From: Nematopogon swammerdamellus
Lineage: Eukaryota; Arthropoda; Insecta; Lepidoptera; Adelidae
Direction: 5' to 3'
Length of the DNA stretch: 64,000 nt
NCBI GenBank assembly: GCA_946902875.1
Contig: OX336340.1
Coordinates: forward strand, 7,523,739-7,587,738
The notes under the pieces were generated by a model. That model searched no databases. It was given only the letters and a program-made list of their open reading frames with translations, and had not been told where the DNA came from. Made by a program: the position numbers and the translations under genes. Positions 1-64,000 of this stretch are shown piece after piece (the first letter of the stretch is position 1; each line of letters starts with the position of its first letter).

Positions 1-750
1 GTGTTAAGTCATTTACTACCACAATTAAATTGTATCTTCCGATTGTTGCCACTAGTACCAGTTTTTTTTTTAAATGGAAACTGACACGGTTGGCAACATC
101 ACCTACAACATCCGTGATGTCAGCCCATAATACCAGGTGAACTAGGTGCCATGCTACTACTACTTTGAACTGGACAGAAGATACAAACTTCCATAGTCGC
201 TTCGACCGACCTCCATTAGTCGATCAGTATCACAATTATCACTCCCGCTAATTCCAGTAATTCACTCCTAGGCACAGGGCTCGCTCATTAGTATGTGACG
301 TGTTAAGTCATTTACTACCACAATTAAATTGTATCTTCCGATTGTTGCCACTAGTACAAGTTTTTTTTTTAAATGGAAACTGACACGGTTGGCAACATCA
401 CCTACAACATCCGTGATGTCAGTCCATAATACCAGGTGAACTAGGTGCCATGCTACTACTACTTTGAACTGGACAGAAGATACAAACTTCCATAGCCGCT
501 TCGACCGACCTCCATTAGTCGATCAGTATCACAATTATCACTCCCGCTAATTCCAGTAATTCACTCCTAGGCACAGGGCTCGCTCATTAGTATGTGACGT
601 GTTAAGTCATTTACTACCACAATTAAATTGTATCTTCCGATTGTTGCCACTAGTACAAGTTTTTTTTTTAAATGGAAACTGACACGGTTGGCAACATCAC
701 CTACAACATCCGTGATGTCAGCCCATAATACCAGGTGAACTAGGTGCCAT
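1..750. repeat. Tandem repeat, period 299 bases, about 2.5 copies
   Basis: Copies begin at 1, 300 and 599 and are nearly identical; I see only scattered single-base changes. The third copy loses similarity near 750. Each unit contains a poly-T run followed by the reverse complement of the 3' tail of the SINE-like family found elsewhere in the window (for example 62683-63061). The array therefore amplified a unit that already contained a SINE piece. It is cut by the window edge, so total copy number is unknown. It lies in the ARIP4 intron left of the exon at 928-1071. Confidence 0.9.
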
Positions 751-769
751 GTCAGTGCCCTTCATTTCA

Positions 770-890
770 TGTCGGCTACATGAAATGAAGAGTATCCGGT
801 ATGGCACCTTCTCGTAGCTGATATTGGATGACCGGAGCATGCGCTCTGGCCCCTCTGACTCAGCCACACTGGATAACTTAATAAATACAA
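770..890 (+). repeat. SINE-like family B, 3' fragment
   Basis: The stretch around TATCCGGTATGGCACC through GACTCAGCCACAC matches the 3' parts of the repeats at 2050-2312, 13618-13780 and 52300-52422 (and the reverse copy at 39468-39705). It is a truncated dispersed repeat lying 40 bases from an ARIP4 exon. Confidence 0.7.
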
Positions 891-927
891 ATATAATTGC
901 TACATAAATAGAATCTCCATTATTTAC

Positions 928-3900
928 CTGCACGACCTTAGCCCTCATGGCGAGCGTCTTGTGGCTGTCATTGAGCACATAGATTGGGAAGTTGCGCGGT
1001 CTCACGTCCCCGTGGCTACTCAGTTGACTGTTGGTGGCGTCCATCGGTAGCCACATGTTGAATTCTGCTACCTGCCAGCCGACACATTGTTCATAGTGAC
1101 AAACTACCCCGGAGAGGTTTGTGTGCTAACGTATCCTTCTGAGCACTATAAGCCGTCCATTGTGCTCTCTTTTTTGGATTTATTAATGTTGGAATAAGAC
1201 CAATTTGTTAGTTTTAAAATTAATTTGCCACTTAAAAAGCGCAAAGTCAGCTATTCCATACTAGCGTTCCCCTGACTACACGCTACACGTGTTGTGATGT
1301 TATCTAATATCTTATGATAATTCTAATCAGCCTTACCAAACTGCAAGTCACCCAGGTTTTTTTTTTATAGACAGCGCGGCATGTGGCATCGTTTCACTTA
1401 CGAGTAGGTGACTTACTATCCCTATGGACATTCTGTGATGCACGGGGATTGCGAATGCTATGCCAACCTGACAGGAGCCTTTTCACGCCCCTTTTGAAAA
1501 CCCCCAGGCTTTTCTTGGGAGGAAATAGATGAGCAGGGAGTGCGTTCCACATTTTCCCGGTTCTGTGAATAAAAGACCTACAGAACCGGTTGGTGCGCGG
1601 TAGGTCGATTGTATAGGGGTGCATCCCCTGCCCAGTACGCGTAGTGCGGAGGTGGAATGGGGACGACGGAATCGCGTTAAACAGCTCCTCCGAACACTCC
1701 CCGTGAAATAGACGATAGAACTATGAGGGAGGTCGAGGCCCGAGGTAAGGTATATAATACTGAAAGGGGTATTTTTATACCCCTTTCTAGGCATATTTTT
1801 CTATTCTCCATAGATTTGGGGGACAGGGTTGGCATAATAAACATCCCTATCAGTATTCCATGCGCTACTGCGTACACCTTGTATTTTATACGACTAGTAA
1901 GTAGTACGTAGTAAGTTAAGTTACTACCACACAATACAATTTCAAAATCAAGGCCACAAGTGGCCGTGATCAGGCAATTGTGGCCGCCACCAGTGGCTGA
2001 CCACAGTGGCCAAGTGTACGGGGCCGTAAGCAGAGCGGCGGGTGGGAGAGTGGTTTGGGCATCGGCTTCTCATGCGAAACCCCTTCCCTTGCCCCTTACT
2101 AGGTGGTAGGCTCAAATTGTAGCCGACTGGGTTGGTACCACCGTACTGGATGTAAGATGGCCGCATAGCAGCCTCGGTTGTGTTCTCCTCTAGCCCAGTA
2201 TAGCCAGCAATCCAGGGAAGTCTCCGGTATGGCACCTACCTTCTCGGAGGTGATATTGGCTGGTCGGAGCATGCGCTTTGGTCCCTCCGACTCGGCCACC
2301 CGTACCGGATTACATAAAAAAAAAGCAGAAAGGTAACCCTCATAGTTTTTCAGGTTTGACTACATCGCTCACACTTACCCAGTTCTGCAAAGTGTTGATA
2401 GGCATGATGCAGAGGACCGTCTTGGAAGATGTGTGCCTGAGGAAGATATCGCAGAAGCAGACGATCTGGAGCGTCTTGCCGAGCCCCATCGAGTGCGCGA
2501 GGATGCAGCCGAAACCAGTGGAAGTGGAGAACCGCTCCACCGATTCAATGATGTTGTCGAACAGGAACCGGACACCTCCGATCTGGTGGAGACATGTTTT
2601 GAAGTTATACTTCTGAAAATGCAGAGTAAACTCAGAGAAAAAGTCATGTCATTGTCACCACACGTCACGTCACCGTCGAGCGTCATGTCATTGTCACCGC
2701 ATAAAAATTTTAAATTTTTTTTTTATGGAAACTGACACGATTGGCTAAATCACTTACTACATCCGTGATGTCAGCCCATAACACCTTGGTGAACTAGGTG
2801 CCATGTCAGTGCTTCCCTTCGGTCGTGCCGGCTACACTGAACGGGATGGAAAACATGAACTATTTACATAGCCGTTTCAGCCGTCCTTTCATTCAGTGCA
2901 GTGGTACCAAACCAAAAATTATTTGTATATAGGTAGGTATCGTGCATTATGTGTATGTAGGTCGTACAAATGCTTTATATTAAGTACATATCGATGGTTC
3001 CGGCAACAAAGGTCGTAAAAGCCATTTCGTTTCAGGCAACAAAGGTCGTAAAAGCCATTTCGTCAAAATGTCGTAAAAGCCATTTTGACGAAATGGCTTT
3101 TACGACCTTTGTTGCCTGAAACCAAATGGCTTTTACGACCTTTGTTGCCGGAACCATCGATATTACATATTATGTAGTATCATACAGTATGATGTTGAAT
3201 ACACATACAGTATTACATATTATGTAATATGATACAGAATAATAATTAGAAATTGTATTTGAATTGAAGTATCCCTGACTTGAACTGATTGACCCAGTAG
3301 TGACTACAGCATAGATAGATGAGTGCTTGTACCTGATGCGGCTTGATGATCCTCGCTATCTGCGGCGCGAGGAAGATGTCCTCCTCATTCTCCGGATGGC
3401 CGATGTTGATCGTCACGCGGCCTTGTTCGTCCGGCACGTTGTATGTGTCGTTCACGTGCATACCTATCCACGGAATATTGTCGTTTATACAAAGGTGATA
3501 TGGGCCCACACACCAACAGTTATAACAATGTTAAGTAAAACTCTGATAAGTATATTATGAGAAAAGTTAAAGAGTGTCGTGTTTGTGGTACAAATTCACT
3601 CATTACGTTCCATTTAATTCCTGTCTCGTTTACATACAAACAATGTATGAAAAAATTTATGCCGGTGACTATAAAGGCATGAACCACCAATATGCAACTA
3701 GTTACACGTCAAACATTCAGCAAACGAACCGTAATATGACTCTGAACATACTAACTACCTACATACAATTTTATTCTATTGTAACGTAACATACTTCACG
3801 TTTGTCTGCCAATGGCGTAGGCAGAGAAAACGAATCTTCCTATGGCACGGTCCTGACACACCCCTGATAACTCCTCCACACTCACGTTTTCCATTCATGC

Positions 3901-6900
3901 TTGTCAGTCAGGTACTCAAACCCTTTTGGAGCACATTCTCTATCTCAGCAGAAGGAGGAGAAGAAAGAAGAATAATATAATATATATATATATATATATA
4001 TAATATAATATAAAAGAATAAAATAAGCGTAGCACAACAGAAGAATAAGAGTAGGTACATGTTTATGCACTAGCCGGAACAACAAAACATTATGATTGTT
4101 GATTTAATTATCATGCTATTTGTACGTAAATAGTAAAAGTAAAAGGTTGTCAACAGTCTACGTAAAAACAGGCCTGGCACAGAACGGGTGGAGTACGTAC
4201 CGGAATTGCCAGGATCGTCATCAGGCTCGGGGCTCGGAGGCACTTCCGAGTCGGAGAGCATGATGCAGTCATCGGAGTCCGATGATGATGATGACGACTC
4301 TTCGCCGCTGCTGCTGCTGTCCACAATCTCCACCACCTGATCATTATTCACCCTTGCACCTTGCTCATTGAGATGTGACACGCATGTCAGATGGCAAAGC
4401 TATGAGTTGGTTGATGCAGACCAAGAGATAGTATCCACTCTCTGTCACTGATAGTTACATATTATCTTCTTACATTTGTTATACCTTTAGTACAGTACCC
4501 GGCAGTAAATAATGTACATTGAGCTTTAGAAAGAGACAATCCCGTTGTAGGGCATAGTCTCAAATTTTTTTAATTTTTTTTTTATAGAAACTGACACAAT
4601 TGGCTACATCACCTACAACATCCGTGATGTCAGCCCATAACACCGGGTGAACTTGGTGCCATGTCAGTGCTTCCCTTCGGTCCCGCCGGCTACACTGAAC
4701 TGGACGGAAAACACAAACTATTTACACAGCCGTTTCGACCGACCTTTCATTCGGTGCGGTGGTACCAACCCGGGCGGGTTAAACCCTACCACCTAGTATA
4801 TAAGAAGGGAGTCATATCCCTTAGTCGCCTTTTTCGACATACAGGGGGAGAGATGCAGTGAGGCTATTCTTTTAAAGTACCGGCCCCACACGGTACACTC
4901 GTACCCTAATCGTACAGACGTACGAGTTTGTGCGACAGAGACGAGATGCGTCGACTTAGCGAATAAACTGAACTTTTTCAAAAGATGATAGAAGGTGAGA
5001 GGGTGTGGATCTAAGCTTACGATGGCTTCACCGAACATATCCGGGCCCATCGGCAGTAGAGGAGGGTATTAATCGAGGCCGGGACTAGCGAGTGGGTAAT
5101 AATGTGGGTAGGTTTGCCCGAGGGTCCAAGAGGGACTAGTTTGCAGGTGAAGAACTCTTTTTTTTTTATAGAAAGCGCGACGTGTGGCTCCAAGCCATGA
5201 ATAAGCTGTCTGCCCATGGGCGTCGTTGCCCATGGGCATTCAGTCACATGCGGGGGTTGCGCATGCCATGCCGGCTTAACAGGTGCCTATTAATACGCCT
5301 CTTCAAGGACCCAAGCCTGTACTTGGGGGAAACATGGCAACTCTTATAACAACAAATGATGTGACTTCGAGCAGAATGGTTATTCTCAAACCTCTTTCTT
5401 GTCGGCCTTGAGGTCTAGCTTGCCGAGCTTGGGTCCCAGCGAGGGCGAGGCCGCGCCGCCCGCAGCCGCCTTGGCAACGCGCGTCACCTCCACCTGACCT
5501 TGCTTCTTCTTGCTGTCGCCCGAAGCCAGTTTCACTAGCACCGTGTTCGGTAGGCTGCATAGAAAATATTCACTGCACTCAAAAATCAAAGAGGTGGAAA
5601 CTGAATCTAATAGTAGTTTTTTAAACAGTATGGCATATTGAAAGGGTTGATACGTGATAGTTGATAACTTTTGTTTTATGTCTTTTTATTTTGAAATAAT
5701 TCTTTTTTATTCTCGATACATTTGGAGACTATCCCTGTTTTCAATAAAGTATTACTTTCCACAGAAATAAAAAAATTGGTTGTCTGTAAAGTCGGTTTAC
5801 GGACGATAGTTTTACGTGATAATGCCAATATTCTAAATTTGAAATCTTTTCCGACCGGCCAGATGCGCTTAATATATTATGGTACGAGTAACCTCCTTTC
5901 AATTTGTGCTGCCCTGGTACTTTAGAACCAGAGAGATAAATGTGTACAAGCCGACGCTTGGGCCGATTGTGCCTCTCTATCGCTTGTTACGCGCTCTCCC
6001 TTGCACACACAGGCTCAGATGGAACGTGACACTTTTTCGTGTGTGCAGCTGGTGTTCATCAATTTATAAGACGTTATCACGTCAAAGAAAAATCAATCTG
6101 TCTATTTAGAATGATTTAGTATTATATCATCTTGACAAAAAAAAAACACACACACTTAAGTAAATGTATTTCACCCAGAATTCACAAAATAAATTGAGTA
6201 AACATATTGTTTTAAAAATCTCCACGTTCATGAACTGAGATACTCACTTGAGTTTATGTCCGCCCTGGCCTTTCTTAAGCAAGGAGCCACCTCCCTGCAG
6301 CAGGGCCATGGTCCTCGCGTGCGCCTTGTTCTGTCGGTTCATCGCGATCTGTCTCTGTACCTGCAAATTCACATTTCCAAATGTCTTTATACAATCATCA
6401 TGTTTCTACAAAATTCTGCAACGATATCAGAATAAAGTTCTGCGGTGTATCAGCAGTCCACCTTGCTTTACCAAGAATGAGGAAATCCACAAGTACCTTG
6501 AAGTGCCGACGATCACATTTCACCAAAGAGGAAATAGAGAAAAGATCACAAACATATAAAAGTCGTCTCTAAAATCGTATAACTGCCTGGCATTGGTATG
6601 TTGGAAATTACAAATCAGGTTTCTCGGTTGAAATACATAAAACCAATCATCCCTACATAAAGTAATGAAATTATTATGATGCTGCATGCCAATGAGTGTG
6701 CAGCTCCCACGGACATAAAACATACCAAACATCTGATAAAGGCTACTATAATGGCTGAACACAGAACATGAACACAAAACAATTTTCTATTGTGTCTTCA
6801 CTGTAAACGTTCAGTCTGCTTAGATTGAAAAAATTTAAAATAAAAAAATTATAGAAAAAAAAAACTAAAGGCAATAGCAATGAATTATCCTTACAGAATT

Positions 6901-9137
6901 CTGAGCTTGGTGTGTTTGACATTGTTTGTTTACTTAGCCAAGCTAGGTCCCTCTTATGAATGCTCTCTAAAGGTGAGACCGCACTGTGCGTCAATACACT
7001 ACAGCGGAGCGGCACAACACGGCACGTCACAATAACTTTGCATGCAATGGATGTAATGTAATGCAATGCATGGAGTGCATGTATGAAGTAAAATGCACTT
7101 TGCGGCATCGCACTGCCCGGCACGCCAAGCAATTCGTATGGTCAACTTTGTGACACGCCGTGCACGGGGGAAGTGACCCCGGGGAAGGCTAGTGAATCCT
7201 CAGATAATGAGCCTCTAGCGCTCAACGTGGAGATGCAAAAACCAATGCTCATTTCGTTGGTCAGTGCACCACATAAGCAAAGCATAGATGGAAAACTGGG
7301 AAAAGACGTTGGAAGGACAAGGACAAGCAAGGATTGAAATAAATACTGGAAGATTTTGGAGTAAGCAGCGAAGACTGACTGGACACCATAAGCAGGGAGC
7401 CCCCATTGAGTTGATCGCCGGACCTGTACACCGAGAACTATATAAGAGATAGTGTTACCTCTCTGATGATCCTCTGCTGCTCCTGCACGCGAGCGAGGCG
7501 CTCCGACTCCTGGCGCTGGGCAGCCAGCGTGGACGCGTCCAGCTGTTTCTCGTCCATCACCTCGCGGATGTTCCGTCTCACATTCAACGCCCCAGAACCG
7601 CCGGCAGTGCTAGCTTTCTTCTGCAAAAGCATTTCTCAATATTATTTCATGCTATTATTACACACTGCTAGTATGCACTAGTGGCGCGGCGTTCATACAA
7701 TCCGATTCCCGCCGGCTTCCCTTTTAATACTATGCACGCAGTCAGTACGCACACTATTAGGTATATCTAACTTACATCTCCGGCTTCCCTCAGTCAAATT
7801 TTCACGCCACACCACTGGTATGCACTGTAGCTGGCGCGATCAGCGGAAGGAGCTGAGGCAATGGATCTTTCAGAGGCCGGCCCCGGCACAACTGGACAAG
7901 TACTGATCGCAAACTTTTTGGGTACAAACCGTTGCCACTGCAAAATTTTACTCTCACGCATATTTTTCTTCTCTGTTTCCACATCTTCAATCTGCCACTC
8001 GGGCCGTTCCGAGACTTTCCACTAACGACATACCTATTCTAAATTATGTTTGCTGCATTGTTCAGCTCCTATCCGAGGATGTGCCATCTATTGTGGCATG
8101 TTCTCACATACATGAAACAATGCAAGCATTGTATGCGGCCAAATCTTATCAGTGTTTAAGTAATCCCAGTAAGTTTGCCAACAAACATTGACCTTTATCA
8201 AATATTTTAGTTCTATCTCACTCTCACTGAGTGAGTAAAGGGAGATAAAACTAAAAATATTATGCTTATTCAGCAGATGTCTAGCCTGATTGTTCGTTAC
8301 CTCGTCGTCGGCGTCGGGCTTGTCGGCGGGGTCAGCGGGCGCCTCTTCCTCCTCCTTGCGCACTGGCTTCACACTGATCTCCCCCATCTCCTTGAGCTTC
8401 TCCGTGATGTCGAAGTCCTGGCTGCTCTCGCCCTCCTTCAGATCCAGCAGCTCCTCCGCCGTCTTCTCCAACTCCCCGCCGTCCATCTCCGCTATCTCCA
8501 CAGGCTTGCTCAGGTCCAGGTCCTTGTCGTCGATGATGTCCGCTATGGTGAGAGTCTTGGGCTGCGACGGACGTTCGGGAATAGGCGGGGACGGGGCGGA
8601 CGGTGCGGGAGGCGGCGCGGGCGGCGGCGTCGGCGCTCGCACTCGCTTCTTCCCCTCCACGAAGTCACCGGTCTCCGGATCGATGTAGCTCTCGTCGGGC
8701 GCGTTCAGTTCCTCCACCGCCTGCGGGTTCACCTCAAACTCCTCTTCCGATATCCCGTCCCCGCTCGACTCCTCGCTCTCCGATGTGAGAATGCCGTCGA
8801 GGCCGAGCACGCTGTTGCCCTTCAGGCTGCGGATAGTGATGCCCGTGTCCTGCTTCAGCTTCTTGGTGAAGTCGTGGAACGTCTTAACGGCCTCCAGCTT
8901 GCGCTTGTAGCTCATGTTGGCGGTGCGCGAGCGCGGCCCGGGCCGCCGCCCGCGCCGCGACATCGCGCGCGCCTGCTCCAGATGCGCTCGCCGGATCTTG
9001 GAGATGTCGTCGTCGTCCGAGACGCCGGATATCGAATCCGAGTCGCTCTCCACGACCTCCTCCCCTTCCGACTCCGCTTCACCCTCGCCGTTCTTCATCT
9101 TGGCGCGCGCGGCCGGCGCCGGTGCGGCGCTCTCCAT
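928..9137 (-). CDS. RAD54L2: ARIP4/RAD54L2-like SNF2 helicase, N-terminal part (3' end outside window)
   Basis: Eight exons in transcript order: 9137-8301, 7620-7459, 6360-6248, 5554-5392, 4336-4201, 3463-3333, 2582-2379, 1071-928. They join in frame into 630 codons. Residues 1-279 are acidic and low-complexity with a basic patch; later exons carry a Lys-rich segment and a Ser/Asp/Glu-rich run (about 426-470). The SNF2 ATPase domain begins near 475: DEQGRVTINI, then FLAPQIARIIKPHQ, then motif I (Walker A) GFGCILAHSMGLGKT around residues 537-551, then NTLQNW and FNMWLP. This order is diagnostic of ARIP4, a DNA-dependent ATPase that in vertebrates binds the androgen receptor and remodels chromatin in the nucleus. 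An in-frame TAG immediately before the ATG at 9137 fixes the start. The DEGH box and the C-terminal helicase lobe are absent and must lie left of position 1. Introns carry LINE and SINE debris. Confidence 0.93.
1361..1690 (-). pseudogene. LINE 3'-end remnant (C-terminus of reverse transcriptase ORF)
   Basis: The minus strand reads HPYTIDLPRTNRFCRSFIHR, then TGKMWNALPAHLFPPKKS and LGVFKRGVKRLLSG. This is the usual C-terminal tail of insect non-LTR retrotransposon polymerases (FIHRT..LWN.LPA..FP...L..FK..V...L). The 3' flank ends in a poly-A (poly-T on the plus strand near 1361) beside AGACAGCGCGGCATGTGGC, which is repeated at 5158-5200. It is a dead fragment in an ARIP4 intron. Confidence 0.75.
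2050..2312 (+). repeat. SINE-like family B copy
   Basis: About 260 bases ending in a short poly-A (ACATAAAAAAAAA). It includes ACTAGGTGGTAGG, GGTTGGTACCACCG, CCAGTATAGCCAGCAATCC and TGATATTGGCTGGTCGG. Related copies are at 13618-13780, 39468-39705 (reverse) and 52300-52422. The layout parallels family A (shared GGTAGG, GGTTGGTACCACCG and final poly-A), so the two families are probably related. Confidence 0.75.
2705..2911 (-). repeat. SINE-like family A, 5'-truncated copy
   Basis: On the plus strand it runs from a poly-T through TATGGAAACTGACACGATTG to CATTCAGTGCAGTGGTACC. This is the reverse complement of the 3' half of the full copy at 62683-63061. The promoter head is missing. Confidence 0.8.
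2988..3163. repeat. Foldback palindrome with duplicated arm motif
   Basis: The left arm (about 2988-3072) and right arm (about 3080-3163) are near-perfect inverted repeats with only a few spacer bases. Each arm carries two copies of GGCAACAAAGGTCGTAAAAG (or its complement). The ends read ATATCGATGG and CCATCGATAT. It would form a hairpin of about 80 base pairs in the ARIP4 pre-mRNA, between exons 3463-3333 and 2582-2379. No coding content is visible. Confidence 0.9.
3795..3935 (-). pseudogene. LINE remnant related to 60489-60930
   Basis: The plus-strand string from GGCGTAGGCAGAG through CCCTTTTGGAGCACAT aligns with 60630-60760, where the minus strand encodes a recognisable LINE polymerase tail (LKKGQVRSTRNRR...). 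Here the frame is decayed. It lies within an ARIP4 intron. Confidence 0.55.
3974..4015. repeat. AT dinucleotide microsatellite
   Basis: About 40 bases of alternating AT with AATAT interruptions, in an ARIP4 intron. Confidence 0.95.
4566..4800 (-). repeat. SINE-like family A, 5'-truncated copy
   Basis: The poly-T at about 4566 is followed by GAAACTGACACAATTGGC, then the reverse of the family body to AACCCTACCACCTAGTATA. It matches 55138-55370 closely. The promoter head is absent. Confidence 0.85.
4800..4965. repeat. Dispersed repeat family C
   Basis: Contains AGTCGCCTTTTTCGACAT, GGGGAGAGATGCAGTGAGGC and a GTACCGGCCCCACACGGTAC segment. Diverged copies are at 38660-38785 (opposite orientation) and 52725-52900 (same orientation). 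It probably belongs to a LINE 3' region; no ORF remains. Confidence 0.6.
5020..5100. repeat. Dispersed repeat family D
   Basis: Shares ATATCCGGGCCCATCGGCAG, AGAGG and GGGACTAGCGAGTGG with 23690-23755. Two copies are seen in the window, in the same orientation. Function unknown. Confidence 0.65.
5158..5340 (-). repeat. LINE 3'-end fragment, same family as 1361-1690
   Basis: A poly-T followed by TATAGAAAGCGCGACGTGTG parallels 1361-1395. GGGGTTGCGCATGCCATGCC followed by a CCTCTTCAAGGACCCAAGCC segment parallels 1443-1510. The frame is broken. Confidence 0.6.
5768..6090. repeat. Dispersed repeat family E, copy 1
   Basis: Two blocks match 58921-59252 in the same order and orientation: TTGTCTGTAAAGTCG with TTTACGGACGATAGTTTTAC, and CGATTGTGCCTCTCTATCGC running through TTCATCAATTTATAAGACG. 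It is a dispersed repeat of about 330 bases in an ARIP4 intron; class not recognised. Confidence 0.8.
6395..6600 (+). pseudogene. Jockey-type LINE reverse transcriptase C-terminal fragment
   Basis: The plus strand reads FYKILQRYQNKVLRCISSPP then CFTKNEEIHKYLEVPTI, the characteristic segment after the polymerase domain of insect jockey-clade non-LTR elements (LQ..QNK.LR.I...P.F..N..IH..L.VP). The frame then stops. It is a dead fragment in the ARIP4 intron directly upstream (on the minus strand) of exon 6360-6248. Confidence 0.75.
8207..8262. repeat. Small palindromic element
   Basis: AATATTTTAGTTCTATCTC and GAGATAAAACTAAAAATATT flank CACTGAGTGAGTAAAGG. The same TTTATCTC...AAAGGGAGA core occurs at 17622-17668 inside another foldback, so this is probably a tiny MITE family. 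It sits in ARIP4 intron 1. Confidence 0.6.
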
Positions 9138-10081
9138 CTATTTATCTCACTGACTGTCGCCCGGTACGGGCATCACGGCCGGCGCAAGTGAATGAGCGTA
9201 CGTGCGAAACGCTCCTAACTGGAAAGGAAAACAGGCAGGAACTCCTTGCGGGGCCGCTACACAGCTGACGTCGAGACACGACGAGCCAAAGACGAAGAAC
9301 TAGTCGGAAAACACATTTCTTTGTATGCCGGAACAGCGCTGATGCTGAAGACGCACGGAGTACCGAAGCGACGAAAGACGCCGCCGGTGGGGAAAGCCGG
9401 GTTCGTGCGATCTCTGCCGGCGCACACTGCGTACGCCGTCGAAGTGCAATTGTTATTGTACGATTCGGCAGTTCTTCGAATGTGACACTCGCGAGTCAGG
9501 AAGCCATTACTTCGGTAAATAGCATCAGTCCGACGGGGCGCGTGTTTACAAAAATTCACAGAAGATGTCAGATCAGTGCTCCCTGCAGTCAGCTCCTAAA
9601 GGTTAGGTCATTAAAGTGCTTTATGGCCCGTCAACGTTATAACTTAACGACAAAGTTACAACGGAATCGTCAAATACATGCATGCGACTATAGATCTTAT
9701 TGTAATGCAACTGTTGGGGAAAATTAGGAGTTCTATTTTAGCACATTTTAGCTGGCAACATTATCGATTGCGGCAGTGTTGGCAGACTAGATAAAGCTCC
9801 ATTTTTTTCAAAAGTGAGGGATGCGTTCAATGGTTTCTCTATCGATAGACGCACAGTATTTTGTTACCCTGGAATTATTTTAACCTTTTCAATACGTAAA
9901 TCTAAACGTGCTTTGCTGCGGCGCGAATTACTTTGTGGCATTTGCCACCTACCTACTATATTTATTTATATATAAATGAATATTTTTGTTAGTTTGTCTT
10001 CTCTTTATGCGTTTGTAAACGTAGTTCGTAAACCGTTCATGCGATTACGATGAAACTTTTGTGCGTTGTTGTGCGCGCGCC
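9138..10081. other. Upstream flank of ARIP4 and intergenic DNA
   Basis: The first 350 bases or so (9138-9500) are GC-richer than the surroundings and probably hold the ARIP4 5' UTR and promoter. No conserved ORF is recognised on either strand. The remainder is AT-rich without clear structure. Confidence 0.4.
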
Positions 10082-10227
10082 CGGGAGCATATATCCATAT
10101 TCCACTAGGCGAATGATGCTGATTGGTCGATGCCAGTTTGGCGGAAAATTTAAATTTCGTCTGGCTTCGCCTCCGGCACTCCCAGCGAACTTAGTGAATC
10201 CGGTATTCGTTAGGTCGTTTATGTGAG

Positions 10228-10312
10228 TTGGTGGCTCAATGGTATAGTGTAGAGCGTTGGGCTTTATTTTTTCGATCTCGACCATGGGTTCGAGTCCCGT
10301 TTTATAACCACC
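10228..10312 (+). other. tRNA-like pol III promoter boxes (tRNA-derived repeat head)
   Basis: TGGCTCAATGGTATAGTG resembles an A box and GGGTTCGAGTCCC is a consensus B box, about 60 bases apart. The intervening arms do not fold as a normal tRNA, so I do not call a functional tRNA. Similar heads occur at about 32308-32385 and 33536-33570. Confidence 0.5.
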
Positions 10313-10375
10313 TAAAAAAACTTTATTTCGAAAATACTTCCGAAATTTATATTTCTTCCTTTTTTTTTTGTTTAA

Positions 10376-11730
10376 CCCTTTATAGGACGGCCCATACAAA
10401 GTGGCCATTAAAAAGGCCACCTACAATAAGGTGCATATTTCCTAACAAAATTTTCTAACAATGAGCCTTATGCGTCTTATGCGCGGACGATAAAGCACGG
10501 TGGCCAGTAATCCACCCAATCGTCTGTGGTAAGCAGTGCACCAACATTAGGCGACAAAAACTGCACGGGCCAAAATACTGGCCACCGTGCGTTATTACTT
10601 TACTCTTTGCATCGAACTTTGGCAGTTGCCGGCGAAGCAAAGCGGCGAAGTCTCGATTTTCATTACGTTCTGTGTGTATATTATTGGATTTAGCAGGAAA
10701 AATTTAAGTAAATTACATTACATACTTATTGATTTATTACTTGAAAAGCGAACTAGCGATGTGTGATGAAAGTTTTATGACGGAGTATTTTACAAAACAA
10801 TGTCGGAACATATTCTAACGTCAAAACTTTCACCCTCCAACTTGAGAGTGAATTATAGAGTTATATTATCATGTTAACCCTTACGTTATGTTAGTGATTA
10901 TTGGAAATATAGTCTATTTTCATGATCAAATGCAAAATTTACCATAAAAACATGAGCAGGCGAGTTATAAAACATTCTCATTCAACTTTCTACTAGCTTA
11001 GTCTTATTTTTTTAGTTATCATCATCACAACCTAAATAAATGCATTATAGAATTACCTACTAATATTGTGTCAATATTGCAATAGTATAGTGTCAATGTT
11101 GTGTTTCTTACTTCCAGGGCATCATATACTGTGATTCAATTGGAGGACATCGATGAAGAGGAGTTACATATGCTGCTGGGAAGGAAGGAGTGGGGGGTGG
11201 GGCTACGTCCATGCAGATATTGTAGCACAAAAAATAAAGCAAAGGGGAGCATTTATAAATGCAAAAAATGCAATTTCGCGTTATGTGTGTGATGGATGTT
11301 ACAAACTAATAAATAAATAAATAAATAAATAAACCCTATCATTCATTACCTAGGTAAAGGAATAAAACATTAAATTGTGAATTAGTTATTTTTGGTTTAT
11401 TTTTAGTGTTTTCAGTTACTCTTGGTTCTTGTAGATAATAAAGAATGTCCAAACATTTCTATGGTTTCATTTCTCAATACCTAAATACTACTATAATATA
11501 AAAAAAGGCAAATCTAAATTGGCCTGTAATCTGGCCACTGTGCATAGGGGTACACGTAAGTCAGCTTTAGCAGTCAGTGGCCATTAAAATGGCCACCACA
11601 TTTTATTATTTTTCTCAAAATGTACATATTTCTAATAATTTTAATTGATCGAATATGTTATGGATAGCCTAAATAAATAAGCTGACATGCTCATAACTTT
11701 TTCAAAAAAAAAGGTAGGTCCTATAAACGG
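10376..11730. mobile_element. piggyBac-like element with TTAA target duplications
   Basis: It is flanked by TTAA at 10372-10375 and 11731-11734. The termini are inverted: CCCTTTATAGGAC on the left, GTCCTATAAACGG on the right. Palindromic subterminal repeats GTGGCCATTAAAAAGGCCAC (about 10401) and GTGGCCATTAAAATGGCCAC (about 11577) lie near the two ends, with further GGCCAC-rich inverted repeats between 10495 and 10590. The element is 1,355 bases long and retains only a C-terminal transposase remnant, so it is non-autonomous. It inserted into the element at 10082-11862. Confidence 0.8.
11101..11330 (+). pseudogene. piggyBac transposase C-terminal Cys-rich remnant
   Basis: The plus strand reads RPCRYCSTKNKAKGSIYKCK then KCNFALCV, matching the CxxC...CxxC...C zinc-binding tail of piggyBac transposases. 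One extra T after the CV codons shifts the frame; DGCYK continues in the next frame. The DDD catalytic region is absent, so it cannot encode an active transposase. Confidence 0.65.
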
Positions 11731-11913
11731 TTAAGGTTATTTTTTTATAACCACCTAAAAACACTTTATTTTCGAAAATACTTGAAATTTAAATTTTCCC
11801 GCAAAACTGAGAACGACCAATCAGAGCAATTCGCCTAGTGGACTTTGGAAATATGCCGCCCGCATAGGTTACTTACAAAAAAACCATTTGACGCCGGTAA
11901 AATTTAGAGACAT

Positions 11914-12179
11914 ATAATATCAAAGGCGGCAATCTCCACAAGAGCTATTTTCTCAGAAATAAGAAAAAGGTTCCAGTGTAAAAAAAATGTATGTATGGAA
12001 ACCAAGGTGGAGATTGCCAAGACTGATGTGGACATGAATTTTTATGTATGATTTTCTATTGGATATTGCCGTGCTTGGTACGGAGACATTTATTTAATAT
12101 ATTCTAGACGAATAGACGAAAAAAACTTCATCTTTACTTTATTTTCAATACTATGTGGAGATTGCCGCCTTTGATATTA
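11914..12179. mobile_element. MITE with about 26-base terminal inverted repeats
   Basis: ATATCAAAGGCGGCAATCTC (then CACA) at the left is matched by TGTG followed by GAGATTGCCGCCTTTGATAT at the right. The interior is AT-rich with one partial internal copy (GGTGGAGATTGCC near 12004). It is about 266 bases with no ORF. The flanks read ATA/TAT, so a TA target duplication is possible but not certain. Confidence 0.8.
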
Positions 12180-12204
12180 TTTGTCTAGCTACTATATAAA
12201 AAAA

Positions 12205-12835
12205 GTGGTCAAGTGCGAGTCGAACTTGCGTGTAAAGGGTTTCATACAGTAATTCCGATTTTCCGCGAGGACTTTCAGACTTGGGATTTTCGTTTAGGTT
12301 TTCCTGTAAATTATAATAGACTCGCTGTATTCCCTATTATTATTTTTATTTTCAAAATTTTTGACGACCCACTAGTTTTGGCGATAATGTTGGGGCGGAA
12401 TGCTCGATTTTCGTATATTTTATCTTTTAAACTATGCATTTAAAATTATAAAAAAAAAACATATATTTGTATTTCTTTTATCGAGCGCTTTCAATTTCAC
12501 ACAAACATCACATGAAAAAAAAAACTCTTAATTTGTCCCCCCAAAGTCTTAATTCGTTCGTTTAAGCCACGGTTTAAGCTATAGGTACGTTTTATTACAA
12601 CCCGTCCGAAATATCTGCAGACCTGACCAAATGCACATTTTCAGATTATTATTAGGTATAGTTTTTATTTTCTGGGATGTAGAATACAGCTTTTCAGGTA
12701 TAAAAAAGATATTACAATTTCGATTCGTTGATTCGAAAAAAAAATCTGTGACAGACAGATAGACAGACATACAGATGGACACTAGAGTGATCTTAAAGGT
12801 TCAGTTTTTTCCTCTTTGTGGTACGGAATCGTAAA
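12205..12835. repeat. Dispersed repeat family F (GTCAAGTGCGAGTCG head, GACAGACAGA tail)
   Basis: It starts with GTCAAGTGCGAGTCGAACTT, ends with a GACAGACAGATAGACAGAC tract and a terminal GTGGTACGGAATCG. Same layout as 56098-56660 and 58228-58565. This head-to-tail organisation is a very common lepidopteran interspersed repeat. No intact ORF here. Confidence 0.75.
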
Positions 12836-13075
12836 AAAATTAATATTTATTGCCATTAGGCCAGGATTGATAACTTGTTCAACATACCTACTTCAGAAAG
12901 CAGCTGTTCAGTGGAATTCACAGGTTCACAACACAATATTATTGGGCTTGCTCACTCCAATGAGTATTCGTAAATAGGTATATGCTATAATTAATAAACG
13001 CAAAGAACACATAACTAATTTTATTAATGATAAATTACGCAATTGTACATAAAGAAGGTGAGTAAATATTGTCTA

Positions 13076-15755
13076 TTATGCAAATTTGCCAGCGACACGT
13101 TCTTCGCGTACTCTCAGCCGACGTTCCCGTTCAAACTCTTTCATGCGAAGTAGGTAACTGTAAACAAAAACATGTGATGTGAGTAAACTGAGCGGCGGGA
13201 GATCGGCGCGATCTTGGCTTTGACTCTTGACTACAGGATACGAGGTTCTGATCCGACCGACATGCATCAATGAGTTTTTTCAGATGGAAAAATGTACATT
13301 TATATATGTATACCTACACTTGTTGCTTTACCATTCGGAACCGATGTAAAACTGTAGGTCCCTGCACTTGTCCCTACTTGGTGGTACTGGTGATACCGGT
13401 ACTGGACATATACCGTGTAAGTATATTTAGTTTATCTTTGGTTAAGTATATATCTACACTATAATATAAAGAGGTAAAGTTTGTAAGTTTGGATGTAGAA
13501 GGTAATCTCCGAAAATACTCATCCAATTTTAAAAATTCTTTGACCAATATTTAGAATGGACCTTCAGGATGGACATAGGCTATGCGAGCGAAGCAGCGGG
13601 CAAAAGCTAGTATGGTACATAAGTATACCGCATACCAGCCTCGTTTGTGTTGCCCTCTAGTCCAGTATAGCCAGCAATCTAAAGCGATATGGCATCTTCT
13701 CGGAGGTGATATTGTCTGGTCGGAGCATGTGCTCTCGCGTCTCTAACTCAGCGACCCATGCCGGATTACATAAAAAAAAACTGATGGGATGATACAGAGT
13801 AAATTTTATTTTCTTCTTTATTTGAATAGGACTTTAGCCACCTAGCGACTATGTCAGCCCCATAGTATCTATTATGAAATTCTCCAAAACTTCCCTAACC
13901 TCTGAGGGCTAGTCAGTCAGTCAGCGTGTAAGCGTCCAATGCTGGACATACGTGTCGAATTCTCCTCCAGTCCTCGTGGCCTTCAGCGGTACGAAACCAC
14001 TGCTTTCCGCCGACGTACTTGATGTCATCGTCTCACCAAGCGGATGGTTCAACGCTCTTTGAATATGGGAATAAGGCTCATACTTCTAAATAAAGGTGAT
14101 GATATGCCCTAATTGATCTTATTCACTTTGGCGCCAGCCAAGAGCAAAAAAATTATGGATTTTTTGCACCACCGCTGAAAATAAACAATATTTTTGGTGT
14201 CATTAGTTTGTTGTGTTTTTGTATAAATCGAAAAAATACTAACATTTCTGAAGTGAATGTTTTATTATTGGAGGGTTTTATCCATTTGCGTGTGAAACGA
14301 TTACAACCATGATCAATATACTATATATTTTTTTTTTCAAAAGAATTGTTTTTTCTCTCCTTGCGTCACGAATTACTGCGAATATTTCCATAATTTTACG
14401 AAGATGAGCGTGCACCGGCACTGACACCTGAGTGGTTAAACAATCCACAACATCTCAGTAAAAAGGGCTCACTCTTGCTGTTCGCAGGTCAAATAGGCGT
14501 GTCTCTCATGGGCACACCTGTAGACCCATGGCATGGTCTTGTAACGGCACACGTGGTAATCCAGCAGGAGATGAGAGCAGTAGTCGCGGTTCTGGGGCGG
14601 GATGCGTGCCGATATTAGATGAGCCTCTTCCGCAATCATCTCTGCAACACACACACGCACATTATTTTCTCTGTTCTAGCATTTACTTACGTCTTTTGAA
14701 GTGGCATACAATTTTTTGTTTAACCGCTCATACGTCGGACGCTGTGCGACTTCTGACTCCGCAAAATAACGGAGATAGCCGGGCCGTGATTTGTTAGGCA
14801 AGGGTTATGGGAAATAAGCTTTTTCGATAAAATAAATCTATGAAAACCTAAGTATAGCAAATTTAGTATGGTTGTAATTGTTAAAAATTTTCCTATGGAG
14901 TTATCTATACCTTACAGTGCACTTTTGTTTGGATCCCAAATTATGAGTTGCATGAACATTGCACTTCACAAAGGTTTTTCTTCGATTTCAGACACTGGCA
15001 AATGGATAAAAACCTCCAATATGTCTGAATGAACGTTAGAAATGTTGTATTCTTTCGAATTCATACACAAACACAATCAACTAATTATTTGATTTGGCGG
15101 CACGTCGAATTTGCGCACGAACAGGCATATCTTCACCTTTGGTGATAAATGAGCCTTATCCCAATATTCAAAGAGTGTGTGTTTCAATGCCGAAAGCCGG
15201 CCGCTTCGACGTTACAAAATTAGAATGTGACGTTTCGGTCACAGCTTCACAAGGCCTGGCCGCGCCAAAGCTAAACAGAAGAACCTACGAAAAATGAATC
15301 TTTGCCTCATACAGCTGCAGTTATGCAGAAAGATTGTACACAATTTACCATTTTCAAAATATTGCACAAATATTGTTACAAATTATGAACAAATAAGAAC
15401 CAACCAAGGAAGGTGGACCATTCACAAACCTTGACAAAAATTATAGACGTATGCGAATGACCTCCAATCAAATGTTTATCACAGTGAAACCTAACCTATA
15501 GACAAAAATATTATGTAATAAATATCTAAACGAAAATTACAGAGAAACGCACAGACGCCACCGGTTTATTATCGCAAGAATACGTACATGTGGAAGTACT
15601 GTCAAGCTATTTTATTTTACATAAATTAGACATAGAAATGACGAACCTCGCTTTTTGCGTTTACATTCGAAGCCCACATCAGGGGGAAATGTGGGCTCAT
15701 CATCCATGTACAGGCAGACTTTGCCGCCGTTGGCTGAGCTTAGGAAGCCCCCCAT
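13076..15755 (-). CDS. NDUFB7: NDUFB7, NADH dehydrogenase 1 beta subcomplex subunit 7
   Basis: Three exons: 15755-15647, 14641-14473, 13157-13076, joining in frame to 119 aa. NDUFB7 is an accessory subunit of mitochondrial complex I on the intermembrane-space side. It carries a twin CX9C (CHCH) fold: Cys at DYCSHLLLDYHVC and at YRCAHERHAYLTC, both with exactly nine residues between the cysteines. Flanking signature text is ARIPPQNRDY and YLLRMKEFERERRLRVR. The N-terminus MGGFLSS keeps the Gly-2 that is myristoylated in NDUFB7 proteins. The start codon at 15755 has a strong context (AGGATGG). The first exon is otherwise divergent. It is convergent with nothing and divergent from the NEK gene 2 kb to its right. 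Confidence 0.95.
13480..13612 (+). repeat. Dispersed repeat with AGCGGGCAAAAGCTAGT end
   Basis: A 130-base unit beginning near TATAATATAAAGAGGTAAAG and ending GGGCAAAAGCTAGT. The ending resembles a common lepidopteran repeat, possibly Helitron-related (CTAG-type 3' end). It is called only from memory of such repeats; there is no second copy in the window. Confidence 0.35.
13618..13780 (+). repeat. SINE-like family B, 5'-truncated copy
   Basis: From GCATACCAGCCTCG through GCCGGATTACATAAAAAAAA. It matches the 3' two thirds of 2050-2312. It lies in the NDUFB7 intron, directly after the AGCTAGT repeat. Confidence 0.8.
13913..14045 (-). pseudogene. LINE polymerase C-terminal fragment
   Basis: The minus strand reads DDIKYVGGKQWFRTAEGHED then WRR, ending at a stop at 13913-13915. 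WxDDIK...G..W...A..R..W is the terminal signature of a widespread lepidopteran non-LTR element. No upstream domains remain. It lies in the NDUFB7 intron. Confidence 0.7.
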
Positions 15756-16456
15756 CCTGCGTCTGTTCCGTTGCGCTCAGCCAGTTATTGCAATGAATGA
15801 ATGGATAAACCTCCTGATTCTTTCTCTTCACTCTTCAGCACCAGGCTAGCTAGCGCAACTCGGAAGAAAAAATTTATTTGGTTACTACTGTGGCTGTCAA
15901 CGGCAGTGTTGCCGGATCCTCCTTTTCGTTTTGCCCGCATAGAACCCTAAAATTACCCGATTTTGGCACAAAATACCCGCCGACAATCGAAAATAAATCC
16001 TCATCAATATTAGAGCAAAAACATATGAAAAAAATAGTAGGTAAAAAATAGATAGGTAGAAAATGATTTTTTTTTGTAGGAAAATGAAATAAGTTTATTT
16101 AGACTTGATAAAGACCACAGAACAACGATGGTCACACCGCCCGCGCCCGTCGACAAGCAAGACCGGACTTTTTTGCTCTGTGATAAAGACAAATGGAATT
16201 TTGAATGGAATGGAATTTTGAATGAATAATTTAGTTCTAAGGCGTTAGCTCCGCTGTCAGCCACGTTCATTTCAGACCTTGTCGCACTATTAGTTAACTG
16301 TGAAGTGGCAGATCAGGAATCAGGACGAGTCCTTCATCGCAGCGCAGGAGAGTTTTGCTGCAGCTGCGACGGACGGCACTATGCGAGTTTTCTCCCGAAA
16401 CAGAGATTATTAAACTGTTTTAATAATAAATAATAAAAAAATCGTCCCGGAGAGCT

Positions 16457-16620
16457 CCGTAGCCACGGCCTGCACCCGCCGGTGTGCTTGGAGGCCTGCC
16501 TCCCGCCGCCGGCGGTATTACCGTTTTTTATTTTTATATTAATTTTGTGTATTTTTATTACTTTTTTGTATAATATATGTAAAATTAATGTAAAATTTTA
16601 ATAACGTGAAATAAAGAATA
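16457..16620. repeat. Dispersed repeat family G, copy 1
   Basis: CACCCGCCGGTGTGCTTGGA followed by GCCGGCGGTATTACCG and an AT-rich tail TAAAATTAATGTAAAATTTT to GTGAAATAAAG. A reverse-complement copy is at 31627-31775. Both end in an AATAAA-like tail, so a retroposed 3' end is likely. Confidence 0.75.
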
Positions 16621-17519
16621 ATAAAAAGGATAACTTTGGTGGGTTATCTTGGTGGTGGTTATCTTGTGGTGGGTTTAACGTAATGTTGAGGCGGTGCATG
16701 TCGTTTTTGTTAAACTCCCATAGTGCAGTTTGGCTGCTACCACAGCAGCTGCGTCAAAGCTCTCCTGCGATGAAGGAATTGTCATTAGGCTGTCTTATGG
16801 TCGGTCGGCCACCTGAAAGACTTTATCCAATCGCTCGAATTTTGGTTCTTCGGCAAGTGATAAATAAATTATGATGTTTTGGTGGTTTAAAAAAAATAAC
16901 CAGGGTTAACTGAATCCACTGAGAAATTATATCGTTCCTCTGAGATTGTCCTACTATAAATTGGATTTAAAATATTTTTTTATTTTAGATTAGCAGAAAA
17001 TATGTGAAATATTTTGGTCTAATATGTAAATGAATATGTTTACGTCATATTGTCTATTTCAATATTATAATTGCTCTGATTTAATGTAAGTGAGAAAGAA
17101 AATTAATTGCTGGTTTACTCAAAAAGTAACTCAGCTGATATAAATACGCCCAAAAACATTGTTCTATTGTAGTTTAGTAAGTTCTTTTGTGGTTTTATGA
17201 AAAAATTGTTTATTATGTTGAAAATAAAGACTATTATCCGATTTCACAAAAAAAAAATATTTTAGTTAAACCTGAACATTATTTTGTAACTCAATGGAAC
17301 GAACTAGCTTCCCAAGCAACTTTAAAATCACAATTATTCCAAATTTAGCCCAGTTATTTTGATAATTCCTTCTGTAGGGTAAACTTTAAATAAGATATAT
17401 AAGATAAATAAGAAGTAAGATTTACCGAAAAAACTCAAATAAAAAAATAAAATAAAAATTAATTAATTTTTCTGATGGGTACAAACTTTTTGAAAAATGC
17501 CCACCTATTTAGGGTGATG

Positions 17520-17716
17520 TGATGCCGGCACTTCACTTGGCTTAGCGTATTCGTGTTTGTTGCAAACATTTGATGCCGGCACTTCACTTGGCTTAGCGTA
17601 TTCGTGTTTGTTGCAAACATTTTAGTTTTATCTCGCTCTAAACAAGCCATTAAAGGGAGACGAAACGGAAATGTTTGCCAAATACACGAATACGCTAAGC
17701 CAAGTGAAGTGCCGGC
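17520..17716. repeat. Foldback repeat: two direct 51-base units plus one inverted unit
   Basis: Units at 17520-17570 and 17571-17621 (GATGCCGGCACTTCACTTGG, then GCGTATTCGTGTTTG) are nearly identical. A reverse complement lies at 17670-17716 (TACGCTAAGCCAAGTGAAGT then GCCGGCA). The spacer shares its TTTATCTC/AAAGGGAGA core with 8207-8262. It ends about 95 bases upstream of the NEK start codon, so it may affect that promoter. Confidence 0.85.
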
Positions 17717-17811
17717 AAGACAGCATAGGAAAATAAAAATTTAAAACTACCCACATCTGTTCAGAAATACAATAAAACATTTAAATTTAAAACATCAAAC
17801 TCGCACGCAAT

Positions 17812-20800
17812 ATGGACGATCTTAGTGATTGCAAAATTGTGAAAACTATTGGTAAAGGTACTTATGGGTAAGCCAACCAATACATAATAGCACACAAACA
17901 GCACAAACCTGCGTGAACAGAGGCGGACTAGAAGCCTTGGCCGCCCTAGGCCATTTAGTACCAGCCGCCCCAATTCAGTGCAGCCATCCCTTTCTGCAAA
18001 GTTTACAGCGTAGGTACAAATGTGAAGTTTTATGAAAATAAGTATTGCGTTCGGTTCAACCTGCCAGAAATATTTCATTTCTCAGTTTAGTGGTTTTATT
18101 TTTACATATATATAGCAAAAGTATTTTTTATAAGTTTTACGGCAATATCTTTCTTTTCGTCGTAGCTAAATTATTTTCTCCGCGTAAATGGCCGCGCTCA
18201 CCACGCAAATGCTCGGGCCGACACCTTTTCTATTGTGCCTGCGCTCACTGCTTCCAGCAGCAGGCGTAGATTGGCCGCCCCGCCCTAGGCCCAGGCCTAG
18301 TTGGCACTTGGCCTTAAGGAAAGTCCGCCCCTGTGCGTGAAATCTCCCTGTATTTGAAAAGAAATAGGTGCCACCATTGATGCCTTATGTACCTATTTCA
18401 TTCCAGGACAGTTTACCTATGCAAGAAGAGAACAACTGGCGAATTGACTATAATCAAAGATATACCTGTGAAGTCTACTTTAAAAGATGAATATAAGGTA
18501 AGGGCTTGTACCCATATTTAATTGTTTAAGTAATATGGGAATATCTTGTCCAAAGTTGTTGAAAAGTGTCTTGTTATTTTTAAAAAATGAATAAAACCTT
18601 AAATATTTGTACATGTGAGCATAGTTTTCATTTCCTGCCGATTTACTAGGTACCTTGTACCGTTTACACCACACTAAGCAAATATTGATAAAAGTGGGTA
18701 AAATCTGTCACCTAGTATGGGTACGAGCCCTAATATAGAAAATCCTAATAAAGTATGTATTTTAATTACTATAAAGTATCTGACTGAATGACTGAGAACC
18801 ACAACACATTTTACTGCAGTTTCTCGAAGTGCAGAATCGGAATGCATTTTGTATTAAAATTAAATTTATAATTTGAAAATTATCTGTTCTATTTTCAAAT
18901 TGTAGGGCGCTGAAAATGAAATAAAAATTATATCCAAATTGAACCATCCAAACATTATAAAATACTTTGACAGTTATTATTACAAGACTCATGTGCGGAT
19001 GTCTATGGAGTATGCAACCAATGGGAATCTTGCCGAGTATATGTACGAACGGAGAATGGAATATGTACCTCAACAGGTATGATCAGGTAAAATTTATAAA
19101 TAAGAAAGTAATATTGGTGGGTGATATACAACATATATCTAAACAAGAACCCTGAAATATTTTTATATCTGCATTTAGTGCATTCCTCATACTTGTTTGT
19201 AATATATTATACATTCCCATATTTTTAAATTTACTTAAGCGAGAATTCTCCTTGAAAGCACACAACAGGTACCCAATGATTTAATCTGTTTCAGCAAATC
19301 CTGTTCTTCTTCAGTCAGATTCTGTTGGGAGTTAAGTACATTCACCGGATGAACATTATCCACAGAGACTTGAAGGCGGAAAATATTTTACTGAGCGGGA
19401 AATTTGGAGTGACCATCAAAATTGGTGACTTTGGAATTGCAAAAATGATAATGAGGCATGTACTCGAGTTTTACTTTGAAACTTTCCTATTGCCTCGCGG
19501 CCTCCTGAGTGGGTTTGTACTACTGCACTGGGCACAGCATAAATCTTGGTTACGTTTTAACATGATAGGTTTACTTACATGTGGCATTCATGATAGAAAA
19601 TGGTTTAGGCGGAGAAGTTATAGAATCACGTCATTTTTAACAGACTTCAAAAAAAGGAGGAGCTTCTCCATTTGTCGGAATTTTTTTATGTACCTATGTT
19701 CCGATGATAATTTTTTTATTTGAAAGGGGGTACCTTAGAGGTGGTCCCATATTGGCCAAGTTCTGATGATAGTATTCATGAGAAAAGCATCAAAGCATGT
19801 GCATGACAAATGGGTGAATAATTCTATACCACAACCACACCAACCAATTCCGATGATTCTTTTGATGTTAGAAAGGAGGTACTTCAGGGGTTGGAGTCGG
19901 TTTTTAAAAAGAGTTATTATAAGAACCTAATATTATTATGAACGTGCCTTTATTATTTCTACAGTGGCCAAAAGACATCAACAGTAATTGGAACTCCGTA
20001 CTACTTGGCGCCAGAGCTGTGCGACGGCAAACCTTACGACACAAAGACTGACGTTTGGGCTCTCGGATGTCTTCTGTATGAGATGTGCACGCATCAGAGG
20101 GCGTTTGAGTCCGAGGTAAATATTTCAAACAATCTGTCAAAAATGCACAATAAATTATTACTTACATTCCGTAGGTCAGTGGCGGCTGGTGACTTCAGTG
20201 ACCGGTAGTGCGCTAAGTACCTACCTACCTACCTACTTAAATACCAAATTTCCCAACACATTCCCGTCATGTTATTTTAAGATCGGGACTTCCGAATTTT
20301 TTAAACGCCTGCGTTTTATTATGTACGTACCTAGTATGAATATTCTCAAGACACTCAATGAGTTGCAAAAAACAAGAAAAAAAAACCAAACAAGTTTTTT
20401 AAACTCATTTTTAGTACCTTTATGAACACACCCATAGACCACAACACTACTGCAGCTTTCAAAAAGAAAACAGTAGAAATGTCACAAAAATACTTAAAAA
20501 AAAATATAAAAATAAAAGCATTTGAAAAGTAGGAATTGAACCCGGGATCACCTGATTTTAAAACCTTACCTTAAGAAAACCAACGCTTAAGAAAATATCA
20601 GCACCACTTAATTCACAGTATCACGTGACAGAAAGCACAAAACCTAACCATATCCCATTTTAAATATTCGCGCGCTAACGGGTATGTGACATCACATGAC
20701 AGCGCGCTGACTCTAGCTAGGTAGACGGGACGGGACGAGTTGCAAAACGAATCGCTTGCGACGTGTCGCACGCTATACACGATATAGCGTCCTTGATTGG

Positions 20801-21595
20801 CGCTCGTGCGCCGCATGCAGAACTCCATTTCGGCCCGTACTGTTTCTATGAAGTATCTTTTGTCTCACGCGCCAGCGGTGTTTTGCCGATCCCCATACAT
20901 TCAGTATGGGAGACCCGCGTGCATTTTCGATTGCGCACGGGGCGCGCGTTTACTCGCAAAAAAGTGCCTTGTAATCTATAAAATAAGGTCGAAATCACAT
21001 TCGTATTTCTTTGGAGTACGATCTTTATGGTTTTAATGTAGGTATGTTGTGAGATATTATTTATTTTGAATGAAGTGAATACTTCTCGTGGTATGGTAGT
21101 GCAGCGCACGAGCGCACTTTAGGACCAGCCGCCAGTGCCGTAGGTAGATATACACATACACATCAGCCGAACCTTTTATATTACTGTTCTAACTCTGGCT
21201 GTTTCCAGTCGTGAACACAGTTCAGACATGACACCTGTTCCGACAGGCACTATGTAAAGGGTTGACAACACACGTGCAGACACGCGTGGGTAGTCAACCA
21301 TGGCAGGTTCTGTTATGAATATGTTCAATTGCCTGTAATATTGACTATTATTATTCAGACACTAACGGGCCTAGTGAAAGCTATAACATCTGGAAACGTT
21401 CATCCCATCAACCCGCTGATCTACGAGCGTGGCATGCAGGACCTCGTCGACTGCATGCTCTCCATTGTACCCGAGAAAAGGCCTTCGGTCATGGAGGTGA
21501 TGGGAATGCCAGCAGTGCTGCCCACATTGTATGCAGTCTTCTTGAATACTGGCGACGACACTCTCTTGTATAAAGTATTTGACTGTAAACATTAA
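17812..21595 (+). CDS. Nek8: NEK8-like serine/threonine kinase, kinase domain only
   Basis: Six exons: 17812-17867, 18407-18497, 18906-19076, 19295-19455, 19965-20115, 21359-21595, encoding 288 aa. All kinase landmarks are present: Gly loop GKGTYG (14-19), Lys36 in [16 protein letters not shown] (129-136), DFG (151-153), [11 protein letters not shown] (167-177), [33 protein letters not shown] and GKPY place it closest to NEK8/NEK9. Those relatives continue into RCC1 repeats; this protein stops about 30 residues after the kinase core. Exon 4 to 5 stays in frame only with a GC donor (AG|GCATGT at 19456). NEK8 kinases act at cilia and in mitosis; the role here is inferred. Introns 1 and 5 hold hAT elements. 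Confidence 0.9.
17918..18333. mobile_element. Non-autonomous hAT element with 8-base target duplication
   Basis: The target duplication TGCGTGAA is perfect at 17910-17917 and 18334-18341. The termini are CAGAGGCGGACT and AGTCCGCCCCTG, inverted with one mismatch. The 416-base interior has GGCCGCCCTAGGCC-type subterminal repeats at both ends and no transposase. It lies within intron 1 of the NEK gene. Confidence 0.9.
19640..19920 (+). repeat. Probable dispersed repeat in NEK intron 4
   Basis: ACAGACTTCAAAAAAAGGAG followed by GTCGGAATTTTTTTATG and GATTCTTTTGATG blocks resemble a very common lepidopteran interspersed repeat. No second copy is in the window, so this rests on recognition alone. 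Confidence 0.35.
20177..21137. mobile_element. hAT-like element, 961 bases, 8-base target duplication
   Basis: The target duplication CCGTAGGT is perfect at 20169-20176 and 21138-21145. The termini are CAGTGGCGGCTGGT and ACCAGCCGCCAGTG, inverted with one mismatch. Subterminal GTAGTGCGC/GCGCAC motifs occur on both sides. No transposase ORF is visible, so it is non-autonomous. It lies within intron 5 of the NEK gene. Confidence 0.9.
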
Positions 21596-24500
21596 GCACA
21601 AGCATTGTCTACTGTCTAGTACTGCTTCACCCCTTTCAGTCAGAACTGAACATGACGGAAAGAATGCGTGCTATTCTGTCATACAATTTCGACGACGCCA
21701 CGCGGGCAGCGGCCAATACGCATTTATTTATTTGGAAACGTAACAGCTACAATAATGACAAGTTACAACATACATAATTAAAAACAGTATAGCCAATTAT
21801 AAAGTTTCGCTTTTACAAATTTCAGTTCTATCCTAAACTACAAATAAAGTAAGTAATTACATGGCAAGCGAGCATGAGAGTGGGATAGTGTGTGAATGTG
21901 TGGGTGTGTGTGTGATGTACTAATTTTGGGTTTGCCGTTTAAGAGAGGTTACAATGGATGTATTGGTTCTTATTGGTCACGCACACTATATGATGTAACC
22001 TTTGAATAACTTTTTTTTATATATTTATTTTTTCGGACAATGACATTGATCCCCATGATTTTTTTTATAGGTAAGTTATTCACAATTTATAAATTTAAAT
22101 TATTATTACCTTTGAATTATGTGCAGGAAAGCTTCTTATATTGCGTGAACATAATTCCGTGTTTTGAGAGGGTGAATCTTGTCAAAATTCATATTATACA
22201 GGGTGTCCCAGAAACCGACGATAATCCTTTGACAGGAGATAGGGCTGCTAATTACCTCTCAGAATATCTAATTTTAGGTTTAGTAAAAATGGCTTAGTTT
22301 TTGAGATATTGTCATTTTTGTAAAAATCCAAAATTTTCTCCCTCAGCTCATTTTTTTAAACGCCACAAGTACAAATGTAAGATTTTCTTAAATCTAGTTT
22401 TTGTCAAATATTCCTGAAAAGTAAGGCTTTCACACGGTATAATTTATTTTTTCGTGTTTAATCCTGTTTAGCTGAAAAACGACTTAAGAGCCACATGTTA
22501 AAATTTTTTCAGCATCATCCCTCGAGTTTGGCCCTTCGCGGTGAAAAAAAAAATAACTACACTAAAATGGCATTATGCAACAAAAATACGCCCATCTAAT
22601 GTAGTTTTTAAAATGGTACATCACTTACCGATTTGCCCAATAATTTATGAGATATTGTTATTTAACTGCAAAAGGACATCGGAATTTGATAACTGTTCTA
22701 CCAACTACGAATTGGAATAAAATAAACACTTGAAGTAAATTGGTCTTTATTAACCTGTTAAAGTAGATGTTCAAATTGTTTACCACCTGCACAAATGCGT
22801 GATAGTAAGTAGCCTATAGTTGATGGGAAGAATCAAGCTATCTGTAGATTTTTTTTTATAAAATCGGTTCAGTGGTTCTCGAGTTATAAGCGGACAGACA
22901 GACATACATACACTCAGACCATATAAGGAGCTTTTAGTGTAAGTCAAGGAAATGTTTGTATCCAATACTGTTAATAACAGTTACCTGCCGCTGTCCACTT
23001 TATGGATTAATTTTGTTTTGAAGACATTATGCAGTATTTGTCACTCACTCTATGTAAGTATAACTAGGTATTGCATACATCCATTGACCTAACCTCGTGT
23101 TTTAGGCTAGGTCAGTGCATGTAGCATATTCCTCGCAAATAATAATATTAGTTGATGATTATACAGAAAAAAATGACAATGCACAGCTAGAATATGCATT
23201 GTACTGTGTAGATTTCGTAAGAATTAAAATAAATGTTATATTTTTTGACAATTAAATGTGTACCAATGTGATAAATTTATGACCAATAAAAGACTGAATG
23301 ATTGCTATTTTGGTTGATTTTCTCAGAAAAAAATACTCCCCATATTATGATGCATATATTTGAGGTACACAGGTGACAAACTCAGCACTCGATACACTCT
23401 GTCCCATTGCAAGTACCTAGTAGACGGTTTCAATTGAATTAAGTAATCTGTGCCTGCGTTATTAAGTAATCTGTGCCTACGTTGACTATGACGAAGTATA
23501 ACTAGTACCATGCTAGATTGCATTCCGCTTACAGAATGTTGATCTACTGATCTACATTCTGTAAGCTTTCTATGTAGAAGCTTATAGCCGATCTGGGAAA
23601 GCCTGGGTTCTTGAAGTAACTCGAAGCTGATAAAGTGTAAATAAAATTTCAAAAAGGTGTTGTGTCAACTAAGCTTTTTATAGCTTCACAGAACATATCC
23701 GGGCCCATTGGCAGTAGAGGTGTCAATAGAGGTCGGGACTAGCGAGTGGCCACTCTGTGTAGTTCTTGAGCATGCGTTACGTTCAGCTCTAGCCATTGTC
23801 AGCTAGTCTGCGATGACTAGGATGCGGAGAACCACCAGTCCCGCTCTCGACCTCCCTCTCTCTACCTATCCGTATTCTGTAGTAACGCTTTCGAAGCTCT
23901 CTAAATTTGTATTGATTTTTTAAAATTACACTGGAAATGAGTCGTATAGTTCCAGAACCCGCCAACTCCGTTTTGGACGATTTTACATTAAGATGAAAAA
24001 AACTATACCTCGATAAATAGCCGCCCAATCAAACTACGAGGGAGCTGGAACGAATGATAATTTTTCTTTGCGATTCACTCTGGATTGAATTGTGTTAGGA
24101 ACATAATGTCTAAACAGATAAGTGACAAATTTATTACTTTATTCGAAACTGTTTATAACTAAGTACTTTTTTTAGAGAAATGGATTTGGCGGGTTCTAGA
24201 ACTATACGACTCAAATTACAAATCCACTAAAACCATCCCATCCACGCAAACTTCAAAAAATATAAAAAAATACAAATTAATACCTATATATTTTCTTTGT
24301 ATTAGTCTGCTACTTAAAATTATTTGACAAGAAACTTGTTTTATTTAAATAAGAGAAACATGCAAAATATCACTTAGTACTTCTTTTCCCGACATAAAAT
24401 ATCACAGCATCGTTTTAGTATCACAGGTTTGTGTAGTAGTATCGCTTACTCGGGGCTTTTGGCAAAGAAAAGGCAGAGTACCACAAGGCAGCTTTATTGT

Positions 24501-24789
24501 TTAGTATGCATTCTTTACACCATCATATATGAAACACACTTGTAAACTTAAGGCTAAGTTGGCCGATGATGCAGTTATGGTCGTGTCTGTGGACACACTG
24601 AGAGGCACTATACCCAACAGAAAAAGATATAAACTCATGGCCAAAATGACTTATTGCGAAATTCATAAATGTGAAGATTTCATTCATGCATGACTTACAT
24701 ACAGTTATGATATGAATGATACAATTTTACACATTAATATTAGAGTGACATGTAAATTTGGGCTATTAGTTTTTCTTTTTGCATCAAAT
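21596..24789. other. Intergenic region between convergent NEK and SNRPA1 genes
   Basis: It holds the 3' UTRs of both genes. An AATAAA at about 21843 is a candidate poly-A signal for the NEK gene. GGGTGTCCCAGAAACC at about 22201 and a GACAGACAGACATACATACA tract at 22893 look like repeat ends. Family D recurs at 23690-23755. A direct repeat TAAGTAATCTGTGCCT occurs at 23437 and 23463. No conserved ORF recognised. Confidence 0.5.
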
Positions 24790-27700
24790 TTAGGGCAGTC
24801 CGTTCTGATCTGTATCCATTTCCTCCTCTTCTTCTGAAAAAAAATAAGAAAATACAGATTTTATATTTTTTTCTTTCAAATAGGTGATTTGCTACATCCA
24901 ATAAGATATTTTGAAATAATAAATTAGCTTAAGCTTAAGATAATTACGGCTGCCATTGGTGTGCGGGGGTGCCGCACTGATCGGCTTCTGGCCCGGGATC
25001 TGTCCCGACTGCAGCATCCTCGTGAGGCGTTCAACCTCCTGCAGGGATGAAGCGTTCTTGATGGCTTCCCGGACCTTGTGGATCTCTTGCGGAGTGAGGT
25101 CTGCACATAGATTATACACACGTGTCACTTGTTTATTAACCATAAAGAACACAATCCATTGTACTTATTGCCACAAATGTACGTTCAGTATCGTTCGTCA
25201 TCAGTTTTGTTTTGTCATGGGCACATTGTCTTGTCATTGGGCACAAACAAACATAGGGAAGCACTGGTATGGCACACAGGTAGTTCCAACAGGAACATGG
25301 TGTCTCAGTAACAAGGAATATCACAATATCACCATTCCAAAAATTTGATTAAAATTTACTTTTTACAAGATTTTATTTAACTTCACTTGTTAGTGTGTCG
25401 TCAAATTTTGTAACTGAATTTTAAACCAGTTCCACCCAACCGATTGAGTTGAAATTTTGCACAAACTTTTTGAATACAAATCGAAAACCTAAACTTATTT
25501 TATTTGTTGTAGTACATGGCTAAGGCTCACTTGCACCAACACGAATTTAACTATAAACCAGTTTAACTCGTTAAGCTAGCACCCGTTGTATGTGGGAACC
25601 GCGTTTAAATCCATAACTCGCTACTTAACTCTAAACTCGTGTTGGTGCAAGTGGGCCTTAAATAAACACTTGTTTTTTAAAAAGGTTTTCAGAAAGTTGA
25701 ACAGATAGCTCTGTTCAGAGAACCGGGAAGTCCACTTTTCTCATACACCAGGGGAAGTCTCTTTCCAACCCGTAAATTTTGCACTACCATTTTAAAATTT
25801 TTGTGTGTAAAAGATATTATCAGTCCCTATGTTGTCCTTTTTTCGTTATTTAATTTATTTAAATGAAATATATTTGAAATATATTTCATTTAAAATTAAA
25901 ATTTTCATTTAAAAAAATATATTATAATAATGTGAAAATATGGCAATTTTGGGCCTAACTTTCATATTTTTTATATGTAAAACTATAGAAAAAATAATTA
26001 AAATTAAGACATAACGACACCCAGTAGGCTTTTGTTGATAGCAAAAAAAATATAAGTATCACTGAAATTGAGGAAGAATAAAGACATGAAAAAAGACTTC
26101 GCCTGAATGATGAGATGATTCACAAATATTTTGTGGGCAGTTTGCTTCTGACCTACAGTTGTCCTTTTCACATTCGTGAAGCATTGCGTGGGCAACGACG
26201 CAGCCCACAGCGACAGCAATACAATGAAGGAAATTCAAAATTTGAAAACGGTTGGCAGTACAAGATGCTTTTAAATCTTGCATATCAAATTAGCGGTTTC
26301 GTGGCTTCGCTTTACGGCAGCTCATATCCTATAACCATCCTTAGATATGCCAGAAAATGTCAGTGATATGATAACACCATATGAATTAAATGAGTATCTC
26401 GTCTTATGGATTTTCCATGTTATTGATTAGAATGGATAAGACAGCTACGAAAACTGCACCTTGAAAATCATCTTCAGTGCAAACATTGCCTTATATTCTT
26501 AAAGGATTAATTCATTTGTTGAGGTGCGTGTGTGAAGGAACGTTAATATAAATAAAAAAAACCTACTTGTTGTCTTAGTATCCGGGAGGTTTCCTCCAGG
26601 AACAAAGGTTTTGGCTTTCTTCGAGATCTCTTTTTGCATCTCCTTCCCTTTCTTACTCTTGAACATCGTGTTCGCTTCATCCCTTTCTTTCTGTTTGATT
26701 TTTCGGAAGTCAAGCAGCCGTAGTTCGGGGAATTTGAAAGCCACATATGCTCTGAAACATTGTAAAAAAAAAGTTTATATACGGATGATCAGCCAGAGTG
26801 AAATAAAACCCCAAATAGGTAGAAATAGGCACAAAATAATAAACAATTTTAATAGAAAAGTAGATTAGAGCTTCAATTGAAACACTTTTATGCATCATAT
26901 TTTAAAAATATTCCATATAGGGTGTTAAAAATAGGTTATGGTTATTAAATTTGTATTTATTTGTATTTTAATTCTGGTTCTTAAATTAGGAAATATTTTA
27001 TTGTTAGTTAATTCGAAAGAGCTGTCAAATATGTGTATTAGGTAGGGTAGGCTTAAAATCAGAAGCAATGTTATAATATTGTAAAATCTGCGCCGACATC
27101 CTTTTCAGTCAATCTACCTAAGTTACTGTACCTTATTTATTCTTTTGTAATTTCATACAATGAATGTCTGAAATAAATGTTTTTTTAGTGACCACATCCA
27201 ACACTTTATTCGGAAGAAAATTAGGTTAATATGGTAAATTTTAATATCACAAAAAAAAAACTCATATGTTTTGGTTTTCCTGCAGTTCAAAAAATCCATC
27301 TGTGCTTCTAAATAAGTGAATCCTCACTTGTCTTACTTTATTCTCACTTCGTTTTGTGGGCAATTTAATTGGCTTTCAAGTGCCAATAGAGGTAATTGAT
27401 CTGCTTTCATTATTTTACAAAAATCCCCCCTAATAATCTATTCTCAGGATGCGTTTTGTATAATTTTTTATCACATTAAAAAGGAGTACCTGTAATGTGG
27501 TTTGTTAGCGACAGGATTGTGCATAAGTGAGAGGGTCTTCAGACTGGGCAGCGTGGCAAGAGGGTCCAGGTCCCCCAGCTCCTGCATGTTGTTCCCGGTG
27601 AGCACCAGTGTATCCACGTTAGGAATGTACTGTTCTAGGTTCTCTCCGATTCTCCTGGGAAAATATAAGACGCCACTTGGTGAAGGCAAATTTCGTTATT

Positions 27701-30700
27701 GCCGAATTTACATACACATACAATTACTAACGTTCAAATACTTACACTGTGTCAAATGCTAGAATGCTACATTTACTGTGTTCCATCCAGAGATCCCGCC
27801 CTATCAAATCCCTCAGAGTGTTAGGAAGCACTGGCCATGAGCAGGGTTGCCAGATGGTCCAAATAAAACCAACTATTTATATCAAAGGGAACCTTACATT
27901 TATCAAGTATCTACAAATTTCTCATGAAATATGCGATCAAACGTCCATGTGCATCGTTAGACACCTTATGGCTTGGCGCCGCATGTCGCGCTTTCTATAA
28001 AAAAAAGGCAATTAGTTACGGCGAAAATATAGCATGATCTTCCGAAGAGTATGTTCCCTAGCTCCTGGGTCTCCTGAGGTCTTCAAAAGACGTGTCAATA
28101 TACAGCACACACCGGCCGGCAACAGCGTGCCAAATCTGTATGGATGAAATTTTGCGAAACAGTAAATAAATGTGTGATATGAATGGACTTTAGCAAATAC
28201 CGAACCACTCATAATTTAGTATTTTCGTCATACCGAACACGGGGCTGAAATACTAAACGATGATCCCAACTCAGTCTATCCATGTGAAAGGCAGGTCTGT
28301 CCGTTCGCTAGAACACAGCTATTCAATAGCTCCGTCAGATCATTCTCATTAAAATTCAACAACTATCTTTTTCAACAATATTAAATATGGCCATTGGACT
28401 CACACAATGCGATTATTGTTTAACAGAATGCACTTCAGTCGCTTCAGCAGTGGGAAGCCATCCAGTTTCCTGATGTCGTTGTCTGAGAAATCAATTGTGT
28501 CGAATTGATCCAGAGTTGCTCCAAGATTCTCAATCTGCGGTATTTTGTATCCTGCAAAATTGGAAAATTGGAGTAAAGTTCACAAACTACCGAGATACTA
28601 CTGGAGATACTACTAGAGATCTACGGTCGAACTCAATATATGCAGCAGTATACAGAAATTGTATGGCGAGCGCGCCGTAAGGCAACCGATTCGGTTGTTG
28701 ACTGTACTTGTTGACTGGACCCGACCATAGATCTACTAGGCATAGGACAAAAATAAATTATAACTTAGTTATAAAATAGTTATTAAATTATAAATTAAGT
28801 ATGTGTGAGTGTGATTATAGTCAATTATTATTATAAATGTTTGAGTGTGATCCCGGGAGCATTGGACAAGGTTCCTGGGCATGGTCGTGAGGGGTGCGTG
28901 CAGGGAGAAGCATGGAGCGGCACGCGACGTGCGGCTGAACAGTCTAACCTCGGACGCGCCAGTGACGTGGCGCACGCAACCCCCACGAACTTGCCAGCTT
29001 ACACCTGTGACAGTGGTCTTCGTGATTGTATCTGTTGTTAAGTGTACCTACCGGGAAAGTGCACAGTGCCTTGTGTAAGGGTTGCTCGACCTGCTGCGTC
29101 TACACCCTAGTTGAAGAGGATAGGGCGGAAATGAAGGCTGGGCTGCTGCCCAAGAAGCCTACCCCGCCTGCTCCGACGAATTATTAAGAGGACTTATATT
29201 AATTCCTATTGTTTTAGCATAAATATCTCCATGCAAGCCATTTTGTAGTTCTTTTAATCAAATGTATCAATAATCATATATCATCATCCATAATCATAAA
29301 GGATTATACAATGCTGGTAACTGTAATTGTAATGTACATATGTACGTATTGTTGCATCTGATAAAATAAACAGATGAAAATAGCGAAATAACATTTTTTT
29401 TTTCAAAATTTCTTTGTGCATGGGTCTCGATCCCCCCTTCCTTTCCAGCTCTTACAATATACTATAGCATAAACACAAGTCTAGGTGGAATCGGGGTAGA
29501 GTATCTCATTAACAGTTTTTACATTTTCGTAATGTTAAATTACATAACATTTTCGAATTTGGCACCTTTCGTTAAAGAGTAGGGGTTGTGTTTGGGTTGT
29601 CGCTATCTTATTTAAGACATTTAAAAAACAATTGGGGCAAACTAGCGTAATTTGCGGAAACGAAATTCACTGCCCCGACATAACTTATTCTAATAGCTGC
29701 TCCCTAAAACCAGTAAAACACGAAAAAACAACTCTTTTGAGTTTTAAGTTTCGTTCAGTTCAAATTGCATGCGCCTGAGTGACGAATCAAGTGTTGACTT
29801 CTTCCGCTCTTCGTTGCTTGTGTTGTGTTTACTTTGAACTTCCTATGTGACGAATCGAGTGTCAATTTATTCCGCTCTTCGTTACTTGTGAGTTGTGTTG
29901 TGTGTGCGAACAATGGCTGATCCGCAAGCGGGTCCGTCACGCGATCATCGAGGGGTGTTTGAATTCGATCAGGACGTTAACGAAGAGGTCGTACTTCAGG
30001 ACATTGACCAGTTTCATAATGGCCAGTGCATCTCCCGGTCCACCATCACTTACTGGTATAGCTGCTGTGGTGAGACATTAATTATTTACCAGTTGGCTAA
30101 GCAAGATTACGTCTGCAAGATCGGTGGTCCGGGGAAAGTCGTCCAAATCGACGATCATCACCAGGAAGACGGCAGCTTAACTGACTTTATAGTGGAGTAC
30201 CAGTGGCGGAGAGCAGTGAGCCGAGGGAAAAAGGACCATTTATTGCTGCACCCTACGTGTACGGTGTAAATAGGCGATGAGCGGTGTGTGTTAAGAACAG
30301 ATTTTGTTTTATTAAGTATATATATTTTTTTTTTGGTGTAGTGGTGCGGAACCGTGGTACGTAGCGGCTGTTTGTATTTATCCTCATCTGCACAGCTTCC
30401 GGCCGCTAAGCTTAGGTAAGCGTTATTTTGTGTCGTTACTTTTAAGCTAAGTTCACAACACTACCCTTAAAATCTACCCTTAAATCGAAGTACGACATGG
30501 AGGTCCCCGAATTTTATTTCTTGAAAAAATATGTGAAATGGTTTATTTATAGAAGACGCGGAGCGCAGATATGAGCTGATTCGAGTTATTGAACATGACG
30601 CCCCCCCCCCCCCCCCTCCCTCATGCCCGCGGGGCGAAAGCTACTAATCCCGCACTCCCCCCAGTGGTAACTCCAAGGGTTAACGTGCCAAAAGCGTTTA

Positions 30701-30934
30701 TTGGTCTAGCTTCATTATTTTACTATATGTTTGAGTTTATGTCAAGAATGCCAGCAAAAATGCCTGGAAGTCAGCATCGATCGGCATTTTATAGCTCAAT
30801 CAGGTTAACTAAAACAACCATACAAACCCAAAACATAACCTCAAATACTAACCGCGTAGGTCGAGTTCCCGGTCGCGGCAAGGGTTCATGTACTGCATGG
30901 AACTCTGGATAAGCTCGCTCGATAGTTTCACCAT
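24790..30934 (-). CDS. SNRPA1: U2 small nuclear ribonucleoprotein A' (SNRPA1)
   Basis: Six exons: 30934-30853, 28551-28404, 27654-27490, 26751-26567, 25100-24948, 24833-24790; 258 aa against about 255 in vertebrates. U2A' pairs with U2B'' and binds stem-loop IV of U2 snRNA in the spliceosome. Signature text in order: MVKLSSELIQSSMQYMNPCR, RDRELDLRGYKIPQIENL, IDFSDNDIRKLDGFPLLKRL (leucine-rich repeats), LVLTGNN, NKPHYRAYVAFKFPELRLLD, KIKQKERDEA, RLTRMLQSGQIPG, ending in an acidic EEEEMDTDQNGLP tail. All splice phases agree. The donor after residue 27 is GTTAGT and that before the last exon is GTAATT. Intron 1 (2.3 kb) contains a Merlin-like remnant on the opposite strand. Confidence 0.96.
25521..25660. 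mobile_element. Short MITE, TA target, about 22-base inverted ends
   Basis: The ends AAGGCTCACTTGCACCAACA and TGTTGGTGCAAGTGGGCCTT are inverted with one mismatch and bounded by TA on both sides. The interior of about 95 bases repeats GTTTAA/TTAAAC motifs. Size and TA duplication suggest a Tc1/mariner-type non-autonomous element. It lies in a SNRPA1 intron. Confidence 0.85.
29760..29892. repeat. Diverged direct repeat, unit about 70 bases
   Basis: GTGACGAATCAAGTGTTGAC followed by TTCCGCTCTTCGTTGCTTGT is repeated as GTGACGAATCGAGTGTCAAT followed by TTCCGCTCTTCGTTACTTGT. It lies directly upstream of the Merlin-like ORF and may be its subterminal repeat. Confidence 0.8.
29913..30269 (+). pseudogene. 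Merlin-like (IS1595/ISXO2-type) transposase, internally deleted
   Basis: Open frame of 118 codons starting MADPQAGPSRDH. SRSTITYWYSCC, then KIGGPGKVVQIDD, then LTDFIVEYQWRR correspond to the helix-turn-helix side, the first catalytic Asp region, and the extreme C-terminus of Merlin-family transposases. Everything between VQIDD and LTDF, including the remaining DDE/DDN catalytic residues, is missing, although the frame stays open. It is therefore a non-autonomous deletion derivative rather than an active gene. It lies antisense within SNRPA1 intron 1. Confidence 0.65.
30601..30616. repeat. Poly-C run of 16
   Basis: A homopolymer of C in SNRPA1 intron 1, about 240 bases downstream (on the minus strand) of the first exon. 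Its length may be unreliable. Confidence 0.95.
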
Positions 30935-31198
30935 TGTAGTGATATACTGTGATGATTGATGACACAAATTATTATATCAACGCGAACTGAAATCCACACC
31001 GCAACACAACAATGCGCTGCGCAAAGACGAGACGATGCGCTCGGTAATCTGTGCGCTCATTTAACAATACTCTACGCGCTCGCCAGTGTTGCCAACTTTT
31101 TTCTAGCTCGCCCACCAGATGCGCCAGTCGAAACCACCAGAATTTCCCCAGATTTTCAGAAATACTCAAAAATAAAAAATTATAATAACAATCGAACC

Positions 31199-31255
31199 CT
31201 AGAGTTGAAGGCGGTCGGTTATTTTTGCTTGCATTAGCACCGCCTTCAACTCTAG
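31199..31255. repeat. Perfect 17-base-pair hairpin
   Basis: CTAGAGTTGAAGGCGGT at 31199-31215 and ACCGCCTTCAACTCTAG at 31239-31255, with a 23-base loop. A third partial copy, TTTTGAAGGCGGTTTTT, is at about 31283. Probably a terminal inverted repeat of a small element. Confidence 0.85.
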
Positions 31256-31354
31256 CGTTAGATTTTTTTTATTCCATAAATTTTTGAAGGCGGTTTTTAT
31301 ATTTTTTTAAATAGTTTTTTATTTCACAGTTTTTTTTTTAGTAATTTTTTGCTA

Positions 31355-31579
31355 ATGTACTCGGCGGAATCGCTTTCCAATCCGATCGTGACCAAATTGA
31401 AATGGGACCACAAGGGCAGCACCAGCTTTAAAATAAAAAAAAACATTCAAAATCGATTCACCCAGTCGAAAGTTCTGTCTGAAGTTACAAAAATTCCGGT
31501 TTTTGAGGCTGTGTCTGGTATTCAGAATAATGAAAAACCGGACAAACGTCCTTTTCAGGATCTTCAAATAAAAGGGTAG
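31355..31579 (+). CDS. Unrecognised 74-codon ORF, possible single exon or element remnant
   Basis: An ATG at 31355 opens MYSAESLSNPIVTKLKWDHK and continues in frame to a TAG at 31577-31579. Composition is protein-like (charged and balanced) rather than low-complexity. A potential splice donor GG|GTAGGTA overlaps the stop, so it could be a first exon. I recognise no family. The minus strand just beyond (31850-31990) shows NDELLHTFPKDLLNKIL followed by stops, which looks like a transposase tail, so this may be part of an old mobile element. Confidence 0.25.
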   Translation: MYSAESLSNPIVTKLKWDHKGSTSFKIKKNIQNRFTQSKVLSEVTKIPVFEAVSGIQNNEKPDKRPFQDLQIKG

Positions 31580-31626
31580 GTACGATCATTTCCAAACAAA
31601 TCAATTTAGTATACTCATTTTATATC

Positions 31627-31775
31627 CTTTATTTCACATATTGAAAATTTTACATTAATTTTATATATATTATACAAAAAAGTAATAAAAATACACAAAA
31701 TTAATATAAAAATTAAATACGGTAATACCGCCGGCGCGGCGGGAGACAAGCCTCCAAGCACGCCGGCGGGTGCAA
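31627..31775. repeat. Dispersed repeat family G, copy 2 (reverse of 16457-16620)
   Basis: CTTTATTTCACATATTG through AAAATTTTACATTAATTTTA to GGTAATACCGCCGGC and AAGCACGCCGGCGGGTG. It is the reverse complement of copy 1 over about 150 bases. Confidence 0.75.
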
Positions 31776-32269
31776 TTAATTATTATCAATCACAGAACAC
31801 ATGGTTGCATACAAAATAATATTACTAAAATAACAATAATTGAGATAAGTGTTCTTCTGAAGAAGAAAGCGTCTCAGCTTCTTCGCATGAAATATGTGCA
31901 GCATTAAACACATTTGGTTAAAATTTTGTTTAACAGATCCTTGGGGAAAGTGTGCAACAATTCATCATTTTAAACACTAAATTTTTTGCACAACCACTAA
32001 AAAAATCTGATCAAACCACCATACTCAGCACTAGACCCTAGATCGCAAATTTGGCCACCAGACGGGATTCCAAACCACCAGATCTAGTGGCGCTAGCACT
32101 AAGTTGGCAACACTGGCGCTCGCTCACACTCTATTGCACTCTATGGATGCGCTTGCTTGCTTGTTACGGGTTTGACACCTGACAGCTCGACAGCTCTGGC
32201 TGGCTGATCCTGCGCCTCCTCCTACGCTCCTTTCGGAAACACTCGGGTTGACTCGGCTCGAAAGCGAAC

Positions 32270-33730
32270 CAACTGAATCCGATATTCGTTTTGTCGTATA
32301 TGTAATTTGTTGGCTCAGTGGTTTAAGAGTGTAAGTTTTTTATTTTTTCGATCTCGACCATGGGTTCGTGTCCCTTTTGTCAAAATTTGTTTTGTTTTTT
32401 TTTTAAGCAATATTAGGGTGTTAAAATTAGGTTAGGTTAGGTTAGGTAAATAATAATGATACCTTTTCCACGTAGCTAGTATCGACTGAAAGTGCTTATA
32501 AATTAATGCCTATGTCCTCGTTGCGTGTCGACATACCGAGTCGAGTGTGGTATGGTAGCCCTCCATGTCCAAATTCTTGTACAATGATGTAACCGCAACA
32601 AAAGAAAACAAATGTAAAAATTTCTCATAAAAGTGAATGTAATGTTCTTTTGGGAAATAAATATTCTGAACTGAAAATTAGGTTACGGTTATTTTTTTTT
32701 ATAACCACCTAAGAAAGCTTTATTTTCGGAAAGACAAACGTAACAAAAACGACATGTGCCGCCTCAGCATTAGGTTAGGGTTAATATAAAGAAGTATCTT
32801 CTCTATACTAACCCTGGTTTTTTTAAACCACCAAAAACATCACGAATACATACCACACAACATGACTCATCATACCACACATTCCTCCTTCGAGCCGAAG
32901 TTTGCCGAAAGGAGCTAAAGGAGTAGGTTGCAGGATCGAGCAGGTCTTTCAGGTGGCGGACCGGCTTGCTAGTCTTTGGCCACGGACTAACTAGGCGTTC
33001 GACACCTAAAAGACATTTCGGCTCCTTTTCGGCTCCTTTCGTGAACACTCGGCTCGAAACGAAACGTAACAAAAACGACATGCACCGCCTCAACATTAGG
33101 TTAGGGTTAATATAGAGAAGATGCGTGGCGTAGCGACGCATCTTCTTTATATTAACCCTGGTTATTTTTTTTTAAACCACCAAAACATCACTCATACCTC
33201 ACTTTCCTTCGAGCCGAAGTCTGCCGAAAGACGAGTGGATCAGTATCAATTCTGATTACTCTCAATGACAGTTGTCCTCCTAAGAAATTTTTATATTCGG
33301 AAATATTCGGAAATATACAAACTGTTTTGGTGGTTAAAAAAAAAATAACCAGGGTTAATATAAAGAAGGTTTCGGTTTCGGCTCTATGATGTCACAGCTG
33401 TGAGCGAGAGTAATCAGAATTGATCTGATTTCACTGTGAGCGAGAGTAATCAATTCTGATTACTCTCGCTCACAGCTGTGACGTCATAGAGCCGAAACCG
33501 AATCAAGGGAATTCGATATTCGTTTGTTCGTTTAAGTGAGTTCGTGGCTCAGGGGTGGGGGTTACGGTGTTAAATTGTTTTAGAGTGTTTAGTTTTTTTT
33601 ATAACCACCTAAGAATTATTTTCGGAAATACAAACTTGTAACAAAAACGACATGCACCGCCTCAACATTAAGTTAGCGTACGCGACGCATCTTCTTTATA
33701 TTAACCCTGGTTATTTTTTTTTAAACCACC
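32270..33730. repeat. Cluster of nested inverted repeats (ATAACCACCTAA / AACCAGGGTTAATATAAAGA family)
   Basis: The motif GGTTAATATAAAGAAG or its complement CTTCTTTATATTAACC occurs at least four times in both orientations (about 32778, 33142, 33354, 33690). TTTTAAACCACCAAAACA or its complement lies beside it each time. ACGACATGCACCGCCTCAAC occurs at about 33075 and 33648, with a variant at 32751. ATAACCACCTAAGAA occurs at about 32700 and 33601. The head GATCTCGACCATGGGTTCG at 32350 carries a B box as at 10285. The cluster looks like repeated self-insertion of one inverted-repeat family. No genes seen. Confidence 0.7.
33371..33502. repeat. Long near-perfect palindrome
   Basis: The left arm 33371-33422 starts TTCGGTTTCGGCTCTATGAT; the right arm 33451-33502 ends GTCATAGAGCCGAAACCGAA. 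The 52-base arms differ at one position that I can see. The spacer holds an extra direct copy of TGAGCGAGAGTAATCA. Confidence 0.9.
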
Positions 33731-34738
33731 AAAACAGTTTGTATATTTCCAAATAAAAATTTCTTAGGAGGACAACTGTCAGTGAGAGTAGTCAGAATTG
33801 ATCCCGATCCACTCGTGCCGAAAGGAGCTAAAGCAGCCAGGAAGTCTTTCAGGTGGCGCACCGCTACGTCCAAAGAGAATACCACTAGGCACAGTGGAAC
33901 TCTCACACAGGAACTCTAAAAATGTGGTAAAATATGTATGATTTGAAATAGGTACAGGAGAATTTTTTAGGAGGATGAACATTTTCTTGGAAATTTTTAG
34001 TAGATTTTGGAAGTCAAGAAATTCAAAATTTGAGTTGGCAACACTGCAAACCATATAGGTAGTAAATTTCAGATCAGAGAAAAAAAAATAAGAGAAAAAA
34101 AAAAAGAGTAAATCGAGTAAATTTTGCGGGGGAGGCAGGCTGAGCAGAGAGAGGACGACAGGTTGGGCTGGAGGCAGAGAAACTTTACACGGTTGTGGCC
34201 CCATAGAACCGTTCGTTTAATTTGGTTCACTTCGACCCAGCATTATTGTAATACCATCCTACCTGTTTTGTTAGTTGCAGTTTAACCCTTCGGCCCGAGG
34301 GGTTTACCACTCTGTAATACTGTGTACGATTTCCTTGTAATCCGAATAAATCCGTCGTAATACAGGCAAAATTTCAAAATACAATGTAATATAATGAAAT
34401 CCTTCGAAAACCTATGTAATACTTTGAAATCTTATAAAAATCCTTAATATTGTAGTATTTTCAATGAAATAATCTCTCTGATAATCTGTACTTTTACAAA
34501 TACTACATATTCCACATAATACTACGAAATCCTCTGTAGTCTGTCTGTAGTACAGAAATCCTTTTAATCCTTTGTAATTCTTTGTAATACGCTATAATAC
34601 TAATAAGTTGTTTAAATTCCTCTGTACTTTTTTCTAATTTGCTTGCAGTGTTCATTCGTAGATTACCTCGGTAGTACTGTGAATTATTAGAGTGAAAGTC
34701 AAAGTCAACGAATATTCCTCGGAATATTAACAGTAAAT

Positions 34739-36591
34739 AAAAGATAGGAGACTTCCTTACGACGAAATTAAAATATTATTTTTGTTCCTGGGTACGAAAA
34801 TAATATTCATGGTGTTTTAATTTTGCGATTAAAAAAAAGTGCCTGCCATTTTGAACTTTTTAGTTACTGGACCGATTGCTTTCAAAATCGATATCTGGGT
34901 GACTGTGTGGGCTCTGAATACGAATCCGTTGTCAAAATAAAAAAAAGTGGCCGCCATTTTGAACTTTTTAGTTACTGGACCGATTGCTTTCAAAATCGAT
35001 ATCTGGGCGTCTGTGTGGACTCTGAATACGAATCTGTAGTCAAAATAAAAAAAGTGGCCGCCATTTTGAACTTTTTAGTTACTGGACCGATTGCTTTCAA
35101 AATCGATATCTGGGCGTCTGTGTGGACTCTGAATACGAATCTGTAGTCAAAATTTAAAAAAAGTGGCCGCCATTTTGAACTTTTTAGTTACTGGACCGAT
35201 TGCTTTCAAAATCGATATCTGGGCGTCTGTGTGGACTCTGAATACGAATCCGTAGTCAAAATAAAAAAAAGTGGCCGCCATTTTTAACTTTTTAGTTACT
35301 GGACCGATTGCTTTCGAAATCGATATCTGGGCATCTGTGTGGACTCTGAATACGAATCTGTAGTCAAAATTTAAAAAAAGTGGCCGCCATTTTGAACTTT
35401 TTAGTTACTGGACTGATTGCTTTCAAAATCGATATCTGGGTGTATGTGTGAGCTCTGAATACGAATCCGTTGTCAAAATGTAAAAAAATTGGCCGCCATT
35501 TTGAACTTTTTAGTTACTGGACCGATTGCTTTCAAAATCGATATCTGGGTGTCTATGTAGGCTCTTAATACGAATCCGTTGTCAAAATTTAAAAAAGTGA
35601 CCGCCATTTTGAACTTTTTGGTTACTGGACCGATTGCTTTCAAAATCGATATCTGGGTGTCTGTGTGGATTCTGAATACGAATCTGTTGTCAAAATTTTA
35701 AAAAAGGGACCGCCATTTTGTACTTTTAGTTACTGGACCGATTGTTTTCGAAATAGATATCTGGGTGTCTGTGTGGGCACTGAATACGAATCTGTAGTCA
35801 AATTTTAAAAAAGGGACCGCCATTTTGATCTTTTTAGTTACCGGACCGATTGCTTTCAAAATCGATATCATATTTTTTTAATGTTCACTACATATTGCTA
35901 TTACAGGATATCGTTTTTGAAATTAATCGGTCCAGTAACTAATAAGTTCAAAATGGCGGCCACTTTTTTTAAATTTTGACAACGGATTCGTATTTAGAGC
36001 CCACACAGACACTCAGATATCGATTTTGAAAGCAATCGGTCCAGTAACTAAAAAGTTCAAAATGGCGGTCACTTTTTTTAAAATTTGACTACAGATTCGT
36101 ATTCAGAGCCCACACAGACACCCAGATATCGATTTTGAAAGCAATCGGTCCAGTAACTAAAAATATCAAAATGGCGGTCCCTTTTTTAAAATTTGACTAC
36201 AGATTCGTATTCAGTGCCCACACAGACACCCAGATATCTATTTCGAAAACAATCGGTCCAGTAACTAAAAAGTTCAAAATGGCGGCCACTTTTTTTAAAT
36301 TCTGACAACGGATTCGTATTCAGAGCCCACACAGACACCCAGATATCGATTTTGAAAGCAATCGGTCCAGTAACTAAAAAGTACAAATAGCGGCCACTTT
36401 TTTTAAATTTTGACAACGGATTCGTATTCAGAGCCCAAACAGACACCCAGATATCGATTTTGAAAGCAATTGGTCCAGTAACTAAAAAGTTCGAAATGGC
36501 GGCCACTTTTTTTAAATCGCGAAATTAAAACACCATGAACATTATCAAACCGGAAAAAAAGATTGTCGTAAGGAAGTCTCCAATCTTTTAC
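34739..36591. mobile_element. Inner foldback: 10 direct plus 6 inverted copies of a 108-base unit
   Basis: Units are marked by GCCGCCATTTTGAACTTTTT and CGATTGCTTTCAAAATCGAT. Ten copies, about 108 bases apart, run rightward from 34842 to about 35870. Six inverted copies run from about 35895 to 36520. The outer ends are themselves inverted: GGAGACTTCCTTACGAC and CATGGTGTTTTAATTTTGCG at the left, GCGAAATTAAAACACCATG and GTCGTAAGGAAGTCTCC at the right. The open frames across it are only the repeat read through. Confidence 0.92.
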
Positions 36592-37084
36592 TCTGTTCCT
36601 CGAAGTTTAGGTAAATAAGCCCTACTTATTCCTATCACTGATTATATTAGTACAACTTTACAAAAATATTAAAACAACAGTCTGGTTGAATTTTTCAATA
36701 TTTTTTTTGCATTCAAACAATAATATTCGTTCAGTATAAACTATTTGAAATAATATTACAAATAACAATTTTAAAATTCGCAAATATACCGCACCATCAT
36801 CGTCCGTCAGACATCCATTCCTAGTGATCCCGTCAAGCAAGGCTTCCGATTGGTCGGACGGTCGGCTCTTATTACCCGAGCCAAGCCAGCGATAACAAAC
36901 CTTTCGCTCGCCTTGCTCGCTCTGTCTCTCTCCATAACGCGGGGCGCGTTATGGGTAACGGAGATAGACAAGTCACGTCATAAAAGATTAAATTGCGATT
37001 TCGATTTTCGTAGTAGTAGGGATTTTTGGCTAGCCGTGCTCCGATACAAACGCAGGAGCATTACGTCTCCCGTAGGTATGCTCG

Positions 37085-37460
37085 GTGGCGAGGCCGAAGG
37101 CCGAGTTGCGTTCAGAAAGAAGTTAAACCTTTTTGAAGAAAGTAAGTAACTAAGGCGAGGCCGAAGTCCGAGCCACGTTCAGAAAAATAATAAACCATCT
37201 CGAAGAAAGTAAGTAACTAAGGGCGAGGCCGAAGGCCGAGCTCCTATCAGGTAAACGATATTTCACGAAGAAAGAAAAGACACTAAATGCTGACGCGAAG
37301 GCGGAGCTGCGTATAGCTAAACCATATACTTTCTCGAACAAATGAACTAAGAATGATGCCGAAGGCTGAACAACAACTTTCAGGTAAACAATAAAGCGTC
37401 TCGAAGAAAGTAAGTGACTAAGGGCGAAACCAAAGGCCGAGCTTCGTTCGCGTAAACGAT
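37085..37460. repeat. Tandem array, about 66-base unit, six diverged copies
   Basis: The unit is marked by GCGAGGCCGAAGGCCGAG and CTCGAAGAAAGTAAGTAACT. Copies start near 37087, 37153, 37222, 37290, 37355 and 37421 with clear divergence. It lies between the inner and right outer foldback arms. Confidence 0.8.
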
Positions 37461-37724
37461 ATTATATATTCTAAAGCAAGTCATTATATTACTCGTATTA
37501 ATATATATAGCAGTAAACGCTGCAGCGTTTCTACGTAAAATAAAAAGATGTTCACTGTTCTATGTTGAGTGGTTCAAAATTATAAGCTTGTGTGTGGCAC
37601 ATGGACGGACGGACAACGGAGTGATACCATAAAATTGTATGGTTATATGTTAGTACTAAGCACGTACTTGCTTTATAATATATTTTTAATTAGAAAAATG
37701 CAAATCGAAAATCATTGGAAAAAA

Positions 37725-37800
37725 TACATCCCGACCAGGATTCGAACGGTCTCTGGCTTGAGCTGCCAACGCGATAACCAACTACGCAACCGGGCCGTGA
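37725..37800 (-). other. tRNA-like sequence (degenerate)
   Basis: The minus strand reads GGCCCGGTTGCGTAGTTGG (A-box-like) and GTTCGAATCCTGG (B box), and the flanks pair partly as an acceptor stem (CCCG with CGGG). An anticodon-like stem TTGGC/GCCAG is present, but its loop lacks the usual U33 and the T-stem does not pair. It is probably a tRNA-derived repeat or pseudogene. Confidence 0.45.
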
Positions 37801-38035
37801 CGTATTATCTCCAAATTTTCGATCTTATTGCACCTTCATGCATAATGTCGCATAATTTTTGCGAAGAGTTAACTTGCACGGTTCCATATTGAACCTTATG
37901 CTGTCGTCACCAAAGTCGTATTTGGCATCAGACACTAGAAGTTGACTTGAGGTTTTTAGTAATATTTTATGTTTATATGTTAGTAGTAGTACTAAGCAGT
38001 AAGCACGTACTCGCTTTATATATTTTTTTTAAATT

Positions 38036-38119
38036 AGAAAAATGCAAATCGAAAATCATTGGAAAAAATATCCTGGTCGGGATGTATTTTTTCCAATGAT
38101 TTTCGATTTGCATTTTTCT
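38036..38119. repeat. Palindromic duplication of 37689-37740
   Basis: The left arm AGAAAAATGCAAATCGAAAA (38036 onward) and the right arm ending TTTTCGATTTGCATTTTTCT are 35-base inverted repeats around TCCTGGTCGGGATG. The left arm also matches 37689-37725 directly, and the centre matches the tRNA-like 3' end at 37728-37740. Confidence 0.85.
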
Positions 38120-38659
38120 GATACCATAAAAGTTTAGCTTTCCCTTTTTGGTACGAAACTCAATAATATGTGTTGTCTCGCCTCGTCTGAGGTCAAGTCA
38201 AATACAAAAAAAAAATACATGAAATCTAAAGATATCCTAACTTGCTGAAAATATAGCGTAATATAATGTAATATATCGTATTTTACATTACTAGCAAATA
38301 ATATTGTGTAATACATGAATACTACAATATTACTAGATATCTATTTATTATTTTAGTACACTTGTAATAACATGTAATCCACTATATTCCAGTGTAATCA
38401 TCTGTATTCCACTTTGTAGTACATTTAATACTATGTAGTACAGGAATAATACAATACATTTTAAACAACTATGAATTATTCTTTAATATTTGTAGTACAC
38501 TTGTAATCCATTGTAATCCAAGTTCACCGACAACCTGTGTACAATTTATTTCGGAGTGGCTAACCCCTCGCTTCGGCCATAGCTCGGAGATGGCCATGCC
38601 ATGAGTAAAACCGTTAAATTTTCTAATAATAGCTTACAACGTCTGTAGCTGTACTGTGT

Positions 38660-38785
38660 GTATAGGGCCGGTACTTAAAAAGAATAGCCCCACTGCGTCT
38701 CTCCCCGTGCATGTCGTAAAAGGCAACTGAGGGATATGGACGAGATACCTTGCTAAAGGGCGATAGCCTAGCGACCTCTCACCTT
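38660..38785. repeat. Dispersed repeat family C, copy 2
   Basis: GGGCCGGTACTTAAAAAGAA, GTGCATGTCGTAAAAGGCAA and CTTGGCACGGTCCTTCC. Opposite orientation to 52725-52900 and 4800-4965. Confidence 0.65.
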
Positions 38786-38984
38786 GGCACGGTCCTTCCA
38801 TCGAGTCATGCAGCGGTGGGTATTCATGCCTTACTTACTTGTTGCAGTGCTGCTTGATACTTGCTCGTAGTTAACTTGTCCGAATACTTTGCTAAACGTG
38901 GTGGTCGGTGTTGTGCTGTAATTTACAAGAGTTCTTCTTACCCTGATTGTCGGGACACAGCGTGTGGTATGTATGTATGTATGT

Positions 38985-39368
38985 ACGTCGGTAGCTCTGT
39001 GGTGCGGTGGGTCGACTGTCGGGCGGATCATACGCACACCTGGGCGCGGTCAGTGGATGGGTGGGTGACCACTCCACGGTCGGAGGTTGACCATGGTTCG
39101 GATTCCACGTAAAACTGTAGGGCCCTTCCCTTCTTACCATACTAGGTGGTAGGGTTTAACCCGCCCGGGTTGGTACCACCGCACTGAATTAAATGTCGGT
39201 TGAAACGGCTATTTAAACAGTTCGTGTTTTCCGTCTTCAGTGTAGCCGGCACAACCGAAGGGAATCACTGACATGGCACCTAGTTCACCAAGGTGTTATG
39301 GGCGGACATCACGTATGTAGTAGGTAAGGGAGTTAGCCAACCGTGTCAGTTTCCATAAAAAAAAAACT
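38985..39368 (+). repeat. SINE-like family A, full-length diverged copy
   Basis: Head GGTAGCTCTGTGGTGCGG, 5S-like GCGCGGTCAGTGGATGGGTG then GGTGACC, B box GGTTCGGATTCC, body to a poly-A at 39357-39368. About 50 bases before the head (CTTACCCTGATTGTCGGGAC) also occur before the head of the reverse copy at 40064-40140, so the family may extend further 5'. Confidence 0.8.
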
Positions 39369-39467
39369 ACGGTACCTACCTACGTAATATTTGAGTACAA
39401 TATTTGAGTTCAAACAGCGATTAAAATAAATAAACTTTAATTCTATAAAGTCTACAATATTTTTTTA

Positions 39468-39705
39468 ATGTAATCCGGTATGGTTGGCTGAGTCGGAGAG
39501 GCCAAAGCACATGCTCCGACCAGCCAATATCACCTCCCAGAAAGAAGGTAGGTGCCATGCCGAAGACTTCCTTGGATTGCTGGCTATACTGGACTAGAGG
39601 AGAACACATCCAAGGCTGCTATGCGGCCATATTACATCTAGTACGGTGGTACCAACCCAGTCGGCTGCAATTTGAGCCTACCACCTAGTAAGCGGCAAGG
39701 GAAAT
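39468..39705 (-). repeat. SINE-like family B, reverse copy
   Basis: The reverse complement of 2050-2312: GTAATCCGGTATGGTTGGC at the 3' end through CCAATATCACCTCCCAGAAA to TACCACCTAGTAAG. It inserted between two family A copies. Confidence 0.8.
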
Positions 39706-39744
39706 ATATAATTGGTGTTTGGCTTACCATGGTTGGAATTCGCG

Positions 39745-39989
39745 ATCACGACCTTACTAGGTGGTAGGGTTCAACCCGGCCGGGTTGATACCACCGCACT
39801 GAATGAAACGTCGGTCGAAACGGCTATATAAATAGTTTGTGTTTTCCGTCCAGTTCAGTGAAGCCGGCACGACCGAAGGGAAGCACTGACATGGCACCTA
39901 GTTCACCCCTCGGTTCACCCGGTGTTATGGGCTGACATCACGGACGTTGTAGGTGATGTAGTCAACCGTGTCAGTTCCATAAAAAAAAA
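39745..39989 (+). repeat. SINE-like family A, 5'-truncated copy
   Basis: From ACTAGGTGGTAGGGTTCAAC to a poly-A at 39980-39990. It carries a short internal duplication (AGTTCACCCCTCGGTTCACC). Confidence 0.8.
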
Positions 39990-39991
39990 AA

Positions 39992-40254
39992 CTATGGCCG
40001 ACGTTTCGGACTGGCGCGTGCAGTCCATCTTCAGGGCGAGTTCCTGATGTGCCTGAGTGGAGCGGTCACCCATCCAACCACTGACCGCGCCCAGGTTTGC
40101 TTATGATCCGACCGACAGTCGCACCACTGAGCTACCGACGTACATACCACACGCTGTATCCCGACAATCAGGGTAAGCAGAGTAATCGGTGTTGTATTTA
40201 AGGCACTCGCCCTGAAGATGGACTGCACGGGCCAGTCCGAAACGTCGGCCATAG
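39992..40254. repeat. Inverted repeat flanking a reversed SINE A head
   Basis: The arms 39992-40041 (CTATGGCCGACGTTTCGGAC...) and 40204-40254 (...GTCCGAAACGTCGGCCATAG) are about 50 bases each. The spacer holds a reversed SINE A head (A box and 5S-like segment, about 40064-40140) without body or tail. Confidence 0.8.
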
Positions 40255-40359
40255 TGACCGCCGGGAATTCCAACCATGGTAAGCCAAAACATATCCACGG
40301 TAGACTAAAACTAGGTACCTACTTGTTTATAATGAAAATATAGTCTAGTAAGTAAAATA

Positions 40360-40540
40360 TTTCGTTCAACTCAGCCGACTCCGCCACAGTGCCCAATAGG
40401 CTGGCAGCGTTGCCTCTTTGAATGGCTAGCCCTATTCGCATGAAAGAAGGAAGCTTATCGATAAGGAGCTTTCCTAGGTCTTTTCCGAAGGTCCTGGCGT
40501 CGGGTGACCACACGCCAAGTGTTTCCGCAGCAAAGGCCAG
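40360..40540 (-). pseudogene. LINE-derived ORF fragment
   Basis: The minus strand reads AAETLGVWSPDARTFGKDLG then KLLIDKLPSFMRIGLAIQRG and NAASLLGT. This ETLGVWSP...GLAIQRGNAASLLGT text is the tail of a retroelement protein common in lepidopteran genomes. It is truncated at both ends. Confidence 0.6.
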
Positions 40541-43500
40541 GGCGATTTATTGTATTTATTAAATTAATATATGTAGGCACACACGCATGCATAGATTTGT
40601 CAAATTTAATACGAGATGAGCTGAGTTGAATGAGTTGTGGATCGAAGTTTGTGGAGCTTCATCAAAAAGTACTTTTTACAGAGCGCGCCACATTCGCCAA
40701 CTCATCTGCTGCTAAATTATCTGCTGGCATCAATGGACTGAGTCCATTAGGTACCTACGGCAGATACCTGCCAAAATTAGGTGCCATATCAGTACTTCCC
40801 TGTGGTATTTATAGCTAAACTGAAACTGAACAGAAAACTTGTGGATAGTAATATCTACATACTGACTTTCATTTAGTGCAGGTGCTGCATTCAAATAAAA
40901 CCAATTAATATTTCATATTTTTTTATTCTAGATATACATTAATATTCTTTCTTCAACTCAAATATTAATTTAAACTATTACAGGCTATCTGTTTTGTTAC
41001 TTTTAACATAAATAATAATTCATGCAAATGACCAGCATTGCATAGAACTTGGTATAAGTAATAATTTTCTCTATTTTCTTCCAATTTTAACATTAATGCT
41101 CATTATTGATAATGTTTAACTGTTACGTACATACATACACAGAAAGTTTGGCGAGATGAATGCGGTTAAGTGTTACAACAGACAGTTACGTACAATCAAC
41201 TGTGTCACAGTTATTTATTATAATGTACCTACATTCAGTCGTTAAGTTCGAAAGATAAATGAACGTCCAAACCATACTTTCATAAAAATGTACGCAAACT
41301 ACTTAGGACAGGGCGTAAGTTGTACACAGATCTACTGTAGCACTATTAATATCCTTAATAATATTATTAAATGTCAACACACATCACTATGTGTCTATAC
41401 AAGAGCATCACACGAGGTGATCACTATCTTACGTAAGCGTACGTTTCTTTGTGTTTGGTACATAGGTAGTTACGATACACTATCAGTTGGGTGTCTATGT
41501 AGAAGGACCTCTATCTACTATGCGTAGCTCGGTAACTTGCGCAAACGTACCGAGACGACACGGTGTGCATTTTGGACCATCGTTTCCATTTTTTATTTAA
41601 TCGAATTTTAAAATGGATGATGAGAGTAAACGGGGGCTCGCTTCACGCTGCCGCCGTCACCGTTCCCTTGAGGGAGATGTTCCAATCATTTTTAAAGCAA
41701 ATCACTAAATCAAATGAATAACTACTCACAAAATAATATCCCGTGTGAAAAATGTGCCAAACGGAATTATTACATTGCCTTGACTTATTGTTAATTAACA
41801 CCGTTTTTGCACAGAAATCAATTTGAAGTGAACATGTTTTCACGAATTTCGAGAAAACGCAAAATTTTTCTGACACAACTATTTCGCTACAATTTATTAA
41901 TGCGAGTTAAATTAGTTGAAACCACTTGTCGCCAGGACGAGCCTAACTAAAATTATTTTTACACAAACACGAAACTACGAATAACATAAAGTGAAGTGGT
42001 AGGTAGGTAGGTAGTAGAGCAGCTATTGAGAGATGTTGTTATACAAATACTGATTATTTATTATCTACGCATATCATTAAATAAATGGCATATCTAGTAA
42101 CACTTTTAGAATACCAAAAATGGCTTAATTTTCTATTCACTGAAAATGATTATTTCTGTGAAATGAGTATCAATAATACAATTCGATCTTCTTAATGAAG
42201 CAATGTTGAAAGTGTTCCAGCTTTATGTTGGTTTTGGACAATGAATGCGGTCGAGCGAGACCTACTTAAAATATATTAAACACATAAAAAGAGGATTTTG
42301 TCATGTTAACTTTAACATAATTAATTTGTTTGCGTAAAACAAATTGAATTTAAATTCTATAGCAATTCCAAGCACAGAAAAAATTAAACCTATCACAAAA
42401 TGAAAATGACAACAATGAAACACATGACAACTTGATGGGAATAAATAATAATAATAAGGCATGTTTGGTTATTTAGTTAAGTTAGAAAGAAAACGAAAAC
42501 TCAAACCCTCTAAACAAATTTCACTTTCATTCATTTCAGATCTAGGATTGAATCTATCAGGTCAGTGTACTAACTCTGTGACTTTAGGTTTGTATGTACA
42601 TACTGACATTATATTACCTACATTATTATATTGCAACACCCGGCCCAAGCTGTCCAATAACGGTGGCTTTATTCTCGTAGCGAATCCAGAATCTGAACTG
42701 AATATGTAAACCGAACAATATAACACAGCTGTTAGTGATAAAAACAAATACAATGTTACTGTATTATTCATAGAAAATATCTTAAAAAGCCAGTTAGTAA
42801 CTGATTTGTAAGACAGAAAATTAATATCTGCGTATCTCGTGCATACTCATTTAAAATAAATACGCACTATAGTAAAGACACTTTAAAGATAAAAAAGTTG
42901 CCATAATATTGCAGCTGTAAGGATAACCTATATATAACATTAACTAACAATAAGCTAAAGTAAACGAAACAACACAAAGAATTTAGTAACATTTTCGTCT
43001 TTACAAGACGGTGAAGGATCGCCAGCGACCCAAATCTTCCGTGAGGTGTTCATTGGTTACTCGTATGTCAACCTATATAAAATCATTAACTACAACATTC
43101 GAACATAATACGGTCGGTATCAATACCTAACTAACTGTTACAAGGTTTACTCACCCAAAATATAAAGTAATTCTTTGAAAAAATATACATACTTACTATG
43201 ACTTGAAAATATACTTCCTTTCAATATTTTATGCTTTAAAATTTATATATTTAAATATGTATTTGACGAATTATAAGCGTCAACGATTAATTTGGTGAGA
43301 ACCATCACTATCGCAAACCCGTATCAAACATGAGAAATATGGATGATGATATGACCATATAAATTACCCTTTCATACCAATTAATAAGCGTTTTCAATGA
43401 CCTAATATTGTCGTTTCCACTACAACATTTCGTAGAAGCGACAATCAAAATGTACAACTAGGTTCAATTTGTACGAAACCAAAAACATAGTATGAGGAGT

Positions 43501-44054
43501 TGTGCGAGCGAGCACGCACTACCTCCACACTGAACACTGAACCGAAACTTCCACATCTTTGGTTAAAACAATTATGATAATACTAGAAAACACTAAAGTG
43601 AACAAAGTGTACAATCATTGGAGGGATAAATTCTTACTCTTTATGTATGTAAATCTAAACAACATTGCAATAATAATCACTTATATGTAAACGTTTCGAA
43701 ATGACTCGACAGGTCCGCGGTCCTCTTCATTTCTACGTAGTAAGCGTCAACAAATGTTAAAATCACATTTCCTTATTATTCAATAGGAGCATTTCTAACA
43801 AGTATTCATTTAACCTTTCCACGATATAATACAAATGGTTCTGTGGTGCAACAGTCCAGTTCACGTCCAGTGCCTGCGCTGGCAGACGCGCTGGCTGCCA
43901 GCTCTGTGTCGCCGCGTACCTCCCCAGCTCGCTCCCCGCTCCCGCCACCGCTCGCGCGGCCGCGCCGGCCGGGAGCCCGAGCGCTCTACTGCCACAGCTT
44001 CCACCACACCTGCATCCGCTCGGAAAGTTTCTTGTAGATTCCCAGTAGTTTCCG
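40541..44054. other. AT-rich region downstream of PDE4; probable 3' UTR at right end
   Basis: No conserved exon recognised. The right end must hold the PDE4 3' UTR; the poly-A site cannot be fixed because many AATAAA-like words occur. A short ORF at 41613 (MDDESKRGLASRC...) and the ORF at 42461-42709 have no recognisable family. GC content rises only at 43860-44050, beside the PDE4 last exon. Confidence 0.4.
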
Positions 44055-47000
44055 TCACATTCCGCCGTCCCCTTCGCACTCTTCTGAACCCTCGCCTTCT
44101 TCTAATGTCACCTGCACACAAATACAATCCAATGTTTAAATAGCTACTAGGTAGTGAGATTATCTATACCTACCAATAACCGTGGGCACTGATGTATAAT
44201 TTTAGGTACATAACTTGTGAGATTTCTTTTCTTGATGTCTGCCTAAAGTCTTAAGATTCATGGAACCAATAATGCGAGCATAATCCTTCTCTCCGAAATT
44301 GGGCTTTATTGTTAAAACACTGCTACCAATTGAACTTAGGACCTAGGACTCCCATTATGAATCACAGGAGAAGGTCTATGTATTTGTATCGGGACGGTAG
44401 TAAGTCGTGCGCACAACTGACCTGAAAGCGTATCTGATCGGGTCTGTCGTCATCGGGTGCAGAGGGCTGCGAGCACGCCGGCGCGGGCGGCGGCGACGGC
44501 GGAATCATGCTCTGGTAGTAGTCCCTGTTCTCCTCCAACGTGTCTAGGATGTCCTGCGCGTCCGGATGCACCAGGTCAGCCCACGTCTCCCACAACGGGT
44601 GCACGATGTAGTCGATGAAGCCGACCTGTGACTTCTCGATGGTGGCATTGTGTCGGTCGCACATGGGACTGATGTCCATGCCCTGATCCCGCTCTCGATC
44701 GCCTTGTAGGAAGAACTCCTCCATGAGCAGAGCCACCCACCGCTTGTATAGCGGCAGCGGCTTCGTCGGGTTGCTGAGGTCCGCACAGTGCACAAGATTC
44801 TCCAGCACTTGGATTCTGTCGGTATAGTTGTCTAGAAGCAGTACGCCGCTGCCGGCGACCTTTTTCGTTTCTACCATCGTTTTGAGGTCGGCCAGTAGGC
44901 TCATGTGCTTGGACATGTCCGTCGAGAGGACCATGTCTATGACCATCTTTCTGAGCGTCTGCCGTTGCTTTTTGTGGAGATTGACGAATATGTCGCAGCC
45001 ATCGTTCTGGAGGAGTTTGAAGGCGACCGCGAGGTGGTGGTTCTCCAGCACGGACTCGTCGTTGTACATGAGCGCGAGCTCCGAGCTGGAGTTGACGAGG
45101 AACTGGTTGGTGAGGCCCGGGTGGTCGACGTCGTGCACGCAGGCCGCGAACAGAGCCGCGCACGTCTCGATCGGCGTGAAGACGGACTCGAGGGCGGGCG
45201 TGTTGAGCAGCACGTGCGTCGACTGCGCCACGTCCGCCGCGTGCAGCGAGTTGTGGAAGGGGTTGTCTCGCACGTAGTGCTCCTCCAGCGTGATCGCGAA
45301 CGCGACCAGCGTGCGCGGCGCGATCTGCAGCGTAGAGAGCAGGTCGCGCGACGTGAAGGCGGCGTATGCGACGGCGGTGAGCGGGCGGCCGCACGAGAGG
45401 TCTCCCACGCGGAAGATGTCCAGCCCCCAGCGGTCGAGCTCGCCCATGGCGCGGCCGAGCTCCTCCTCGTGCGGCGTCTCCACGCCGTAGCGTGCTACGC
45501 GCTCGCCCGTAAAGCTGTTGGTGTGCGTCAGTGCTCTCTTCACGCCAGATATCTATGGACCAAACAATTACACGCTCAGTTAACTGATATTCTCCGCATT
45601 TTTAGTAGGTATGCGCATGTGACGTGACAGCACAAAATTCGTTTCGCATTCGATGGAACGGATTGAACCGAGCCGGGACGACAACTTCTGCCCCTGCCCG
45701 CTAATTAGGAGCCGGCGAGCAGTCATTTTTTTCATCGTCAGTGACGTTGGTATTTTTGACGGTAAACAACATTAGGTTGATGATTTGGTGACGAGGTCGC
45801 CGGGTCTTATTTACTATTTGGATACTTTAGTTAGATGTGTGTAGATAATGGACATGAATAGCAGTCACTGCGCTGGGGTCGGTCGGCGCAGCGAGCGAGT
45901 GCCGGCCGGTCGAAGCGCGAAGTCAGAGGCGGCGCAAGGCGTGGGCGACGTGGGCGACCGCCCACGGCCTCGCGGCCCAAGGGGCCTCGCGCCTCGAAAG
46001 TTCATGCAGCGAAAATCCATTTCGACAGTGAAAATTCATAAAATCCATCCTCTAGTGCCACCAGAGGGGCCTCGCAAAATGTATCTTGCCCACATCAAAT
46101 TTAGGTCTTGCCCCGCCACTGCGCGAAGTAGTAGTAGGCGGTAGGGTAGGAGTAGCTAGGTAATGCTAGGTATAGCTCACCTGCGACATAGTAGCCGACG
46201 GTCCTGCATTTCTTGGCTTGTCCTTCTTCTTGTTTCTCTCGACCGGCTCGTCCTGCAGGCAAGGCAGGTCCAGCTCCTGCTGCTTGTCTGCAACGAGCGC
46301 AATACACAGTCAGCGAACCGATTACATTTCCAACTGCCTAGCCATCATTTTATAATATACCTACAATTCAGAAAAACAAAACGTAAAAGTTAAAGCGAAC
46401 GGTTAAATAATAATTACTCCTAATACGTACGAACTCGAAATGGTAAGATATAATCTAAAAGATAAATAAATTCTTTAAATAGTGAAATAATCATTAGGCT
46501 ATTTGCACTTGGTAGTATGTACTCGTGTGGCAACGTCAAATATTCCTATGAAAAAACATCAATATTTAATAGAACGTAACTAAGACGTCTAGTCACTGCG
46601 AGCGACTAATATCGAATGCCGAGATATCAGAGGTTTATTTAAGTACATATGCCAATACGATAAAGATATCCAAAATTACGTATACTTAAGTCGTTCGTTT
46701 CGTTTCACAATCCACTGGGCGTTAACACTGATATAGTCCGCCTGGGTCGACTGTCACTATCTAGCTAGATGCCATAGCCACCTACTGTACTGGATAATAT
46801 TATATGAGTACACTTAGGTACCTAGGTAACTAGTCTGATAGCTTTTATTTATCAAACCTCAAGTGGTTACGGACGAGTCGAACGCAAATAGAGTTTATCG
46901 ATCTGTAATAGATTACGAGAAAATTAAGGTATCACGGACTCTGTAGTGGGCAATGAAAATATAACTTTAGAAGTACCTAAAATATCAATAGTATACCTAA

Positions 47001-50000
47001 GGACTGACGGTGGGGAGTTGGGACGAACTCCGACGTCAATGGTCGATCGATGATCTAATTTGCAAGTAAATAAAACCGGATGAACTAATTCCTTACGTGT
47101 GAAAATCTCAAGTTTGCCTTGCCTGTGGTACACAATCATTAACATAGTGTCTTATAGCGCGAATCGTTTTTCATTACCGCAGACTACAAAATAAACTTGT
47201 GCAAATAACATTTCGTATTCGATTTTAGCACATAATACAACAGGTATCTGTGTCAGTCGAGTAGATAAAGTCGGTCAGTCAAATAGTTATTTCGAAAATA
47301 TAGACACACACACAAACCACTTACAGCACTTTCTATTTGGCTCACCGCACACGTGCTGCGATGCAGTAGTAAGTATATTGGATTGTTTGCCTTTTCTCTC
47401 TTCTCTCTTTTATTACACAAAAATCTTTATAATTTGGTACGGTTCTAGCTAAAAATAGTGCAAAGAAAAATCTCAGACTAAATGTTTTATTTTTTATTCA
47501 GTTTACACGTGCACAGTTATGATATTGCACTCATGGGTTTGGCAAATAAAATACTGGTATAGTCGTAGAGTTTGAATCAAATACGAATTTATACTGGATA
47601 TATTTATAGAAGGTAATATTAGATAAACACAAATCCACAAAATACAGTATGTATTGCGTTAAGGCCATGAAATGAATCATATCACGATTAGTGATATATC
47701 TTTCAGTTAACCTTTGGTGTTAAAAATAAAACACGAAAATTACCTAAGGCCAGCGCACTAGCCTCTTGGAGACGACCTGCGTCTTGTCGTGACTCTGTTG
47801 TTTGAGGAGCAAGAGACGACTGTTTGCTTGAAAATTACACCTTCGAGCGCAGCCTAGCGCAGCACGGCCGGCGCGCGTGACAGAGAACTCTGCTATATTA
47901 TTTCCAAAGGCCACATTTTGCGTTTACAATTTTATCTTCAAATTACTGCCTTCAATGATGTTGAGGCCGTCAGAGTGGAATTGCTATGTACGCTTGTCCA
48001 GTATTATTTTTAGCCTTACGCAGTCTTTGTGAAATTGCTATCGTTATTTATTACTGTGGTCGGTTATTGAAGAAGGACCACCAAGCGGTTTCAAGTTAAG
48101 TATGATAAAAATGTGGCTGTGTTGCGTGTTCGATCAAGAACATTCTCCACTGTAAATATGTGACATAGAATTAACTGTATGTATGTGTGTGCTCGCTAAT
48201 ATACTGAATTAATTGATAATACCTACCTATCCAAAACGAAACCATAGCTTTTATGGTATGCAATGGACGTCACAGCACTGATAATTTAATATGAGAACTG
48301 GCTTGTGTATTTTTAGCTCTTATTATAATGTGCCTTATACTAAGTCTATAGTTGGTTGGAGTGGTAGAGTACAGTACATATACAGATTATATTATTTCGA
48401 GAGCACGTTAACATGGCAACACATTATTTGTGGTCATATATTATTTTGGGAATATTCTGATAATTTAGTTAGTGACACTATGTTTAAAATTCTTTACGCG
48501 CCATCTTTGCCCTGCAATGGAGTAGCAAGAAGACTTTTTAGACCAAAGCCTCAAATCTATGGATTTGTCGATATGTCGCGATCAAATTGCCATCGCGATC
48601 AAATCGCAACGTATGGACAACTTTGCGTAGCGTCTTTTTAAAACGTCAAAATTAGTAATTTGCACTTGTGTTTACAAGCTGCAACATCTTCTCGCCTTCC
48701 ATAATAGGCCTATCATTCTAATTTGAAGCTCACCCAAACGGGGATTACATTCGTGTGGCTCACATTAAGCAGGATTATGACATCAAGCCGTTATCGGCGT
48801 CGCGCTGGCGCGGCGCGGCGCCTGCGCCCTCCGCCGCACCACACACGGAGCCTCTTCAACTCTAGATAACGTAAAGCTCTCAATTCACTCCACTTACTAG
48901 GTACCTACATAGGTATTATATTTTTAGTAGTGTTAATTAACTTTGACCGCTTTGCAAAAACATCAGAATTGGAGTTACAATCGACTTCATTGAAGTCCCC
49001 TTTAGAACATTACCTATTGCGACTATTGCGAGCGATGCAACGCCTGAATACCCCCGGTGCCGCTCTCCGACTGTCGACAACTACTTAAACTGTTCAGATC
49101 ACGGAATCAATCGTGATTAATGAGCGATTCTTGGAATCCATTTAGATGTGAAAGTACATATTTGAGAGATTTATTATAACTATTGAACTGAAAAGAAGTG
49201 AGGCCAATATTGTCATTGAAATGGCACTAGATATTATAAAATGCTCTCTATCTTCCTAATGATGTAACTACGAGTAGCGTAGGTACTCGAACTCGTCAAC
49301 AAACACATATTATTGCGGCTACCTACCTATATATTAATTACTGTTTACAATTACTGGGAAAACAAACATCATGTGCCAACGACGACGACCGTTTATGAAA
49401 CGACAAATCTGCGATTAATCAAATTTAAGTAAACACATCAAGCCTTAAAGTAAACGACCGCAATGCATCTAAACATACATCTGTAATGAATGGCGCCTGG
49501 TGATGGTGTGGCAACAAGCCACGCGCTAATGTCCAAAACAAATTAATGAAGAAGTGTGAACTCCGACACGTAAGAAGAGACGATACTCTCAAAGCAAATT
49601 AAGAATGAGTACACACGAACTGATTGTTTTGGCTATATGCCACACGAGTCACGATTCACGACTCCTACTCTATCAGATTGTACTTTGACAAAGAGGTAAT
49701 AGGTAATTATTACAATTTTATTGCTTAAAACTGACTACCTACCTACGTCTTCCGACCTCTGGACATTATTGAAATGGAAATTTGGTAGCAGAATCACGAA
49801 CCTGTCATTGGCAAGGTTTTCGGGAAATGTTATGAACATTGGATTAGCTTGGATAAAGATAATGGCCGTTTTCATTCAATATATATAGGAGAATGTGACT
49901 ATAACCGACAAATTAACTATTGGATTAGAGGTAGCCGGACATGGTGAAAACGGGGGTAAGTGAGTAGTAATATACGTTATCAATACATAATGAAAAAAAA

Positions 50001-50868
50001 ATGTATAATTGCCCGCAAGGACAAACATTTCCTCAGTTCCAAATGTATTATAGAAGGCAACATAACAGCTTGGAGATCATCGTCATATAAATAAAACATA
50101 AGAATGTGCATCTTCAACAAAAACAGATGTAAACAATGCTGGAGTCATCGTCCTTTCTTCATTTTCTAAGTCGGCGACGGAAGCAGATATTCAAGTATGT
50201 TCTATCTATTAACTGTCTGAGGGCCTAGTCCGAGTTTACGTGACAGCTACGTAAACGTCAAATACCGATCGAATTAAGTTTTTATGTATGGAGTTCTCTA
50301 GTGGCGCGGCGCGGGCGGTGAGCGTATTGTGCTCCCATACATAAAAACTCAATTCGATCGGTATGTGACGTTTACGTAGCTGTCACGTTAACTCGGACTA
50401 GGCCCCATGATACACAAATAAAGTAGCTAGAGATGCTGCAAATTGTTATCCAACTTAAATATTTCTTCTATGTCTTCACATAGTAACTAGATATTTAATA
50501 GTGAAATAATGGGCCATGAAGCGACTTAAACTTACAAAATAAAAATAGTAGGTACGCACCAAGGCACACCATTAAATAGTTACTTCGTAACCTAGCCATA
50601 AAAGAGAAATACACAAAACCAACCAGATATATTGATCATAAATTTAACCCCGGCACTTGATATTATTTAGACTGACTGATATACTACACTTGATATTAAG
50701 CTAGACAGTATTTAATGTAGTTAGAAAGAGGTTGAACTCACCTAAGAATGTGGAGCAGATGTACTCGGAGATTTGGTTGCCGGACTTGCTGGACTCCGAG
50801 AAGTGACTCAGCTCCTTGTTCAGCATCCGCTTGAACTGCAATTGCAACAATTCCACAGATTGAGCCAT
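44055..50868 (-). CDS. dnc: cAMP-specific 3',5'-cyclic phosphodiesterase, PDE4/dunce, short isoform
   Basis: Exons 50868-50742, 46287-46181, 45552-44422, 44111-44055; 473 aa. It hydrolyses cAMP to 5'-AMP and so limits PKA signalling. Residues 12-60 are the end of regulatory region UCR2 ([37 protein letters not shown]), then linker [14 protein letters not shown]. The catalytic domain carries all signature residues: HNSLHAAD (178-185, proton donor and metal ligand), HDVDHPG (218-224), CADLSNP (334-340), and the substrate glutamine in KSQVGFIDY (about 387). The C-terminus is [18 protein letters not shown]. The start ATGG at 50868 has a strong context; an in-frame ATG at 50940 would add 24 residues. 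The whole catalytic domain is one exon. Longer isoforms with UCR1 would use promoters further right, outside or unseen. Confidence 0.95.
46288..50741. other. PDE4 intron, 4.4 kb
   Basis: AT-rich with few recognisable repeats. Two GC-rich islets, 47760-47890 and 48780-48860, are candidates for alternative first exons or promoters. The former ends on the minus strand in a possible donor TTAG|GTAATT near 47740, but has no ATG. The MITE at 50221-50405 is near the left side of the UCR2 exon. Confidence 0.35.
50221..50405. mobile_element. MITE with about 75-base inverted ends
   Basis: GGGCCTAGTCCGAGTTTACG through ATACCGATCGAATT and TTTTTATGTATGGAG at the left; the reverse complement at the right ends TAACTCGGACTAGGCCCC. 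Only about 35 GC-rich bases lie between the arms. It lies in the PDE4 intron. Confidence 0.9.
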
Positions 50869-51100
50869 CTTGACGCTCTTCCGCCGCAGCCACCGTACCG
50901 GCGCACAGCGAACGCACTGTCTCTCCACGGAAACTCGCATTGGTGACGCTTCCCGCGGAAGCACGTCGATCTATAGTCAAGAAGCCTCCGAAAAGGGATA
51001 TCTGAAGAGTGTCCGTGTTTCGCGTCGAAACGCTAACTACAAAATCTTCCGTAGCGACACGCTCCCGTAACAGTTGTCACAACGAAATGATTATCACGCT
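50869..51100 (-). promoter_or_regulatory. 5' UTR and probable promoter of the short PDE4 isoform
   Basis: GC-richer than its surroundings. It holds an in-frame TAG upstream of the candidate start codons and no acceptor compatible with an upstream coding exon. Inferred as a transcription start region because exon 50868-50742 has its own good ATG; no TATA box is claimed. Confidence 0.4.
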
Positions 51101-51757
51101 CCAGCGAATTTCAGTGCTTTCAAGGCGGTCGAGAGTTCGTAAATATAAGGTTAGTTGAGCGCGTAAACGACCGAACAGCAGGCTAATGCGTGTAGCTTTG
51201 TCGAGCTCTCGGCGTGAACTGACTCCGCGAAGTCGCGCTTCGTGCGAATTGACTCGGCCGCGGCTGCCATACATGCACGCACACGTCTACACTATAACCG
51301 CAAGATTAGATCACGCACACATACGCACGCGCATTACTAGTCGACAATACCTAGCGATTTTCCGAGTATGTACGTATGAATATACATGATGAGATAACGG
51401 GCTGTACCGTCAGTTTGTTTACATTTTGTTGCATTCGACCCGTGATTTTTGTGCTGAAAGGTCGAGCGATTGTGATGTTGTCTCGCAGTTCAGGATGTGG
51501 GAACGCGCTAACTGGATCTGCTATCTCAAGCTCACGACACGACGATAAAATGTACACACATTTATGAAAATACGCTTATTAAAATAATGTTTTGTCTTAG
51601 TGCAGAACTTTGTATGAAACCATTCCTGATTATTGCTTTGTCGAATTAGGTAGGACGTTTATGCCTGTTTGTGCATCCGAAATTAGACCGCCTAGACTCT
51701 ACATCATAATGTGAAAAAATTCAAGAAGGCAATATATTTCAGGGTTCAAATCTGAAT

Positions 51758-52033
51758 ATGAGTAGGTTTCTCCATTTTCATAAAGCAAAGCAAGAACTGT
51801 TGCCCATGTTTCATCTTCCTGCTGGAAAAGAAAAGTTTAAGGAAAATAATAAAAAAGTATATTACGAAAACATAGATAGATACCTACGTTTGTACGACCT
51901 ACCCAACCGTAACAACAGTTTAATCGAAACTTTAGATCTAAGAAATCTTGTTGTTTTATTATTGGAACCAATCGAGTTTATAGATTCGCAGCTCGCCATT
52001 CTAAATTTCCCGCTCCATAAGTTTTTACGATAG
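51758..52033 (+). CDS. Unrecognised 91-codon ORF
   Basis: Starts MSRFLHFHKAKQELLPMFHL, ends FPLHKFLR and a stop at 52031-52033. It is Lys/Leu/Asn-rich without repeats and lies antisense to the PDE4 upstream region. An acceptor-like TATATTTCAG sits about 18 bases before the ATG. No family recognised; it may be chance or a remnant. Confidence 0.2.
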   Translation: MSRFLHFHKAKQELLPMFHLPAGKEKFKENNKKVYYENIDRYLRLYDLPNRNNSLIETLDLRNLVVLLLEPIEFIDSQLAILNFPLHKFLR

Positions 52034-52299
52034 TTCCGTGGTACTCGCGAGCCTCTCTACTTCCACACACGCGGTGCGCGGTGTGGAGCAATCTCGCTAG
52101 CACTGCCCGTCGACATAACCTAGTGTTATGTAATTGGACAAATTAAAAGAGGAATTAAATATATATAAGATAGATAACATGTTTTATGTTATGTATGATG
52201 TAAGCACGTGTCGTTTAACCAAATCTGACTAATCTGATTTCTTCTTTATACATTTTTGAATTTGGAATCGTCTTCATCAACAAGGCTTGTTGAATGGTT

Positions 52300-52422
52300 C
52301 AGGTGTCCAAGGGGAAGTCTCCGGTATGGCACTTATCTTCTGGGAGGTGATATTGGCTGATCGGAGCATGCGCTTTGGCCCCTCTGACTCAGCCACCCAT
52401 ACCGGTTTACATTAAAAAAAAC
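52300..52422 (+). repeat. SINE-like family B, 3' fragment
   Basis: AAGTCTCCGGTATGGCAC through TGATATTGGCTGATCGG to ACCGGTTTACATTAAAAAAA. Confidence 0.8.
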
Positions 52423-52724
52423 ACTCGAAGTGCAGATTTTTATTCTATTCGTTCGGTAGAGTTTACAAACCTACGACGTATACGAAATTGTGCTCTCCAT
52501 ACATATATAAACACATACCACCACGACTAAAGGGGTAAGAAGATTAATCGGTGCTGTGCTGAAAGAACTTGGATAAATTAATTACAGCACAACACTCCCA
52601 CCACGCTTATACGTAGGTACGGGTATAGTAGTAGATATAGTAAACCTGGATAGTATACTATATAGGAATACTAGTAAAGTATACCTATACAGTATACTAC
52701 CTATACTGTATTACAAGTTATATG

Positions 52725-52900
52725 AAGGCAAGGACCGTGCCAAGGTGGGAAGTGACTAGCATTTCGTCCTTTAGCACGCCATTTTGTCTTTATCTCTTAG
52801 TCTCATTTTACGACATGCACGGGGAGAAACGCGGTGAGCCTATTAATTTCAAGTACCGGGCCACAAACGGTACTCTTCGTTCAGGTAATGTACCTAACCT
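52725..52900. repeat. Dispersed repeat family C, copy 3
   Basis: AAGGACCGTGCCAAGGTGGG, TACGACATGCACGGGGAGAA and AAGTACCGGGCCACA. It is the reverse of 38660-38785. Confidence 0.65.
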
Positions 52901-55137
52901 ACCAAATGAAAAGGAATCCGAATAAGTAGGTAGCTAGTCAGGCAGAAAGGTACTTCCACGAAACCTTGTTCCTATACACAGATGATTCTGGCCGGTGATG
53001 TCGTCATTCATATCAGATTAACATAAAATACCCTAAAAACATGAGAAAACTTAGCTGGAGCGAACGTTTCAGACATAGATCGCGAGGTCATAGAGACCTA
53101 CACATGCCGTAACACTAAAGAAGTAAAGCTTTGGATGCCTGCTTCTATTTTACGTTACCTGTAGCAGTTATCGCGAGATAGGTATAACACGTTACGTAGG
53201 TGTAAGCACATACGTTAAATACTCGTCGACGTAGTCTACTTTATAGGGAAAGACCACAAAAACATTGTAGTAAGCTAGTAGTCAATTTATCCCCAGCTAT
53301 TGAAACGGTGCTTCTTCCACGACGCTGTGGACAACCGTAAGAGGAAAAAAGTATAAAACTATACGCGCCCCACGTCACGTATTACGAGTACAACAAATTT
53401 TACCTTGAAGGTAAATTTTACCTTGAATCAATTTCCCAATACTCTGACGTATAAATCTCAATGTTTACAAATTAATAACTATAACATATCACTTCACGAT
53501 AGAACAATCGCCGGATGTACCTACGTCTTTCGGGCGGCGCTAATTTAAAGTTCCTTGACACAAATTTTTATCGGCGGTGCCTTGAAACTTCACGCTGTTT
53601 GCTATTCATTAGTTAGTATGTGTCTCAGAGCTGTTCGAAGCAAATTAATTTTTCACTGAAACCGTAGACAGAGATTACAAATATTAGCTAATAGTCCAGA
53701 ACCGTCTCGACGTTGCGTCGAGGTACTCGTAGACTGTGTATTTAGAGAATGGGATTTGTTCCTTCTATCTTGAGTAATCTTCCGCTTTCTCCAAATAGTT
53801 CTTTACGAAAACACGGCATGGTAACTTTCTCGACGAGCAACATGTACTTATAGCGTCATCACAACCTGCCTAATAAATAAGACTTCGTCGTCAACCTAAT
53901 TCCACGAATGAGGGGAAATGGGATGGCACCTAAAACTAACTACCTAGGTAGATACTTACTGGAATAGGGGCAATGTCTAAATTTGACAAGTGAGATAAGG
54001 ATTCAGCAGCACGTGCTTTAGATATTTTTGGACAGCTTGGTATTTTATCTTATGGATAAACGTAATCTCTACTCTACATCGAAACATGAGATAAAATCAG
54101 AATCAAGAGCATTAATTTTCCACTGACATGCAATACTACGATCGTCTATAAAAATACCAGATATATGTAAGACGAGACGCTTTCCCACCGCGAGGAAAGT
54201 AAATTTTAAGAAAGGTGTTTCCTTGTATAAAACCTTCAAAATCAACGTTAGGGAAATTTGTCGATTGTATTGAATCACGTATCTGTGGAGATATTCCAGT
54301 AAGAAATAAATAACACAGAGCTACGTTTTCACTGCTGGGTGAACCTTTTCTAATTATAATAACATGCAAACATGCACCATTATGCCCACGGTGGAGTGGT
54401 GGTGTCACAAAGAATATCGGTTAACCGTCACTAAACTTAACTGGAAGTCGTTCAAGTTGTCACGCGGACATACATGCATGCATTCTCTGCGGCAAGCTTA
54501 TACATATAGAATGGAAGCCACACATATGTCTGTGCGGTTTTCTGCATCTACCTAGATTTCATACGCTATAGCTTCAATTCTTAGATTTGATTTTAGGTCG
54601 AATTCCTGCGGTTTTCTAAGTTTGGCGTTATGCCATAATTTATTGGGAATATGTCAATAAAACTTGACACTAGTTGCAACCCTGAATAATATTCTTTATT
54701 TTTTTTTTAAAGTAAACTCGTAAAATAGCTGAAAATAAAGTGTATTTTCAGCAATTGTTTGATGTGGTGCCACGGATATGAGCAATTGTTTTCCAAAGAA
54801 TACATATCAATACATTTCAGTTTAAAACTGTTACAACAATGCCCAGAGATGCGAAGTTCGAACACTTACACACTAACTACACTTAGGATTCACACGCATC
54901 TGCTTGCGAAAGGTTTCCTCAAAATTTTTCCACGTCTTGACAGCTGAATATGCACTGGGAATGCACTGATATTCGCTCCTCTGAATTTTTCTCCAAATTG
55001 GGTATAAATCTGGAGAAAGTTCGAATTAATAAAATCCTTTATGTTCATGGATTATATGGATATTGCCATTAGCAATTTTATATATTATATATTTTGTATA
55101 GACTAGGTCGCTATGTACTATCCTATGTACATATTTT
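52901..55137. other. No gene or recognised repeat
   Basis: AT-rich DNA. Short ORFs on both strands (for example 54136-54408) lack recognisable motifs and splice context. A direct duplication TTTTACCTTGAAGGTAAA occurs near 53399. Confidence 0.4.
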
Positions 55138-55530
55138 TTTTATTTTTTTTTTTTATGGAAACTGACACGGTTGGCTACATCACCTACAACGTCCGTGATG
55201 TCAGCCCATAACACCGGGTGAACTAGGTGCCATGTCAGTGCTTCCCCCTTTGATCGTGCCGGCTACACTGAACTGGTCGGAAAACACAAACTATTTACAT
55301 AGCCGTTTTAACCGACGTTTCATTCAGTGCGGTGGTACCAACCCGGGCGGGTTAAACCCTACCACCAAGTAATATTAGGAGGGAAGGGACCTACAGTTTT
55401 ACGAGGAATCCGAACCTCGGTCAGCCTCCAACGGTCAGCGGTCACCCATCCAAGTACTGACCGCACCCAGCGTTGCTTAACATTCAATAGCGACAGTTGA
55501 CTGTCTGCACCACTGAGCTATCGAGGCTGA
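55138..55530 (-). repeat. SINE-like family A, near full-length reverse copy
   Basis: Poly-T then TATGGAAACTGACACGGTTG on the plus strand; the body runs to the reversed head with CACCCATCCAAGTACTGACC (5S-like box C) and CACTGAGCTATCGA (A box) near 55515-55530. Confidence 0.85.
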
Positions 55531-56097
55531 CATACAGAACATACAGAACAATATGCCATTTGTAGTTAGGTCAGTGGTCTTTTAATACTTTTGTTTGCTC
55601 CTATTATTGTGCTACTTTATCATGGATTTAGACGTTAAGCGGTTGATAATGAATACAATCAGGTGTCATTAATGCACTCGCTTACACTCGCACTTACGTA
55701 CTGCACTGCGCAACTACTTTAAGACGGCTAGATCAGATATGAGTGAGATGATACATCAGCGCCATGACAAAACATCTTGAAGCTTGATCGACACCTCAGG
55801 AGGGTAAAGTTCTCGAACATCTCAGCTAATTAGATAACGAACGTGAGTCATCTCATTATTCATGTAGGAGTCATTCCTGGCAGTCTTTATTTATATTATA
55901 TAACGCATGCTAAACGATTAGCTAGAACATAAGTCTGCTTTATGTGAAAGGGAACACTTTCTTTTCAACCGTATTGTAGTCACATTGAAAGTACGCTGGA
56001 CGTTCTGGTTCTGAACTTTCAAAGTGACTTTTAAATACACTACTTAGTAATAATAATGGCAATAAAACTAGAATGATGTACACTCCAAATAACAAAC

Positions 56098-56660
56098 GGC
56101 CAAGTGCGAGTCCGACTCGCGCCCCCAGGTTCCGTACCGGTCGTGACTATAACATATTATGAGCATATACTTAGAGCGATAACTTTGTTTTCTATTTGAA
56201 CCGATATCTAAGCCATTGTTGTTTGTGATGGCTAAAAGCTGTCTCCGTGCCGTGACACCACCTTCGACGTCAGTGTTGGAGAATATGCCATCAATAGCAG
56301 CCAAATCTCGCGTTATAGGGACTTCGGTTGGAAGAATGGGCCCAAGTCCGGACGTCAGTAAAACTGCATCAGCTTGTTGCGCGTTGGACGTTTTCGTGGA
56401 ATCTACATTGAAGTCTCCGAGAAGCAGGAGGGGCGGTTATGCAACAAATTTGTCACTAATAACCAACTAAATCTCCTTTCTTAAACCTTCTAAACTATTT
56501 ATAGCTTCCTACATATGCAATAAGATCATACCAGCTTTAATTGATCAAATAAAACTTTGTCGCAATCTCTGTGACAGACGGATAGACAGACAGACGGATG
56601 GACGCATGAGTAACACCATTAGGTCCCATTTTCACCTCTTTGAGGTACGGAACCTAAAAA
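56098..56660. repeat. Dispersed repeat family F containing a LINE endonuclease fragment
   Basis: Head CGGCCAAGTGCGAGTCCGAC, tail GACAGACGGATAGACAGACA ending GGTACGGAACCTAAAAA. An endonuclease remnant sits between (56226-56460). Confidence 0.75.
56226..56460 (-). pseudogene. Non-LTR retrotransposon AP-endonuclease fragment
   Basis: The minus strand reads PPLLLLGDFNVDSTKTSNAQ, then QADAVLLTSG, then PITRDLAAIDGIFSN. GDFN and the later ID.IFSN spacing match the C-terminal half of the AP-like endonuclease of jockey-type LINEs. A stop precedes it and the His of the final SDH motif is not seen. Dead fragment. Confidence 0.65.
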
Positions 56661-57099
56661 GATAACATTGCTGCTATCTCTTAATGCGAACTCTACAATA
56701 ATCCGCTATAATTACGATCCGGGCGATAAACGGTTGAGGTACACCACATTACCCAGGTACGACATGATTAATTTATTTTGAAGGTTTATACAATTGTATC
56801 AAATTATCGAAATGAGTGATTGCACCGACGCATGACTATATAAGTGTATATAATTATGCTATCGCATTATGTTCAAGCAGCCATTAACACTTTATTGGAT
56901 CTTGGAAGCTATGACCTGCTGGCATTACCTTACACCAGAAATTCTAACCTCTAACCTGCTTCTTGATGAATGTAACTCCGTCCGTTGCTAGGAATTCACA
57001 CAAGGTTCCCTTCTTTTCCGTACCTAACCCCACACACCCACGCACACATCCTTAGACACATCATAGTGTGTGCCCATTTAGGTAACTCATTTTATTATT

Positions 57100-58227
57100 G
57101 TATGCTCTTAACAACTACTCATAAACATGTAGTGTAACTGAACAGGGAAACATGTAATTGGCCATACGCCTTGCATAAAACAATGTATGACTGCTGTGAC
57201 TGTTATTGGTTGTATGTTTTCTTAATAAATAAAATAAATAAAATATTAGAATGGGATATCCTAAACATTGGCGCAACGTTGCCGCGGCACATAGATTCCA
57301 TGTTGCGCGGCATGTTGCGAGGGTAATTTGCCCCATAGTGCATCCAAGGCTGAAGCGACTAGTCTCAGCTCGTTGGACAGCTAATTGAGTCGACTGACGC
57401 AAAGATAACTGTAATTTTCCCCAATTTCAAAATACAAGGCGGCCTTATTGCATGACGTAGCGTGACGTCAATATTGATCTAACCGACCAGCCTTATTAGC
57501 CTCATCGTGACAACGTGAGACGTACAGTTACGTGAACACAACATCCACTCACATCCAATTCATAATAACCATACAAGTATTACGAGTTTCTTTGTCAATT
57601 GTGGATAAGTTCTGCGAGCATGATGTTTCCATGCGTAATTCTTCAGAAAGTTCTTTTTGAAAGATACATTTGAGATGACATAATGAACAAACTTGAAAGG
57701 AAAATATAGGAGTCGAAGACAAAATATAGAAGCACATAAACGATCTTACATAACGCTGTTAATCCCTCTCGTAAATTCTCCTTTGTTTATTTAGGACAGG
57801 TTAGCGGTAATTGGATGACTATCGAAACCGAATAACCGATGACGCAAATGCTCACTACCGGAGGGATGAACCGATATAGCGACGAACCGACGACAAAAAC
57901 GTAATTCGAACAGGTTGATTTTTGTTAAGCATCTTTCCCTTCGCCTGAGTTTTCGAATACCTATATATTTTGTGTAGAGTTGTAATACTTTTGTAGAATG
58001 AAATAGAGCCATCTAGTGTTTAAAAATGAAACTACTACCGAATAACCACTGTCGATTTCATATTATGAAATAGACGTCTATCTATAGTATTGAAAAGCTC
58101 AACCAATAAATACCTCAATATAGAATAGTGGCCTCTAATATAAAATCTCAATCATTTAAATAGCTCCATGTAGTGCTCAAAAGCGCCACCAGTACGTACT
58201 TTCATAGCAAATAGAGATCTAGTGTTA
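57100..58227. other. No gene recognised
   Basis: AT-rich intergenic or intronic DNA. The ORF 57115-57402 (minus) has no recognisable domain. A short AATAAATAAAATAAATAAAA tract lies at about 57223. Confidence 0.4.
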
Positions 58228-58565
58228 AAACCGTCCAAGTGCGAATCGTACTCGCGCACCGAGGTTTCCGTACCATCACGCAATTGGTCGGTTTTTATTA
58301 TAAACATGTTTGTTCTTAATTGTTTTATTATTTATTTTTATTACGGACCTCCTTCGTTTTTTACTATTTGTTTTTTTTTATTATTAGTTAATATTCCCCC
58401 ATTATAACACACATTCGGTGAAAATTTCAACCGTCTAACTATTACGCTATAAAGGATACAGACAGCCCTTTAAAGGGTCAGACAGACGGACAGACGGACG
58501 GACGGCGCAGGCTTCGTAATACTTAATCTGTGGTAATAGGCTTCCGTGCGGTACGGAAACCTTGG
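58228..58565. repeat. Dispersed repeat family F, short copy
   Basis: GTCCAAGTGCGAATCGTACT head, GACAGACGGACAGACGGACG tract, and a GCGGTACGGAAACC end. No coding remnant. Confidence 0.8.
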
Positions 58566-58920
58566 TTTTACTTTTACTTTTATATTTCGAAATTTTACAC
58601 CATTTTACATAGTTATAATATAAAGTGCAATTATTTGTATATTTTTTTTTTATATCCTAGTAAGTATTCAGTCAGTCAGTGTAGTAATCATACAGTATGA
58701 CTCATTCGAAAAATGGCGTTGGTCGATTTGACGCCTGTTCCGCCGCTCGGCGGAGACGACGTGATGCGCGGCATGGCAGCTGCCAAAAAATGAAAAACCC
58801 CTCCACCCGCGCGGGGAATGTTTTCTGTCCGACTCGGTAAACAAAAACATTGTGTATGCATGCGAACACAAACGTGTATGGCCACGCCTCAATGTTTCAA
58901 TGTTTTTGTGTAATGTTTCG

Positions 58921-59252
58921 AAAAAAAATGGTTGTCTGTAAAGTCGATTTACGGACGATAGTTTTACGTGATGACGTGGAATAATCGTAGTACATAGAGC
59001 ATAGATCAGTAATTCGATTTCCAGTAGAAAGATTAATAATCTTGTGACTGGCCATCAATAAACTTCTGTTGTCTGATCTTGACAGTTTTACTTCTTAAGA
59101 CGTTTCCATGGTAACTTTGACTATACCGATTGTGCCTCTCTATCGCTTGTTACGCGCTCTCGCTTGCACACACAGGCTCAGATGGAACGTGACTCTTTTT
59201 CGTGCGTGCAGCCGGTGTTCATCAATTTATAAGACGTGACGTCATCACGTCA
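58921..59252. repeat. Dispersed repeat family E, copy 2
   Basis: Matches 5768-6090 in two blocks. Between the blocks it has about 150 bases partly different from copy 1. Confidence 0.8.
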
Positions 59253-60488
59253 AAAACAATCGCAGGAAATGCGCCGTTAAATATATTAACATCCAAACAT
59301 ACAAACTTTAACATTTATGATATTAGTAGGATCTTGGGATGTTCTGCCGATTTTGCTGGGACCGTTAGAACGTATGGCTGCAAATGTATCACTTGCACAG
59401 TACCAACTAAAGTGAACTAATTTGCGCATAGTGCTCATTCTTAACGCCCAAAAACCTTCCGCGAGTGATTGTCAGCTAACTTCTACTTCTTCGTCCTTAG
59501 TCAGATCATCTTTTACGCTTTATAGTTTATACAGTAGCCGCATTTTACTAGAGAACCACGCGTCGACAACGACGACGACGCAAGGATCGGGATTGAATTT
59601 GTGCAGACCGACGCGAGCGGGGAATAATAGGCAGCTTTTGTCGTGGTTATACTTTTTATGGCAAACGAGGAAATTGTTCGAATTATTTGGAGAGTCAAAA
59701 TAGGGAAAATAAAAATTATTGAATCGCGGCAACAAGACTTCGGCTTTTTTATGACGCAAAGCTGTAGACCTGTTCGTTTTAAGTGTTTTACAACAGATGT
59801 TAAAATGCTGATTTATTTATTTTTATTTATTTACTTTGACTTTGACTTGAACATCAATTTGTAATTCAACTTTTGTGGAGTTCAGATGATTGAGTTACCT
59901 TCCAGTCCAGCTTATGTACTTCTTACGAAGAAATTAAATAGCAACTTTATTGAGTCACCATTGTGAAAGTATCTCGATTGACGCAATACTACACCCAATG
60001 TGTTTCAATTATGTTGCTTATACTCATAATTTTCTTATTTACTTTTTCATGGATTTTTCTTGTTATAAAATTTCTCGCCCTCTGACGAGAGTGTGGTTGG
60101 TTAGGAATATCGGTCCCAAAATGTTCGTGTATTTGAGTACCTACAAACAAAGTCAACTGAAAATATGCAGAACGGCAGTGAAGATCCATCCTGAATCCTG
60201 AATAAAGTGATATGCAAATTATTACTGTCTCATAGTAACAGAAACTTACAGCGAGTATTCCATTTCCTTACGGGATTGCGTGAGATGGGACGTACCCGGG
60301 GGCCGGGAGCACTTCGGTACGAGTACGAGCCGTACAGTATGTAGGTATTTTAAGCATTGTATAGATAATTTTCTATGTGTAGATGCTATACGGTAGCTCA
60401 CGGTCGCGAGCATGATACAGTTATTAGATACAAAGAAATTGCGTCTCCGTTTCCTTATTGTGACGTAGCGCTGACGTATTTCGAGAGA

Positions 60489-60930
60489 TCACTTCCTCGT
60501 TCCATATTTAAGAATATTTGCCCCTTGTAACTGCAGTTGCCGTGGCGTCCTCGTAATTTTTATTGGAATAAGGTTCATGAAGGACAAACACACATACATA
60601 CATACATAGCGGCACGCCTGTTTCCCCGTGGGGTAGGCAGAGACAACGGATCTCCACGTGCTACGATCCCGACACCCCTCTGCTACCTCTTCCACTCTCA
60701 TAATATTCTTCATGCATGCTCGTCGGTTACGGGTACTACGCACTTGACCCTTTTTGAGCATATGCCCGATCTGGTCCAGATACGTGCGTTTAGGGCGACC
60801 CTTCCCGACTTTTCCACTCACATTTGCTCCATAAATTTCTTACGTTAGTCTCCTATCATCGAACATGATCGAACCACCGAAGCATTCCTTTCTCAATCAA
60901 GGAAAAACAAGTGCTCATATTTTGATAGTG
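60489..60930 (-). pseudogene. LINE reverse transcriptase C-terminal remnant
   Basis: The minus strand in order: SLIEKGMLRWFDHVR (about 60860-60915), then GKGRPKRTYLDQIG, LKKGQVRSTRNRRACMKNIM, DRSTWRSVVSAYPTGK. This is the familiar EKGMLRWFGH...GRPR..W.D.I......RS.W...V post-polymerase tail of lepidopteran non-LTR elements, with frame breaks. A CATACATACATACATAG microsatellite overlaps it near 60594. Confidence 0.75.
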
Positions 60931-61459
60931 ATCTATATACATATTATGGAATGGGTAGAAATCAGGTGAGGCTGAAATGGCCGACGTGATGTCTGACACG
61001 ATGCGCGGGGTTCTCAGAGCGGACAATGTATCGGCGATACAAGACGAGTGTATGTATATATGTTTACACGTAGGCATATGTACCTAACATGGATACAATA
61101 CAGATAAAGAAGCGACGCGACGCGAGCTCAGAGCAGTGATCTGATATGATAGAAGGAGGAACAAATGAGCTGGTAAACAAGTGAACACATACTTACTTAA
61201 TGTAATTGTTAAAATGATTCCGCAAGAATGTCATATTATGATTATTATAATCCGATGTTTTCAGTTTCCGTTCTCTACCTCTCTTGGGAAAACCGTCTGC
61301 TTTCTCCCAAAAACATGTGAGTAGAGACTTGGGCTCGAACTTAGTTTAAGTAGAGACTTGGGCATACATGGGCCTGTCGTTATGTGTCGTGGAGTTTTTT
61401 ATGATAATATGATACTCTCGGCCAGATGATCAAAGAGGAAATGACACTTCACTATTAAT

Positions 61460-61745
61460 TTTCTTTTCGGTCGTACCGGCTACAATGGACTGAATAGACA
61501 ACTCGAACTATTTACATAGCCGTTTCGACCAACTTTTCATTCAGTGCGGTGGTACCAACCCGGCCCGGTTAAACCCTACCTAGTAAGATAAGAAGGAAAG
61601 CGACCTACAGTTTCTACGTGGAATCCGAACCACGGTCAGCCTCCAACGGTCGAGCTGTCACCCATCCAAGTACTGACCGCGCCCAGGTGTGTTTATGATC
61701 ACGATTGACAGTCAACTGACCGCACCACTGAGCTAACGAGGCAGA
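61460..61745 (-). repeat. SINE-like family A, reverse copy lacking the 3' tail
   Basis: From TTTCGGTCGTACCGGCTAC to the reversed head CACCACTGAGCTAACGAGGC. The 5S-like box CACCCATCCAAGTACTGACC is intact at about 61662. Confidence 0.85.
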
Positions 61746-62682
61746 CTAACTATAAATATTCGCACACTATAATTTTAATAATTTTAAAATTCTGGTGCTT
61801 ATATATAATACATAAATACCGGTTCAAATAATTTATCACACGGAATACAAGTCGTCCATGTCCACGGGTTAAGGTAGTAGGTAGGAATTCGATCTACACC
61901 GCAATGGCGGCGATACGTTGTCAACAAGGCTCATAGCGCCCACGCGCTGTCCAATTGGTAGCCAACAGACTAAAAATAAAAAGAATCGTATTGTTTTTCT
62001 GCCACTCAATTTATTTGTACCTACACTACCTAGGTATGTGTGTAAGGTACGTGCCCGGCGACTCGTCCGTCTAGCCTCCGTGGGAACTGCGACGTAGATC
62101 TGTTCGCGCTATTTGTGTATGTAGAGATAAAAAATCGGCGTACACAAACTATGTAGGTAGATGCGATAAAACTATTTGAAGGTACATACGCGAGCTTAGA
62201 TAACAGTAGTGATAATAAGCTGCCCAGAATGTTTAATTAAACATTTTCTCTTTAGGTAGTTAATTAGAAACACATTTTTTTTTCTTAGATACTCGTATAA
62301 CGAAATTGGTTTTCCGCCTGAGTATTTTGAAATAAAATTCGCTTTGCAGTTTTCTAATAAAAATATATATAAAGCGAGTACGTGCCTAGTACTAACATAT
62401 AAACATAGAATACTATTTTGAAATAAGTTTGACGTAAACTAATTTTTCGTATCTACATAAGCTAGGATTAATGTGGGTGGTGAGTGGGGACCCAGGAGCT
62501 GAACTGAACCGTTACAAATACTTAGGTAAATAAAGTATTGTATGCCATTTGTTTTTTCATTGTCTGTTTCTTCTACGTGGTTAGGTATCTACGAAGACAA
62601 AATTAAACATAACGGAGTTGTGTCGCTTTTTGTGTCTTGTTTCTTCCAGGATTTCACTTGAGAAGTGTATACTTCGTAAAAT

Positions 62683-63061
62683 GTCCGATAGCTCAGTGGT
62701 GCAGACAGTCTACTGTCGCTATTGGTTGTTAAGCAACGCTGAGCGCGGTCAGTACTTGGATGGGTGACCGCTCGGCCGTTGGAGGCTGACCGTGGTTCGG
62801 ATTCCACGTAAAACTGTAGGTCCCTTCCCTTCTTACCTTACTAGGTGGTAGGGTTCAATCCGCCCGGGTTGGTACCACCGCACTGAATGAAACGTCGGTC
62901 GAAACGGCTATGTAAATAGTTCGTGTTTTCCGTCCAGTTCAGTGTAGCCGACACGACCGAAGGGAAGCACTGACATGGCACCTAGTTCACCCGGTGCTAT
63001 GGGCTGACATAACGGATGTTGTAGGTGATGTAGCCAACCGTGTCAGTTTCCATAAAAAAAA
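62683..63061 (+). repeat. SINE family A, best full-length copy, tRNA-like head with 5S-like core
   Basis: About 379 bases: A box TAGCTCAGTGGT (62689-62700), a 5S rRNA-like segment at 62726-62771 (GTTAAGCAACGCTGAGCGCG then GTCAGTACTTGGATGGGTGA), B box GGTTCGGATTCC (about 62794), conserved body, poly-A end. At least seven other copies lie in the window. No protein is encoded. Confidence 0.88.
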
Positions 63062-63169
63062 TCTTAAATTTAATCCTAGGCTAGAAAATGTATGCCATAA
63101 CCGCCCAAGACTTTAGGGTTACGAAATAATACACGACGCACAATAGGATCTGCGTAGCGGTAGTTTAAT

Positions 63170-63800
63170 CGTGGATACCGCCGCCATAAATTCGAACGGA
63201 AATTTCCTACCGGCACGTGAGGCTCCGAACTTGTTCCAGCACGTAGCCATTTCGGCGGCGCGAGCGGAGCCTCGTGCGACGACCGCGAGTTGGGCGGAAG
63301 CTCACAGAGCCGTAAATCGAACAGGTTGAAGAAACGCACAGATACGAGGTATCCGCACGGAGTTATGCGCACGTAAATATCGTTCTGACGTCAGCGGACA
63401 TCGATCCCGCACCTCGCGTGACCTACTCCGCTGCGACCTACGTGGCTTTCCGCCTGATTGCCGCCGCCGCCCCCGCCCGGGCTCTGCTGGGCGGCGCGGC
63501 GAGGGTGGGGCGGCCTTCTTTCACAAAAGAAAGTGACGGTCGCACGTCGCAACTTTACAACGGATCGCTTTACGCAGGTCAACGCCGGCACTGACCTGGA
63601 GAAGTCTTTCAATCAGCGCTGATATAGTTTCGTGTTGCTCGGTTATGTGGTTATCCAATGCGCAGTGCGCACCGACGCACACTACACACACGTGTAGGAA
63701 GTTTGATACACGTCTAAGGCGATTGTCTGCATTGTTCAGGAGTTCTACGCAGCGACCTCGTTCAGTGGTTTGGTTATACCTATCACGAATCACGATTATT
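63170..63800 (-). other. GC-rich block with a candidate exon
   Basis: The highest GC stretch on the right side of the window. On the minus strand an open frame from 63793 reaches a good donor CTCCAG|GTCAGT at 63596/63595, with text ALDNHITEQHETISALIERL before the splice. No family recognised. It could be an upstream first exon of PDE4 or of another gene, or chance. A second open frame (63372-63076) has no recognised domain. Confidence 0.3.
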
Positions 63801-64000
63801 GACGTGCGAGGTGATAAATGATCTAGTTATCGTAATCCGATATCGTATCAACTGGGGCGATGATGTGTGTCAAACTAATTACCCCGAATGCTAATTTCGA
63901 TCGCGGAAAAGTTTTCATACTCCCAAATCGTTAAATACCTGTACGGAACTATTTACACGTGTTGGGGTAAGCAATTATAGTAGCGATCGATATTATCTTT

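Follow-up and report, generated by a model that had tools for sequence, protein, structure and literature searches.

Known Foldback Elements and the Nematopogon Locus

The Drosophila Foldback (FB) element has inverted tandem-repeat arms around a loop; the arms reach the ends of the element, and the target duplication is 9 bp. The target duplication of Galileo is 7 bp. Galileo, a member of the P superfamily, is described as having inverted arms that are long and repetitive inside, together with many defective copies and exchange between copies, and its tandem repeats lie inside the terminal repeats, with binding sites for the THAP transposase (PMC3573991, PMC3688188). Tetris of Drosophila virilis is reported to be apparently non-autonomous and satellite-like, with inverted arms that contain a variable number of ~220-bp tandem repeats (PMC4079207). 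In the same report, the arrays belong to terminal inverted repeats that reach 1,735 bp, and target duplications are 8-9 bp in three complete copies and 9-10 bp in four rearranged ones. Tm1/Phantom elements of the Mutator superfamily are described with foldback-like ends of variable length, non-autonomous classes and a nested element (PMC3169594, PMC6446971). For Tm1, these sources give repeat units of 13-15 bp, asymmetric 7-bp end motifs and a usual duplication of 9 bp.

The locus analyzed here lies in a window of 64,000 nucleotides from Nematopogon swammerdamellus, and all positions below are those of the window. It is very likely that 34296-38570 is an insertion of a non-autonomous cut-and-paste family, Form II, whose body contains a left-truncated member of a foldback family, Form I. 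The inverted tandem-repeat arms around a loop are like those of FB, but the arrays are internal here and the duplication is 8 bp. The same two differences separate the locus from Galileo as described, with which it shares long inverted arms with internal repeats, many defective copies and perhaps exchange between them. Going by its published description, Tetris is similar in being apparently non-autonomous and satellite-like, with inverted arms of variable tandem repeats and a duplication within the 8-9 bp of the complete Tetris copies. Unlike Tetris, the locus has ends of 17-21 bp, unlike flanks between ends and arrays and a 108-bp unit, and what moves here is a composite of two families. Non-autonomous classes, a nested element and a duplication within Phantom's 8-10 bp are common to the locus and to Tm1/Phantom as characterized in the sources above, whereas the 108-bp unit differs from the 13-15 bp of Tm1, and the 8-bp duplication from its usual 9 bp.

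Structure of the Window Element

The following features were assigned in the window.

34296-38570, 4275 bp: outer element (Form II), Nematopogon swammerdamellus window, OX336340.1
34288..34295, unstranded: left target-site duplication CTTCGGCC, 8 bp, exact repeat at 38571-38578
34296..34312, + strand: Form II left TIR CGAGGGGTTTACCACTC, 17 bp
34313..34724, + strand: left subterminal region OUT_L, direct TGTAAT-type words
34725..34740, unstranded: junction between OUT_L and foldback arm, Form I left end missing
34738..34827, + strand: outermost left foldback arm, including GGAGACTTCCTTACGAC; inverted partner to 36597; also in Form I copies
34828..35869, + strand: forward array of 10 tandem ~108-bp units, the last truncated at CGATATC (TRF)
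35870..35906, unstranded: loop between arms, ~37 bp; similar loop in other copies
35907..36517, - strand: inverted array of 6 tandem ~108-bp units (TRF), the centre-most truncated at the break position of the forward array
36515..36605, - strand: outermost right foldback arm (GTCGTAAGGAAGTCTCC)
36606..37066, + strand: right flank of captured Form I, with long matches to Form I-type loci
37067..37087, + strand: Form I right terminal repeat CTCCCGTAGGTATGCTCGGTG; same end in L014 and L024
37088..37560, + strand: degenerate ~67-bp tandem repeat region (GCGAGGCCGAAGGCCGAG); in L025, similar sequence lies beside the Form II copy
37561..38199, + strand: right inner region, holding TTAGTAC-TAAGCACG-TACTTG
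38200..38553, + strand: right subterminal region OUT_R, direct TGTAAT-type words
38554..38570, - strand: Form II right TIR GAGTGGCTAACCCCTCG, 17 bp
38571..38578, unstranded: right target-site duplication CTTCGGCC, 8 bp

A first-pass annotation had placed a layered foldback structure at 34275..38600, an extent that is corrected here to 34296-38570. The inverted outer boundary that it described is present as the 17-bp TIRs at 34296-34312 and 38554-38570. CGAGGGGTTTACCACTC and GAGTGGCTAACCCCTCG are paired at 15 of 17 bp, the inversion extends weakly to 32 bp (78%), and an exact 8-bp direct repeat immediately flanks both TIRs. With up to three mismatches allowed (<=3), the CGAGGGGTTTACCACTC motif has two matches in the window, both at the element ends. 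The chance mean in shuffled windows is 0.26, and two or more matches occurred in 2 of 100 shuffles; thus, the motif by itself is not decisive. The outer arms had been read as inverted TGTAATCC-like words, which is not the case. On the + strand, TGTAAT occurs six times in the left end region and seven times in the right, and ATTACA is found in neither (0 and 0). The words at the two ends share one strand, and the outer inversion is thus limited to 17-32 bp. The likeness to Foldback and Galileo, proposed for two levels, holds for the inverted tandem arrays and fails at the outer level, whose words run in direct orientation.

The ten rightward and six inverted 108-base units noted earlier were recovered, with a unit of 108/109 bases (TRF 34828-35869, 35907-36517). 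The longest ungapped inverted pair is 504 nt with 90% complementarity. Both arms break off at one and the same unit position. In unit similarity, A1 is closest to B1, A9 to B3, and A10 equally to B4 and B5. Around the arrays lies an inverted repeat (34729-34830 / 36597-36515, 73.5%), which contains the inverted end repeats CTTACGAC/GTCGTAAG of the first-pass annotation. Their inversion stands, and CTTACGAC is rejected as an element end: related copies continue the palindrome and have their ends hundreds of bases further out.

Two Mobile Families in the Genome

A genome search for further insertions and target duplications had been suggested as a check, and the refuting outcome named with it, no second insertion and no target duplication, did not occur. 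Searches pairing both ends yielded 32 two-ended Form II insertions, each with an exact 8-bp target duplication, all mutually different (32/32). These insertions identify the structure as a transposon rather than a collapsed locus; it is a genuine transposon family. The right regions of the copies are 97-100% identical to the window copy, and the left regions 90-100%. OUT_L gave 39 match rows, corresponding to 35 places after grouping (one of just 37 bp), and OUT_R gave 33 rows, corresponding to 32 places. The exact Form II TIR motif is found at 65 places, with 9 more at one mismatch (reversed control: 2 and 0).

Ten Form II copies were read inside, and 22 of the 32 at their borders alone. Forward and then inverted units, in varying numbers, are present in 9 of the 10; the tenth, L031, is 8.6 kb long and has inverted units only. 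A candidate for the autonomous partner, at C3:17229257, resembles a derivative of 109 bp whose 8-bp duplication, AGTCAAAC, is apparent.

Form I has ends of its own (CACCGAGCATACCTACGGGAG, 21 bp), followed by flanks of roughly 400-500 bp and then by inverted 108-bp arrays around a short loop. All nine two-ended Form I copies read have exact 8-bp duplications (9/9) and forward then inverted units, again in varying numbers. The suggestion that one element is nested in another was thus essentially right: the inner foldback belongs to a separate family, which is bounded by ends of its own and makes target duplications of its own.

The two forms could instead be one family without any capture. Form II would be the older foldback, and Form I would be derived from it, having gained new ends and an extra outer inverted repeat. 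The 8-bp duplications of both forms and their common arrays, loop and flank sequence would agree with such descent. The 108-bp units would as well, as they are nearly as alike between forms (similarity 0.934) as between different elements within a form (0.936). Units from the two arms of one element (0.929) are no closer than units from different elements, and there is thus no sign of arms being kept alike. This derivation is nevertheless unlikely, because three observations oppose it. The extra inverted repeat of Form I, roughly 41 bp, is two-sided, and Form II retains its right-hand part only. Form I ends are far commoner: the 28-base left-end pattern is found at up to 641 places genome-wide (control 0), an upper figure that may include GCTCGGTG-type right ends, a few bases different, against 35 places for OUT_L. 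Finally, wherever a copy read has kept the Form I terminal repeat inside Form II, the repeat is present on just one side.

Junctions of the Inner Form I Copy

The left junction is common to the window copy (W) and L009, L013, L014, L020 and L025. Upstream of this position, Form I copies have a different sequence. The Form I right end is kept and the left end is lost at a junction common to sister copies; the window element is therefore a composite. Its right flank (36606..37066) is 89-94% identical to Form I-type loci and 97% to the sister Form II copy L014. The right flank taken from L024 gave 687 first-look candidates genome-wide, 40 of which were scored.

Two types of right-hand junction are combined with the one common left junction. 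In the first, I_R is joined to GCGAGGC, and in the second, I_L is joined to TAAGCACG. TTAGTAC-TAAGCACG-TACTTG is uninterrupted in the window (37650-37670); TAAGCACG directly borders the opposite end of Form I in four sister copies. Two right junctions with one left junction need more than one event. Neither a complete Form I within Form II nor a full-length array-free Form II is present among the ten copies read inside, and we thus infer the capture step.

Coding Content and Superfamily

Pfam detected no transposase in three ORFs of the window element, seven of L031 and six of L032. Weak matches to Crust_neurohorm and PIN-like_DDX60 (window element) and to MatE (L031) were under the curated cut-offs. 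A coding role of the array was rejected, as its long frame is a product of the 108-bp period; where units are spaced by 107 or 109, the frame shifts, and the arrays have open frames on either strand. Rfam and ARAGORN gave no match in the window, and neither the unit core nor the outer TIR had a match in IMG/VR. TTAGG repeats, checked as a telomeric sign of an insect host, were absent from the first 500 bp of three contigs, one of them starting with N. Among the copies read, the search for a related autonomous copy, also suggested earlier, turned up no transposase-bearing partner with ends of either form.

Form II has the short inverted ends of Class II elements (both 17-bp ends in 32 copies), and both families make duplications of fixed length, 8 bp in every two-ended Form II copy and every two-ended Form I copy read. 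The long inverted arms of tandem repeats are of the foldback type, but they are not the termini, because the arrays are internal, with unlike flanks and 17/21-bp ends outside. hAT elements have 8-bp target duplications of the nTnnnnAn type, which not every hAT need follow. Among the 32 Form II duplications, T is at position 2 in 10, A at position 7 in 14, and both in 4; positions 1 and 8 are G/C-rich.

Membership in a known foldback group (FB, Galileo or Phantom/Tm1), with long tandem-repeat terminal inverted repeats, is improbable. Inverted tandem arms, a unit number that varies and a lack of evident coding capacity recall the descriptions of Tetris, Galileo and Tm1. Duplications of 8-10 bp for Phantom/MULE and 8 bp for Spectre are given in PMC6446971, and the 8-bp duplication fits them, although this length is not specific to MULEs. 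Against such membership, unlike flanks separate the internal arrays from the 17- or 21-bp ends, and the copies read did not reveal a shared transposase. There are 51 MULE matches in the genome, and the two such loci that were fetched have neither Form I nor Form II ends. By coordinates, none of the 32 Form II copies has a MULE match closer than about 49 kb. The superfamily could be named from a copy that combines a transposase with CACCGAGCATACC or CGAGGGGTT ends.

Tandem and palindromic arrays are easily misassembled, but an immobile palindromic satellite island or an assembly collapse has hardly any probability left: it is refuted, so far as the assembly is trustworthy, by the 32 insertions with exact and different duplications and by window array units that differ among themselves by several percent.

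Origin and Significance

Both families are mobile, and the composite is found at many sites. In the preferred account of a Form II insertion with a captured Form I, Form I would have transposed into Form II, and a deletion or a template switch would then have removed one of its ends. A transposase encoded elsewhere would recognize the ends in trans, and the element apparently moves only with borrowed enzymes. Unequal exchange, or slippage during replication of the palindrome, may change the copy number of the array. Weighing against this account are the lack of a complete Form I within Form II, or of a full-length array-free Form II, among the ten copies read inside, the two right junctions, the unit similarities within and between elements, and the fact that the copies read gave no transposase with these ends. 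The composite of Form II and Form I works like a foldback transposon.

A more speculative model, possible but rather doubtful, treats the palindromic 108-bp satellite as a transferable module, captured at least twice by a second set of ends through the two right junctions. The halves of the elements would be reshuffled by recombination in homologous arrays, and foldback transposons would evolve by swapping ends around a satellite core, not by whole-element descent. The incongruence between left and right halves of Form II copies is weak, as much of the OUT_L difference of L009, L013 and L020 is at the inner end of the region, and it bears on this model only.

Foldback elements reportedly drive chromosome inversions, as with Galileo, and satellite DNA, as with Tetris. 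To our knowledge, the origin of foldback arms and their passage between families are poorly resolved. As hundreds of Form I ends and 32 two-ended composites with exact borders are present in one genome, this history could be followed copy by copy, from the capture and the loss of one end to the growth of the arrays and the spread.

Structure of the Window Element

The first-pass annotation, which described a 4.3-kb layered foldback built from inverted tandem arrays, was largely right in its observations, and its interpretation as a mobile element was correct in kind. The ten forward and six inverted 108-base units are present as two arrays flanking a loop of ~37 bp, with unit cores spaced at 107-109 bases in both. 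The inverted end words it reported were also found. The long frames in the arrays are due to the 108-bp period. The main features are:

34288-34295 and 38571-38578, direct: exact 8-bp repeat CTTCGGCC, immediately external to the boundary motif
34296-34312 and 38554-38570, inverted: outer boundary motif
34828-35869, forward: tandem array, ten unit cores
35907-36517, inverted: tandem array, six unit cores

The boundary motif has these two matches only in the window at up to three mismatches. The outer boundary is inverted as described, with an inversion that spans just 17 bp, weakly 32 bp. This is because the TGTAATCC-like words, which had wrongly been taken for inverted outer arms, share one strand in the left and right end regions (TGTAAT 6 and 7 times, ATTACA 0 and 0 times). 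In the right inner region, 37729-37800 looks tRNA-like by eye; ARAGORN made no call.

Form II Is a Transposon Family

The outer element with 17-bp terminal inverted repeats is designated Form II, and the inner foldback with its own 21-bp ends Form I. The assembly containing the window (G000, 699 Mb, 39 contigs) was searched. Its repeat motifs suggest that the host is probably an insect, perhaps a moth or butterfly; a check for TTAGG telomere repeats in 500 bp at three contig starts, one of them beginning with N, was negative. One 109-base unit matched at least 210 times. With the left subterminal region there were 39 match rows, grouped as 35 places, and with the right one 33 rows, or 32 places. 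Paired, they constitute 32 two-ended Form II elements of ~3.6 to 8.6 kb, which are 97-100% (right) and 90-100% (left) identical to the window copy. All borders were read, and every one of the 32 has an exact 8-bp duplication, with 32 mutually different sequences. The window element is a member of a transposon family. The 17-bp end motif was found at 65 places exactly and at 9 with one mismatch (reversed control, 2 and 0).

Several related sequences were observed. Two Form II left ends, L095 and L088/L089, on C34 and C30, have no matching right end, and 20 bp of their left flank are identical. In the 3 kb of L095 that were read, forward units match 12 times and a right arm is absent. L032 (101-209) appears to derive from the outer element; it is 109 bp long and has the 8-bp duplication AGTCAAAC. 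L086 (101-668 of the reverse complement) contains a related element of 568 bp, which has a CGAGGGGTTAGCCACTAG end and the 8-bp duplication CTTCACGC. The pattern CGAGGGGTTARYCACTNG matched 447 places at up to two mismatches versus 303 for the control; among the matches listed there were exact matches only.

Form I Is a Second Family

Besides the window, 20 array-bearing places (L009-L028) were read, out of 29 selected among the unit matches. Six are window-like (Form II). Seven are two-ended of another type, CACCGAGCATACCTACGGGAG ... CTCCCGTAGGTAT(C/T/G)CTC(CTTG/GGTG) with slight variation, and all seven are flanked by exact 8-bp duplications. The remaining seven, where at most one end could be recognised in the stretch read, were excluded from the count. 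Two loci picked from flank matches, L034 and L035, likewise have two ends and exact duplications, making 9 of 9 for Form I. These copies consist of a left flank of ~430 bp, a palindrome, and a right flank of ~475 bp. In all nine, forward units (5-20) are followed by inverted units (1-14).

The 28-base left-end pattern of Form I matched 641 places genome-wide at up to three mismatches (reversed control, 0). At this tolerance the number is a maximum for left ends, as some places are inside Form II copies. Some may also be right ends, since GCTCGGTG-type right ends differ from the pattern at few bases. Searches with the flanks gave 687 and 626 first-look candidates, 40 of each being scored. The inner foldback of the window element belongs to this second family.

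Form I inside Form II

An intact Form I right end is present in the window at 37067-37087. On the left side, the outer element meets the foldback arm directly near 34738; the Form I left flank and roughly the outer 50 bases of its arm are missing. The same left junction was observed in L009, L013, L014, L020, and L025. The right junction of L014 is that of the window. In L022, L025, L029, and L031, the other Form I end adjoins TAAGCACG, a stretch that is uninterrupted in the window (TTAGTAC-TAAGCACG-TACTTG). Neither type of right junction is present in L009, L013, L020, or L030. Where Form I sequence occurs in Form II copies, its left border is therefore shared and its right border is of two different kinds.

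Interiors were read in ten Form II copies, and the other 22 were read at the borders only. Both arms are present in nine of the ten. In L031, ~5.4 kb of other DNA takes the place of the left arm, and seven ORFs tested there showed no Pfam transposase match. The array of L013 is interrupted, and the interruption contains a 352-aa frame that, judging by eye, resembles a LINE reverse transcriptase.

Similarity among Array Units

In the window, A1 (forward array) is closest to B1 (inverted array; 93%) and A9 to B3 (94%), while A10 is tied between B4 and B5 (81%). Next to the loop, both arms stop at the same position within the unit. Such a pattern fits an inverted duplication after which the number of units changed unequally. 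Across 344 inner units of 18 elements, identity is 0.948 when both units lie in one arm and 0.929 when they lie in the two arms of an element; between different elements it is 0.936 for the same form and 0.934 for different forms. These values indicate that units are mildly homogenised inside an arm, with no homogenisation visible from one arm of a copy to the other, and that Form I and Form II share a common pool of units.

Other Features of the Window

A near-perfect tandem repeat at 1-751 (299-bp unit, 2.5 copies, 99%) overlaps a dispersed repeat with several other window copies. Four further near-complete palindromes (2977-3173, 17574-17717, 33371-33502, and 50221-50405; 82-93% self-complementary) are perhaps MITE-like. 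A dispersed repeat has at least four window copies (38970-39366, 55145-55545, 61466-61739, and 62686-63061); the start of this repeat looks tRNA-derived (SINE-like) by eye. Exon-like frames encode a 3'5'-cyclic nucleotide phosphodiesterase domain (44362-45543; Pfam PF00233, E 1.2e-93) and a partial protein kinase domain (19325-19723).

Mobilization, Superfamily, and Relatives

Insertion with an 8-bp duplication, conserved short ends, an internal palindrome, a composite body, and the presence of the composite at many sites are established. Form I would have transposed into Form II and been captured, and would afterwards have lost one of its ends. Movement would be by cut-and-paste with a transposase supplied in trans, for which the short ends, and perhaps also the directly oriented TGTAAT words, would serve as recognition sites.

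At positions 1 and 8, the Form II target duplications show a preference for G or C that exceeds the simulated 95% level. A hAT-type pattern is not clear, T2 and A7 occurring jointly in 4 of 32. According to PMC6446971, 8-bp duplications are possible for animal MULE groups. G000 contains 51 MULE matches; two loci examined have neither a Form I nor a Form II end, and the nearest match to any of the 32 Form II elements, among the matches listed, is ~49 kb away. MULE transposase frames of 1078 aa (L090, three copies) and 589 aa (L091, four copies), each with copies equal in score and frame length, are possibly recently active.

Tetris (PMC4079207), Galileo (PMC3573991, PMC3688188), and Tm1/Phantom (PMC3169594) have inverted arms of tandem repeats, as here; unlike here, their arrays are part of the termini. 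In the paper library searched, no paper matched strings taken from the unit or the element ends, and titles and abstract beginnings on foldback elements, including those of Lepidoptera, showed no described equivalent. Form II is a non-autonomous family with a captured foldback element, and its insertion record is unusually clean.
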